IMG/VR virus record: IMGVR_UViG_3300005288_000097
Span: 1 to 38,819 of that record
Origin: a virus
Reading direction: 5' to 3' (one strand)
Length of the DNA: 38,819 nucleotides
The position numbers and the translations under genes are program-made. Below, in pieces: positions 1-38,819 of the stretch (positions are counted from its first letter, which is position 1; every line of letters starts with the position of its first letter). The notes beneath the pieces are model-generated. The model was not told the DNA's origin, ran no database searches, and saw only the letters and a list, made by a program, of their open reading frames with translations.

Positions 1-54
1 GCTGTAGTTAACAACGTTTACGGTTGGCATTGGTCTTCTGAGTCTGAACTTTAA
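1..54 (+). CDS. 3' end of a tail-region protein (partial)
   Basis: The first 18 codons of the window are open in frame 1 and end in TAA, giving the C-terminus AVVNNVYGWHWSSESEL. The gene starts upstream of the window. It is followed after 14 nt by a tail-fibre assembly gene with its own AGGAG site, so it is probably a tail or fibre structural protein. That is inferred from position only, because the fragment is too short to assign to a family. Confidence 0.55.
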   Translation, partial: AVVNNVYGWHWSSESEL

Positions 55-68
55 AGTAAGGAGTTATC

Positions 69-416
69 ATGTACAAACTTAACAAAGAATACATTATCCG
101 CCTAGCGGATGGTGCAGCAATTCCACAAGACGTAGGTAACTCTGACTACGTGGCTTATTTAGCGTGGATCAGCGCTGGCAATACGCCAGAACCAGAGTTT
201 AGCTTGGAAGAGTTAGCCCTTACCCTAAGTGTTACAGCCCGTCTATCCCGTGATGCTGAACTCGCAAGGGCTGATATCCAGCTACTGAAAGTTCAGGATG
301 GAGTGACGGGAATTGGAACACAAAAGGCATGGCGTGAATATCGTAATGCCCTTCGCGAATGGCCTAGCACTGAAAACTTCCCAGAAGTTATGCCAGTAGC
401 TCCAGACGCTAAATAA
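69..416 (+). CDS. Tail fibre assembly / tail chaperone-like protein
   Basis: A 115-residue protein with AAGGAG 8 nt before the ATG. The motif YLAWISAGNTPEPE near residues 30-43 and the C-terminal pattern W-EYRNALREWPSTENFPEVMP resemble small phage tail-fibre assembly or tail chaperone proteins, which end in an R-x-x-L ... FP...P segment. Such proteins help fold or attach fibres and are not usually in the virion. The position immediately before the tail fibre gene fits. Family membership is by pattern only. A small hairpin separates it from the fibre gene. Confidence 0.55.
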   Translation: MYKLNKEYIIRLADGAAIPQDVGNSDYVAYLAWISAGNTPEPEFSLEELALTLSVTARLSRDAELARADIQLLKVQDGVTGIGTQKAWREYRNALREWPSTENFPEVMPVAPDAK

Positions 417-420
417 TCAT

Positions 421-440
421 AGGGGCTTAGGCCCCTTCTT
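421..440 (+). terminator. Short GC hairpin between assembly gene and tail fibre
   Basis: The stem GGGGC/GCCCC (422-426 with 431-435, plus A421-T436) has a TTAG loop and is followed by TTCTTCT. It looks like a weak intrinsic terminator or an mRNA-stabilising hairpin. The fibre gene starts 15 nt later with no promoter visible, so complete termination is unlikely. Confidence 0.45.
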
Positions 441-455
441 CTATTGGAGAATCGC

Positions 456-1940
456 ATGGCTAACATTTCTAAGCCCACAACCCTGAACACGATTTGGGCC
501 TCTACAGGTACTAGAGTTGATCCGGGTATCACAAAGACGAACATTGGCTGGGTAGTTCAACTCCCTCCATACGAATATCAGAACTGGGCTATGAACCGTC
601 AAGACACGGCCATTGCTCACTTCAACCAACACGGTATCCCTGAATGGGACGTTAACACTGAGTACCAAGGGAACTTGTCTTACACTCAAGGTAGTAACGG
701 ATTCATTTACAAGTGCCTTCAAACAAACACAGGGCTTGATCCTACCAACACAAACAACAATCTCTACTGGCGTCTAGCCTTTGAAGAGTACGGAAGTGTT
801 CAAGTTGTTCAATCCTCTCTAAATGCCCACCTCGCTAACTACGCAACTCTCTCTGGTATTTCCAACATTGTATTAGCTCGTGCAAACTTGTCTGTATATA
901 GTAAAGCCGAAGGAGACACACGTTATGCTTTCAAAGGTGGAGACAACGCTACTCCATTCTTGGTTGGTAACGCATCTGCTCCGCAGCATGCTGTTCCACT
1001 CTCTCAGATTACAAGTTTGCTTACCCCTGCTACAGAGTCTGCATACGGTACAACTCGTTATGCTACAATCTCTGAAACAGAAACTGGTGCAGTTGACGAC
1101 AAGGCAGTTACTCCGCTGAAAGGTGCGACGATCTACTTGAAGAAATCTGGTAACCTTGCCGGTCTTGGTAACGTGGCCACGGCTCGTACTAACTTGGGCC
1201 TTGGTGATGCGTCTACCCAAGCTTCTGGGTTCTTCCTGCAAACTGCAAGCAACCTTGCTGATGTTCCTAACAAACCTCTTGCACGTAACAACCTTGGACT
1301 GACATCCACAGCAACTCAACCTGAGACGTACTTCCTACGGACTTCCCAGAACCTAGCTGATTTGTCTAACGTGTCTACCGCACGTAACAACCTAGGGCTA
1401 ACTGCACTAGCTACAACAAACCCGACTACTGTTATGTTCAAGTCTGACAACTTGTCTGGCCTTGCAAGTGTTCCTACTGCCCGTGCAAACCTTGGACTTG
1501 GTACTGCTGCTCAATCTAACAACGAAGTATTCCTGTGGCGTGGCAACAACCTTGGAGATTTGACCAACGTACAAACCGCACGTAACAACCTTGGACTTGG
1601 TAATTTGTCTACACGAAATGTCTATGGCGTGCCGGGTGACTTGGACTTCACCACATCGTTCGGAAGCAATGGTTGGACACAACTACCATCTGGATTGATT
1701 CTGCAATGGGGTCAAGTAGGTATTGGTGCTGACTCTGTGGTTGGAGTGGGCTTCCCACGAGGATTCCCGAATGCTGCCTTCCACCTAAGCTGGAGTCTTC
1801 TGATTCCGGGCGGGTACGATGGAACTGTTCAAAACTCTACAGGTATGATGGGATTCAACAACCTAAATACTGGTGGTGTGACTCTGCTTAATGGTGACAA
1901 CCGTGCTGGCACAGCCCACTGGTTTGCGATTGGATTTTAA
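456..1940 (+). CDS. Tail fibre protein (receptor-binding candidate)
   Basis: A 494-residue protein starting MANISKP; ATG 456 sits 7 nt after GGAGA and is preferred to TTG 444. The middle (about residues 120-380) repeats a unit of the type NLADLxNVxTARNNLGL with variants of ARxNLGLG at roughly 30-60 residue intervals, a pattern common in trimeric phage fibres. The C-terminal 90 residues begin GWTQLPSGLILQWGQ and end HWFAIGF, matching the Gp53-like fibre C-terminal domain found in many phages, probably the receptor-contacting tip. It lies between a fibre assembly gene and the endolysin, in late-gene order. Confidence 0.85.
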   Translation: MANISKPTTLNTIWASTGTRVDPGITKTNIGWVVQLPPYEYQNWAMNRQDTAIAHFNQHGIPEWDVNTEYQGNLSYTQGSNGFIYKCLQTNTGLDPTNTNNNLYWRLAFEEYGSVQVVQSSLNAHLANYATLSGISNIVLARANLSVYSKAEGDTRYAFKGGDNATPFLVGNASAPQHAVPLSQITSLLTPATESAYGTTRYATISETETGAVDDKAVTPLKGATIYLKKSGNLAGLGNVATARTNLGLGDASTQASGFFLQTASNLADVPNKPLARNNLGLTSTATQPETYFLRTSQNLADLSNVSTARNNLGLTALATTNPTTVMFKSDNLSGLASVPTARANLGLGTAAQSNNEVFLWRGNNLGDLTNVQTARNNLGLGNLSTRNVYGVPGDLDFTTSFGSNGWTQLPSGLILQWGQVGIGADSVVGVGFPRGFPNAAFHLSWSLLIPGGYDGTVQNSTGMMGFNNLNTGGVTLLNGDNRAGTAHWFAIGF

Positions 1941-1942
1941 TT

Positions 1943-2500
1943 ATGTTGACTGATATTGAATACAAAGTTGCTGCTGAATCCCTCGGAGTTGATCTTGCCT
2001 CCGTTAAAGCAATCACCAAAGTGGAGAGCCGTGGAAGCGGCTTCCTCCCCATCGGGGCTCCTGTGATCCTCTTTGAGCGGCATTGGATGTACAAGCTACT
2101 CAAGGCTAAGACTGGAACAGAGCCAGCCTTGAGTGACGTTGTAGACCCTAAAGCGGGAGGTTACAAAGGTGGTACTGCTGAACACACACGGCTTGAGAAG
2201 GCTGTCGTGATTGATCGTGAATGTGCATTACAATCCTGCTCGTGGGGGTTGTTCCAGATCATGGGATTCCACTATAAGGCACTTGGGTATCCAAGTATAC
2301 AGGCTTTCGTTAATGCTCAATACAAGAGCGAAGCAAGTCAACTTGATACGTTCGTTCGCTTCATCAAGATCAACCCTTCGATGCTAACAGCACTAAAAGC
2401 TAAAGACTGGGCCAAGTTTGCCAAGCTCTACAATGGACCAGCCTACGCTAAGAATAACTATGACACCAAACTGGTAGAGGCTTACGCTAGTTTCAAATAA
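1943..2500 (+). CDS. Endolysin, N-acetylmuramidase family
   Basis: A 185-residue protein whose sequence follows the N-acetylmuramidase (PF11860 type) pattern: AITKVESRGSGFLP places the likely catalytic Glu at residue 28, PVILFERHWMY follows at about 40-50, and SWGLFQIMGFHY at about 98-110. It cleaves peptidoglycan glycan strands during lysis. No signal peptide or membrane segment is visible, so release should depend on the adjacent holin. There is no separate N-terminal wall-binding domain and the length fits a single catalytic domain. The gene starts 2 nt after the fibre stop codon. Confidence 0.88.
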   Translation: MLTDIEYKVAAESLGVDLASVKAITKVESRGSGFLPIGAPVILFERHWMYKLLKAKTGTEPALSDVVDPKAGGYKGGTAEHTRLEKAVVIDRECALQSCSWGLFQIMGFHYKALGYPSIQAFVNAQYKSEASQLDTFVRFIKINPSMLTALKAKDWAKFAKLYNGPAYAKNNYDTKLVEAYASFK

Positions 2501-2516
2501 ATGATGGAGGTTGCAT

Positions 2517-2714
2517 ATGTCTAAGAAAATGAAAATGGGGCTAGGTATTCTAGCCGCTGTGTTCCTTGCAGCAGAACCATTGATGATGTTGTGGCAACCT
2601 CTTCTCCCGCAAGGATCGTATGCAGGGATTGCAACATTCGTAGCAATAGTTCGAGCTGGACTCGTTTATTACACTACGACGGAGGAAGGAGAAGAAGATG
2701 CTAACAACTCTTAA
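2517..2714 (+). CDS. Holin-like small membrane protein
   Basis: A 65-residue protein. ATG 2517 is 6 nt after GGAGG; a TTG at 2511 is a weaker start. It has a short basic N-terminus (MSKKMKMG), a hydrophobic helix from about residue 6 to 26, a short polar turn with prolines, and a second hydrophobic helix at about 35-50. It ends in an acidic tail. Two segments, length and position directly after the endolysin fit a class II holin. It overlaps the downstream Rz gene by 17 nt. Holins are too diverse for a family call here. Confidence 0.7.
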   Translation: MSKKMKMGLGILAAVFLAAEPLMMLWQPLLPQGSYAGIATFVAIVRAGLVYYTTTEEGEEDANNS

Positions 2715-3120
2715 AACATACTTGATGATTGGGTTTGTCATTTTGACACTCTCTATTATGGGGTATTCGTACAAGCTACATGGAGACGTTCAAAGGCTTG
2801 AACGGGAAGTGGCTGTGTATATGGCAGCAGTAGAGGCTAGTGAGAAGATGACAGAGCAGGCGAAATCCTCCTGTTTAATCTCTATTGAATCTTTGGCTGA
2901 ACACTACCGCAAAGAGAATGCCCTCAACGCCTCTCAGGAGGCCGTAGGAGACGCGATCAATGCCCTACCCACCCTGACCCTCAAGGAACCATCTGATGCA
3001 GCTCCTACGAAGCCTGAAGGCTTTTCTGATGATGACCGTCTTAGCCCTAGCCTTATGCAGTTGTTCGACAACGCATACTGTGACGGTGACAAAAACGGTT
3101 GTGCTACGCCCTCCAAGTGA
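2698..3120 (+). CDS. i-spanin (Rz-like)
   Basis: A 140-residue protein with one N-terminal membrane helix (about residues 6-24) followed by a charged, coiled-coil-prone region (HGDVQRLEREVAVYMAAVEASEK). That is the usual Rz plan: inner-membrane anchor and periplasmic coiled coil. It lies after holin and endolysin and contains the start of an out-of-frame lipoprotein gene in its last third, the classic Rz/Rz1 nesting. It should form a bridge with the lipoprotein to fuse inner and outer membranes at lysis. Confidence 0.78.
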   Translation: MLTTLKTYLMIGFVILTLSIMGYSYKLHGDVQRLEREVAVYMAAVEASEKMTEQAKSSCLISIESLAEHYRKENALNASQEAVGDAINALPTLTLKEPSDAAPTKPEGFSDDDRLSPSLMQLFDNAYCDGDKNGCATPSK

Positions 3121-3289
3121 GTTCTTTACTCCTTGTACCCCAGAACGTGTAAAGGACAACACTGTTCGTGCTTTGGCTCGTGCATACGCAGCCAACACAT
3201 ACGAAGTATGGAAGTGTAATAACCGAATCTCAGACCATAAGAAATGGTTTGAAAAGCAGGAGAAAATCTATGGCAACGGCAACAAATGA
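2996..3289 (+). CDS. o-spanin lipoprotein (Rz1-like)
   Basis: A 97-residue protein that starts inside the Rz gene in another frame and runs past its end. The N-terminus (KAFLMMTVLALALCSCSTTH) is a lipoprotein signal with candidate lipid-modified cysteines in LALC or LCSC at about residues 21-23. AAGGA at 2983 supports this start, though an internal start at the MMTVL methionines is possible. Rz1 proteins are outer-membrane lipoproteins that pair with Rz. At 97 residues it is longer than many Rz1 proteins and lacks a strongly proline-rich stretch. Confidence 0.75.
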   Translation: MQLLRSLKAFLMMTVLALALCSCSTTHTVTVTKTVVLRPPSEFFTPCTPERVKDNTVRALARAYAANTYEVWKCNNRISDHKKWFEKQEKIYGNGNK

Positions 3290-3569
3290 TATGGTGAAAG
3301 GTGTTCTGAGTTATGTAGCTGGAGCTTTGCTGATGGTTTGTGTCGGTGTTGTAGGATACCAACAAACACAAATTGGCAAACTGGACGACAGGATTTATAC
3401 ACTACAAGCCACAACAGTAACAGAAGACAAACTTAACACTGCAATCAGCCGACTTGAATCTTCTATGGATACCAAGATTACATCTATTAAGAATGAACAA
3501 CAAGTCACCAACAAATGGCTGGAACGTTTGATGGACAGATTGGAGTCTAATAACACTGCCAAGAAATAA
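3270..3569 (+). CDS. Small membrane protein with coiled coil, lysis region
   Basis: A 99-residue protein; ATG 3270 follows GGAGAAAA and overlaps the Rz1 end. One hydrophobic segment (about residues 9-27, GVLSYVAGALLMVCVGVVGY) is followed by a polar helical region with heptad-like spacing (IGKLDDRIYTLQATTVTEDKL and on). No family recognised. Its place in the lysis cassette suggests a holin partner, antiholin or second spanin-like component. Confidence 0.65.
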   Translation: MATATNDMVKGVLSYVAGALLMVCVGVVGYQQTQIGKLDDRIYTLQATTVTEDKLNTAISRLESSMDTKITSIKNEQQVTNKWLERLMDRLESNNTAKK

Positions 3570-3580
3570 GGGGAACTACT

Positions 3581-3904
3581 ATGACAAGGGAACACGAATG
3601 GCCATTAATCATTACTGGTGGTGGTCTGGTAATCGCACTCCTTGTCTGCATTCTGCTACTGGCTTTCCCTGCCTATAATAATAAAACAGGCCAACTAGAA
3701 CTAGAAGTTGCAAAACAAGAATATACGCGCCAGATAGCAGCGATGGATCGCAAATATGAATCGAAGGTTAACAGTTTGCAGGAGCAATTGAACACTCAGC
3801 AGTTCGTAACCAACAAGAGGTACGATCTAATGGATGATGATATGAAAAGGATGAAACGAGAAATTGATGATCTTCGAGAACGAGTAAGAGCCCGCACACG
3901 GTAA
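3581..3904 (+). CDS. Small membrane protein with coiled coil, last gene of lysis cassette
   Basis: A 107-residue protein with AAGGGGAA before the ATG. A single membrane helix at about residues 10-31 (ITGGGLVIALLVCILLLAF) is followed by a long charged helix (LELEVAKQEYTRQIAAMDRKYESK onward) ending in RERVRARTR. The plan is like an i-spanin or a T7 gp17.5/18.5-type lysis accessory, and like the gene just upstream. Its stop codon is inside the following terminator stem. Function not assigned. Confidence 0.65.
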   Translation: MTREHEWPLIITGGGLVIALLVCILLLAFPAYNNKTGQLELEVAKQEYTRQIAAMDRKYESKVNSLQEQLNTQQFVTNKRYDLMDDDMKRMKREIDDLRERVRARTR

Positions 3905-3921
3905 CGTGGCGGGCATTTTTG
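3890..3921 (+). terminator. Strong intrinsic terminator closing the lysis cassette
   Basis: GCCCGC (3890-3895) pairs with GCGGGC (3909-3914) and CACG with CGTG around a GTAA loop, with one bulged A. The stem is followed by ATTTTTG. The left arm is inside the last lysis gene. Together with the two promoters just downstream it marks the boundary between late and earlier genes. Confidence 0.88.
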
Positions 3922-3950
3922 TGCCTGAAATATTTATTTTACACAAGGGC

Positions 3951-3978
3951 TTGACAAATCCCAATTTCTGAGTACCCT
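3951..3978 (+). promoter_or_regulatory. Sigma70-type promoter (weaker -10)
   Basis: TTGACA at 3951-3956 and TACCCT at 3973-3978 with a 16 bp spacer, in a 182 bp gene-free stretch after the terminator. The -10 matches consensus poorly. Confidence 0.5.
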
Positions 3979-4033
3979 AAAAGCTTTTAAAGCTCTTGAT
4001 CTTAAAAGAAATAATAATATTACTCTAAAGGTA

Positions 4034-4062
4034 TTGACTTCTAAGAGTTATTACTATATAAG
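4034..4062 (+). promoter_or_regulatory. Sigma70-type promoter for the DUF4326 gene
   Basis: TTGACT at 4034-4039 and TATAAG at 4057-4062 with a 17 bp spacer; TATATA at 4055 is an alternative -10. The surrounding 4000-4075 is AT-rich. The first gene starts 31 nt after the -10. Confidence 0.65.
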
Positions 4063-4092
4063 TATTACACAAATCAGAAGGAGGATATGTAT

Positions 4093-4413
4093 ATGTGTAC
4101 AGTGGTTAACAAATACAAAGTGAACATGGATGATCCAGACATCGTATACATTGGCCGTGGTAGTCGCTGGGGTAATCCACATAGTCACAAAGAAGGCACG
4201 TTAGCTGTCTTCAAGGTCGATACAAGGGACGAAGCTGTAGCTGCCTATAAGAAATCATTGTGGTTCATGATCCAAACGGGCGCTGTTACAAAAGAAGACT
4301 TGATAGCGCTTGACGGAAAACGATTAGCTTGCTATTGTGCCCCTCAAGCCTGCCACGGGGATGTTCTTGTGGCAGCAATCGAATGGGCCAAGAAGGAGAT
4401 AGAAAATGCATAA
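4093..4413 (+). CDS. DUF4326-family protein
   Basis: A 106-residue protein. ATG 4093 lies 8 nt after AAGGAGG; ATG 4087 is too close to it. The motifs YIGRGSRWGNPHSHKEG (about residues 21-37) and ACYCAPQACHGDVLVAAIEW near the C-terminus are the hallmarks of DUF4326, a small family common in phages and bacteria with conserved Gly/Arg and Cys/His residues and no settled biochemical role. It overlaps the downstream CoaB-like gene by 8 nt, so the two are probably co-translated. Confidence 0.85.
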   Translation: MCTVVNKYKVNMDDPDIVYIGRGSRWGNPHSHKEGTLAVFKVDTRDEAVAAYKKSLWFMIQTGAVTKEDLIALDGKRLACYCAPQACHGDVLVAAIEWAKKEIENA

Positions 4414-5026
4414 AGTAATCGTAATCGGTGGTGGTACTTTCAATCATATCTCGTGTCATCTGTCTCTAGCAGCTCCTGCGTTCGGCGGGACAGCCAAGAA
4501 GCTTCACTCGATGTTCACTGACACTGGTGTCCTTGAATCCCATCTGGTTCTGACCAAGATGGCTGATCCTGCAAGCAACCTCGTTACCAACGCAGACGTG
4601 GCTCTGTATGTGGAACACATGCTGAAAGACAAGATGGTGAAGGTGGTTATCATGAACGCTGCCATCTGTGACTTCGAGATTGAGAATCCGGGTGAAGGTC
4701 GTCTGTCAAGCTCTCAGGATTACGGTGTGACGTTGAAAGGTATTCAGGGTAAGATATTGGCAACCATCCGAAAGGAACGCCCAGACATCGTTGTAGCTGG
4801 ATTCAAGACCACTCACGGTGCAAAGCCAGCAGAACAACTGGCAAAGGCTGCTCAGTCGATGCACAACAACGGGTTGGATTTCGTGCTAGCAAATGATGTT
4901 CTCACACGGAACAATATTCTCTTGACATTAGCACTCGAAGTGTTCCAAGATGAGCGGGAAGAACTACTGGAACAACTCGTGAAGGAGACAACAGGAATGT
5001 ACAAACTCGGTGCGTGGTTAAGCTGA
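4406..5026 (+). CDS. CoaB-like (phosphopantothenoylcysteine synthetase fold) protein
   Basis: A 206-residue protein with a Rossmann-type start VIVIGGGTFNHISCHLSLA (residues 4-22). It then has VVIMNAAICDFEI (about 79-91), DIVVAGFKTTHGA (about 129-141) and NGLDFVLANDV (about 155-165). These segments match, in order, the nucleotide-binding and substrate motifs of the DFP/CoaB C-terminal family (Gly-rich turn, AAVADF, GFAAET, D-x-V-x-N). CoaB joins phosphopantothenate to cysteine in CoA synthesis. The phage protein has no CoaC half and FKTTH replaces FAAET, so it may act on another nucleotide-linked substrate. Confidence 0.65.
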   Translation: MHKVIVIGGGTFNHISCHLSLAAPAFGGTAKKLHSMFTDTGVLESHLVLTKMADPASNLVTNADVALYVEHMLKDKMVKVVIMNAAICDFEIENPGEGRLSSSQDYGVTLKGIQGKILATIRKERPDIVVAGFKTTHGAKPAEQLAKAAQSMHNNGLDFVLANDVLTRNNILLTLALEVFQDEREELLEQLVKETTGMYKLGAWLS

Positions 5027-5238
5027 TGCGTTGGATTATCAAAACTGAGCATGGCTACATGCTTGAAGACCTTTACGGAAATCTTGTTCAATGGTTTGAC
5101 ATGGCTGCCAACTGTAAAGCTTTCTGCATGGAGAAAGGGGTAGACCCTGTTTACCTGTCCAAAAGCTCCAATAAAACGTACTGGCAAGCGTACAAAAGGT
5201 TAACTGGAAAGACACTGTGGTGGCAAGATGAAGACTGA
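5026..5238 (+). CDS. Hypothetical protein
   Basis: A 70-residue protein beginning MRWIIKTEHGYMLEDLYGN. ATG 5026 overlaps the upstream TGA (TGATG); a GTG at 5014 is also in frame. Rich in Trp and Tyr, no membrane segment, no recognised motif. The end overlaps the next ATG by 11 nt. Confidence 0.65.
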   Translation: MRWIIKTEHGYMLEDLYGNLVQWFDMAANCKAFCMEKGVDPVYLSKSSNKTYWQAYKRLTGKTLWWQDED

Positions 5239-5389
5239 TCCAAATAGCGCTTGCACGAATGTAAAAGAGGTGCTACGATGGGCCGTATTACACGATGCAG
5301 TGGCACATCCTTTGATGGCTCTGTCAAACTACAGCAAGTGGTCAGTGAGATTCCATGACTACACATCAAGGAGAGCATGGCCCAGATGA
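5228..5389 (+). CDS. Hypothetical small protein
   Basis: A 53-residue frame (MKTDPNSACTNVKEVLRWAV...SRRAWPR) that starts inside the upstream gene and ends inside the next. No clear ribosome site, so it probably depends on coupling from the overlapping upstream gene. It fills an otherwise empty 140 nt, and its reading frame is uninterrupted. The pattern of a short HD-rich helix resembles many small phage proteins, but no family is recognised. Confidence 0.5.
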   Translation: MKTDPNSACTNVKEVLRWAVLHDAVAHPLMALSNYSKWSVRFHDYTSRRAWPR

Positions 5390-5523
5390 ATAAGCCTCGT
5401 ATCAAATATTGGAAGCACGGGCTCTGGGAATGCTCAGGCATTGGCTTGAATTCGTTTGACAAGAGTCCAGAAGCTGCGTACATTCGCTGGACACAATTCA
5501 TCACCAGAATGAGGATAGAATAA
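5377..5523 (+). CDS. Hypothetical small phage protein
   Basis: A 48-residue protein (MAQMNKPRIKYWKHGLWECS...) with AAGGAG 4 nt before the ATG. The pattern K-Y-W-K-x-G-L-W-x-C ... A-Y-x-x-W is one I recall from many small phage proteins of unknown function. The stop overlaps the next start (TAATG). Confidence 0.62.
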   Translation: MAQMNKPRIKYWKHGLWECSGIGLNSFDKSPEAAYIRWTQFITRMRIE

Positions 5524-5717
5524 TGAATCGAGATTTGGCACACGCTTTCTTCAAGCTGCGAGTTTCAGAACGAACCGCAGTGATGCAACGAATTGACATC
5601 ACCTTTGCACAAGGTCACTCAGAATCAAATGCAGATTTTGCCAAAAGAGTCTTGCAGGCAATCAGTAATGATGGTAAAGTGCGTGAACTCGAAGCAGCAA
5701 TGCTTAGTTTCCAATAA
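5523..5717 (+). CDS. Hypothetical protein
   Basis: A 64-residue, mostly helical soluble protein (MNRDLAHAFFKLRVSERTAVMQ...). Its ATG overlaps the upstream TAA. No motif recognised. It belongs to the run of small genes 5026-6345, likely one transcript from the promoter at 4034. Confidence 0.65.
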   Translation: MNRDLAHAFFKLRVSERTAVMQRIDITFAQGHSESNADFAKRVLQAISNDGKVRELEAAMLSFQ

Positions 5718-5734
5718 TTCAAAAGGAGAACACA

Positions 5735-6073
5735 ATGAAGAATCAGAAATTTAAAGTAGCTAACGCAACAGTCAGCCGTCTTTTGCAAGAAGAACTGTTC
5801 AAGCAAGGGTATGCTTGGGGTATCAATGGGAACAACATTGCGAATGAAAACCATCCATACATCTACACTTACGAAGATGGCTTGATCACTCACGGCGACA
5901 CTCCGTATCACTTTGATGAACACAAGAACGAAGAGGTTCGAGTCATCACTGAGAACAAATTGGTGATTGCTGAATTGCAAGCGCTCCGTCCTAAAGTGAT
6001 TGTCTTTGGCAAGACCTATTACAAAGATGATTTCGATGCAGCAGTGGCTCAACTGGAGGTAGCACGAGTATGA
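5735..6073 (+). CDS. Hypothetical protein
   Basis: A 112-residue protein with AAGGAG 8 nt upstream. The N-terminal pattern KFKVANATVSRLLQEELFKQGYAWG followed by YIYTYEDGLITHG recalls small phage proteins of unknown function that appear beside nucleotide or packaging genes. Overlaps the next gene by 4 nt (ATGA). Confidence 0.68.
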   Translation: MKNQKFKVANATVSRLLQEELFKQGYAWGINGNNIANENHPYIYTYEDGLITHGDTPYHFDEHKNEEVRVITENKLVIAELQALRPKVIVFGKTYYKDDFDAAVAQLEVARV

Positions 6074-6345
6074 GCCTTGAAAAAGAACTACAAGGCATGG
6101 AATGGCGAATCCTCCCTCTGGATGCCAAGCCAGAAGACAAGTTCAATGCTGATATGGTGTTCGAAAGCATCTATGCAATCGGCGTTGACACGTTCGTAGC
6201 AACTGGTTATGTCTACAACGACAGCCGTGGCATCTTCCCAGATGGCGCTCCTGTACGGACCAGTGCTATCAAGAACGTCTACAGAGACGAAGCTGGTACG
6301 AATTTCATTGAAACACGGAATACGATTTACAAAATTATTGGTTGA
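6070..6345 (+). CDS. Hypothetical protein
   Basis: A 91-residue soluble protein, ATG overlapping the upstream TGA. It has no recognised motif. It ends at the -35 region of the next promoter: the stop codon TGA is part of TTGACA. Confidence 0.65.
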   Translation: MSLEKELQGMEWRILPLDAKPEDKFNADMVFESIYAIGVDTFVATGYVYNDSRGIFPDGAPVRTSAIKNVYRDEAGTNFIETRNTIYKIIG

Positions 6346-6369
6346 CAGCAGGCGAAACCCTGTTACAAT
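6342..6369 (+). promoter_or_regulatory. Sigma70-type promoter with imperfect inverted repeat
   Basis: TTGACA 6342-6347 and TACAAT 6364-6369, spacer 16 bp. ACAG-CA-GG and CCCTGT form a 6 bp inverted repeat with a 2-nt bulge across the spacer. It drives the gene at 6403 and probably the structured RNA after it. The leader carries AACAAACAAAGGAGA. Confidence 0.85.
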
Positions 6370-6402
6370 GACCACATCGGAACAAACAAAGGAGAGAACA
6401 AA

Positions 6403-7020
6403 ATGACTCAGATTAGTATCACTCGGGCCTTGGCTCAAGTTAAATCGTTGAACGACCGTATCCAACGCGGCTCCAACGCAAACTTCATCACCACTCTTGT
6501 GGGTGGTAAGCATGGTTCTGGTGTGAGCGAAGCGGAAGCTATCGTAACCCTGAAAGCCAACTTGCAATCGGTACAAGGTCTGATCGCTCAGCGTACAGCT
6601 CTGAAATCGGCTATCGTCAAAAGCAACTCTGTTGCCACTGTCGTAATCAACGATGTCACCATGACTGTCGCTGAAGCCATCGAACGTAAGGGTTCCATTC
6701 AGTTGGAACAAGTGCTGCTCCAAAACCTGCGACAGCAACTGGCTCAAGCAACTCAGACTGTTGAGCGTACCAACGTTCAAGTGAACCAACGTCTGGATCA
6801 GTTGATTCAAACTACTGTCGGCAAAGACCGCAAGGTTGATGAAGCAGAAGTAGCGGCAATTGCTAATCCATTCTTGAAGTCCAACGAAGCCAAGCTTCTG
6901 GACGCAAACGGTCTACAAGTTGTCATTGACAAAATGCAAGCGAACATTGAAGGCTTCCTTCTGGAAGTTGACTACGCGCTGTCTGAAGTCAATGCCACCA
7001 CCAAAATCGAAGTAGCGTAA
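6403..7020 (+). CDS. Conserved phage protein, helical / coiled-coil
   Basis: A 205-residue, largely helical protein. The segments ITRALAQVKSLNDRI (5-19), AIVKSNSVATVVINDVTMTV (about 70-89) followed by AEAIERKGSIQLE, and a long heptad-like helix (LLQNLRQQLAQATQTVERTN) match a protein type seen in many phages, often left as hypothetical. The SN-x-x-T-x-V pattern followed by T-V-x-E-A-I-E-R-K is its signature. It has its own promoter and ribosome site and is followed by about 330 nt without a gene, so it may be abundant or regulated with the RNA downstream. Function unknown. Confidence 0.7.
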   Translation: MTQISITRALAQVKSLNDRIQRGSNANFITTLVGGKHGSGVSEAEAIVTLKANLQSVQGLIAQRTALKSAIVKSNSVATVVINDVTMTVAEAIERKGSIQLEQVLLQNLRQQLAQATQTVERTNVQVNQRLDQLIQTTVGKDRKVDEAEVAAIANPFLKSNEAKLLDANGLQVVIDKMQANIEGFLLEVDYALSEVNATTKIEVA

Positions 7021-7036
7021 GCTGCTTCATTCTGTA

Positions 7037-7350
7037 GCGATGAGTTGTCTAAATTCGGCTGGCCTTTTCCCCTGTGGCCTAAACAGGGGAGCCAATCGCG
7101 GAGATTAAATTCTATTTTAAGAATCTATAGCTGGTTCGAACCCAGCATAAACTCATTGATCACGATCAAAGTTTATAGCTCAGAGATTAAGGCTTAAGGC
7201 TCAACAATGAACCTTTTAAACACGTAACGACAAAAGCCTAAAGATTTTCTAAATCTTGGATTATAGGTTGTCAGGTTATCATTGCCTGACTGTAGTGGTC
7301 CTAGCCGACCAACCCTGATGACGCCCCAAGCTGTCGTCTACAGAAGCATT
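7037..7350 (+). ncRNA. Structured untranslated RNA region, tRNA-like T-arm inside
   Basis: There is no credible gene in 7021-7460. The RNA can form many helices. CCCCTGT/ACAGGGG (7069-7075 with 7083-7089) has loop bases GGCC (7076-7079) able to pair with GGCC 7061-7064, an H-type pseudoknot, all closed by GGCT/AGCC. GCTGG-TTCGAAC-CCAGC (7130-7146) is a perfect tRNA T-arm. ATAAACT/AGTTTAT (7147-7153 with 7170-7176) has TTGATC/GATCAA inside. AAGATTT/AAATCTT is at 7241-7257. GGTTG/CAACC (7266-7270 with 7310-7314) encloses GTCAGG/CCTGAC and TGGTC/GACCA in a three-way junction. ATGAGTT 7040-7046 can alternatively pair with AACTCAT 7150-7156. A terminator follows. This is either a phage ncRNA or a processed 3' UTR; family unknown. 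Confidence 0.6.
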
Positions 7351-7351
7351 T

Positions 7352-7374
7352 AGCCCGCCTTGAGCGGGCTTTTT
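7352..7374 (+). terminator. Intrinsic terminator after the structured RNA
   Basis: AGCCCGC (7352-7358) and GCGGGCT (7364-7370) with a CTTGA loop, followed by TTTT. A canonical terminator ending the transcript that starts at the 6342 promoter. Confidence 0.9.
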
Positions 7375-7401
7375 GCTGCCTGAAATTCAATGAAATAGTA
7401 G

Positions 7402-7429
7402 TTGACACGCACTGGAAACGGTGTAGAAT
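7402..7429 (+). promoter_or_regulatory. Sigma70-type promoter of the replication block
   Basis: TTGACA 7402-7407, TAGAAT 7424-7429, spacer 16 bp. The leader carries AATCAACCAAACACGGAGAAA before the first gene. Only a 4 bp ACAC/GTGT repeat is present here. Confidence 0.85.
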
Positions 7430-7460
7430 TGCCGAATCAACCAAACACGGAGAAACAAAA

Positions 7461-7646
7461 ATGAAGGTTCTCGCAGCTCTCCTAGCTTTCGTCCTCGTAA
7501 TGGTTCTATTCTTCATGATGGGTGCCTTCGTCGGCAACAGCTTCAATATCGGGGACTGGACACAAGACGGGCGCTTCGTCTGCATGATGTTGGGGTTTGT
7601 CGGTGGCTGTGTTGCCGCTGGCGGCGTTTACAATGAAATGAATTAA
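7461..7646 (+). CDS. Small two-helix membrane protein
   Basis: A 61-residue protein with a hydrophobic helix at about residues 2-27 (VLAALLAFVLVMVLFFMMGAF), a polar loop (NSFNIGDWTQDGRF) and a second helix at about 42-57 (MMLGFVGGCVAAGGVY). First gene after a strong promoter, so probably made early or in quantity. Function unknown; inner-membrane location inferred. Confidence 0.68.
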   Translation: MKVLAALLAFVLVMVLFFMMGAFVGNSFNIGDWTQDGRFVCMMLGFVGGCVAAGGVYNEMN

Positions 7647-7657
7647 GGAGAGTCGAT

Positions 7658-7846
7658 ATGAGACAGACAAACGTAGGAAAGCTTCAAGGCTTCCTTGATG
7701 CACTCTCTATAAAGGTGCCAGCAGATTTCTCTGTACGTGCCACGCCTATATTTGCATCAGAATGGTTGGTGATCATTGAGTCAGCCACACAGAAAGACCA
7801 ATATCACCTCGACTTGGAACAAGAAACGTGGGTAAGATATGTCTAA
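7658..7846 (+). CDS. Hypothetical protein
   Basis: A 62-residue soluble protein (MRQTNVGKLQGFLDALSIKV...) with AAGGAGA upstream. No motif. Overlaps the following small basic gene by 8 nt. Confidence 0.6.
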   Translation: MRQTNVGKLQGFLDALSIKVPADFSVRATPIFASEWLVIIESATQKDQYHLDLEQETWVRYV

Positions 7847-7961
7847 GCCAGTACGGAATCCCTTAGCTGGCCCTAACCGACGTGTGAACGTGCCAAAGGT
7901 AGAACCTGATCGCACAAAGTATCGTCGGAAACCAAAACACAAACGGAGGATTGAAGAATGA
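7839..7961 (+). CDS. Small basic protein
   Basis: A 40-residue protein, MSKPVRNPLAGPNRRVNVPK followed by VEPDRTKYRRKPKHKRRIEE. Strongly basic with many Arg/Lys and Pro, so possibly a nucleic-acid-binding or host-takeover peptide. The start is inside the upstream gene and the stop overlaps the next ATG (ATGA). No own ribosome site is evident. Confidence 0.55.
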   Translation: MSKPVRNPLAGPNRRVNVPKVEPDRTKYRRKPKHKRRIEE

Positions 7962-8152
7962 AAATTGGTGATCGCGTTAAAATCGTTTCGAGCCCATACG
8001 TGGCAGAAGAGCTGCAACCGGGTAAGACTGGGCGTATCGTAGCTTTGGATTACAGTCTGGTTCAGGTAGTAATGTGCGATGAACACGCCGACAGTGACGG
8101 TGATTACAACTGGCCGTTCGATGAACAAGAGTTGGAGGTGGTCAGTGTATAA
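7958..8152 (+). CDS. Hypothetical KOW/SH3-like protein
   Basis: A 64-residue protein. MKIGDRVKIVSSPYVAEELQ then PGKTGRIVALDYSLVQVVM has the spacing of a KOW or SH3-like beta barrel (GDxVxI ... GxxGxIV). AACGGAGG precedes the ATG. Similar small barrels start the genes at 12981, 26907 and 30703, so this fold is used repeatedly in the genome. Role unknown. Confidence 0.65.
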   Translation: MKIGDRVKIVSSPYVAEELQPGKTGRIVALDYSLVQVVMCDEHADSDGDYNWPFDEQELEVVSV

Positions 8153-8324
8153 CCTACTTCTGATCATCAACAAACCATCTGTTGCTGTTTCGTCTGTCGT
8201 GATAGAATATAACAGCTACGAAGCTGCTGAAGCAGCAGTAGAACAGCTACGGCGTGAGTTGTATGATAATAGCACGTACAGTGTGAAATACTTCATCACT
8301 CCGAAAGGTAAGGTGTCTCTGTGA
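8145..8324 (+). CDS. Hypothetical protein upstream of the primase
   Basis: A 59-residue protein starting at GTG 8145, placed 6-7 nt after GGAGG; an ATG at 8079 in the same frame is embedded in the upstream gene and lacks a ribosome site. Sequence VYNLLLIINKPSVAVSSVVI ... ITPKGKVSL, mixed alpha/beta, no motif. Its TGA overlaps the primase GTG (GTGA), so the two are coupled. Confidence 0.6.
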   Translation: MYNLLLIINKPSVAVSSVVIEYNSYEAAEAAVEQLRRELYDNSTYSVKYFITPKGKVSL

Positions 8325-10189
8325 ATCCGCTGCAACTCGCTGAGAAGTATGACATTGACCTTTTTCACGGCGGGAAGACAGCCTGCCCAAAGTGCCGTGA
8401 GAAGGGTGGAGATAATAACGGCGACAACCTGATGGTCTACGGGACTGACAGTGTTGGTCGTCATAAGGGAGCATTCTGCTGGGGCGGGACTTGCGGGTTC
8501 ACAATCCCAAGCGAAGAATGGTTCGAAGAAAATGGTGTTGAAGAAGAAAAGGAGTACGATTTCGTGGGCAGTCCGTTTAATCCAGATATTCATGCAAGAA
8601 TGAAAGAAGCATACACGCATGAAACCTACGGGTTCCGTGGCATCCGAACTGATACAGCCAAGTATTTTGGTATCTTGCACGGGATCGACCAGAACACTGG
8701 ATTGGTGAACGAGCAACTATATCCTTGTACGATTGATTACCAGCTCACAGGCTACAAAGGTCGTAAGGTTCCAAAGGCATTCCCATCCCCAGTTGGCGAG
8801 ACTGGTAAAGAGTGCGAACTGTTTGGTCAATTCCGATTCAAAGAACGACGTGACAAGTATTGCTTGATCGTTGGTGGTGAGCTGGATCAACTCTCTGCAA
8901 GCCAGATGTTGTTTGACTATCAGGAAGGCAAGCGTAAGCCCGGTGAAGAGGCGTTCGAACGTATCCCAGTAGTCAGCTCTACTATTGGTGAAAGCGGCGC
9001 TCACAAGCAGGTAGCGGCTCAGTATGCATGGTTCAACCGCTTCGAGCGTGTGATCATCTGTATGGATAACGATAAGGCTGGGATGGAAGCTGCACTGAAG
9101 ATTGCCAAGGCTCTACCGAAGGGTAAAGCTTATGTGATGGATATGGGACTGAAAGACCCAAACTGCTACATCTGGGACAATGAAGCACAGAAGCCCGTAA
9201 GCCGTTCTCGTGAATTTGTTAGTGCATTCTTCAAAGCACAACCTTACACGCCAACAGGTATTGTAGGTAGCGGCACACTGATGACTGCAATCCGTCAAGC
9301 GGCAATCGTTCCTAAGATTCCATTGCCAGATTTCATGCACGAAGTAGAAGTGCTAATGGGTGGTGGTATTCCGCTTGGGGTTATCGTAAACTTGGGCTCG
9401 GCATCGGGTACGGGTAAATCGACAATCATTGATGAATGTGTGTACCACTGGATTTTCAACAGTCCACACAAGATTGGTGTGATTTCTCTTGAAAGCGACT
9501 GTGCCCAGTACGGTACGAAGATTCTGTCTCGACACATGGGTATCAAGATTGATTTGATTCCAAGCGTAGAAGACAAGGTAGCGTTCCTGAATAGCCCAGA
9601 AGCACAGGAAGCCAGTGATGAGTTGTTCTTCAACACAGATGGCTCGCACAGATGGCACTTGGTTGATGATCGTGATGGCTCGATTGAAGAGCTAAAAGAA
9701 ATGATCATGAGCCTTATCATTCAATGCGATTGTAAGGTGATTGTACTTGACCCACTTCAGGATATTCTGGACGGGATGAGCATCGATGAGCAGGCTGTCT
9801 TCATGCGATTCATGAAAGGGACTGTGAAGTCTCACGGTGTAACCTTCATCAACGTCAACCACGTTCGTAAGAGCAGCGGTGGACAGAAGGCCAACTCCAC
9901 TGGTGCTGACATCCATGAAGAAGACTTCCAAGGCTCTAGCGCCATCTTCAAATCGGCTGCTTGCAACCTGTTGTTCACACGTAACAAAGAAGCTGAGAAC
10001 GAGATTGAACGAAACGTTACGAAGCTCAAGATGACCAAATGCCGTTGGACTGGTAACACAGCTCCAGTCGCAGGACGTTATATCTACGTCAACCGTGAAC
10101 ACAAGCTGTACGACTTGAACGATTACTTGGATCGTAACCCAGCCGTCAAAGCTGAGTATGAAGCTTTCCAAGCCGGTGAAGACGAATAG
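8321..10189 (+). CDS. DNA primase-helicase, T7 gp4 type
   Basis: A 622-residue protein with GTG start overlapping the upstream stop. The N-terminal zinc site has C22-x2-C25 and C53-x4-C58. A TOPRIM primase domain follows, with E187 in CLIVGGELDQ and D249/D251 in ICMDNDKAG. A RecA/DnaB-type helicase domain carries Walker A GSASGTGKST (359-368) and Walker B VIVLDPLQD (473-481), then FINVNHVRKSSGG (about 513-525). This order matches T7 gene 4 and Twinkle. It unwinds DNA at the fork and lays down primers for the polymerase encoded next. The length is slightly above that of T7 gp4 (566). Confidence 0.96.
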   Translation: MNPLQLAEKYDIDLFHGGKTACPKCREKGGDNNGDNLMVYGTDSVGRHKGAFCWGGTCGFTIPSEEWFEENGVEEEKEYDFVGSPFNPDIHARMKEAYTHETYGFRGIRTDTAKYFGILHGIDQNTGLVNEQLYPCTIDYQLTGYKGRKVPKAFPSPVGETGKECELFGQFRFKERRDKYCLIVGGELDQLSASQMLFDYQEGKRKPGEEAFERIPVVSSTIGESGAHKQVAAQYAWFNRFERVIICMDNDKAGMEAALKIAKALPKGKAYVMDMGLKDPNCYIWDNEAQKPVSRSREFVSAFFKAQPYTPTGIVGSGTLMTAIRQAAIVPKIPLPDFMHEVEVLMGGGIPLGVIVNLGSASGTGKSTIIDECVYHWIFNSPHKIGVISLESDCAQYGTKILSRHMGIKIDLIPSVEDKVAFLNSPEAQEASDELFFNTDGSHRWHLVDDRDGSIEELKEMIMSLIIQCDCKVIVLDPLQDILDGMSIDEQAVFMRFMKGTVKSHGVTFINVNHVRKSSGGQKANSTGADIHEEDFQGSSAIFKSAACNLLFTRNKEAENEIERNVTKLKMTKCRWTGNTAPVAGRYIYVNREHKLYDLNDYLDRNPAVKAEYEAFQAGEDE

Positions 10190-10191
10190 GC

Positions 10192-10220
10192 TTGACACGT
10201 GATGGGAGAGACACTACAAT
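10192..10220 (+). promoter_or_regulatory. Sigma70-type promoter with 11 bp perfect inverted repeat
   Basis: TTGACA 10192-10197 and TACAAT 10215-10220, spacer 17 bp. GATGGGAGAGA (10201-10211) and TCTCTCCCATC (10220-10230) are a perfect inverted repeat around CACTACAA, so the -10 element is in the loop. Drives the DNA polymerase gene. Confidence 0.88.
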
Positions 10221-10247
10221 CTCTCCCATCAACTCAAAGGAGGATGT

Positions 10248-12905
10248 ATGATTCCATTTATGAAGAAGCCGTGGGCCAAGGCCGACGACTGGACATGGGA
10301 CATTGAAGCAACGAACCTCTTGAACGAAGAAACGATTGATTACCAAGCGTCTCCGTACAAGCTGCTTCCGTCTTATAGTACACACTGCGTTGTATTCCAG
10401 AACCACGTGAGTGGTGAGATTGTTGCATTCCACGGTGGAGAGAAATATGTATTCGATGGTCGCGAGTATTCGGAAACGATTGAAGGCTGCGTCTACACAC
10501 TTGCTGAAGGTTATGAGCCAGTGGAGTACACACACCGACCAATGGCTGAACTGAAAGGGTTCATCCAGAATACAAAGTTCAATCGACTGGTAGCACACAA
10601 CCAAATCAGTTATGACTTGCTGGCAATGAAAGCCGTGTATGGTTTTGATTACAGCATTGGCGATGAAATCAAAGACGGTGGATTGACCACGTGGACAAAG
10701 GACAAATGGGCTGGAAAGCCTCTGTCAATCTTTGACACACTGGTTGTATCCAAGTGCCTAAACCCAGATCGATACGGCGGTCACTCACTGGATAAGCTGG
10801 CTGCTGGTGGTACTTCGGAGAAGTTCAAGTTCCGTAAAGAGGTTCACGTAAGCGAGCGATTCAAACACTTCGCAGCGGATATGTTGTACTACTGTATCTT
10901 CGACGTAAAGGCGAACACAGAAGTTTATAATATGCTGATTGAAACGTATGGCTTGGACAGCATGCAAGAGTTTCAGAAGTGGGCTTCTGCATTGAAGCTG
11001 GAACACGCTGTAGCTGAGCTGATCACTCGACAGGAACACCGTGGCTTCTGGTTTGACATGAAGAAGGCCGAGGCTGCTCTGACGAAGTTGGATGCAATGA
11101 TGGAAGAGCGACGGGTGAAAGTTGAACCGTTGTTGCCTCCACGTCCAGCAACCAAGAAGTTCATGGGTGATTACACTCCACCAGCCAAACAGTTCAAACT
11201 GAATGGCGAACTGAATGCTCACATGGAGAAATTCATTGCGAAGCATGGCGGTGTTGTAGATGGCCGTAAGCTGATGATGTTTGGTAATGAGTATGATCTA
11301 CCGCTGCCAGCAGAAGTCCCGCTCAAGACGCACATGCCTGCTGAGATTGGGAACACAACCCACATCAAAAACTGGCTGGTTAGCTTGGGATGGCATCCAA
11401 ACGAATACAAAGAAAAGGACTTGACAGTTGATGACAAGAAGAATAAGCTAGACAGCGAGAAACTTCTTATCAAGATCAACCGTTACATTGATGAAACATT
11501 CGAGAGTGCTTTTAAGACTCATCGATTGGAACATCTTGAAGGCTTGGGTGTTACGCCTAAGAGTGGTAAAGACTTTGTACGTCGGCAGATGTTGAAACGA
11601 GCTGAACGTCAAGGACTGAAAGTCTTGTCCAACCCGAGCTTTACAGTCGGAGCGGATAAAGAAATGTGTCCCGACTTGGAACGTATCACTGAGCAGTTTC
11701 CTTTCACAAAGGACATCGTTGAATACCTAACGTTCAAGCACCGTCGTAACAGTATTCTTGGTGGTGGTCAAGATTGGGAAGACCCAGAGGAAGAGCCAGA
11801 GAAAGGTTACATGGCTGGTGTTCGTCCTGATGGTCGTATTGCAACTCCAGCAGACACATGTGGAGCCGCTACAAGTCGATTTAAGCACCGTAAGGTGGCC
11901 AACGTACCCCGAGTTACCTCTTTGTTCGGGAAAGAGCTTAGAGAGCTGTTTGGAGTCGATAAGGGCTTCTTCCAGATTGGGTATGACTTTGATAGCTTGG
12001 AAGCACGAGTTGAGTCCGCATACTGCTACATGTATGACGCACACGATAAGGCATATTGCAAGTCTCTGATGTTGGAGAAACCATTTGACGTTCACACAAT
12101 GATGGCGAAGGCTATCAGCAAGATCATTGGTACTGACTTCGGTCGGAGTCCAGCGAAGAACGTGAAATACGGCTGTACATACGGCGCTCAAGCTGCTAAG
12201 GTAGCCAAGACAATCGGGAGTTCGATTGAAGTTGGTACTCAAGTGTTCGAGGCGTTTTGGGATGCTGCATTCCCACTGAAGATGTTGAAAGATGCACTTC
12301 AGAAGCAATGGGAAGCGAATGGCAAGAAGTTCATTTACGGTATTGATGGTCGTCGGGTTCCTACTCGTTCTGCCCACGCAATCCTGAATAGCTTGTTCCA
12401 ATCTGGCGGTGTTATCTGTGCAAAACGGGCGATGGTGTTGCATGATCGTAAGCTGAAAGCAGAAGGCTTATCTGTTGACTTTTTCTTGGATGACTGGAAG
12501 AACAAAACATTCTGTCAGCAAATGATTGCGTATCACGACGAAGCACAACTGGAAGCAACAGCTTCGTTGTTCAAATTCAAGTCGTTCACCTACGAATCGA
12601 TTGGCTTCACTGCCAGCGATGACAAGGATGCTCAGAAGGGAGCTGACAAGAAATTGAAAGCATTCTGCCAAGAGTATAAGGATAAGATGCTGGCTGAAAC
12701 TGGCGAAGTCTGGTCTGATATCTCTCACAATGACCGTGGGTTCTACGTGGCCTACTGCCGAGCGGGAGTGCTTGCAACAGACGCTGTGCGCGAAGCTGGA
12801 CAGTTCTACGCTGCTCCAGAAGGCATTGATGCTGCTGTAGCTCCAGTGTTGCTTGACTTGACGGCTGGATACATCGTTGAACGTTCGTGGGCTGGTTGCC
12901 ACTAA
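10248..12905 (+). CDS. DNA polymerase, family A (T7-like)
   Basis: An 885-residue protein, ATG after AAAGGAGG. It has a proofreading exonuclease with D18/E20 in WDIEATNLL (Exo I), N118/D123 in AHNQISYDLL (Exo II), and Y215/D219 in YCIFDV (Exo III). The polymerase has motif A D580 in GYDFDSLEAR, motif B R633-K637-Y641-Y645 in RSPAKNVKYGCTYGA, and motif C H763-D764-E765 in AYHDEAQ. The residue spacing in motif B equals that of T7 polymerase. It is longer than T7 gp5 (704), mainly between exonuclease and motif A (residues 290-520) and after motif C. All catalytic residues are present, so it should be the active replicase with the adjacent primase-helicase. Confidence 0.97.
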   Translation: MIPFMKKPWAKADDWTWDIEATNLLNEETIDYQASPYKLLPSYSTHCVVFQNHVSGEIVAFHGGEKYVFDGREYSETIEGCVYTLAEGYEPVEYTHRPMAELKGFIQNTKFNRLVAHNQISYDLLAMKAVYGFDYSIGDEIKDGGLTTWTKDKWAGKPLSIFDTLVVSKCLNPDRYGGHSLDKLAAGGTSEKFKFRKEVHVSERFKHFAADMLYYCIFDVKANTEVYNMLIETYGLDSMQEFQKWASALKLEHAVAELITRQEHRGFWFDMKKAEAALTKLDAMMEERRVKVEPLLPPRPATKKFMGDYTPPAKQFKLNGELNAHMEKFIAKHGGVVDGRKLMMFGNEYDLPLPAEVPLKTHMPAEIGNTTHIKNWLVSLGWHPNEYKEKDLTVDDKKNKLDSEKLLIKINRYIDETFESAFKTHRLEHLEGLGVTPKSGKDFVRRQMLKRAERQGLKVLSNPSFTVGADKEMCPDLERITEQFPFTKDIVEYLTFKHRRNSILGGGQDWEDPEEEPEKGYMAGVRPDGRIATPADTCGAATSRFKHRKVANVPRVTSLFGKELRELFGVDKGFFQIGYDFDSLEARVESAYCYMYDAHDKAYCKSLMLEKPFDVHTMMAKAISKIIGTDFGRSPAKNVKYGCTYGAQAAKVAKTIGSSIEVGTQVFEAFWDAAFPLKMLKDALQKQWEANGKKFIYGIDGRRVPTRSAHAILNSLFQSGGVICAKRAMVLHDRKLKAEGLSVDFFLDDWKNKTFCQQMIAYHDEAQLEATASLFKFKSFTYESIGFTASDDKDAQKGADKKLKAFCQEYKDKMLAETGEVWSDISHNDRGFYVAYCRAGVLATDAVREAGQFYAAPEGIDAAVAPVLLDLTAGYIVERSWAGCH

Positions 12906-12919
12906 GGCGCAAATGGGGC

Positions 12920-12947
12920 TTGACAAAGCCCCAAATCAAGGTACAAT
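12920..12947 (+). promoter_or_regulatory. Sigma70-type promoter, -35 inside a hairpin repeat
   Basis: TTGACA 12920-12925, TACAAT 12942-12947, spacer 16 bp. TGGGGCTT (12914-12921) and AAGCCCCA (12926-12933) form an 8 bp inverted repeat with GACA, the centre of the -35 box, as loop. The leader has ACCAAACAAAACAGGAGG. Confidence 0.87.
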
Positions 12948-12980
12948 GAACACATACCAAACAAAACAGGAGGATACATC

Positions 12981-13409
12981 GTGAGCGAATTTCAAGAAGG
13001 TGACAAGGTTCAAATTATCGACGGGGGCCTTGAAGGTCAGTATTACGACCTAGACCCGAGCTTCATTGGTCAAGTTGGTACAATCGTAAACATTGTCACT
13101 TATCCGTATTCCGGTATGGTTACTGATGTTCTGGTAGATTTGGATGGTGGCGTCACTGCTTTCGAACTCCCAAACATTCGGAAGTATGTAGAGCCAATTA
13201 CCGAACAACTAGAGCTTCCATTCGATCTGATCGATGAAGCCAAACCTGCAACACCACGTGTCACCTATCTGTACGTTGTTGAAGACGAAGATGGTGTATA
13301 CGGTAAGACATTCGACCGTGACCATGCCCGTGAAATTAAGGCAAGTTACGGCGGCAAGAAAGCTGGCGTGATCATCACTGCTTACGCTGCTGTGAAAGAG
13401 ATTCGTTAA
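12981..13409 (+). CDS. Hypothetical protein with KOW/SH3-like N-terminus
   Basis: A 142-residue protein, GTG start after CAGGAGGATACATC. EGDKVQIIDGGLEG (6-19) and FIGQVGTIVNIVTYPYSG (28-45) look like a KOW-type barrel, followed by VDLDGGVTAFELPNIRKYVEPI. The C-terminal half (about 85-142) is a separate small alpha/beta unit. Its own promoter and position between polymerase and SSB suggest a replication-associated role, but none can be named. Confidence 0.65.
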   Translation: MSEFQEGDKVQIIDGGLEGQYYDLDPSFIGQVGTIVNIVTYPYSGMVTDVLVDLDGGVTAFELPNIRKYVEPITEQLELPFDLIDEAKPATPRVTYLYVVEDEDGVYGKTFDRDHAREIKASYGGKKAGVIITAYAAVKEIR

Positions 13410-13424
13410 TTCGGATCAATCCCC

Positions 13425-13447
13425 GAGGGGCGAGTGCCCCTCCATTT
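13425..13447 (+). terminator. Hairpin upstream of the SSB gene
   Basis: GAGGGGC (13425-13431) and GCCCCTC (13436-13442) with a GAGT loop, then CATTTATG. A stable stem but a poor T-tract, so partial termination or transcript processing is likely. Confidence 0.55.
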
Positions 13448-13473
13448 ATGAAAACTTAGACAGGAGAAATACA

Positions 13474-14505
13474 ATGAGCAAGTTCCAACTGAACATCACC
13501 ACTACCAATCAGACCGAAACCAAAGAGCGTAAGGTTGTTGATTGGAACGCAATGAATGAACACGTAGTTGAAGCGGCTGGCACTGCCACCAAGACCCGCT
13601 CTATTCCGGGTGTGATTTCTGGCGTGTATGACCTCGGTGAACAGAAGCTTGAAGATGCTGCAATCCCAGTGACTGACGACAAGTTCAAACAGGCTTTCCC
13701 TGAGTTTGACGGTTCGCAAGAACAACAAGATGCAGTAATTGCCAAGTACGCTAACCGCACCAACGTTCGTTTCGAGAAAGTCGATAACAAGCTTTGCCTG
13801 CGTTATGTGCAAAACCCAGTACAACAAGTTGCAGTGTCTGTGGACTTCCCTCAGATTCTGGTAGACAAAGGTCAGTTCTTCGGTAACTCGAAGCCTCTGC
13901 CTCTACGTCTGCTTTACAACGGTGAGTTCACTACTCCGGGTGACAAGACCAAGATCGTTGGTCGTCCGTTCAACCTGCGTGACACCAAGCACGATCTGGG
14001 TAACAACAAGAGCGTTTGGGCATTCGCCAAGAACAACGGCCTGCACAAGTTCGCTGCTGCTGCTGAACTGCTGGATGAAAACGGCCTGTTCAACAAAGAA
14101 CGCGTTGGTGAGTTGATTGGTAAAGTTGTACAGTTCCAAGTACGTGTATGGATGAAGCCAGCCAAGACTGGTGACAAGAAGTTCTTCACTGAAGAAATCT
14201 CTCTGGTAGGTATTGTTCCAGAAGGTGTTGCGATTCCTGAAGTTCCAGAAGGGTTGCTGCACATGGTCAACCTGCACGGTGAGAATGACGCTGAAGCTGT
14301 GAAGCAAATGCGTGTTGCTATCAAGAACACCATGAAGCGTGCCCTGAACTACGATACCAGCTCTCTGAAGCCAGTCTTCGAAGCTGAGGCTGCATCTTAC
14401 GGCAACAAGCCTGCTGATGCCGCAAAGGACGCTGTGAAGGAAGCAGTCAAAGCCGCTGAAGTGACTCCGGTCCCAGTAGCGTTCGATGACGATATCCCGT
14501 TTTAA
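13474..14505 (+). CDS. Single-stranded DNA-binding protein
   Basis: A 343-residue protein. The last six residues are DDDIPF, identical to the tip of E. coli SSB that recruits partner proteins, preceded by an Ala/Pro-rich linker (about residues 305-337). The body is rich in beta segments such as FPQILVDKGQFFGNSKPLP and KIVGRPFNLRDTKHDLGNN, consistent with a phage SSB OB-fold protein and larger than T7 gp2.5. Position between polymerase and exonuclease fits. It should coat ssDNA at the fork and contact host or phage replication proteins through its tail. Confidence 0.82.
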   Translation: MSKFQLNITTTNQTETKERKVVDWNAMNEHVVEAAGTATKTRSIPGVISGVYDLGEQKLEDAAIPVTDDKFKQAFPEFDGSQEQQDAVIAKYANRTNVRFEKVDNKLCLRYVQNPVQQVAVSVDFPQILVDKGQFFGNSKPLPLRLLYNGEFTTPGDKTKIVGRPFNLRDTKHDLGNNKSVWAFAKNNGLHKFAAAAELLDENGLFNKERVGELIGKVVQFQVRVWMKPAKTGDKKFFTEEISLVGIVPEGVAIPEVPEGLLHMVNLHGENDAEAVKQMRVAIKNTMKRALNYDTSSLKPVFEAEAASYGNKPADAAKDAVKEAVKAAEVTPVPVAFDDDIPF

Positions 14506-14508
14506 TTG

Positions 14509-14537
14509 TTGACAGGGGTGGGCACAGTCTGTAAGAT
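14509..14537 (+). promoter_or_regulatory. Sigma70-type promoter of the tRNA-like gene, with inverted repeat
   Basis: TTGACA 14509-14514 and TAAGAT 14532-14537, spacer 17 bp. GGGCACA (14520-14526) and TGTGCCC (14537-14543) are a 7 bp inverted repeat around the -10. The predicted start site is within a few nt of the tRNA-like 5' end. Confidence 0.82.
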
Positions 14538-14546
14538 GTGCCCTAT

Positions 14547-14651
14547 CGCCAGATGATGGAATTGGTAGACAGACTGGAGGATGGGATAATGCAACCATTA
14601 TCCTTGATACCGGGGCTGAAAAGCGTGCGGGTTCGACTCCCGCTCTGGCGA
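14547..14651 (+). tRNA. Class II tRNA-like gene (Leu-type D-arm) with enlarged anticodon arm
   Basis: The acceptor stem is CGCCAGA (14547-14553) with TCTGGCG (14644-14650), then A as discriminator; CCA is not encoded. A Leu-like D-region GGAATTGGTAGAC lies at 14558-14570, a short class II variable arm GCT-GAAA-AGC at 14615-14624, and a perfect T-arm GCGGG-TTCGACT-CCCGC at 14627-14643. The anticodon stem can start as CTGG (14574-14577) with CCGG (14610-14613), but 32 nt lie between instead of about 9. They include an 8 bp perfect hairpin GGATAATG-CAAC-CATTATCC (14584-14603). The total of 105 nt is some 20 nt too long. The anticodon cannot be assigned; CAA (14592-14594) sits in the hairpin loop. 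It may be a tRNA-like regulator, an intron-bearing tRNA or a decayed tRNA. Confidence 0.65.
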
Positions 14652-14679
14652 CTCACCTTAACAAACACAGGGGAACAAA

Positions 14680-14955
14680 ATGAAAGAGCAAATCCTGAAG
14701 CACTACGATGATCTGATGTCCCACTTGAATTCGGAAGAGAACGGAATGGCTGAAGAATTCCGTAAAGAGCTGAAGAAAGTGTTCAAGACCAAAACTCTGT
14801 ACGTTTATGCTGGTGGTACTGACGGGTACACTAACGTCCACTATACCACTGATGAACAGGAAGCAATCGACACAATCGATGAAGACCCAGAAAGCTTCGG
14901 CGGGATGGACTCTGGTCCTGAAGAGATTCAAGTTCCAGCATGGTTGTACAACTAA
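14680..14955 (+). CDS. Hypothetical acidic protein
   Basis: A 91-residue protein (MKEQILKHYDDLMSHLNSEE...) with a helical N-terminal half, a beta segment TLYVYAGGTDGYTNVHYTTD, and an acidic end. Ribosome site AGGGGAAC. It is the first coding gene on the tRNA-like transcript and overlaps the lyase gene (TAATG). Function unknown. Confidence 0.65.
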   Translation: MKEQILKHYDDLMSHLNSEENGMAEEFRKELKKVFKTKTLYVYAGGTDGYTNVHYTTDEQEAIDTIDEDPESFGGMDSGPEEIQVPAWLYN

Positions 14956-15575
14956 TGTTCGGGAATATCACAGCACATGGGGTTGTATATCAATTCCCTG
15001 AAAAGCCTCCAGCCGATCTGGTCTGGATTGATCCTAAAGGTCACACAAACTACTGGTGTTCAGTAGTAGGCGATACATCTGGTAGCAGCTCCAACCCACG
15101 CACAGAGAGCCGCGAGACGCTTCCTGAATCTGGTGAGCCATTTAACTGGGTGTCTGATGCCCAAGTACACCTCATGGCGGGTATGGTTCGTGTAGAACTG
15201 GCTCCCAGCTCAGGTAAGGTGATTATTGGTCAGATTCATGCACACAAAGCCTCCAACCCATTTGTCATGGTTACATGGTGGAATGGTGTTGCACGGATTG
15301 ATGTACGGGCTACTCCTACAGGATTAGCCACTAAACGGGTATCCATTCCGTGTGAGTTGGGTGAGTCATTCGCCTACATTATGGAAGTTTTCAATGGAGC
15401 TTTGAATATCAGCATCGGCGGTAATCGATTCAGCATGCCAGTCGATAAAGCTTGGAATGAGTATCCATTCTACTTCAAAGCTGGTGCCTATGTAATCGAT
15501 AATGATGGCCCTATCACTGAAGGTGGTTGGGTTGTGTACGAAGACTTTGAAGTGTACCACGGAGAAAATGTATGA
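14955..15575 (+). CDS. PL7-like alginate lyase
   Basis: A 206-residue protein. ATG 14955 overlaps the upstream TAA; ATG 14940 lies inside the upstream gene. Three motifs of polysaccharide lyase family 7 appear in order. RTESRE (49-54) matches R-(T/S)-E-x-R, GQIHAHK (92-98) carries the QIH catalytic motif, and FYFKAGAYV (172-180) matches YFKAGxY with the catalytic Tyr. PL7 enzymes have a jelly-roll fold and cut alginate by beta-elimination. The size fits a single catalytic domain. No signal peptide or fibre domain is visible, so it would act after lysis or in the virion. Its place in the replication block is unusual. Confidence 0.8.
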   Translation: MFGNITAHGVVYQFPEKPPADLVWIDPKGHTNYWCSVVGDTSGSSSNPRTESRETLPESGEPFNWVSDAQVHLMAGMVRVELAPSSGKVIIGQIHAHKASNPFVMVTWWNGVARIDVRATPTGLATKRVSIPCELGESFAYIMEVFNGALNISIGGNRFSMPVDKAWNEYPFYFKAGAYVIDNDGPITEGGWVVYEDFEVYHGENV

Positions 15576-15673
15576 TCTGGCTTCTTGGCCTAATCCTCGG
15601 CATTGCTTATGACCTGCCAGCTTGGTATTGGATCATTGGCTTCTTTGTAGCAGCACACTACGACCCACTCTAA
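15572..15673 (+). CDS. Tiny membrane protein
   Basis: A 33-residue protein, MIWLLGLILGIAYDLPAWYW then IIGFFVAAHYDPL, with ATG overlapping the lyase TGA and GGAGAAAATGT as ribosome site. It is almost wholly hydrophobic with two short segments around YDLPAW. Short proteins of this shape occur in many phages. Role unknown. Confidence 0.6.
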   Translation: MIWLLGLILGIAYDLPAWYWIIGFFVAAHYDPL

Positions 15674-15685
15674 AAGGAGAAAGAA

Positions 15686-15955
15686 ATGACTGATGTACAA
15701 CGCGTAACACTGACGCAACAACAACTAGCTGATCGTTTGGTAGAGCTGATGACTGACGCACTTAAAACTGCCGCTGACATCAAGCAAATCAAAGCTGATG
15801 CGAAGTTCCACAAAGACAAAAACCCAACTGGTATTCCAGCAGCCGATGTGGCCCTGATTGCGAGTGCGGCGAAGATCGAAGCGAACCTTGCCTTTGACGA
15901 GTTCAAAGAAAAGAACGCTGCCGTAACAGCCAAGTACAACGAGTTGTTCGACTAA
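15686..15955 (+). CDS. Hypothetical helical protein
   Basis: An 89-residue Ala/Lys-rich helical protein with AAAAGGAG upstream: helix 1 around LTQQQLADRLVELMTDALKT, helix 2 from DVALIASAAKIEANLAFDEF to the end. No motif. Followed by a hairpin that separates it from the exonuclease gene. Confidence 0.62.
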   Translation: MTDVQRVTLTQQQLADRLVELMTDALKTAADIKQIKADAKFHKDKNPTGIPAADVALIASAAKIEANLAFDEFKEKNAAVTAKYNELFD

Positions 15956-15973
15956 TAATTTGAAAGACCATCT

Positions 15974-16000
15974 GGCGCCCTCGTGGCGCCTTTCTTGTTT
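15974..16000 (+). terminator. Hairpin terminator before the exonuclease gene
   Basis: GGCGCC (15974-15979) and GGCGCC (15985-15990) with a CTCGT loop, followed by TTTCTTGTTT. No promoter lies between it and the next gene at 16013, so readthrough must feed the exonuclease. Confidence 0.6.
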
Positions 16001-16012
16001 ATGGAGGCTAAC

Positions 16013-17065
16013 ATGACAGAAGAAATTAATCACGAAGTGATTGGCATCTTGGACGCTGACAGTATCGCCTATAAGGCTGCCGCTGCTAACGAAGTGAAGA
16101 GTATCAAGACTGCATTCACCAAAGAGGGTGAAGTGGTTATTGAAGAATGGAAGAATCGCACTGAGTTCAAGAAGTTCCTCGCAACGACAGATCACACACT
16201 TGACATGTACACGATCACTGATCACTCTGAACCAAAGCATTTGAGCTATGCAAAGAGTACAGTAACTTCGATGATTCAAAAGGCACAGAACGAAATGCGT
16301 GCCAACGCTCTAGAAATCTATATCTCTGGTAAGGATAATTTCAGAGACTTCATCCTACTCCCTCAGATGTATGTGCAAGATAACGCAACACAGAGTACAA
16401 TTGGTGGACGCTATAAGAGTAACCGTGACGGCACGGCTCGCCCTGCACTGCTAGGAGCCCTTCGGCAGTGGATGATAGACGAACTGGGAGCTATCGTGGT
16501 CGATGGTATGGAAGTGGATGACATGTCCTCTATTCGTGCTTACGATGGCGCTAAGGCCGGTCAGAAGATCATTCAATACACGTCTGACAAAGACGCTGGT
16601 CAATGTCACGGCTGGCTACACAATCCAGATAAAGACACTGCCCCACGATTCATTACAGGACTTGGGAGTATCTATCAAGATGAAAAAGGAAAAGTACGTG
16701 GCTCTGGTCGCATGTTCCTATACTACCAAATTCTGGCAGGAGATAAGGTTGACGGCTACCGCCCAGTTGACATCCTCGACATCAAGACACAGAAAGCTGG
16801 CGGTGGAAAAGTACAGTTTGGTGATGTCTCTGCTCTGAAGGTGTTGAAAGACTGTAAGACAGATAAAGAATGTTGGGAGGCTATTTACAAGCAGTATCTA
16901 ACATGGTATCCTGCACCTCTTCGTTACACAGCTTGCAATGATATTGACTACGACGCAGATGCCTTGAGCATCATGCAGATGTATGTTGACTGTGCATTCA
17001 TGAAGCGTTGGGCAGATGATCGAATCATTGTTAAGAATGTCTTGACTAAGTTGGGCATTCTATGA
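16013..17065 (+). CDS. 5'-3' exonuclease, FEN/T7 gp6-like
   Basis: A 350-residue protein. ATG 16013 follows GGAGG by 6 nt; an upstream in-frame ATG at 15983 lies in the terminator. Acidic motifs follow the FEN/PIN plan: GILDADSIAYKAA (11-23), VDGMEVDDMSSIRAYDGA (about 164-181), YTSDKDAGQ (about 190-198) and LAGDKVDGYRPVDI (about 243-256). These residues bind the metal ions that cut 5' flaps and RNA primers. T7 gp6 does this job for host-DNA breakdown, primer removal and recombination. Position after SSB and before the nucleases fits. Overlaps the next gene by 4 nt. Confidence 0.85.
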   Translation: MTEEINHEVIGILDADSIAYKAAAANEVKSIKTAFTKEGEVVIEEWKNRTEFKKFLATTDHTLDMYTITDHSEPKHLSYAKSTVTSMIQKAQNEMRANALEIYISGKDNFRDFILLPQMYVQDNATQSTIGGRYKSNRDGTARPALLGALRQWMIDELGAIVVDGMEVDDMSSIRAYDGAKAGQKIIQYTSDKDAGQCHGWLHNPDKDTAPRFITGLGSIYQDEKGKVRGSGRMFLYYQILAGDKVDGYRPVDILDIKTQKAGGGKVQFGDVSALKVLKDCKTDKECWEAIYKQYLTWYPAPLRYTACNDIDYDADALSIMQMYVDCAFMKRWADDRIIVKNVLTKLGIL

Positions 17066-17634
17066 GAGAATCTAAAGCTCAAGTAAAGCAGCCACCGTGG
17101 GTTGAATATCCTCATATCTGGAAGACTGAAGCGGCTTTTCTGAGTTTCGTAAGGGGCGGCATTCGCCGTGCCCTTTGGAATAAGAGCCCGATCAAGTTGG
17201 AGTTCTTAAAAGCCAATCGGAAACGGGTGAAGAACCCAGTTGCCAAGAATGCTGTAAGGTTCCCAGAAGTTTGGGGTGGAACGTGTTACCAATGTAAAAA
17301 GGACTTCGCACTGAAAGATATTGAGGTGGATCACCTCACAGGAGAATACTCACTACGCAAGCTGGAAGACCTCCAGTCGTTTGTAGAGGGTATTGTGTGC
17401 GTGTCTGCAAAAGACCTTGGTCTAATCTGTAAACCCTGTCATAAATCGAAAACCTATGCCGAAAGGACAGGCATGAGTGTTGCTGATGCAATCATTGAAA
17501 AGCAAGCGATTGTAATTTGCAAACTCCCGGTTAAAGAGGTCAGAGCGTGGCTCTTAGAGAACAACGTGTTGGCAGCAGGAACAGCTAAAGAACGTAGACA
17601 CCAAGTAGTGGAGGTACTAAAACGTGGAGTGTAA
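17062..17634 (+). CDS. HNH-type endonuclease with zinc-binding cysteines
   Basis: A 190-residue protein. C75-x2-C78 in GTCYQCKKDF is followed by DIEVDHLTGEYSLRKL (His of the HNH core at about 91) and GLICKPCHKSKTYAERTG (C-x2-C plus H at about 122-126). This is a treble-clef HNH nuclease. A long basic N-terminus (1-70) may bind DNA. It could resolve branched DNA as T7 gp3 or T4 EndoVII do, or be a freestanding mobile endonuclease. The tight overlaps on both sides favour a resident role. The reaction partner is not known. Confidence 0.78.
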   Translation: MRESKAQVKQPPWVEYPHIWKTEAAFLSFVRGGIRRALWNKSPIKLEFLKANRKRVKNPVAKNAVRFPEVWGGTCYQCKKDFALKDIEVDHLTGEYSLRKLEDLQSFVEGIVCVSAKDLGLICKPCHKSKTYAERTGMSVADAIIEKQAIVICKLPVKEVRAWLLENNVLAAGTAKERRHQVVEVLKRGV

Positions 17635-18073
17635 ACATTGTAACGCAGCGTTTGAAAAACACCACTACAAACAGGTGTTTTGTCAACCCCAGTGCAAACT
17701 GGATTACTGGAAAGACCCTGAGTTTCAAAAGGTCTACCAGATGACACACAAAAAGGCAAATCCAGAGAAGAGACTTTGGAAGGCTGCAAAGGATCGCTCA
17801 AATAAATCTGGAATCCCGTTTGACATTGAAGTGTCTGATGTGGTAATTCCAGAAGTTTGCCCAATCCTCGGGATTGAACTTATTTGTGGGGTTGGCTCTG
17901 GAAAAGGTAGTCAACCCGGATCGATGTCACTGGACAAAATTGTTCCAGAGTTGGGCTACGTGAAAGGTAACGTACAAGTGATCTGCTTCAAGGCTAACTC
18001 GATGAAGCGTGACGCTACTAAAGAAGAACTGATCAAGTTCGCCAATTGGATTTTGAAAGGAGAAAAAGAATGA
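17624..18073 (+). CDS. Small endonuclease, HNH / EndoVII-like phage family
   Basis: A 149-residue protein, GTG start overlapping the upstream gene by 11 nt. N-terminal Cys pairs ECKHCNAAFE (C3, C6) and VFCQPQCKLD make one zinc knuckle. The core SMSLDKIVPELGYVKGNVQV followed by ICFKANSMKRDA is the signature of small phage HNH nucleases of the type SLDrid...GY..gNv.vvc..aN.mK. The protein at 28971 has a related core. The substrate is unknown; these proteins are usually listed as putative homing or recombination endonucleases. Confidence 0.72.
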   Translation: MECKHCNAAFEKHHYKQVFCQPQCKLDYWKDPEFQKVYQMTHKKANPEKRLWKAAKDRSNKSGIPFDIEVSDVVIPEVCPILGIELICGVGSGKGSQPGSMSLDKIVPELGYVKGNVQVICFKANSMKRDATKEELIKFANWILKGEKE

Positions 18074-18987
18074 GTAACTGGAAACTAGAAGCACGTCAGT
18101 ATTGGGAAGATGGTATGAGTCAGCGTCAGATCGCAAAGCATCTTGACATTCCCCGCTCCACCGTGGGAGACTACATCCGCAAGCTTGGTAGCGTTCCTTA
18201 CGACTCTGCTCCTGATGTAGCTGGCCCAAAGATTCTGTTCATCGACATTGAAACCAAGCCGATTCTTGGTCATGTGTGGCGCCTGTGGGACCAGAACGTT
18301 GGCCTGAACCAGATCGTTGAAGACTGGAGCATCCTGAGCTTCTGTGCGAAATGGAAAGGAACTGAGGAAGTGATTTACCAAGACTTGGAAGGTCAGGAAG
18401 ACTTCGAAGATGATGCGGTGCTGCTAGATAGCCTGTGGCGTTTGCTGAACGAAGCTGATATCGTTATTGGTCAGAACTCTCGTCGTTTCGACGTGAAGAA
18501 AATCTTCGCACGGTTCATTCTGAATGGCCTGCCAAAGCCTTCTCACTTCCGTCAGATTGACACGATGGAGATTGCCAAGCGTCAGTTTGGATTCACGTCC
18601 AACAAGCTGGAGTACATGACAGACAAACTCTGCACCGTGTACAAGAAGCAGACACACAAGCAGTTTCCGGGTCATTTGCTATGGGCTGAATGCCTGAAGG
18701 GTAATCCAGAAGCATGGGCTGAAATGAAGGATTACAACATCTATGACGTATTGTCTCTGGAAGAGTTGTATGATATTCTTTCGAGCTGGGATGACAAACT
18801 GCCGAACTTCGACGTTTACGTTGATGGCATTTTGAACATGGATGAGTGGGTTAAGGATGGTTTCCATTACAGCAACTTCGGTAAGTACCAGCGGTATCGC
18901 AACATCACCACTGGTGTGCAGCGGCGCTCTCGTGTGAACGAGCTGAGTAAAGAGAAACGTAAGACGTTACTGTCGAATATCGTTTGA
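18070..18987 (+). CDS. HTH plus DEDD-exonuclease (RNase H-like) protein
   Basis: A 305-residue protein with ATG overlapping the upstream TGA. Residues 10-42 form a helix-turn-helix (WEDGMSQRQIAKHLDIPRST then VGDYIRKL) of the Hin or sigma-like kind. From residue 56 a DEDD nuclease appears: ILFIDIETKP (Exo I), ADIVIGQNSRRFDVKKIF (Exo II, about 135-152) and DYNIYDVLSLEELYD (Exo III, about 224-238). The combination suggests a nuclease guided by DNA binding, acting on ssDNA ends or RNA primers. It is the last gene of the replication block before a new promoter. Confidence 0.8.
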   Translation: MSNWKLEARQYWEDGMSQRQIAKHLDIPRSTVGDYIRKLGSVPYDSAPDVAGPKILFIDIETKPILGHVWRLWDQNVGLNQIVEDWSILSFCAKWKGTEEVIYQDLEGQEDFEDDAVLLDSLWRLLNEADIVIGQNSRRFDVKKIFARFILNGLPKPSHFRQIDTMEIAKRQFGFTSNKLEYMTDKLCTVYKKQTHKQFPGHLLWAECLKGNPEAWAEMKDYNIYDVLSLEELYDILSSWDDKLPNFDVYVDGILNMDEWVKDGFHYSNFGKYQRYRNITTGVQRRSRVNELSKEKRKTLLSNIV

Positions 18988-19012
18988 CAAGTCAAGGGGT
19001 TAGCAATACACT
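18984..19012 (+). promoter_or_regulatory. Sigma70-type promoter with inverted repeat
   Basis: TTGACA 18984-18989 and TACACT 19007-19012, spacer 17 bp. AGGGGTTAG (18995-19003) and CTAGCCCCT (19011-19019) pair over 9 bp with one G-U. The -35 overlaps the TGA of the upstream gene. Leader AACCACACAAAGGAGAA. Confidence 0.82.
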
Positions 19013-19042
19013 AGCCCCTCAACCACACAAAGGAGAATCAAA

Positions 19043-19225
19043 ATGATGCAACTCGTTGATCTACCAAAAGAATCTGATGTACTGAAAGCCGAAGTGATGC
19101 GACTCCTGTTTGCTTCCTATTCCACTGACGGACGTAAGTTCGACGGTAAGGACAGCTTCGAAACGCTGCCTATCGTCCTGCGTGAAGTCGCAGACATCTT
19201 TGACGAAATCCAAGCGGAGGGTTAA
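19043..19225 (+). CDS. Hypothetical protein
   Basis: A 60-residue acidic protein (MMQLVDLPKESDVLKAEVMR...) with AGGAG 7 nt before the start. Helical, no motif. First of four close-packed genes 19043-20200. Confidence 0.62.
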   Translation: MMQLVDLPKESDVLKAEVMRLLFASYSTDGRKFDGKDSFETLPIVLREVADIFDEIQAEG

Positions 19226-19227
19226 TC

Positions 19228-19440
19228 ATGGAAGCTATTCAATTTTGCTACTGGCTTCAAGGCGCTCTGGAACTGGGTCAACAGAAGGCTCTGACTGAAG
19301 AGCAAGTTAAGATCGTTCAAGACCATTTGAACTTGGTTCTGAAGAAAGTTACTCCGCAGTACAATACCCCTCAAATGCCGATCCTACGCACTCCGGGTCA
19401 GGTCGCCACTCCATTTCCAATCCATGATGCGGTGTGCTGA
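19228..19440 (+). CDS. Conserved small phage protein
   Basis: A 70-residue protein. The pattern FCYWLQGALELG ... LTEEQVKIVQDHLNLVLKK is common in small phage proteins of unknown function. The C-terminal third is Pro/Thr rich. GCGGAGG upstream of the ATG. The stop overlaps the next start (TGATG). Confidence 0.68.
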   Translation: MEAIQFCYWLQGALELGQQKALTEEQVKIVQDHLNLVLKKVTPQYNTPQMPILRTPGQVATPFPIHDAVC

Positions 19441-19631
19441 TGGCTGAAGCACTAGCGAGTGAAGTTGTGGATCAAGCGAAGTACGAAGCCCTACAAGACT
19501 TCCTCTTCGCTACATTCCCCGATGACGAACTCATGCAAGGGTATCTGTGTATGCGTGTCCTGTCTGCTCAACTAGAGCGTCTGATGGGCATTCCATTTGT
19601 AGAAGTAGACATTGACGGAGGTGATGAATGA
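19440..19631 (+). CDS. Hypothetical protein
   Basis: A 63-residue acidic helical protein (MAEALASEVVDQAKYEALQD...) with ATG overlapping the upstream TGA; a GTG at 19434 is also in frame. No motif. Overlaps the next gene by 4 nt (ATGA). Confidence 0.6.
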   Translation: MAEALASEVVDQAKYEALQDFLFATFPDDELMQGYLCMRVLSAQLERLMGIPFVEVDIDGGDE

Positions 19632-20200
19632 CACTGACAGGGAAACAATTGAAAGATTTGGATGAAGGTACAGCTGTACGTGTGTTGTCTGATAGCCTCG
19701 GTAAATATCAACCGGGGGATATCATCTTCCGAACCGAAAGCGATGACGATTGCGAAGAATCCTCTCGGTTTAAGAATAGCTTCGGAACTTCAAACTTCAT
19801 GCGTCCAGAAGAAGTTGAGCTGATTGTTGAAGAAGCTCCAGTAGCCATTGCAACTGAAGGCATCGCACGTCCTGTACTCGAAGAGCGTAAGATTGGCAAG
19901 ATTGCAATTGAACTCTTTGATCATGGCTTCCCGAACGCTATTATGGCTGTAGGTGAAGTGATGACATGGGCTGCTGAACACAAAGGCTATAAGCCTCATG
20001 ATTGGAAGAACCTTCCAAATGCTGAAGTTGCCTTTGATGCTGCTGGCTCTCGCCATCGGATCAAGCGTCACATCCAATCTGGTAGTGGCTTGACTGCTCA
20101 GTTCTGTACAGACGAAGAGTCGGATTTGCTGCACTTGGCACACGAAGCCTTCAATGTGTTAGCTCAGCTTGAGCTGGTCATCACAAATCGTATTCAATAA
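19628..20200 (+). CDS. Two-part protein with nucleotide diphosphohydrolase-like C-terminus
   Basis: A 190-residue protein. Residues 1-70 are a beta-rich module (VRVLSDSLGKYQPGDIIFRT). Residues 95-190 carry FDHGFPNAIMAVGEVMTWAA, then YKPHDWKNL, then SRHRIKRHI, then DEESDLLHLAHEAFNVLAQL. This order (W, RH pair, D-E-S-x-L-x-H-L-A-H) resembles the dATP/dGTP diphosphohydrolase N-terminal (MazZ-like) domain of phages. It lies just before ThyX and ribonucleotide reductase, which fits a role in dNTP pool control. Without alignment, substrate and even catalysis are inference. Confidence 0.55.
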   Translation: MTLTGKQLKDLDEGTAVRVLSDSLGKYQPGDIIFRTESDDDCEESSRFKNSFGTSNFMRPEEVELIVEEAPVAIATEGIARPVLEERKIGKIAIELFDHGFPNAIMAVGEVMTWAAEHKGYKPHDWKNLPNAEVAFDAAGSRHRIKRHIQSGSGLTAQFCTDEESDLLHLAHEAFNVLAQLELVITNRIQ

Positions 20201-20203
20201 GGC

Positions 20204-20232
20204 TTGACGTGAATCTGGATGTGGAGTAGAAT
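20204..20232 (+). promoter_or_regulatory. Sigma70-type promoter with long inverted repeat (thyX)
   Basis: TTGACG 20204-20209, TAGAAT 20227-20232, spacer 17 bp. The arm starting TGGATG (20216-20228) pairs with the arm ending CATCCA (20233-20244) over 12 bp with one bulged T; the loop is part of the -10 box. Confidence 0.85.
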
Positions 20233-20265
20233 TACTCCCATCCACTCACATAAGGAGGTAATGTC

Positions 20266-21144
20266 GTGTCCATCACAGCGAAAATCATAGCCTATTCACG
20301 GGCTCCAAGCGGACAGTTAATCGTCACGTTTGAATTAGAATATCAACGGTTCATCCACGGTGAACTGATGACCCATCGTCTCTTCAGTCGCAACGCTGCA
20401 AGCTCTCGGGCTATCCCAGTTGCAACAATCATTGACCAAGTAAGAAACAATCCAGCAATGCCGATTCATTGGGGCGCTAACCAAGCCGGTATGCAAGCCA
20501 AAGAACAACTTTCAGGTTGTAACTTGGTTGATGTTAAAGGTGAGTGGCAAATGGCAGCCATGAATGCTGCTGATTCTGCTGAGTTCATGGCATCTGAGGG
20601 TGCCCACAAGCAAATCGCAAACAGGATTCTTGAACCATTTCAATGGATGAAGACTGTTGTAACTGCAACTTGTTTCGAGAACTGGTTCTGGCTTCGTGAC
20701 CATGACGATGCACAACCAGAAATTCGTGCATTGGCTGTTGCCATGCTTGAGCAACTGGACAACACAAACCCAGCAGACTTGACACCTGATGATTGGCACA
20801 TGCCTTACTTCGGTGAAGGCTACTGGCTGCTTGATTGCGGCATTCCTCTTGAGGACGCTCTGGCTATCTCTAGCTCGTGCTGTGCCCAAGTGAGCTTCCG
20901 CAAGCTGGACGACACACTAGACAAAGCTCGTATGATCTACGCTCGTTTGGTAGAGTCTGAGCCTGTACATGCTTCGCCATTTGAACACCAAGCCAAGCCA
21001 ATGAAACGTGGTGCTGACTTCCGCAATAAAGGGATCACTCACAGAGATAGAGCTGGCAAATTCTGGAGCGGTAACTTCGTTGGATGGATTCAACACAGAC
21101 AACTCATTCCAAATAACGTAGCTCCACGTGGTAAGGGGAAATAA
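20266..21144 (+). CDS. thyX: Flavin-dependent thymidylate synthase
   Basis: A 292-residue protein, GTG start after AAGGAGG. Residues 36-46 give THR-LFSRNAA-S, the ThyX signature RHR-x7-S with Thr in place of the first Arg, followed by SRAIP. LEPFQWMKTVVTATCFENWF (about 123-142) and SSCCAQVSFRKLD (about 207-219) match conserved FAD/dUMP-binding parts. The enzyme makes dTMP from dUMP with methylene-THF and FAD. The length is at the upper range for ThyX (about 220-300). It works with the reductase genes downstream. The Thr variant of the signature is the odd point. Confidence 0.88.
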   Translation: MSITAKIIAYSRAPSGQLIVTFELEYQRFIHGELMTHRLFSRNAASSRAIPVATIIDQVRNNPAMPIHWGANQAGMQAKEQLSGCNLVDVKGEWQMAAMNAADSAEFMASEGAHKQIANRILEPFQWMKTVVTATCFENWFWLRDHDDAQPEIRALAVAMLEQLDNTNPADLTPDDWHMPYFGEGYWLLDCGIPLEDALAISSSCCAQVSFRKLDDTLDKARMIYARLVESEPVHASPFEHQAKPMKRGADFRNKGITHRDRAGKFWSGNFVGWIQHRQLIPNNVAPRGKGK

Positions 21145-21145
21145 A

Positions 21146-21517
21146 ATGCAACGAAATATCGCAGAAGGTAGTCGCGAGACAGATTACAACTTGAGCTTCC
21201 ATGACCTATTCCTTGTGGATGGATTCAAAGAGGCTTATGAAAGCCAGAACGTCAAAGTGTTTGAAGCAATCCTCAAGACCAATGGGATGGAAGTTGATCT
21301 TGGTTATGAGTTAGTTGCTAGCACACACCGTACGATCAACAATATCCTCTACACAGGTATTCGAGTACAAGGCTTCGAACGAACTGATTCAGCTTGGATT
21401 GCTACAGGTTGTGCGAGTATTGATGCTCAGATTCGTTCTGTCAAAGATGCTGAAGTAAGAACACACCTACGTCGCATGAGCTACGTTGGAACACAAGATA
21501 AGATGATTGAGGACTAA
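21146..21517 (+). CDS. Hypothetical protein between thyX and nrdA
   Basis: A 123-residue protein. ATG 21146 lies 2 nt after the ThyX stop with AAGGGGAA as ribosome site; a GTG at 21128 is in frame but internal to thyX. It begins MQRNIAEGSRETDYNLSFHD, mixed alpha/beta, no motif. Position suggests nucleotide metabolism, nothing more. Confidence 0.6.
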   Translation: MQRNIAEGSRETDYNLSFHDLFLVDGFKEAYESQNVKVFEAILKTNGMEVDLGYELVASTHRTINNILYTGIRVQGFERTDSAWIATGCASIDAQIRSVKDAEVRTHLRRMSYVGTQDKMIED

Positions 21518-21549
21518 CGTCCTCTGTATTTCAGACTAAGGAGTATTAC

Positions 21550-23391
21550 TTGACACACGAAGCCCAATATCTAGGAATTACCATTGACTATAGCCGTGAC
21601 CGGAATATCCCCGAACAAGGCTTAGCAATGCTCACAGGTAAGGGCTTCTACAAACGAGAACACGAGAACAGTCCGCAGGAAACCATCGCTCGTATGGCAA
21701 CCTGCTTCTCGTTCGGTGACTATGCATTTGCTCAGCGTATCTATGATTACGCCAGCAATCAATGGTTTGTAGGAGCTTCCCCTGTACAATCGAATGCTGT
21801 AGACATCATCTGGCCTGTGTTTGGTGAAGACCAATTCCAAGAAGCTGGTGATTGGCTTGAAGCTAATATCAAACCAGATGGCTTGCCTATCAGTTGCTTC
21901 CTGAGCATGATTGCTGACAGTAAAGAAGGTTTGGTTATCGCTGACGCTGAAGCCAAAGTGTTGAGCATGATGGGCGGGGGTGTTGGCCTGTATGCTGGAC
22001 AGCGAGCCCCAGATGAAAAGTCCACTGGAGTTATGGCACACAACAAACTCTACGATGCCATGTGTATTGCCTACCGACAGAGCCGCACACGACGTGGTAG
22101 TATGGCTATCTACTTGGACATGGCACACCCTGAGATTCGTCCGTTCATGCAAATGCGTAACCCAAGCGGTGGCGTAGCTGATCAGAAGATGTTCAACTTG
22201 AACAACGGCCTAAACATTCCAGATGCGTTTATGCATGCTGTTATTCTGGGCGAGAAGTGGGAACTGGTAGACCCAAAGCATGGCCCAACTGGTCGCTTTG
22301 AGGATGCCCGTGAGTTGTGGGATGAGTTGATGGATGTCCGCAAGGACACAGGTGAACCTTACATGTTGTTCATCAACACTGTAAACCGTAACCTGCCAAA
22401 GCAAATCACTAACCCTCGTTATCATGTATTGCAGTCTAACTTGTGTTCGGAAATCACTCTCCGTACATCTGCCAAGCGAACTGCGGTATGTTGCCTGTCT
22501 TCGCCTAACGCTGACAAGTTCCCTGAGTGGAAAGATACAAACATGATTGCTGACCTTGTTCGATTCTTGGACAACGTGTTGGAATTCTTCATTCGTTTGG
22601 CACCGAAGAGTTTGCAACGTGCAATTCACTCGGCCAAGAAAGAACGTGCATTGGGTATTGGTCTGATGGGCTGGCACTCTTACCTGCAACGTCACAACAT
22701 TGCATTCGAGTCTGGTGGTTTCAACAGTAACATTCAACACACGAACATGGTTCACTCGCACATGCGTCGTCAAGCTGTAGCAGAAAGCATCCGTCTAGGC
22801 TCTCTGAGAGGCGAGGCACCTGATTGCGAAGGCTCCGGCTACCGTAACAGCCATTTGTTCGCAATCGCCCCTAACGCGTCTTCTAGCTCGTTGGTGAACG
22901 TGTCTCCAAGTCGTGAGCCGTGGGCTGGCTTGTGCTTTAATTCACAGGGACGTGCAGGATCGTACCTAGTGAAGAACCCGCACTTCGAAGCATTGCTGAA
23001 AGAGAAGGGACAAGATACTCCAGAAGTTTGGAAGCAAGTGATGTTGGATGAAGGATGTCAGAACCTTGACTTCTTGTCTGAACACGAGAAGAGCGTCTAC
23101 AAGACTCTCCGTGAAATCAATCCGATGTGGATTATTGAAGCTGCTGCAACTGCTCAGCCTCATATCTGCCAGAGTCAGAGCGTGAACATCTATGTTCGTC
23201 CTGATATCACACGTCAGGAAATGACAGACATTCACATGGCTGCATGGGCTAAAGGGCTTAAGTCTCTATACTACTGCCGTTCTTCTGCTGCCACCAAGGT
23301 GTCTATTGGGGATGGCTCGACAGCACCGCTGAATGCTGTCAAGATGAAGATTGAGTTCACTGAGAACACATGTTTGGCATGTGAAGGCTGA
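21550..23391 (+). CDS. nrdA: Ribonucleotide reductase, large subunit (class I)
   Basis: A 613-residue protein. A TTG start at 21550 lies 6 nt after AAGGAG; the next ATG (21628) has no site. C116 in PISCFLSM, N297-C299-E301 in QSNLCSEI and C314/C315 in AVCCLSSPN are the catalytic set. YY in KSLYYCRSS (about 575) continues the radical path, and the C-terminus ends CLACEG, the redox CxxC. It reduces ribonucleotides to deoxyribonucleotides with NrdB. The chain is about 150 residues shorter than E. coli NrdA and has no N-terminal ATP-cone, so it probably escapes dATP inhibition. Confidence 0.95.
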   Translation: MTHEAQYLGITIDYSRDRNIPEQGLAMLTGKGFYKREHENSPQETIARMATCFSFGDYAFAQRIYDYASNQWFVGASPVQSNAVDIIWPVFGEDQFQEAGDWLEANIKPDGLPISCFLSMIADSKEGLVIADAEAKVLSMMGGGVGLYAGQRAPDEKSTGVMAHNKLYDAMCIAYRQSRTRRGSMAIYLDMAHPEIRPFMQMRNPSGGVADQKMFNLNNGLNIPDAFMHAVILGEKWELVDPKHGPTGRFEDARELWDELMDVRKDTGEPYMLFINTVNRNLPKQITNPRYHVLQSNLCSEITLRTSAKRTAVCCLSSPNADKFPEWKDTNMIADLVRFLDNVLEFFIRLAPKSLQRAIHSAKKERALGIGLMGWHSYLQRHNIAFESGGFNSNIQHTNMVHSHMRRQAVAESIRLGSLRGEAPDCEGSGYRNSHLFAIAPNASSSSLVNVSPSREPWAGLCFNSQGRAGSYLVKNPHFEALLKEKGQDTPEVWKQVMLDEGCQNLDFLSEHEKSVYKTLREINPMWIIEAAATAQPHICQSQSVNIYVRPDITRQEMTDIHMAAWAKGLKSLYYCRSSAATKVSIGDGSTAPLNAVKMKIEFTENTCLACEG

Positions 23392-23397
23392 TTGAAA

Positions 23398-23413
23398 AGG
23401 GGCTTCGGCCCCT
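23398..23413 (+). terminator. GC hairpin with TTCG loop between nrdA and nrdB
   Basis: AGGGGC (23398-23403) TTCG GCCCCT (23408-23413), followed by CATTT. The stem is stable but lacks a proper T-tract. nrdB has no promoter of its own, so the hairpin more likely tunes subunit ratio or protects mRNA. Confidence 0.5.
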
Positions 23414-23428
23414 CATTTAAGGAGAATT

Positions 23429-24442
23429 ATGAGTATTTTTAAAGAGAGTGTAGCGTACCGTCCTTTCACGTATCCGTGGGCTGCTGAAGCTTCCAAGCGT
23501 CAGAGTCAAGACTTGTACTGGCACACTGGGCAGATTCAAATGGTTGACGACGTAGCACAATACCACTCCACGAGTGGGTTGCAAACCAAGACCGTCTCGC
23601 ACGATGTCAATAAATATATCATCAAGACATTACTGTGTATGTTCACTGAGCTGGACCGAACTGTTGCAACAGGCTACGGAAAGATTCTCCCGTTCGTAAA
23701 GAACAATGAAATTCGTAACGTCATCATTGAACAGATGTCTAAAGAAGTTATGCACCAGCGGGCGTATGCTCTTGCTGCTGAAGCCTTTGGTTTCTCTGAT
23801 AGTGAGTGGACAGCATTCCATAACTACAAGGAAATGCGGGACAAGATTGATGCAATGGAAGAGACTCTGTACGAGCCTCAAGATCGCGATGAGTTCAAAT
23901 TCTGTGTAGGCTTAGGCCAGATTCTATTGGGTGAAGGTCAAGGTTTGTTCGCTGCATTCATGGTATTGCTGAACTACAAGCGTCAAGGCATCATCATGGG
24001 CTTCAACGACGTGAACCAGTGGTCACTCACGGACGAACAGGAACACGTTGAGAATAACATCCGCATCCTGTCTGTAGCACGTCAAGACCTGACACCAGTC
24101 GAGAACGAACGTCTGGACCGTATCCTGCGTGCTACGGCTCGTAAGTACAAAGAGGCTGAGCAACACCTGATTGACCTGATCTACTCCCATGGGGAACCTG
24201 AAGACCTGACCAAAGAGGATGCCTATGAGTACATGGAATTCCTTGAAGACCTACGTCTGAACCAGCTTGGGCTCAAAGGTTATGTACGTCTAAACCCTCT
24301 GGAATGGATGGACTGGATGCTGTCCGGCGCCCGTCACGACAACTTCTTCGAGAAGAAAGTGACTGACTACTCTCACACTGGCTTGCCGGGTGATGTAGAT
24401 TACACAAGATATTTGCATTTGGTGGTTGACACGCCTCTGTAA
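23429..24442 (+). CDS. nrdB: Ribonucleotide reductase, small subunit
   Basis: A 337-residue protein, ATG after TAAGGAGAA. Di-iron ligands and radical Tyr appear with class Ia spacing: D76 (TELDRTV), E106 and H109 (SKEVMHQRAY), Y113, E170 (LLGEGQGLF), and E204 and H207 (DEQEHVEN). E. coli R2 has D84, E115, H118, Y122, E204, E238, H241, so the intervals agree within one residue except a shorter 113-170 loop. It forms the tyrosyl radical for NrdA. The protein ends VVDTPL, where R2 tails bind R1. Confidence 0.95.
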   Translation: MSIFKESVAYRPFTYPWAAEASKRQSQDLYWHTGQIQMVDDVAQYHSTSGLQTKTVSHDVNKYIIKTLLCMFTELDRTVATGYGKILPFVKNNEIRNVIIEQMSKEVMHQRAYALAAEAFGFSDSEWTAFHNYKEMRDKIDAMEETLYEPQDRDEFKFCVGLGQILLGEGQGLFAAFMVLLNYKRQGIIMGFNDVNQWSLTDEQEHVENNIRILSVARQDLTPVENERLDRILRATARKYKEAEQHLIDLIYSHGEPEDLTKEDAYEYMEFLEDLRLNQLGLKGYVRLNPLEWMDWMLSGARHDNFFEKKVTDYSHTGLPGDVDYTRYLHLVVDTPL

Positions 24443-24453
24443 ACCTGTAGAAT
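24426..24453 (+). promoter_or_regulatory. Sigma70-type promoter at the end of nrdB
   Basis: TTGACA 24426-24431, TAGAAT 24448-24453, spacer 16 bp. The -35 lies inside the last codons of nrdB. The transcript would start at the foot of the hairpin 24455-24482. Confidence 0.83.
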
Positions 24454-24454
24454 G

Positions 24455-24482
24455 AGCCCCATACCCACAAGGTGTGGGGCTT
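24455..24482 (+). terminator. 5'-leader hairpin directly after the promoter
   Basis: AGCCCCATACC (24455-24465) pairs with GGTGTGGGGCT (24471-24481), 11 bp with one G-U and loop CACAA; the next bases are TGCTTGTAGG. It would end transcripts coming from nrdB only weakly (few T) but would form at the very 5' end of transcripts from the 24426 promoter, perhaps protecting them. Confidence 0.55.
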
Positions 24483-24500
24483 GCTTGTAGGAGGGATAGA

Positions 24501-24890
24501 ATGCGGTATGTTCGCAAAGAGTTCTTGTCGCCATGTGCTGATGAAACTGGTAGCATCGTTTGCCAGATCGAAACACCACGTCAAAAGGACATCACTGAAT
24601 ACCATGTCCGAGACGGTGCAGCTTGGCTGCGTGGTGAAATCAAAGTAAACGACTGCAATCGCCAAGTATCGTTAGACTTCGATTGCCGTGATCAAAAGAG
24701 TTACGAAAAACGCATTGCCAAGCTTGACAAACTCTTGAAAGAAGTTCAAGATATGCGGAATCAGTATCAGGAAGCTTGGGAAAGCTCGCTACGGGATGTT
24801 GCATATCGTGGTCGTCAGCTTGAACAAGAGGCAATTGACAAGAAAGCGGCTGAAGATGAACGCCGTGCTAATTATCGTGGGAGGGTGTAA
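24501..24890 (+). CDS. Hypothetical coiled-coil protein
   Basis: A 129-residue protein. ATG 24501 follows GGAGGG; the GTG at 24474 lies in the hairpin. The N-terminal half has FLSPCADETGSIVCQIE and LDFDCRDQKS; from about residue 70 it is a long charged helix (KRIAKLDKLLKEVQDMRNQY onward) ending RRANYRGRV. Stop overlaps the next start (TAATG). No family recognised. Confidence 0.65.
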   Translation: MRYVRKEFLSPCADETGSIVCQIETPRQKDITEYHVRDGAAWLRGEIKVNDCNRQVSLDFDCRDQKSYEKRIAKLDKLLKEVQDMRNQYQEAWESSLRDVAYRGRQLEQEAIDKKAAEDERRANYRGRV

Positions 24891-25189
24891 TGTTGAAGCC
24901 GATTACCAGAGAAGAAGTGAACACTGCTGTAGCTAAGCGGGAGTTCCCAGACTTCGTGATCCAAGCATTCAACGAGTGTATCCTCGAAGCTAAGCTGAAA
25001 GGTAGCACCACGGTAAAGCAAGATGACGTGATGCGGAAGATCGTCGCTGCTAGCGAAGAGACTCGCTCTACCATCTACGGGAACCACTGGTTGGATGTAG
25101 AAGAACATTACCGTTCCGCTGGCTGGACTGTGACGTACAACAAACCAGCTTACAACGAGTTCTACGAAGCCTACTTCACTTTCAAATAG
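24890..25189 (+). CDS. Conserved phage protein of unknown function
   Basis: A 99-residue protein with ATG overlapping the upstream TAA. The C-terminal pattern WLDVEEHYRSAGWTVTYNKP followed by AYNEFYEAYFTFK is one I recall from many phage proteins (Y-x-S-A-G-W-x-V-x-Y-D/N-K-P). Soluble, mixed alpha/beta. No function known. Confidence 0.7.
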   Translation: MLKPITREEVNTAVAKREFPDFVIQAFNECILEAKLKGSTTVKQDDVMRKIVAASEETRSTIYGNHWLDVEEHYRSAGWTVTYNKPAYNEFYEAYFTFK

Positions 25190-25193
25190 GAGA

Positions 25194-25222
25194 TTGACAA
25201 TGTTGGTAGTACAATGTATCTT
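25194..25222 (+). promoter_or_regulatory. Possible sigma70-type promoter
   Basis: TTGACA 25194-25199 and TATCTT 25217-25222, spacer 17 bp. It overlaps the ribosome site and start of the gene at 25200, so transcripts from it would serve the gene at 25328 and beyond. Confidence 0.5.
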
Positions 25223-25331
25223 GTGGGTTGCAAATATGACTATGGCCTGCTCTAAAGGCAATACAATCTGGCCTCTGAACGCACTCGCTGCGTTGTACAT
25301 CACCATTGAAGTAGCGGGGAATATGTCGTGA
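25200..25331 (+). CDS. Small membrane-associated protein
   Basis: A 43-residue protein (MLVVQCILWVANMTMACSKG then NTIWPLNALAALYITIEVAG) with AGGAG 7 nt before the ATG. Two short hydrophobic stretches, two Cys. The stop overlaps the next GTG start (GTGA). Function unknown. Confidence 0.55.
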   Translation: MLVVQCILWVANMTMACSKGNTIWPLNALAALYITIEVAGNMS

Positions 25332-25570
25332 TCAAGGTAATCGTGGTTTTCAAACACCCGTCCATTGCCCACGGTGGTGGGCATGACCGCTGGATTGAAC
25401 ATATACCTAACACAGAAAGTGTGTACCATACTGATATAATCCCTCAACAGGGAGAGTTCTTGGAGTGGATAGATGGGAAGACTTGGAGGGTTCATTCTGT
25501 CCTACACAACATCAAAGATTCTAATATGTCTGGTGTTTCCCTTCGTAATATCCGAATCGTAGTGGAGTAA
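25328..25570 (+). CDS. Hypothetical protein
   Basis: An 80-residue protein with GTG start overlapping the upstream stop. IKVIVVFKHPSIAHGGGHDR opens a small alpha/beta unit, and EFLEWIDGKTWRVHSVLHNI suggests a beta hairpin. No motif recognised. Confidence 0.58.
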   Translation: MIKVIVVFKHPSIAHGGGHDRWIEHIPNTESVYHTDIIPQQGEFLEWIDGKTWRVHSVLHNIKDSNMSGVSLRNIRIVVE

Positions 25571-25573
25571 TAA

Positions 25574-25720
25574 ATGATCATTTTTATGATTGGATTTATC
25601 TTGACCATGCTGAACAGTAATGGTATCCTGTTGTCCCCTCCGAAGTACATTCCGCTGCATTGGATTGGTATTATCGTAGGCTGTATCTTGATGGCACAAT
25701 CTGTAAACAAACTCACATAA
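25574..25720 (+). CDS. Small two-helix membrane protein
   Basis: A 48-residue protein, MIIFMIGFILTMLNSNGILL then SPPKYIPLHWIGIIVGCILM then AQSVNKLT. Two hydrophobic segments are split by a Pro-rich turn. A GGAG lies 6 nt before the ATG. Inner-membrane location inferred; role unknown. Confidence 0.58.
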   Translation: MIIFMIGFILTMLNSNGILLSPPKYIPLHWIGIIVGCILMAQSVNKLT

Positions 25721-25730
25721 GGAGAGCAAA

Positions 25731-25931
25731 ATGATCTACAATGAAGCTGATGCTGTACAACGTGTAGCAGAGAACTGCAATGCAATACAAGCACTGTACA
25801 AAGAGATTCGCGAGCTGGCAGACTACCATGATATCGAAGTGGAACTGCGTATCCCAACTGAAGATGGCCCTTGGCCCAATACAATTGATGCTGACTACAA
25901 CAACGACTCTTGGTCGTCTAGCAACTGCTAA
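25731..25931 (+). CDS. Hypothetical protein, WxxSSxC-tail type
   Basis: A 66-residue protein with AAGGAG upstream. AVQRVAENCNAIQALYKEIR followed by ELADYHDIEVELRI is a helix-strand unit; the protein ends DSWSSSNC. The gene at 26388 has the same architecture (AAKEINDALE... ADEHGLSFSMNL ... GWQASSQSC), so the two look like paralogues with a C-terminal Cys. Function unknown. Confidence 0.62.
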   Translation: MIYNEADAVQRVAENCNAIQALYKEIRELADYHDIEVELRIPTEDGPWPNTIDADYNNDSWSSSNC

Positions 25932-25956
25932 TCAATCACTTATAAGGAGAACTACT

Positions 25957-26388
25957 ATGTCTTTTGATCGTAACGAAACTCGCACTACTCTGGAAACCGT
26001 TGTACTTGGTGGCGTTGAACTGCGTCAAGTTGAAGTGGCTTACAACTACAAGCCATACAGCCGTACTGGCGACGCTGAAGTGTCCCGTCACACCTATAAG
26101 CATCTGGAGTTTGATGGTGAAGGTCTTGATGGCCTGAACAACGCTCGTATCATCCTTGAAGCTCTGGCTCAGATGGACGAACTTACTCTGGCAGACTACA
26201 ACCTTGAGCAACTGGTAGAGGTTGTTGAAGAACAGGCTTCTGAGATTGCTGAAGAGTTGGAAATCCACTTCATCTATGACCGTGATGGTAGTGTTCGTGA
26301 ATACACTCCACGCTCGTTGTGGTCGCCTTCTGGTGGTTGTGAGTGGGAAGAGTCTGCTTCTGAGTACGACTATGGTTGGGACTTGTAA
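25957..26388 (+). CDS. Hypothetical acidic protein
   Basis: A 143-residue protein; ATG 25957 follows AAGGAG by 8 nt. Beta-rich N-terminus (TTLETVVLGGVELRQVEVAY), a helical middle (LVEVVEEQASEIAEELEIHF), and a Tyr/Trp/acid-rich tail (CEWEESASEYDYGWDL). It sits between the two paralogues at 25731 and 26388 and overlaps the latter (TAATG). No family recognised. Confidence 0.64.
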   Translation: MSFDRNETRTTLETVVLGGVELRQVEVAYNYKPYSRTGDAEVSRHTYKHLEFDGEGLDGLNNARIILEALAQMDELTLADYNLEQLVEVVEEQASEIAEELEIHFIYDRDGSVREYTPRSLWSPSGGCEWEESASEYDYGWDL

Positions 26389-26648
26389 TGGGGGCTTCTC
26401 TTTACGGCAAAAACAAAGAAAACCCTACGTTGGTGGAAGCAGCAAAGGAAATCAACGATGCCCTTGAGTCTGCCCAATCTCTTGTATGGGAAGCAGAACG
26501 TATCGCAGATGAGCATGGCCTATCGTTCTCTATGAATCTCGGTGCTTACGGTATGGGTGGCTCATACACACCTCTCGAAGATGGTGAAGAGGATGAATAC
26601 GGTGACCTGAAAGAGAGTGGATGGCAAGCCTCTAGTCAGAGCTGTTAA
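26388..26648 (+). CDS. Hypothetical protein, WxxSSxC-tail type (paralogue)
   Basis: An 86-residue protein with ATG overlapping the upstream TAA; an upstream in-frame start at 26376 is inside the previous gene. Helix LVEAAKEINDALESAQSLVW, then ADEHGLSFSMNLGAYGMGGS, an acidic stretch, then GWQASSQSC. It resembles the 66-residue protein at 25731. Followed by a terminator. Confidence 0.62.
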   Translation: MGASLYGKNKENPTLVEAAKEINDALESAQSLVWEAERIADEHGLSFSMNLGAYGMGGSYTPLEDGEEDEYGDLKESGWQASSQSC

Positions 26649-26654
26649 CACAAG

Positions 26655-26676
26655 GCCCGCTTCGGCGGGCTTTTCT
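26655..26676 (+). terminator. Intrinsic terminator with TTCG loop
   Basis: GCCCGC (26655-26660) TTCG GCGGGC (26665-26670) followed by TTTTCT. It stands 14 nt before the start of the HTH gene, which has no promoter of its own in between. Confidence 0.82.
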
Positions 26677-26689
26677 GTGGGAGAAAGAA

Positions 26690-26905
26690 ATGTTGACACA
26701 ATTGAAAAGACAAATCGCTGTAAAAATACGCAGCTATGCTGCTCAAGTGAGCCTCACACAAAAGGACATTGCTGAGCTGACAAGCACAACACAACCAAGA
26801 GTCAGCGACCTGTTTAATTTGAAAACAGATAAATTCTCTCTTGACATGCTGTTCAAGATGCTTCAGAATCTAGACCTCAACGTAACCCTCACAATAGGAG
26901 ACTAA
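26690..26905 (+). CDS. XRE-type helix-turn-helix protein
   Basis: A 71-residue protein. VSLTQKDIAELTSTTQPRVS then DLFNLKTDKFSLDMLFKMLQ is a classic XRE/HigA-like HTH: recognition helix TTQPRVSDLFN, then the F-S-L-D-x-L motif seen in antitoxin-type regulators. It is complete as a DNA-binding unit, with no toxin-like partner recognised on either side. It lies right after a terminator and depends on readthrough. It is probably a phage transcription regulator, or an antitoxin mimic of host TA systems (inference). Confidence 0.75.
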   Translation: MLTQLKRQIAVKIRSYAAQVSLTQKDIAELTSTTQPRVSDLFNLKTDKFSLDMLFKMLQNLDLNVTLTIGD

Positions 26906-26906
26906 G

Positions 26907-27260
26907 ATGGTAGACCCTCGGAACGAGCCCTTCAATCAAGAACTGAAGGTTGGTGATCCCGCCATGATCATTGGCTGCCGGAATCCTGAGAACTCTCACG
27001 TTATCGGTAAGATGGTTGTGATTGAAGCTCTCGTGGAAGCTGGTAAATGTCTCCCTCCTGAGTTCACAGCGTTGGGCTTTGTCGCTGGGCATATCAGTAC
27101 AGAGAGGATGGCAATTGTTTCTGGTATTCACACGCACTACCTTCTAATTGAGAATCATGCGAACATTGCAGCTAAGTATCTAATGCCCTTGCCACCACTC
27201 GACGATGATGCTATCATCTTCGCCAATGAAAACGTAAAGGAGACTGAGAAATGCTCGTAA
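26907..27260 (+). CDS. Hypothetical beta-barrel-like protein
   Basis: A 117-residue protein. FNQELKVGDPAMIIGCRNPE followed by NSHVIGKMVVIEALVEAG resembles small SH3-like phage proteins (VGDxAxIIGCxNPENxxxIGKxV) and it ends with YLMPLPPLDDDAI. Ribosome site AGGAGAC. It overlaps the nucleotidyltransferase-like gene by 10 nt. Similar proteins are often listed as hypothetical; no function known. Confidence 0.65.
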   Translation: MVDPRNEPFNQELKVGDPAMIIGCRNPENSHVIGKMVVIEALVEAGKCLPPEFTALGFVAGHISTERMAIVSGIHTHYLLIENHANIAAKYLMPLPPLDDDAIIFANENVKETEKCS

Positions 27261-28201
27261 TTGGCAGTCAAGCAATGCGTCACCACTTTCCTGAAGCTGG
27301 CATCGTTCCAAACGATACAGATATCATCGGGACAATGAAGGAATTCCGTACATGGAGCCGTGGGTTTGAGAAGGGTGATATCGTCCTCTGTAAGCCTCTG
27401 AGCGCCACCAAGATGCACGTTCGCACTAAAGATGGGTGGAACTACGAGTTTGAGATTGCTGGTGACCAGACGACCAATGAGCGCCTTCTGGACCGTTACA
27501 GCACTGGATCATCTATGACATTTGCCCCACTTGAAGTGTTGCTTATGTTGAAGCTGAGCCACCGTTACCGTCGCAACAGTCCTCACTTCCTGAAGACCAT
27601 GCGTGACATTCAGAAACTCCGTGCCGCTGGTGTGGTGTTGGATGAGTGGTTGCAAGAAGTGTTGGTACAGCGGGAAGCAGAGACATACACCTATGCACAC
27701 CCTAAGCTGGACGTGAGCAAGAGTGCGTTCTTCGATGGTGATGGTGTTCCGTACATCTATGATCACGACACAATCCACTTGACTCAAGCTATGACATACG
27801 TCTCTGATGATTTTCATATTAATAACGAAGGCTTAGAGTGGCTTGGTCGTCATGTACCAGCCTACACCTTCTATATGAAGGATGGTGCTGCGGTGATGAC
27901 CAGTAAGGATAAGTTCTTTGCTGTTGACGAAGTGATTCGTCTTCGCGGTGTGTATGAAGAGAGCTGCGTGCTTGCTCTAGAGCGTTCTCAGATTCCGTTC
28001 CCTGAAGCGAGCCCACGTAAGAGTTTTGAGTATGCACTGATGAAAGTGTGTACCAGCATTACATCTGGTTGGTTTCGAGAGTTTGCTTGGGAGAATTACA
28101 ATAAAGTGCTTGACATCTACGAGAAAGAAGGCGAAGATGGCTACCTCAAACGCTTCAACGCAAACAAACACTTACTGAAACCATATAATGGGAGCTACTA
28201 A
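27251..28201 (+). CDS. Predicted nucleotidyltransferase-fold protein
   Basis: A 316-residue protein; ATG 27251 follows AAGGAGA. The N-terminus VIGSQAMRHHFPE ... PNDTDIIGTM (3-29) fits the minimal nucleotidyltransferase pattern G-S-x-A-x(n)-D-x-D, with D22 and D24 as metal ligands. APLEVLLMLKLSHRYRRNSP (about 92-111) follows, with K/H residues like those of phage-specific NTase-like proteins, then HFLKTMRDIQKL. The C-terminal 150 residues are mostly helical. Such enzymes add nucleotides to RNA, proteins or small molecules. The target here is unknown. Confidence 0.6.
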   Translation: MLVIGSQAMRHHFPEAGIVPNDTDIIGTMKEFRTWSRGFEKGDIVLCKPLSATKMHVRTKDGWNYEFEIAGDQTTNERLLDRYSTGSSMTFAPLEVLLMLKLSHRYRRNSPHFLKTMRDIQKLRAAGVVLDEWLQEVLVQREAETYTYAHPKLDVSKSAFFDGDGVPYIYDHDTIHLTQAMTYVSDDFHINNEGLEWLGRHVPAYTFYMKDGAAVMTSKDKFFAVDEVIRLRGVYEESCVLALERSQIPFPEASPRKSFEYALMKVCTSITSGWFREFAWENYNKVLDIYEKEGEDGYLKRFNANKHLLKPYNGSY

Positions 28202-28302
28202 TGAATTGGGATTTGGTTATGCTAGGACTCTTGATGATTATTCCAGCTAGCTTTGTCATCGCAACAATCATTACTGCAATTCAACTTCGGAGGAAGAAAT
28301 AA
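28201..28302 (+). CDS. Tiny single-span membrane protein
   Basis: A 33-residue protein, MNWDLVMLGLLMIIPASFVI then ATIITAIQLRRKK: one hydrophobic helix and a basic tail, typical of an inner-membrane microprotein. ATG overlaps the upstream TAA and the TAA overlaps the next ATG. Confidence 0.58.
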   Translation: MNWDLVMLGLLMIIPASFVIATIITAIQLRRKK

Positions 28303-28559
28303 TGTTTCTTGATAAAGACATGATGGAAGTGAAGTTGGAAGTTGAAGGCGTCACTTACTACTTCGCCAACGTTGAGCAGTTGCAACGTGGGCTGGAAGAT
28401 GGTATGCGTGGTTTCAAGCTGATCCGTAATGCAAACTACATCGTACAAGATGGGAAGTTTGTAAAGAACCGTAGCATTGGGCAGGAGTTCCCAAACATGG
28501 TTCTCGCTGCTGGTCGTGACAAGATAAATGAACTGTTTGATTTTATGGAGGGTAAATAA
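28302..28559 (+). CDS. Hypothetical protein
   Basis: An 85-residue protein with CGGAGG 8 nt upstream. MEVKLEVEGVTYYFANVEQL starts a beta/alpha unit, and the C-terminal third is helical (AAGRDKINELFDFMEGK). No motif recognised. Overlaps the next start (TAATG). Confidence 0.62.
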   Translation: MFLDKDMMEVKLEVEGVTYYFANVEQLQRGLEDGMRGFKLIRNANYIVQDGKFVKNRSIGQEFPNMVLAAGRDKINELFDFMEGK

Positions 28560-28906
28560 TGAACAAGGTTATCGAGAATTTCCCAGAAAGCTTTAGCGTA
28601 CAGGTTAACAACGAGAAAGAATTCAACACTGCACACCATATCCTGATGAAGCTCGGCTTCAAGGCATCACCGTATGGTAATGAGAATTTCTACACCACCG
28701 GCTATGGCGCGGATCGTAGTACAATCCGATACACTCTAGCTAACGGTTATATCTGGGGCAGCCAAATGCAGGCGTCCAATCACTTCAAAACCATCGGGGA
28801 CTTGGTTACCTTCTTGCTCGAACCACGCCTGACTGAACGTCAGAAGCGTATCGTAGCGTTGAAAGAAGAACTGGTTAAACTTGAAGCTGAAGAAGCTGCA
28901 CAATAA
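28559..28906 (+). CDS. Hypothetical protein
   Basis: A 115-residue protein; GGAGG precedes the ATG. SFSVQVNNEKEFNTAHHILM then KLGFKASPYGNENFYTTGYG form an alpha/beta unit with many aromatic residues; a charged helix closes the protein (RQKRIVALKEELVKLEAEEA). Last gene before a promoter. Confidence 0.62.
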   Translation: MNKVIENFPESFSVQVNNEKEFNTAHHILMKLGFKASPYGNENFYTTGYGADRSTIRYTLANGYIWGSQMQASNHFKTIGDLVTFLLEPRLTERQKRIVALKEELVKLEAEEAAQ

Positions 28907-28909
28907 AGA

Positions 28910-28938
28910 TTGACACTGAGGGTGAAAGCCCTCAGAAT
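28910..28938 (+). promoter_or_regulatory. Sigma70-type promoter with inverted repeat in the spacer
   Basis: TTGACA 28910-28915 and CAGAAT 28933-28938, spacer 17 bp. CTGAGGG (28916-28922) and CCCTCAG (28929-28935) are a perfect 7 bp inverted repeat filling the spacer. Leader CAACGAAACGAACACAGGAG. Confidence 0.72.
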
Positions 28939-28970
28939 AAGCCCAACGAAACGAACACAGGAGAGACACA

Positions 28971-29354
28971 ATGGCATCCGCAGACTTCGAACTGAAAATT
29001 GCAAAGAAGCTTATCTCAAAAGAAAAGGACGCAAAGCGTCGAGGAATTGAATTCGCTCTTACCTTTCAGTCGATGAAGAATTTGATGAGTGCTAAACGTT
29101 GCTACTATACAGGCATCATACTGACTGAGCCTGCGGGGTTGAATGATGACCAAGTTGGTGGCCGTTTGATGTCTGATCGGACAATTGACCGTGTTGACTG
29201 TAAAAAGGGATACGTTCCGGGTAATGTTGTTGCATGTTGTAACGGGGCCAACAACCTCAAAGCCCAGTTCGAAGGGCTTGGTATCATAGGTCTGAAGGCA
29301 GGCCGTAACATCTTCAACAAATCCATTAAACGTATCGAAGGAGCAAAGAAATGA
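28971..29354 (+). CDS. Small HNH-type phage endonuclease
   Basis: A 127-residue protein, ATG after AGGAGAGACACA. AKRCYYTGIILTEPA (about 42-56) and SDRTIDRVDCKKGYVPGNVV then ACCNGANNLKAQFEG (about 67-101) follow the D-R-x-D-x-x-x-G-Y-x-x-G-N-V-x-x-x-C-x-x-A-N pattern. It is related to the core of the nuclease at 17624 but lacks that protein's N-terminal Cys knuckle. It has its own promoter, which is compatible with a freestanding mobile endonuclease. Activity is inferred from the motif. Confidence 0.7.
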   Translation: MASADFELKIAKKLISKEKDAKRRGIEFALTFQSMKNLMSAKRCYYTGIILTEPAGLNDDQVGGRLMSDRTIDRVDCKKGYVPGNVVACCNGANNLKAQFEGLGIIGLKAGRNIFNKSIKRIEGAKK

Positions 29355-29578
29355 AGCCACAAAGCCGAGAATGTCCGGGTTGCAACAAGCCAATGCTCAA
29401 CGGTCAAACCTTCAATGGTTTGTTGCAATGTCACTGGGATTGCCAAGATGTAGTCAAGGAAAAGATGGGCCAGCATAATGCAGATGCTCTGATTCAATTC
29501 CGAATCAATGCACGTTTAGCTCAAGATGGTATCACACCCGGTCACCACTTATTCGAAACACTTGGAGGTATGGAGTGA
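29351..29578 (+). CDS. Small zinc-knuckle-like protein
   Basis: A 75-residue protein, ATG overlapping the HNH stop. ECPGCNKPMLNGQTFNGLLQ followed by CHWDCQDVV has C-x2-C and C-H-x2-C spaced 15 residues apart, a likely zinc site. The rest is helical. Function unknown; a nucleic-acid or protein adaptor is possible. Confidence 0.63.
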   Translation: MKPQSRECPGCNKPMLNGQTFNGLLQCHWDCQDVVKEKMGQHNADALIQFRINARLAQDGITPGHHLFETLGGME

Positions 29579-29835
29579 TCGTTTCAGAGTTCATTGAATG
29601 GTTGCAGACACTGCCACAAAGTGCTAAGATTCAGGTCTTGAGTCACAGTAGTGGGAGTGGTTATTACGATCAAGGTGGTAACTGTCGTATTGAAGACTTC
29701 CATAACCATGTCGAGTACCAGCAGTGGAAAGATGTGGGTGACACATCAGAAGTAGATTACATTTACGGCCTGCACTTTGAATTATCTAAGTTCAAAGGTG
29801 AATACGAACTTCAATTGGGAGTAAAAGATAAATGA
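29575..29835 (+). CDS. Conserved small phage protein
   Basis: An 86-residue protein with GTG start overlapping the upstream TGA; GGAGG lies 9 nt before. IVSEFIEWLQTLPQSAKIQV then LSHSSGSGYYDQGGNCRIED is a pattern (VxEFIEWLxTxPQxAxVxV) seen in small phage proteins of unknown role. Overlaps the next gene by 4 nt. Confidence 0.65.
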   Translation: MIVSEFIEWLQTLPQSAKIQVLSHSSGSGYYDQGGNCRIEDFHNHVEYQQWKDVGDTSEVDYIYGLHFELSKFKGEYELQLGVKDK

Positions 29836-30035
29836 GCCACTGGACTGAAGATTGGACAATTGAAACTGTAGAGCAAAACTACAAAGCCATCGGTTGCATT
29901 GATCCTGAAGATATAGTACAGTTGATCGAAGATGCGAAGCTACTAGCCTACCTTGAGAAACACCTTGGTCGCCGTGACTTCAACGATATGATTGCAATGG
30001 CTGAAGAGCGGGAGGAAATGTATAGTGACGACTGA
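29832..30035 (+). CDS. Hypothetical protein
   Basis: A 67-residue acidic helical protein (MSHWTEDWTIETVEQNYKAI...) with ATG overlapping the upstream TGA. No motif. The last 11 nt overlap the next gene. Confidence 0.6.
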   Translation: MSHWTEDWTIETVEQNYKAIGCIDPEDIVQLIEDAKLLAYLEKHLGRRDFNDMIAMAEEREEMYSDD

Positions 30036-30225
30036 GCAAAAACTGGCCCACATTCAATGGTACATCGCTGAAGTGGGTAGAAGCAACAACAAGGAAACCA
30101 AGAAGCACTGGATCAGTATGGCTCGCGGAGCTGCTGGTGCATGGTTTGCAGATATGACAATCACTCATGAAAGCTACAAGGGGATTGAAACGGAACTAAA
30201 TGATCTAGTGGAGGAAACAATTTGA
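30025..30225 (+). CDS. Hypothetical protein
   Basis: A 66-residue helical protein. GTG 30025 follows GGGAGG by 9 nt and is preferred to an internal ATG at 29992 that has no site. Sequence VTTEQKLAHIQWYIAEVGRS ... DLVEETI. Stop overlaps the next TTG start (TTGA). Confidence 0.58.
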   Translation: MTTEQKLAHIQWYIAEVGRSNNKETKKHWISMARGAAGAWFADMTITHESYKGIETELNDLVEETI

Positions 30226-30692
30226 AAACGTTACTGAGTGTCATCGGCGGTCTGTTGATCACAATCGCGATTGGTTTTGGTATCAATCAAGTGCAAAGTC
30301 AAGAAAAGAATCCAGAGAACACTATCACCACTTCTGGTGGTATGATTGTCAAGATGGGTAAGGTGACTGCTGAACTTGCACAAACAAAAATTGACGTGGG
30401 CTCTGGCGGTGGTCTTATGGTCCCACTGGCTAGCACTGCAAAGGAAGTGGCTGATCTGATGGATCAAGCTGGTGTGAAGGATACAGACCTCATAAAAGGT
30501 AATTTGACTGTGTGCCTCGCAAGTGCTGTGACATATAAGACTGAGCTGAACGGAATGATCACCACTAAGATCGGTGGGCAGTGTCGGAACTTTACGCCGG
30601 GTATGATGGCTGCTACAATCAAGACATTTGCAGAGGACTACACTCAACACGTACTCACTGAGTACAAAACCAAATACAATTTCATTAAATAA
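30222..30692 (+). CDS. Putative exported protein
   Basis: A 156-residue protein with TTG start overlapping the upstream TGA and GGAGG 9 nt before. MKTLLSVIGGLLITIAIGFG then INQVQSQE is a typical signal peptide or N-terminal anchor, with possible cleavage after VQSQ or retention. The rest is soluble with two cysteines (about residues 98 and 121) that could form a disulphide in the periplasm. It lies far from the lysis genes, in a run of early-looking small genes. Superinfection exclusion or envelope modification is possible, but no family is recognised. Confidence 0.6.
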   Translation: MKTLLSVIGGLLITIAIGFGINQVQSQEKNPENTITTSGGMIVKMGKVTAELAQTKIDVGSGGGLMVPLASTAKEVADLMDQAGVKDTDLIKGNLTVCLASAVTYKTELNGMITTKIGGQCRNFTPGMMAATIKTFAEDYTQHVLTEYKTKYNFIK

Positions 30693-30702
30693 GGAGAACA
30701 CA

Positions 30703-31308
30703 ATGTCTTTTAAAGTTGGTGACAAGGTGCGTATCAATCATAACGCTTACAACGTAGCTGATCATCGTTATGGTATGGTTGCAACTGTCAGTCGTATTGA
30801 TGAACAATCCAAGCTTCTGCCAGTCCGTGTTGAGTATGATAGCTTCCAATTCAACTGGACTAATTACGAAAGCCTGACACTGGTAGAAGCTGCTCCATCG
30901 CAACATGCAGCAATCGGCAAAGACATCCTTGACAAGATGGTGACTCTCAAAGAGTCCATCATTGCTCGTGATAACGCTGTCAAGCTGGTTATTGAACAGA
31001 CTGAAACACTAGATGCATTGCTGGCTCAGTACGGCCTGAAACGTGGTGAGGAAATCTCTCCAATTCCAGTACGTGTTACTGCGACGACCCGCACAGTCTT
31101 GGACTTCATTACTGAAGGTAACATCCGAGAAGGTCAGAAGTTTAAGTGTATCTCCGAAGCAGTAGACTTCTTTACCAAAGATGAAGTCTACACTGTAGTG
31201 GAGTTGGACCTTCGTGATCGTGAGCAACCTGTTGCATTCAAAGATGACGATGGTGATGTAATGTTCCCTGATCGCCCTGAGCTGGCCTACTTCGTCCGTG
31301 TAATCTAA
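30703..31308 (+). CDS. Hypothetical protein with KOW/SH3-like N-terminus
   Basis: A 201-residue protein; ATG 30703 follows AAGGAGAACACA. MSFKVGDKVRINHNAYNVAD then HRYGMVATVSRIDEQSKLLP and PVRVEYDSFQFNWTNYESL form an SH3-like barrel. A helix (about 75-115) follows, then a second beta unit (GQKFKCISEAVDFFTKDEVY ... DGDVMFPDRPELAYFVRVI). The two outer beta units may be a duplication. No enzymatic motif. Confidence 0.65.
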   Translation: MSFKVGDKVRINHNAYNVADHRYGMVATVSRIDEQSKLLPVRVEYDSFQFNWTNYESLTLVEAAPSQHAAIGKDILDKMVTLKESIIARDNAVKLVIEQTETLDALLAQYGLKRGEEISPIPVRVTATTRTVLDFITEGNIREGQKFKCISEAVDFFTKDEVYTVVELDLRDREQPVAFKDDDGDVMFPDRPELAYFVRVI

Positions 31309-31318
31309 GGAGCAACAC

Positions 31319-31519
31319 ATGCTGAATTACTCTCAACGTGAAAACGACATCCTTGTACGCTTCAAGAAACGCCCACTAGGCACAATTGAACGCACTGGAA
31401 GACTCTGGGCTTACCTCCCGAGAGCCTGTGATAGAGCCATCCGCTGGGAGTTTGGAAGCTTACAGGAAGCCAAAAACTTCCTTGAAGAACCGTCAAGAAT
31501 TACCTTGACGCGATACTGA
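31319..31519 (+). CDS. Hypothetical protein
   Basis: A 66-residue basic protein (MLNYSQRENDILVRFKKRPL...) with AAGGAG 7 nt before the ATG. Beta strand then helix (GSLQEAKNFLEEPS). No motif. The stop lies inside the spacer of the next promoter. Confidence 0.6.
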   Translation: MLNYSQRENDILVRFKKRPLGTIERTGRLWAYLPRACDRAIRWEFGSLQEAKNFLEEPSRITLTRY

Positions 31520-31533
31520 TAACAAGGTAGAAT
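31505..31533 (+). promoter_or_regulatory. Sigma70-type promoter with inverted repeat
   Basis: TTGACG 31505-31510, TAGAAT 31528-31533, spacer 17 bp. TACCTTG (31501-31507) and CAAGGTA (31523-31529) are a perfect 7 bp inverted repeat touching both boxes. Confidence 0.82.
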
Positions 31534-31585
31534 GTAATAAGGACGACCCCCGTTCGTAAGAACAACCCTCATAGGAGACATGGAT

Positions 31586-31765
31586 ATGTCAGATGAAAAT
31601 AAGATCGCCATCTATGAGAAAAAGACTATGCGAGAAGTAGAGTTGGAACTATCCATCTTCGTGAGAGATAGAAAATCCTGCTCCGTACCTCGTAGAATCC
31701 ACTGGCTTGAGGAACACATTGAGTTCCTTGAAAGAGTTCTCGTAGAGAAACGAACTGCTGTATGA
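31586..31765 (+). CDS. Hypothetical helical protein
   Basis: A 59-residue protein; ATG 31586 is 8 nt after AGGAG, whereas ATG 31580 is only 2 nt away. MSDENKIAIYEKKTMREVEL ... RIHWLEEHIEFLERVLVEKR is a charged two-helix protein. No motif. Followed by a terminator. Confidence 0.58.
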   Translation: MSDENKIAIYEKKTMREVELELSIFVRDRKSCSVPRRIHWLEEHIEFLERVLVEKRTAV

Positions 31766-31768
31766 TTT

Positions 31769-31794
31769 AGCCCGCTTCGGCGGGCTTTCTTTTG
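31769..31794 (+). terminator. Intrinsic terminator with TTCG loop
   Basis: AGCCCGC (31769-31775) TTCG GCGGGCT (31780-31786), then TTCTTTT. Canonical. Confidence 0.88.
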
Positions 31795-31817
31795 TCTAGA
31801 ATTTAGTGAAAAAGGTA

Positions 31818-31846
31818 TTGACGGCACCCCATAAGCTCTATACAAT
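31818..31846 (+). promoter_or_regulatory. Sigma70-type promoter
   Basis: TTGACG 31818-31823, TACAAT 31841-31846, spacer 17 bp, 24 nt after a terminator. Leader CATCAACCAAACAAAGGAGA. No clear inverted repeat here. Confidence 0.85.
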
Positions 31847-31877
31847 GGCGGCATCAACCAAACAAAGGAGAATCATA

Positions 31878-32279
31878 ATGTCCAAGCCAAAACTACCAAA
31901 CTATGACCTCGCACCAATCACACCAGAAGCCTTCACACGGCTTTCCCCATACTTTGCCAAAGCTCCAAGCTGGGCTACACACGTAGGCTCTGACTCGTAT
32001 GGTGTTCACTTCTTCGACCACCAACCCTATGTGTTCCCACAGCGCCACCGATGTGCATTTGTGAAAGGTATTCTACCTAATACACACCGTTCCAAATGTT
32101 CGGTCAGTGTCGATGCAACTGAGATACTGCAAGTGGTTGTAGTTGAGCATGTTCCAGTGATTGTTGAGCCAACTATAGCTGAACTGAAGGTGGAACTTGC
32201 AGCAGTCAAGGCTAAGCTCTGGGAAGCTGAATGGAAGCTGAACAAAATTACTTCTATCGTCGAAGACGGAATCCTGTAA
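31878..32279 (+). CDS. Hypothetical protein
   Basis: A 133-residue protein with ATG 31878 after AAAGGAGAATCATA; the frame extends upstream to 31806 through the promoter, which is not translated. The N-terminal part is Pro/aromatic rich (YDLAPITPEAFTRLSPYFAK). Then comes VVVVEHVPVIVEPTIAELKV followed by a short coiled coil (LAAVKAKLWEAEWKLNKITS). It has its own promoter and terminator, a single-gene unit. Function unknown. Confidence 0.65.
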   Translation: MSKPKLPNYDLAPITPEAFTRLSPYFAKAPSWATHVGSDSYGVHFFDHQPYVFPQRHRCAFVKGILPNTHRSKCSVSVDATEILQVVVVEHVPVIVEPTIAELKVELAAVKAKLWEAEWKLNKITSIVEDGIL

Positions 32280-32286
32280 GAAAAGA

Positions 32287-32320
32287 GCCCGCCCCATTAT
32301 TTGGTGGCGGGCATTCTTTT
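32287..32320 (+). terminator. Intrinsic terminator
   Basis: GCCCGCC (32287-32293) and GGCGGGC (32306-32312), inner CCA/TGG, followed by ATTCTTTT. The next 110 nt hold repeats of TTACTTTT and GGCACCCT and the promoter at 32432 but no gene. Confidence 0.82.
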
Positions 32321-32431
32321 GCCTTACTTTTAGGGGCACCCTTATTTGTGCAGATTACTTTTGCCAGCCCCACTATTCCGCTGGAAGATTTGGTAGGCAC
32401 CCTATAATCCCAAAATGCCTTGAAGAAAAGC

Positions 32432-32461
32432 TAGACACAACCAGTAACAGAGGTCTACAAT
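32432..32461 (+). promoter_or_regulatory. Sigma70-type promoter, 18 bp spacer
   Basis: TAGACA 32432-32437 and TACAAT 32456-32461, spacer 18 bp. Leader CATCAACTAAACAAGGAGAC. Confidence 0.7.
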
Positions 32462-32490
32462 AGACTCATCAACTAAACAAGGAGACACCA

Positions 32491-32712
32491 ATGACTCACT
32501 ACAGAATGAAATGCAATCACTGTGGACACATCTTTGTAACGCACTACAAGGGCGCTTCCTGCCCTCGCCACGTTGAACGCTATAGTAGCTCCACCTTTAT
32601 CGAAGACGTGCTTGAGACAGCCGTAGACGTAGCCACAGCCTATGTTGCATTCGATATCGCAGGCGATGTGATTGATGGTGCCTTAGGTTTGATTGGAAGT
32701 CTGTTCGACTGA
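32491..32712 (+). CDS. Small zinc-ribbon-like protein with hydrophobic C-terminus
   Basis: A 73-residue protein, ATG after AAGGAGACACCA. MKCNHCGHIFVTHYKGASCP has C-x2-C and a third Cys with a following His, a short zinc ribbon. The C-terminal half (VLETAVDVATAYVAFDIAGD ... LGLIGSLFD) is amphipathic to hydrophobic and could associate with membrane. Last gene before the repeat region. Confidence 0.63.
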   Translation: MTHYRMKCNHCGHIFVTHYKGASCPRHVERYSSSTFIEDVLETAVDVATAYVAFDIAGDVIDGALGLIGSLFD

Positions 32713-32788
32713 GGACTGGAGGGATTTTCACAGGAATTGGGGACTGGACAGGTTTTCATGGCACTGGGGACTGGACAGCTTTTTACAG
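32713..32788 (+). repeat. Three iteron-like direct repeats of 21 bp
   Basis: GGACTGGAxxGxTTTTxAxxG occurs at 32713, 32741 and 32768, spaced 28 and 27 bp. Copies 2 and 3 share GGACTGGACAG exactly. They begin right at the stop of the zinc-ribbon gene. Regular spacing suggests a protein binding array, as in origins or control regions. Confidence 0.75.
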
Positions 32789-32854
32789 GGATTCCTGTAC
32801 AGAGAAATCCACCCCGGTTTTCTGGGGAAGTGACGTGCCACAAGATTTGAGACT

Positions 32855-32911
32855 GTTAGCGAGCTATCTAATTGGTTAGCACCCTAACGATTATAGTTAG
32901 CAGGCTATCTA
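32855..32911 (+). repeat. GTTAGC repeat set at helical spacing
   Basis: GTTAGC starts at 32855, 32875 and 32896 (20 and 21 bp apart, about two helical turns). Copies 1 and 3 extend to GTTAGCGAGCTATCTA and GTTAGCAGGCTATCTA; copy 2 is a palindrome, GTTAGCACCCTAAC. This looks like a cooperative binding site. Confidence 0.75.
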
Positions 32912-33213
32912 TCTTTTTCAGAAATCTCGATTTTAGCTTGACAAACCACACAGGCACAACCAAGCCTCGCTCAGTTGGCGCTGGGGCAAGTGATCCCCTT
33001 GACGACTGATCAAAGGTTTTAAAGTGAAGCCAGATTACCACCCTGAATTTGAGAATGCAACAACTATTTTAGGCATAGGATTTGCTATAGCATAAAGCGT
33101 GCCAACTAGGAATAACGACCACCCTCCCTGTTTGTCTCCAGTGCTTACCCTGTCCGGGGCTGCGTTGCCTGCTGTGTATGATTGTATGCCGTTGGCACAC
33201 ACGATGCAACCCC

Positions 33214-33241
33214 TTGACAAAAATAAATTATCCTGTATACG
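33214..33241 (+). promoter_or_regulatory. Sigma70-type promoter in the gene-poor region
   Basis: TTGACA 33214-33219, TATACG 33236-33241, spacer 16 bp with an AT-rich centre. It would give a leader of about 150 nt containing a small hairpin. Confidence 0.6.
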
Positions 33242-33324
33242 CACGCACGCCCGGTTCATTTAGTAGACAGCCTTTCGGCTTCTGTAATAGCACAAAGTAT
33301 TTTCAGCATTAGAATAAAAAGATG

Positions 33325-33352
33325 TTGACCTAATGTCGGTTGGTGATAAGAT
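33325..33352 (+). promoter_or_regulatory. Sigma70-type promoter
   Basis: TTGACC 33325-33330, TAAGAT 33347-33352, spacer 16 bp, with the gene starting 48 nt later behind AAGGAAAG. Confidence 0.7.
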
Positions 33353-33400
33353 GGCCCCACTTAAACAGAACGCCACCAACGGCAAGGAAAGAGAAACGCA

Positions 33401-34450
33401 ATGACTACTCTAGCTCAAGATAAAGGTATCGCGGTCGGTCAAGTTGTACGCATGATTGAAACCGAAACACGGATATTCAGCGAAGGTGTTCTGATTCGCC
33501 TCAAGAGCGATGACAGCTCGCATTGCCCACTGTTTGAACTTGTAGACAACCCGTCTAAAACTCGTTACGTCAATTTGGATAATATCGATTCTACGCCTGT
33601 AGCAGTTCCGGCAGTACCAGTGATGCCAGTGCCAGCTCAAACTATCCAAATCAGATTTGATTCAGACACAACTGGTACAGTGAATACAGTTCAAAGTCAA
33701 GCTCTTGCTACATTCAACACCATGCGTAATCGCGCCATTGCACACCGTAATGGTGAGAGCCAATCCGACTCTTTGTTCTACACTGGTTATGGCATCTGTG
33801 ATAACATCAGCCGTTGCACTCCAGATAATGTTAGTTCTGACACAATGGCACTTATCAAAGATAACGTGATTCGTCGTCTGCCAAGTTACAGTGGCAACTA
33901 TCACTACCCTGTCAACCATCCAAAAGGTGGGGCCACTCAAAAAGAGCGTAGTCAGGCCGCTGACAATGCATGGTCTGAATTCAATAATAAGTGGGGCGGT
34001 GAATATGGTGCTTTGCGTTTGGCCCAACTTGAAGAGTTGATAGAACATATCGAAAACAAATGGGATGACGCATTGGCTAGAGATATGACGCCAGCAACTC
34101 GTGTGGGTTTGGTTGTCGGTGTTAGTTTGGTTGAATACCGTGACGGTACACTGTGGCGCTTTGTTCGTGATGATAATTCATCTGATCCCTACTTTGAGCC
34201 AGTTGCTGATAGTGGAAACCAACGTTGCCTTGACCTACGTTATATCACCATCCTGCAAATGGAAGAGGATACTAAAAAGCGTAGTGTTGCACAGTTCCTG
34301 AAAGAGATTGCACGTCAAGCCGCTAAACGTGACAAGTTGCAAGCTCAAATTGCAGAACTCCAGAAACAAGCGGCTGAAGCTAGCCAGCGTATCGCCATGT
34401 TGGATTATGGTCTGGGCAATGCACACAAAGTGCAACGAATGACTAAGTAA
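33401..34450 (+). CDS. Large hypothetical protein with duplicated beta unit and C-terminal coiled coil
   Basis: A 349-residue protein. An N-terminal unit (about 13-62, ending FELVDNPSKTRYVNLDNI) and a later one (about 240-285, FEPVADSGNQRCLDLRYITI) share the plan V-x-E ... L-x-R ... DD-S-S ... F-E-x-V, an internal duplication. A Pro/Val linker (about 65-80) and a mostly helical middle lie between. The last 60 residues are a coiled coil (FLKEIARQAAKRDKLQAQIA onward). No family recognised. It has its own promoter and stands next to the repeat region, so a DNA-related role is possible. Confidence 0.68.
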   Translation: MTTLAQDKGIAVGQVVRMIETETRIFSEGVLIRLKSDDSSHCPLFELVDNPSKTRYVNLDNIDSTPVAVPAVPVMPVPAQTIQIRFDSDTTGTVNTVQSQALATFNTMRNRAIAHRNGESQSDSLFYTGYGICDNISRCTPDNVSSDTMALIKDNVIRRLPSYSGNYHYPVNHPKGGATQKERSQAADNAWSEFNNKWGGEYGALRLAQLEELIEHIENKWDDALARDMTPATRVGLVVGVSLVEYRDGTLWRFVRDDNSSDPYFEPVADSGNQRCLDLRYITILQMEEDTKKRSVAQFLKEIARQAAKRDKLQAQIAELQKQAAEASQRIAMLDYGLGNAHKVQRMTK

Positions 34451-34454
34451 TTAG

Positions 34455-34483
34455 TTGACAGGGTATGCCGCTAACCTTAGAAT
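34455..34483 (+). promoter_or_regulatory. Sigma70-type promoter with inverted repeat
   Basis: TTGACA 34455-34460, TAGAAT 34478-34483, spacer 17 bp. GCCGCTA (34467-34473) and TAGCGGC (34483-34489) are a perfect 7 bp inverted repeat with the -10 in the loop. Confidence 0.83.
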
Positions 34484-34512
34484 AGCGGCTCACTAATCAA
34501 GAGGGTTTAAAG

Positions 34513-34812
34513 ATGTTGCAAGTAGTTAAGACTGACGCTGTATCGAAGGCAGTTGCTACCCTGATCAAAAGCAATGGCTCTAAGTGGTTCGGTGTTACAT
34601 TCATCAAGAAAGATGGCACCGAACGTAAGTTGACTGGTCATGTTCGCAAAGTCGAAGGCCATGATGGCGGCAACACTACAAGTCACTTTGAAAAGTATCT
34701 GACTGTGGTGCTAGCACAGAAAGATAAGAACGGTAAAGAACAGTTTCGTAATGTGAACATGGAAACTATCCAAAGTGTTCGCATGGGTGGTCGTGAAATT
34801 AGTTTCAAATAA
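34513..34812 (+). CDS. Small beta-rich phage protein (F-x-V-x-F-x-K-K-D-G-T type)
   Basis: A 99-residue protein. KWFGVTFIKKDGTERKLTGH then VRKVEGHDGG ... YLTVVLAQKDKNGKEQFRNV then NMETIQSVRMGGREISFK follows a pattern I recall from many short phage proteins (V-T-F-x-K-K-D-G-T-x-R). The gene at 36081 carries a diverged version (FAVTWQKKDGTTTHRVL). The fold is likely an SH3-like barrel. Role unknown, but copy number of the family suggests early host interaction. Confidence 0.65.
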   Translation: MLQVVKTDAVSKAVATLIKSNGSKWFGVTFIKKDGTERKLTGHVRKVEGHDGGNTTSHFEKYLTVVLAQKDKNGKEQFRNVNMETIQSVRMGGREISFK

Positions 34813-34815
34813 AGC

Positions 34816-34844
34816 TGTACAAGGTAAGTCGATAGCCTTAAAGT
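34816..34844 (+). promoter_or_regulatory. Diverged copy of the 34455 promoter
   Basis: TGTACA 34816-34821 and TAAAGT 34839-34844 with a 17 bp spacer. The bases align with the promoter at 34455 throughout (GGTA, CCTTA, CGGC, CACA-A-CTAA), so it looks like a duplicated and decayed copy. Confidence 0.45.
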
Positions 34845-34884
34845 ACCGGCACACAAACTAAAGCAGTAAAAGGAAAGTAGTAGA

Positions 34885-35028
34885 ATGTCCCGTCCAGTTA
34901 AAGCAAATGAATTCAACACCGCTTATGAATATGAGCAAGCCAAGAAAGAAGCACGCAAGGCAGCACAAGGGAAACGCAATTCCCCTCATGGTCGTCGCTC
35001 TTACAACATGAAAGGGAGTGATGAATAA
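34885..35028 (+). CDS. Small basic hydrophilic protein
   Basis: A 47-residue protein (MSRPVKANEFNTAYEYEQAK then KEARKAAQGKRNSPHGRRSY...). AAAAGGAAAG lies before the ATG. Charged, one helix plus a basic tail. The stop overlaps the next ATG (TAATG). Confidence 0.55.
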   Translation: MSRPVKANEFNTAYEYEQAKKEARKAAQGKRNSPHGRRSYNMKGSDE

Positions 35029-35147
35029 TGCAGGTCTTTGGCTTCCCTAATGTTGGTTTTGCTAGTGCCGTTGCTGTAATGCATGCCGAACGTGGCACAC
35101 ACTGCAAACTATACAAGTCTAACGGTGTGTGGTACGTGGCTATTTAA
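35028..35147 (+). CDS. Hypothetical microprotein
   Basis: A 39-residue protein (MQVFGFPNVGFASAVAVMHA then ERGTHCKLYKSNGVWYVAI) between two TAATG overlaps, with GGGAGTG as weak ribosome site. Mixed hydrophobic, no motif. Confidence 0.52.
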   Translation: MQVFGFPNVGFASAVAVMHAERGTHCKLYKSNGVWYVAI

Positions 35148-35527
35148 TGGCGGGGTTACGTGTAACCGTTGTAAAGCCTGTCAAGCCGTTACGCTACAGA
35201 TTATCACCAGTAGAAGAAAAGCTAGACAACCTTGATAAGCTAGAAAGGGAGTTTGAAGCGGCTGTTAAAGCTAGCAAAGTACCAGAAGAACAAGAGCAAG
35301 AAAGCCGCTTGTATATTAAAGTACAGCGTGAAAAGTTACAGGCAACTAAGGATAAAGCCTTAGGCATTGATCCTACAGTTGAAAAAGAGTTGATAGATAG
35401 GACTGGTGACAAGCTCCCTACACAATGGGAGCAATACCTAAACCACATCGATACTCAAAAAGCATTCAAAGTTGCGCTAGTGGTGGTTGTGGTGGTCTGG
35501 TTCTATATACAGAATAAGGGTTTGTAA
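35147..35527 (+). CDS. Tail-anchored membrane protein with coiled coil
   Basis: A 126-residue protein; ATG 35147 overlaps the upstream TAA. The body is a charged coiled coil (VEEKLDNLDKLEREFEAAVK and on), followed by a C-terminal membrane helix AFKVALVVVVVVWFYIQNKGL. The topology puts most of the chain in the cytoplasm with a C-terminal anchor, unusual among the other membrane proteins here, which are N-anchored. Function unknown. Confidence 0.62.
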   Translation: MAGLRVTVVKPVKPLRYRLSPVEEKLDNLDKLEREFEAAVKASKVPEEQEQESRLYIKVQREKLQATKDKALGIDPTVEKELIDRTGDKLPTQWEQYLNHIDTQKAFKVALVVVVVVWFYIQNKGL

Positions 35528-35528
35528 G

Positions 35529-35870
35529 TTGAATAAAACGATCATGCATGCGCTTAACCGTTGCACTACCACAGGATTAGAGTCACTAGTAAGAGACACA
35601 ACAACCCCAGACGGCAAGCATATCAAGCTGTTTAGGGACCACAAAGGATGGCATAGGATTGTAGCCTTCAAGTCAGAGGCGCACAGCGTAGGCTGTAGCG
35701 GTGTGATAGTTCAACCTTGTGGTGAGATATATTACAAGGAAACGTGCCCCGATATGCGCTCTAACAGCCTTACAAGACAGTTGCAAGCAATGCTAACAGT
35801 ATGGGGAGTGAACTGGTTCCCGTCTCAATTTCAAACTAAAGGCGGTCAAGCCTGTTATAAATATGGGTAA
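35529..35870 (+). CDS. Hypothetical protein
   Basis: A 113-residue protein. TTG 35529 follows AAGGG by 8 nt; ATG 35544 is an alternative. LESLVRDTTTPDGKHIKLFR then DHKGWHRIVAFKSEAHSVGC form a beta unit, with HSVGCSGVIVQPCGEIYYKE carrying two Cys. The C-terminal half has a helix (SLTRQLQAMLTVWGVNWFPS). No family recognised. Overlaps the next gene by 8 nt. Confidence 0.58.
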   Translation: MNKTIMHALNRCTTTGLESLVRDTTTPDGKHIKLFRDHKGWHRIVAFKSEAHSVGCSGVIVQPCGEIYYKETCPDMRSNSLTRQLQAMLTVWGVNWFPSQFQTKGGQACYKYG

Positions 35871-36021
35871 TAGAGTGTTCTGGAAAGTATATAGAAAAGG
35901 TGTTGTAAGACATATTGACAAAGTGTTCTACCCTGTTACAATGGACGCTGAAAAGGTGATGAGTTGTATAGAGGGGGATTACGATTTCCCTGTTACAATT
36001 TCTCCTGATGAAAGTGATTGA
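35863..36021 (+). CDS. Hypothetical small protein
   Basis: A 52-residue protein (MGNRVFWKVYRKGVVRHIDK then VFYPVTMDAEKVMSCIEGDY...). The start lies inside the upstream gene, and the stop forms part of the next -35 box. A strong-looking promoter (TTGACA 35915, TACAAT 35937) lies inside it. Function unknown. Confidence 0.55.
   Translation: MGNRVFWKVYRKGVVRHIDKVFYPVTMDAEKVMSCIEGDYDFPVTISPDESD
35915..35942 (+). promoter_or_regulatory. Internal sigma70-type promoter sequence
   Basis: TTGACA 35915-35920, TACAAT 35937-35942, spacer 16 bp, within a coding region. It may be fortuitous or feed the gene at 36081. Confidence 0.45.
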
Positions 36022-36046
36022 CAAGGCTTCAAAATCAACCTAGAAT
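36018..36046 (+). promoter_or_regulatory. Sigma70-type promoter
   Basis: TTGACA 36018-36023, TAGAAT 36041-36046, spacer 17 bp. GTGATT (36014-36019) and AATCAC are at the two edges. The predicted start near 36053 rules out ATG 36051 for the next gene. Confidence 0.82.
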
Positions 36047-36080
36047 CACCATGTCACCAACCCAAAGAGAGTACAGGCAA

Positions 36081-36410
36081 ATGGCTACCATCGTAATCAA
36101 AGGCGCTTCAATCGAAAAGAAACGTGAAATTCTGGACGGTAACAAAGGCCAGATGTTTGCAGTGACGTGGCAGAAAAAGGACGGCACTACCACACACCGC
36201 GTGCTTAAGCAATGGATGAATAAAGCTCTTGCCAGTGGCACTAACACTGTGGTACAGGCCAATCCAGCGGCCCACAACCCCGACAACTACACAGCCGCCG
36301 ATCCTGACAAGCTTGCAAAAGGTGTGCCGTTCCCTTGGGTAAACGTCACCCTGTCGAAAATGAAAAGCTGTAAAGTTGGGGGTGATGAGTACATTTTTGA
36401 GGATGAATAA
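36081..36410 (+). CDS. Small beta-rich protein, paralogue-like of 34513
   Basis: A 109-residue protein. ATG 36081 follows CAAAGAGAGTACAGGCAA. MATIVIKGASIEKKREILDG then NKGQMFAVTWQKKDGTTTHR parallels the 34513 protein, with the same position of the K-K-D-G-T motif, a longer loop (about 53-82), and a similar ending (KSCKVGGDEYIF versus QSVRMGGREISF). It is the second member of the same family in the window. Function unknown. Confidence 0.62.
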   Translation: MATIVIKGASIEKKREILDGNKGQMFAVTWQKKDGTTTHRVLKQWMNKALASGTNTVVQANPAAHNPDNYTAADPDKLAKGVPFPWVNVTLSKMKSCKVGGDEYIFEDE

Positions 36411-36428
36411 AGGTGTTCTAAAGGTGGT

Positions 36429-36464
36429 TCTAGGGGTTGCTTTGGCCCCTAGAGTCTATACAAT
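36429..36464 (+). promoter_or_regulatory. Promoter-like element with inverted repeat
   Basis: TACAAT 36459-36464 with TTGCTT 36437-36442 as a weak -35 (16 bp spacer). TCTAGGGG (36429-36436) and CCCCTAGA (36446-36453) pair over 8 bp around the -35. Leader contains AAGCC/GGCTT. Confidence 0.6.
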
Positions 36465-36534
36465 GGCGTCACCGGGACGGACAAGCCAGAACGGCAGCCC
36501 CCGGCTTCACTAGGAGTAAAATGGATTGGGCAGT

Positions 36535-36819
36535 ATGAATCAGGTTGTGCTGGCATTGGGGAATGTAAAGGCTTTCCGTGGTTATAGTGTTACACTAGGG
36601 ACGGTGGTAGTGTCTGATGATGAGTTTGTCAAGCATTTAGACGACACTTATACAGATGTTGTTATCTGTAACATCGGGATGGCTCCCGGTAGTGTGCTGC
36701 AACAAGTTTCACCGTTTACGTTTGAACGTGAAAAAAGAGACTTTCAGGAAGAGTTGCAAACCTCCTTACAGTCTCAAATGCGACAGGGTAATGATGTTGA
36801 TATTGATTTCTATTTGTAA
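36535..36819 (+). CDS. Hypothetical protein behind a five-codon frame
   Basis: A 94-residue protein (MNQVVLALGNVKAFRGYSVT...). AGGAG at 36512 is 4 nt before a mini-frame ATG at 36521 (MDWAV, stop TGA 36536-36538) whose stop overlaps ATG 36535. TTG 36526 in the same frame as this gene is an alternative start, 9 nt from AGGAG. The protein is alpha/beta with an acidic end (GNDVDIDFYL). No motif. Followed by a strong terminator. Confidence 0.6.
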   Translation: MNQVVLALGNVKAFRGYSVTLGTVVVSDDEFVKHLDDTYTDVVICNIGMAPGSVLQQVSPFTFEREKRDFQEELQTSLQSQMRQGNDVDIDFYL

Positions 36820-36835
36820 GCTGTAAGCATAAGAG

Positions 36836-36860
36836 AAAGCCCCGCCTGTCGGGGCTTTTT
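36836..36860 (+). terminator. Strong intrinsic terminator
   Basis: AAAGCCCCG (36836-36844), loop CCTGT, CGGGGCTTT (36850-36858) followed by TT. Isolates the DGQHR gene from upstream transcription. Confidence 0.92.
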
Positions 36861-36889
36861 CATTCCTACAAAATAATTTGAAAATAGTC

Positions 36890-36917
36890 TTGACATCCCA
36901 ATCCACGGTGCTAATCT
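36890..36917 (+). promoter_or_regulatory. Sigma70-type promoter of the DGQHR gene
   Basis: TTGACA 36890-36895, TAATCT 36912-36917, spacer 16 bp. The transcript would start near 36924 and run through the parS-like site before the ribosome site. Confidence 0.78.
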
Positions 36918-36960
36918 TTCAATCAAGCAAGGGGAACACACAACACCCCAGCTTAAAAGA

Positions 36961-36976
36961 TGTTCCACGTGGAACG
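36961..36976. promoter_or_regulatory. parS-like site (left)
   Basis: TGTTCCACGTGGAACG holds the perfect 14 bp palindrome GTTCCACGTGGAAC, the chromosomal ParB binding site form known from Pseudomonas and close to the general parS TGTTTCACGTGAAACA. It lies in the leader of the DGQHR gene, between promoter and ribosome site, where bound ParB could block transcription. Confidence 0.82.
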
Positions 36977-36998
36977 TCTAACCTCTAGGAGAAATGCC

Positions 36999-38456
36999 AT
37001 GTTCATGCCAAATGAATCGCTCCCAACTCCACTCGCTTCGATTGATTCGCTGTTGAAAGAGGCAGACAGCCAAACCAGACCTGAAAAGGTGTTCATTGGT
37101 CACAATCTGGGGCACCGTACATTTATCGCATTGATCCCAATGAAAGACTTCTACGCCATGAGCAAGGTGGCGAACGAACGTCAACCGGACGGCTCGCCAG
37201 CCACACAACGCCCACTGAATGAGGCACACGCTACCGGTCTAGCAAAGTATATCCTTCGGGGCATGATTGCAGCGGCTATTGAGTACCGTCGCAACTTCCA
37301 TAAGCCGGAATCGCTGGCGCTGCATGAGCTACAGCGTGTAATGGGGCCACAAACCTACATGAGCTTGCAGCCTATCGTGTGCAACCTTCGCACCGTTGAA
37401 CCCGGTGGAGCTGGCATCGAAGGGAAGCGAATGGAAGCGGACGGCGAAACCGCTTGCTTTAAGGTGTTCCTCGGGCAACGTGACATGCTGTATGTGATTG
37501 ACGGTCAACACCGCCGTTATGCGATGGATTTGGTTTTCGAATTCCTCACAGAGATTCGGTTAAACCGTAAGTATCCACGTAAGCCAAAGCTGTTTGAAGG
37601 TAACTTCAAGGAAACCATTCCAACTGAGGTGTTAGCAGCTTGGGACGAATGCGACGAAGTGGCACGAGGCTTCAGCAAAATCGCTGTGGAAATCCATCTA
37701 GGGTTGGGCGTTCGGGAAGAGCAACAACTGTTTCACGACCTGAACAACCTTGCTAAAAAGGTGGAGCGCTCTCTGGCTCTCAAGTTCGACAGCGCCAACC
37801 CTGTCAACCAATTTATTCAGAATGAGTTGTTGCCTCACATTCTGGATTGGGACGATGTAACGGACGGTGACCAATCCAACTGGTCTAAGGATACAGGCCG
37901 CTGGACATTCCGCGACCTTGCAGCTACTAACGCAATCCTGTTTCTGAATAAAACCAGCATTGCCAGTGCAACGCCTGCTGATGTAGAAGAGAAATATGCT
38001 ACAGCGTGCAGAATGTGGGGCGCTATCGCTAACGTTCCGGGGTTTGGCAAGCCGGGGGCTAAAGCTTACACGGTGCTAGCACAGCCTGTAGTAGTCAAGG
38101 CCATTGCAAAGCTTGTATATGACCTTGGGTATGGTCGTCGGCGTGATGAGTCAGCAGCAGAGGACTTGGAACGCCTTCTGATGAGCTTGAGTCAGGTCAA
38201 TTTCAGCCACACTAACCCTGTGTGGAGATTCTACGAATTGACCGAGCAAGAACGCATTAAGCAAAAGCTGAATGGCTTGCGTGACTATCTGCCTGATGGT
38301 GGCGACACTAACCGGTCAATCGGCACCTTCGACGTACAGAACAAGTGGATGAGGTTTGCCACTCGCCATAACGACATCTATCCAATCATCGGTGACATGA
38401 TCCGCTGGATGTTGAAGCTACCTAGCCGCACTGCTGAGAAACAAGACGCGGCATAA
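36999..38456 (+). CDS. DGQHR-domain protein, DndB-like
   Basis: A 485-residue protein; ATG 36999 is 7 nt after AGGAG, while the upstream ATG 36960 overlaps the parS-like site and lacks a ribosome site. RPLNEAHATGLAKYIL (about 71-86) and MLYVIDGQHRRYAMDLV (163-179) carry the DGQHR hallmark of DndB-type proteins, followed by EIHLGLGVREEQQLFHDLNN then LAKKVERSLALKF. DndB regulates DNA phosphorothioation operons; DGQHR proteins are, as I recall, placed with the ParB-like superfamily. No dndCDE genes are present here. It may bind DNA or interfere with host Dnd or partition systems. It is a single-gene unit between two terminators. Confidence 0.82.
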   Translation: MFMPNESLPTPLASIDSLLKEADSQTRPEKVFIGHNLGHRTFIALIPMKDFYAMSKVANERQPDGSPATQRPLNEAHATGLAKYILRGMIAAAIEYRRNFHKPESLALHELQRVMGPQTYMSLQPIVCNLRTVEPGGAGIEGKRMEADGETACFKVFLGQRDMLYVIDGQHRRYAMDLVFEFLTEIRLNRKYPRKPKLFEGNFKETIPTEVLAAWDECDEVARGFSKIAVEIHLGLGVREEQQLFHDLNNLAKKVERSLALKFDSANPVNQFIQNELLPHILDWDDVTDGDQSNWSKDTGRWTFRDLAATNAILFLNKTSIASATPADVEEKYATACRMWGAIANVPGFGKPGAKAYTVLAQPVVVKAIAKLVYDLGYGRRRDESAAEDLERLLMSLSQVNFSHTNPVWRFYELTEQERIKQKLNGLRDYLPDGGDTNRSIGTFDVQNKWMRFATRHNDIYPIIGDMIRWMLKLPSRTAEKQDAA

Positions 38457-38466
38457 TACCACCCTT

Positions 38467-38493
38467 GCCCCGTCTAACCAACGGGGCTTTTCT
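38467..38493 (+). terminator. Intrinsic terminator after the DGQHR gene
   Basis: GCCCCGT (38467-38473), loop CTAACCA, ACGGGGC (38481-38487), then TTTTCT. Confidence 0.9.
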
Positions 38494-38505
38494 CCCCCTA
38501 GAGCG

Positions 38506-38521
38506 TGTTCCACGTGAAACA
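38506..38521. promoter_or_regulatory. parS-like site (right)
   Basis: TGTTCCACGTGAAACA differs from the general parS TGTTTCACGTGAAACA at one position and from the left site in the right arm. It lies 13 nt after the terminator of the DGQHR gene, so the gene is bracketed by two sites about 1.5 kb apart. Confidence 0.85.
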
Positions 38522-38532
38522 GAGGTGATGCT

Positions 38533-38628
38533 ATGACACCTACAGAGAAGGCCGTGTTAGTTATCTTGACATTCATGTTCGTTGTGTGGTTGGCATCACT
38601 GTCTGTATTGTTTTCAATTTCTCGTTAA
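38533..38628 (+). CDS. Tiny single-span membrane protein
   Basis: A 31-residue protein, MTPTEKAVLVILTFMFVVWL then ASLSVLFSISR, one hydrophobic helix with short polar ends. GAGGTG before the ATG. No promoter between it and the terminator upstream; the right parS-like site lies just ahead. Confidence 0.55.
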   Translation: MTPTEKAVLVILTFMFVVWLASLSVLFSISR

Positions 38629-38635
38629 ATAGTGG

Positions 38636-38663
38636 TTGACGTGGATGTTCAACCCTGTAGAAT
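38636..38663 (+). promoter_or_regulatory. Sigma70-type promoter of ardA, with inverted repeat
   Basis: TTGACG 38636-38641, TAGAAT 38658-38663, spacer 16 bp. GGTTGA (38634-38639) and TCAACC (38649-38654) pair over 6 bp across the -35; GTGGT/ACCAC lies further out. Confidence 0.8.
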
Positions 38664-38710
38664 TGACCACACAAGAGGCGAACAGCCTCACAACTGAAAA
38701 GGATCGCATC

Positions 38711-38819
38711 ATGTCTACCAACAACACCTACCGTATCTATGTCGCTTGCCTTGCTTCCTACAATGCCGGTCGCTTGCATGGTGAATGGTTTGACTTGGAA
38801 GACTACAGCGATGCAGATG
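38711..38819 (+). CDS. ardA: ArdA antirestriction protein (5' part)
   Basis: The first 36 codons, running off the window edge: MSTNNTYRIYVACLASYNAG then RLHGEWFDLEDYSDAD. This is the well-known ArdA N-terminus (IYVxxLAxYNxGxLHGxW). ArdA is an acidic DNA mimic that blocks type I restriction enzymes. Ribosome site AAAGGATC. It has its own promoter, consistent with early expression on DNA entry. Confidence 0.9.
   Translation, partial: MSTNNTYRIYVACLASYNAGRLHGEWFDLEDYSDAD

Follow-up and report, generated by a model that had tools for sequence, protein, structure and literature searches.

The locus

The window, i.e. the whole stretch of DNA that was analysed, is a virus record of 38,819 bases and is possibly a fragment. 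All the features described here lie on its plus strand. The gene P0001 (positions 6403-7020) codes for a protein of 205 amino acids, assigned to PHROG 1491 by profile and to a DIP1984/DUF6847-like fold by predicted structure. It is followed by a region (7021-7375) with no relevant plus-strand ORF, flanked by the stop codon of P0001 and by a promoter-like sequence at about 7402-7429. This region contains a structured RNA of about 315 bases (7030-7345, delimited by covariation on alignments), which starts 9 nt past the stop codon (median distance in the family, 16 nt). An intrinsic terminator evident from the sequence (GCCCGC..GCGGGC-UUUUU, 7353-7374) comes next; terminator-like hairpins follow the RNA in 41 of 89 family members, compared with 5 at a control position.

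The folding energy of 7021-7375 is -110.9 kcal/mol, while dinucleotide shuffles of the same region gave -86.9 +/- 4.7 kcal/mol (z -5.1), and none of 100 shuffles was as stable. An initial annotation of this DNA had described a gene-free region holding a highly structured RNA and followed by a terminator, and all of this was confirmed. It had also referred to a compact phage, which is doubtful, considering that the 38.8-kb record is possibly a fragment and that the named Pseudomonas phage relatives measure about 90-175 kb.

The promoter-like sequence directly 3' of the terminator is of the sigma-70 type (UUGACA-16-UAGAAU, 7402-7429) and would serve the next gene cluster. The same type of promoter was also seen past the RNA in two other loci, L007 and L009.

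The initial annotation could not match the RNA to any family. A covariance search against Rfam 15 (including GOLLD, ROOL and tmRNA), which it had proposed, gave no match in the window at curated scores and, at a permissive threshold, only weak matches, mostly on the terminator; in 30 relatives no Rfam 15 family matched the RNA either. ARAGORN found no tRNA or tmRNA genes in the window. The best reading is that the RNA is a new class of structured RNA, outside Rfam 15. It should be noted that, while no description of the gene-RNA pair was found in the open-access literature, most subscription journals lie outside that coverage, and the priority of the pair is therefore uncertain.

A closed and pseudoknotted fold

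One test of the fold used 19 RNAs of Pseudomonas phages, aligned without regard to structure. A helix set composed of P1, an H-type pseudoknot, PX and a local hairpin that was later dropped showed 94.7% of cells paired and a covariation score of 0.62 (at most 0.15 when the strands were slid), and both-sided changes affected 22 of its pairs.

P1 pairs its 5' strand (7030-7041) with 7333-7336 and 7338-7345, leaving U7337 bulged in the 3' strand (7333-7345), which is supported by alignment covariation. In the 19 RNAs, 97.8% of P1 cells are paired and 8 of 12 pairs are changed on both sides; in distant members, the figure is 10 of 10 pairs. The 3' strand begins at the G of a CUG, and GAAA is usually found behind the 5' strand. 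The longest contiguous pairing was 11.8 bp when the two strands came from the same locus, and 7.0 bp when they came from different loci. P1 closes the RNA.

Inside P1 are two long-range helices, namely P2, formed by GUUGUC (7044-7049) and GAUGAC (7317-7322), and P3, formed by UCGGCU (7055-7060) and AGCCGA (7303-7308), the latter with four to six pair types per position. Both were recovered independently by RNAalifold from the 19-RNA alignment, with compensatory changes in each. When strands from 51 distant RNAs were scored against partners from their own and from other loci, P2 gave 14.8 vs 9.3 and P3 gave 14.1 vs 11.1, which makes P3 the weaker case. P2 replaces the rejected local hairpin GAGUU/AAUUC (7042-7046/7052-7056), which is only 83% paired and fails in several relatives.

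The fourth helix, PX, joins CUUGG (7255-7259, behind AAAU) to CCAAG (7326-7330, followed by CUG), and is likewise supported by covariation. Its arms occur in 28 combinations in 84 loci, e.g. CCUGG/CCAGG, CCAAG/CUUGG, CCAUG/CAUGG, CUAGG/CCUAG and CCCAG/CUGGG. Because the 5' arm lies inside P3 and the 3' arm outside P2, PX forms a pseudoknot with P2/P3. In a 36-row composite of distant members, P1 and PX together were 98.5% paired, with a covariation score of 1.06 (slid control, at best 45% and 0.20); the paired percentage is inflated, because most rows had been picked for a P1 without gaps and the PX arms were located by complementarity, but neither choice accounts for the variety of pair types. 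When the window RNA was folded alone, the minimum-free-energy structure contained P1 and P2, paired the bases of the repeats described below, and missed PX.

The initial annotation had proposed an H-type pseudoknot between two GGCC segments, and this turned out to be a family-wide feature. In the window (7061-7089), GGCC at 7061-7064 pairs with the GGCC at 7076-7079 in the loop of the stem 7069-7074/7084-7089. Among the 19 relatives, all 10 pairs of the pseudoknot are changed on both sides, including the four pairs of the loop helix, in which 86.8% of cells pair. Matching pseudoknots were found in 67 of 89 diverse RNAs, compared with 13% of shuffles, and the loop pairs include GGCC/GGCC, ACCC/GGGU, CAGC/GCUG, AGGC/GCCU and ACCG/CGGU.

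The claim of a functional structured RNA, which had been made to hinge in part on covariation in relatives, is strongly supported, since such covariation was found. P1, the long-range helices P2 and P3, the crossing PX, the heptad array and the position behind a PHROG 1491 gene were absent from the initial annotation.

The heptad array

Upstream of PX lies an array of 11 heptads (7165-7243), taken as single-stranded, which was recognised by lag-7 autocorrelation and by a trained model. Its units are AUCAAAG UUUAUAG CUCAGAG AUUAAGG CUUAAGG CUCAACA AUGAACC u UUUAAAC a CGUAACG ACAAAAG CCUAAAG. Across the family, the autocorrelation of this tract is 0.415, 0.383 and 0.357 at lags 7, 14 and 21, as opposed to about 0.285 in shuffled sequences, and at lag 7 it reaches a z of 35 over 89 RNAs. 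The trained model gave the consensus NUYAAAG and counted 11.1 +/- 1.4 heptads in each RNA, with 11 as the mode, vs 2.4 in shuffles. In several Gram-positive members, the array is split into 7+4 heptads around a pyrimidine-rich spacer.

Among the T5-like phages, nucleotide diversity is 0.023 in the heptad tract and 0.147 at the third codon positions of the gene, and the tract was the less diverse of the two in 6 of 6 groups tested. This indicates that the tract is under selection and is not a hypervariable guide. Its constraint is nevertheless looser than that of the 3' domain.

The nearest known system in plan is VIPR, which consists of a RAMP (RRM-fold) protein, Vipr, and of a vrRNA with GGY/NN pentanucleotide repeats (YNNGG) whose NN positions are hypervariable, and which performs RNA-guided binding of double-stranded DNA (PMC13142463, preprint 2026). 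Both systems combine a small phage protein with an adjacent RNA, in which about ten tandem short repeats are joined to a pseudoknotted structured part. The repeat, however, is 7 nt long (NUYAAAG) instead of 5 (YNNGG), and the RNA is about 300 nt long and closed at both ends, unlike vrRNA. VIPR systems, which occur mostly in phages, pair a small protein with an adjacent RNA that has 9-16 short repeats and a structured pseudoknotted part (PMC13142463). The likeness in plan could suggest that the variable heptad positions are a noncontiguous code targeting a nucleic acid. We regard such a guide function as very improbable, because the heptads are too conserved, whereas the code positions of VIPR are hypervariable; in addition, only one RNA per locus was seen among the loci that were read.

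Linkage to the PHROG 1491 gene

By DNA similarity, the Pseudomonas phages Astolliot and Milchi match the upstream gene and parts of the RNA region. The distribution of the gene is far wider: tblastn located PHROG 1491 genes in 708 phage records, among them T5-like phages of Salmonella and Escherichia and phages of Vibrio, Klebsiella, Erwinia and Lactococcus, as well as Bacillus phage G and Brevibacillus phage Jenst. In the annotated regions that were opened, a gap of a few hundred bases lies behind the gene, either without a CDS or with a small doubtful one.

Loci were collected through the protein gene, using profile searches (the best 80 of 154 viral loci, further ones with T5-like queries, and, from bacterial genomes, 54 loci that belong mostly to Bacillus, Lysinibacillus, Brevibacillus, Paenibacillus and Domibacillus); about 200 of them were inspected for the RNA as such. 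A strict RNA signature was defined as AAA[UC], 5 nt, a spacer, 5 complementary nt and CUG, with the arms 40-55 nt apart and no more than 550 nt from the stop codon. It was present in 84 members of a non-redundant set of 98 loci and in 1.4% of dinucleotide shuffles; the reverse complements (0/98), the region farther downstream (0/92) and the upstream region (2/96) were essentially devoid of it. The signature is present in the window as well, where 71 nt separate the arm starts because of a local insertion.

The linkage spans T5-like phages, phages of Pseudomonas, Vibrio and Lactococcus, Bacillus phage G, and loci in the prophages or chromosomes of Bacilli. The neighbouring genes differ from locus to locus, and may be tRNA, nucleotide-metabolism, lysis or replication genes, or bacterial chromosomal genes. 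In Bacillus pumilus, the pair is located behind homocysteine S-methyltransferase and amino acid permease genes, an ordinary chromosomal context, and the protein is present in 14 of 44 genomes of the genus, those of the pumilus group and relatives. In Lysinibacillus, the pair adjoins a uracil methyltransferase-like gene, and in Domibacillus it lies beside an integrase gene. The protein is also encoded on large plasmid records of Clostridioides difficile, Deinococcus and Bacillus, where the gene alone was examined.

Two gene-RNA pairs were observed on one 349-kb contig (L067 and L070), and two in one Paenibacillus genome (L117 and L122).

These data bear on three alternative views of the RNA. 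Since it always lies directly downstream of the gene, on the same strand and with a median distance of 16 nt to the stop codon, it might be a cis-acting element of the 3' UTR, with no separate life, regulating its own upstream gene by acting on translation or stability, or through feedback from the bound protein. A closed and pseudoknotted RNA of about 300 nt with about 11 repeats exceeds, however, what known feedback elements need, and the fold is kept despite completely different gene neighbourhoods; we therefore consider this explanation unlikely.

Short tandem motifs on a stable scaffold are also what would be expected of a sponge, and the heptads could sequester a host or phage factor, possibly the upstream protein, in the way in which CsrB sequesters CsrA. 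CsrB and RsmZ are such sponges, and TRAP binds eleven repeats of its target RNA as an 11-mer ring; these RNAs, too, carry tandem short protein-binding motifs on one molecule. In the present RNA, the motif and its spacing are different, the protein is unrelated, and gene and RNA are linked. A sponge appears rather improbable, considering that one repeat type occurs across Gram-positive and Gram-negative hosts and that the constant neighbour is a phage protein.

Finally, the location in phages, the complex fold and the presence of some relatives among tRNA genes recall GOLLD and ROOL, with which the initial annotation had compared the RNA and which are large phage-associated structured RNAs without a known task. 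The comparison finds no support: there is no sequence or covariance match, and the heptad RNA has a constant partner gene. An ornate particle made of RNA only, next to a gene found there by chance, is hardly credible in view of the missing Rfam match, of the strict association with a single protein family across remote lineages, and of a centre that is a repeat tract and not a compact fold.

The partner protein

P0001 matches PHROG 1491 over residues 1-204 (E 2.8e-67). AlphaFold2, supplied with 79 relatives, predicted a structure with pLDDT 95.2, in which a small sheet connects long helices at one end. The best Foldseek match of this model in the PDB is 3kdq, an uncharacterised Corynebacterium diphtheriae protein (E 8e-3). 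VIA-align gave a Z of 11.4 to 3kdq and 7.7 to the next match, although for a helical protein a Z of 11 does not by itself decide the matter. Comparison of the P0001 profile with cellular DUF6847 proteins by hhalign yielded a full-length match (P 2e-4, 149 columns, probability 47%), which aligns both Asn-containing motifs. P0001 itself matched neither NF038048 nor PF20935, and only 4 and 6 of the 79 relatives matched the DIP1984/DUF6847 models, weakly (best E 0.003-0.005) and below the curated cut-offs. Taken together, the predicted fold and the profiles suggest, without settling the point, that PHROG 1491 is remotely related to the DIP1984 superfamily. We know of no role for DIP1984/DUF6847 proteins, although the structure of 3kdq has been solved.

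The predicted resemblance to DIP1984 is a further point against a guide function, as the protein of VIPR is a RAMP: in the P0001 model, helices are accompanied by a small sheet, the structure that matches it best is 3kdq, and no RAMP is present among the listed fold matches, an absence which is not proof.

Conserved basic residues of P0001 are K14, R19, R64, K68, R95 and K96 (R19 and R95 being mostly K/R). The most conserved residues, including K14, R64, K68, N75, K96 and N197, are located in the strands or within a few helix turns of them, according to the secondary-structure map, so that the sheet end of the model may be the RNA-binding face. As a whole, P0001 is not a basic protein (pI 6.6), and domain and profile searches recognised no RNA-binding domain in it. 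A possible internal repeat was also noticed, consisting of a helix running into S-N-A-x-T-x-V/I and then a strand, at residues 74-80 and 194-202, at both ends of the bundle.

PHROG 1491 proteins are commonly recorded under the name 'tail fiber protein'. The top fold matches include no convincing tail fibre, and the name finds no support in the fold, in the neighbouring genes or in the chromosomal copies.

A second RNA-like block behind cellular DUF6847 genes

DUF6847 genes scoring above the cut-off were found in 17 of 299 Bacillota genomes. A few bases behind them lies another conserved block, distinct from the heptad RNA and about 200 nt long (loci L204-L215; e.g. L204:1930-2150 and L215:1942-2190), which typically starts with GGUAGC..GAGUAC and ends with CUACC..GUACUG...GUGAGGGUGGG-AAGGGG. 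Rfam 15 gave no match at its place, and no heptads were found near these genes or in the block. A putative helix in it has modest support from the comparison of own with other pairing (20.4 vs 14.3), and RNAalifold returned only 8 pairs because of the poor alignment. The block looks like a second protein-linked RNA class.

The two systems share the fold, a full-length profile similarity (PF20935, NF038048, PDB 3kdq) and the order of a gene followed by a conserved RNA or RNA-like block. They differ in that PHROG 1491 proteins are longer than DUF6847 proteins (205 vs about 152 amino acids) and score below the curated cut-offs, and in that heptads are present only beside PHROG 1491. If the cellular block is real, the pairing of a protein with a downstream RNA would be a property of the DIP1984 superfamily. 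One could go further and envisage an ancient general class, in which DIP1984-superfamily proteins of phages and bacteria each stand beside a dedicated structured RNA that sets the size of a multi-subunit particle, the roughly 11 phage heptads counting as many protomers; we put this forward as a tentative idea, with the odds somewhat against it.

A putative ribonucleoprotein

We think it somewhat probable that the RNA belongs to a new class and makes up a ribonucleoprotein together with the protein encoded upstream, several copies of which (most simply about 11) would sit on the heptads as an oligomer of fixed size. This view is favoured by the linkage of the RNA signature to the gene, at a short distance and across very different phages and Bacilli, the covariation, the near-constant number of about 11 heptads and their slow evolution, the conserved basic residues of the protein and the existence of the cellular block. 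Against it are the protein, which is not basic overall and shows no recognised RNA-binding domain, the fact that genes may be adjacent without any contact between their products, and the lack of heptads in the cellular block.

In such a ribonucleoprotein, one transcript would supply one RNA and many copies of the protein, which would suit the stoichiometry. P1, P2, P3 and the crossing PX would fold into a pseudoknotted core joining both ends of the RNA, decorated on its 5' side by the H-type pseudoknot and by a variable arm, and the heptad array would stay single-stranded. It would be bound by copies of the PHROG 1491 protein, most simply with one protomer per heptad, which would then assemble into the oligomer; this ratio is just the simplest reading of the count of about 11. 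As to the nature of the particle, our first guess would be a protein assembly scaffolded by the RNA, ahead of a guide or a simple regulator.

An undescribed protein-RNA pair appears to be present in hundreds of sequenced phages (708 records with the gene, T5-like phages included) and in some Bacilli. Its RNA would represent a new class of large RNAs, viral as well as bacterial, for which the protein partner is defined. The pair offers a first clue to the function of the uncharacterised DIP1984/DUF6847 family and, as it is carried by T5-like phages, it is accessible to experiment in Escherichia coli.

Lineage-specific parts and neighbouring RNAs

Other elements pointed out by the initial annotation either belong to one lineage or lack conservation. 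Its three-way junction (7266-7314) consists of a 23-nt insertion (7269-7291, with the stem 7271-7275/7285-7289) and of a hairpin that competes with the conserved P3. The insertion is present only in the window and in a near-identical copy, L004, and all the other alignment rows show a 23-column gap. The two helices described as mutually exclusive (7147-7153/7170-7176, and 7040-7046 with the region of 7151) occur in neither of the closest relatives, L005 and L009; the former would bury heptad units.

The T-arm, GCUGG-UUCGAAC-CCAGC (7130-7146), is indeed present and perfect, in the variable arm of the RNA, but it is shared only with the nearest clade. As a family-wide feature it was rejected: T-arms were found in 10 of 98 loci, two of these being chance matches in repeats, and were no commoner than in control regions holding tRNA genes. 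They are therefore read as tolerance of the variable arm for such modules, and perhaps more.

The skipping-rope RNA (RF02924) was seen near the gene-RNA pair in three unrelated loci, beside the RNA in L030 (3125-3202) and L117 (4019-4147) and upstream of the gene in L033 (373-451). It is a separate element of 80 positions and does not overlap with the heptad RNA. In the T5-like phage DT57C, a sequence annotated as 'RNAX, stable RNA with unknown functions' (30992-31627; L027:5069-5624) lies about 1.5 kb past the RNA, and Rfam finds only a tRNA there, at its 5' part.

The variable arm holds a tRNA-Gln in L140 (3707-3783) and a tRNA-like element in L077 (3713-3787), and permuted tRNA-like modules, with the T-arm before the D-arm, were read by eye in L035, L095 and L143. 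These modules recall the tRNA mimic that YrlA Y RNAs carry.
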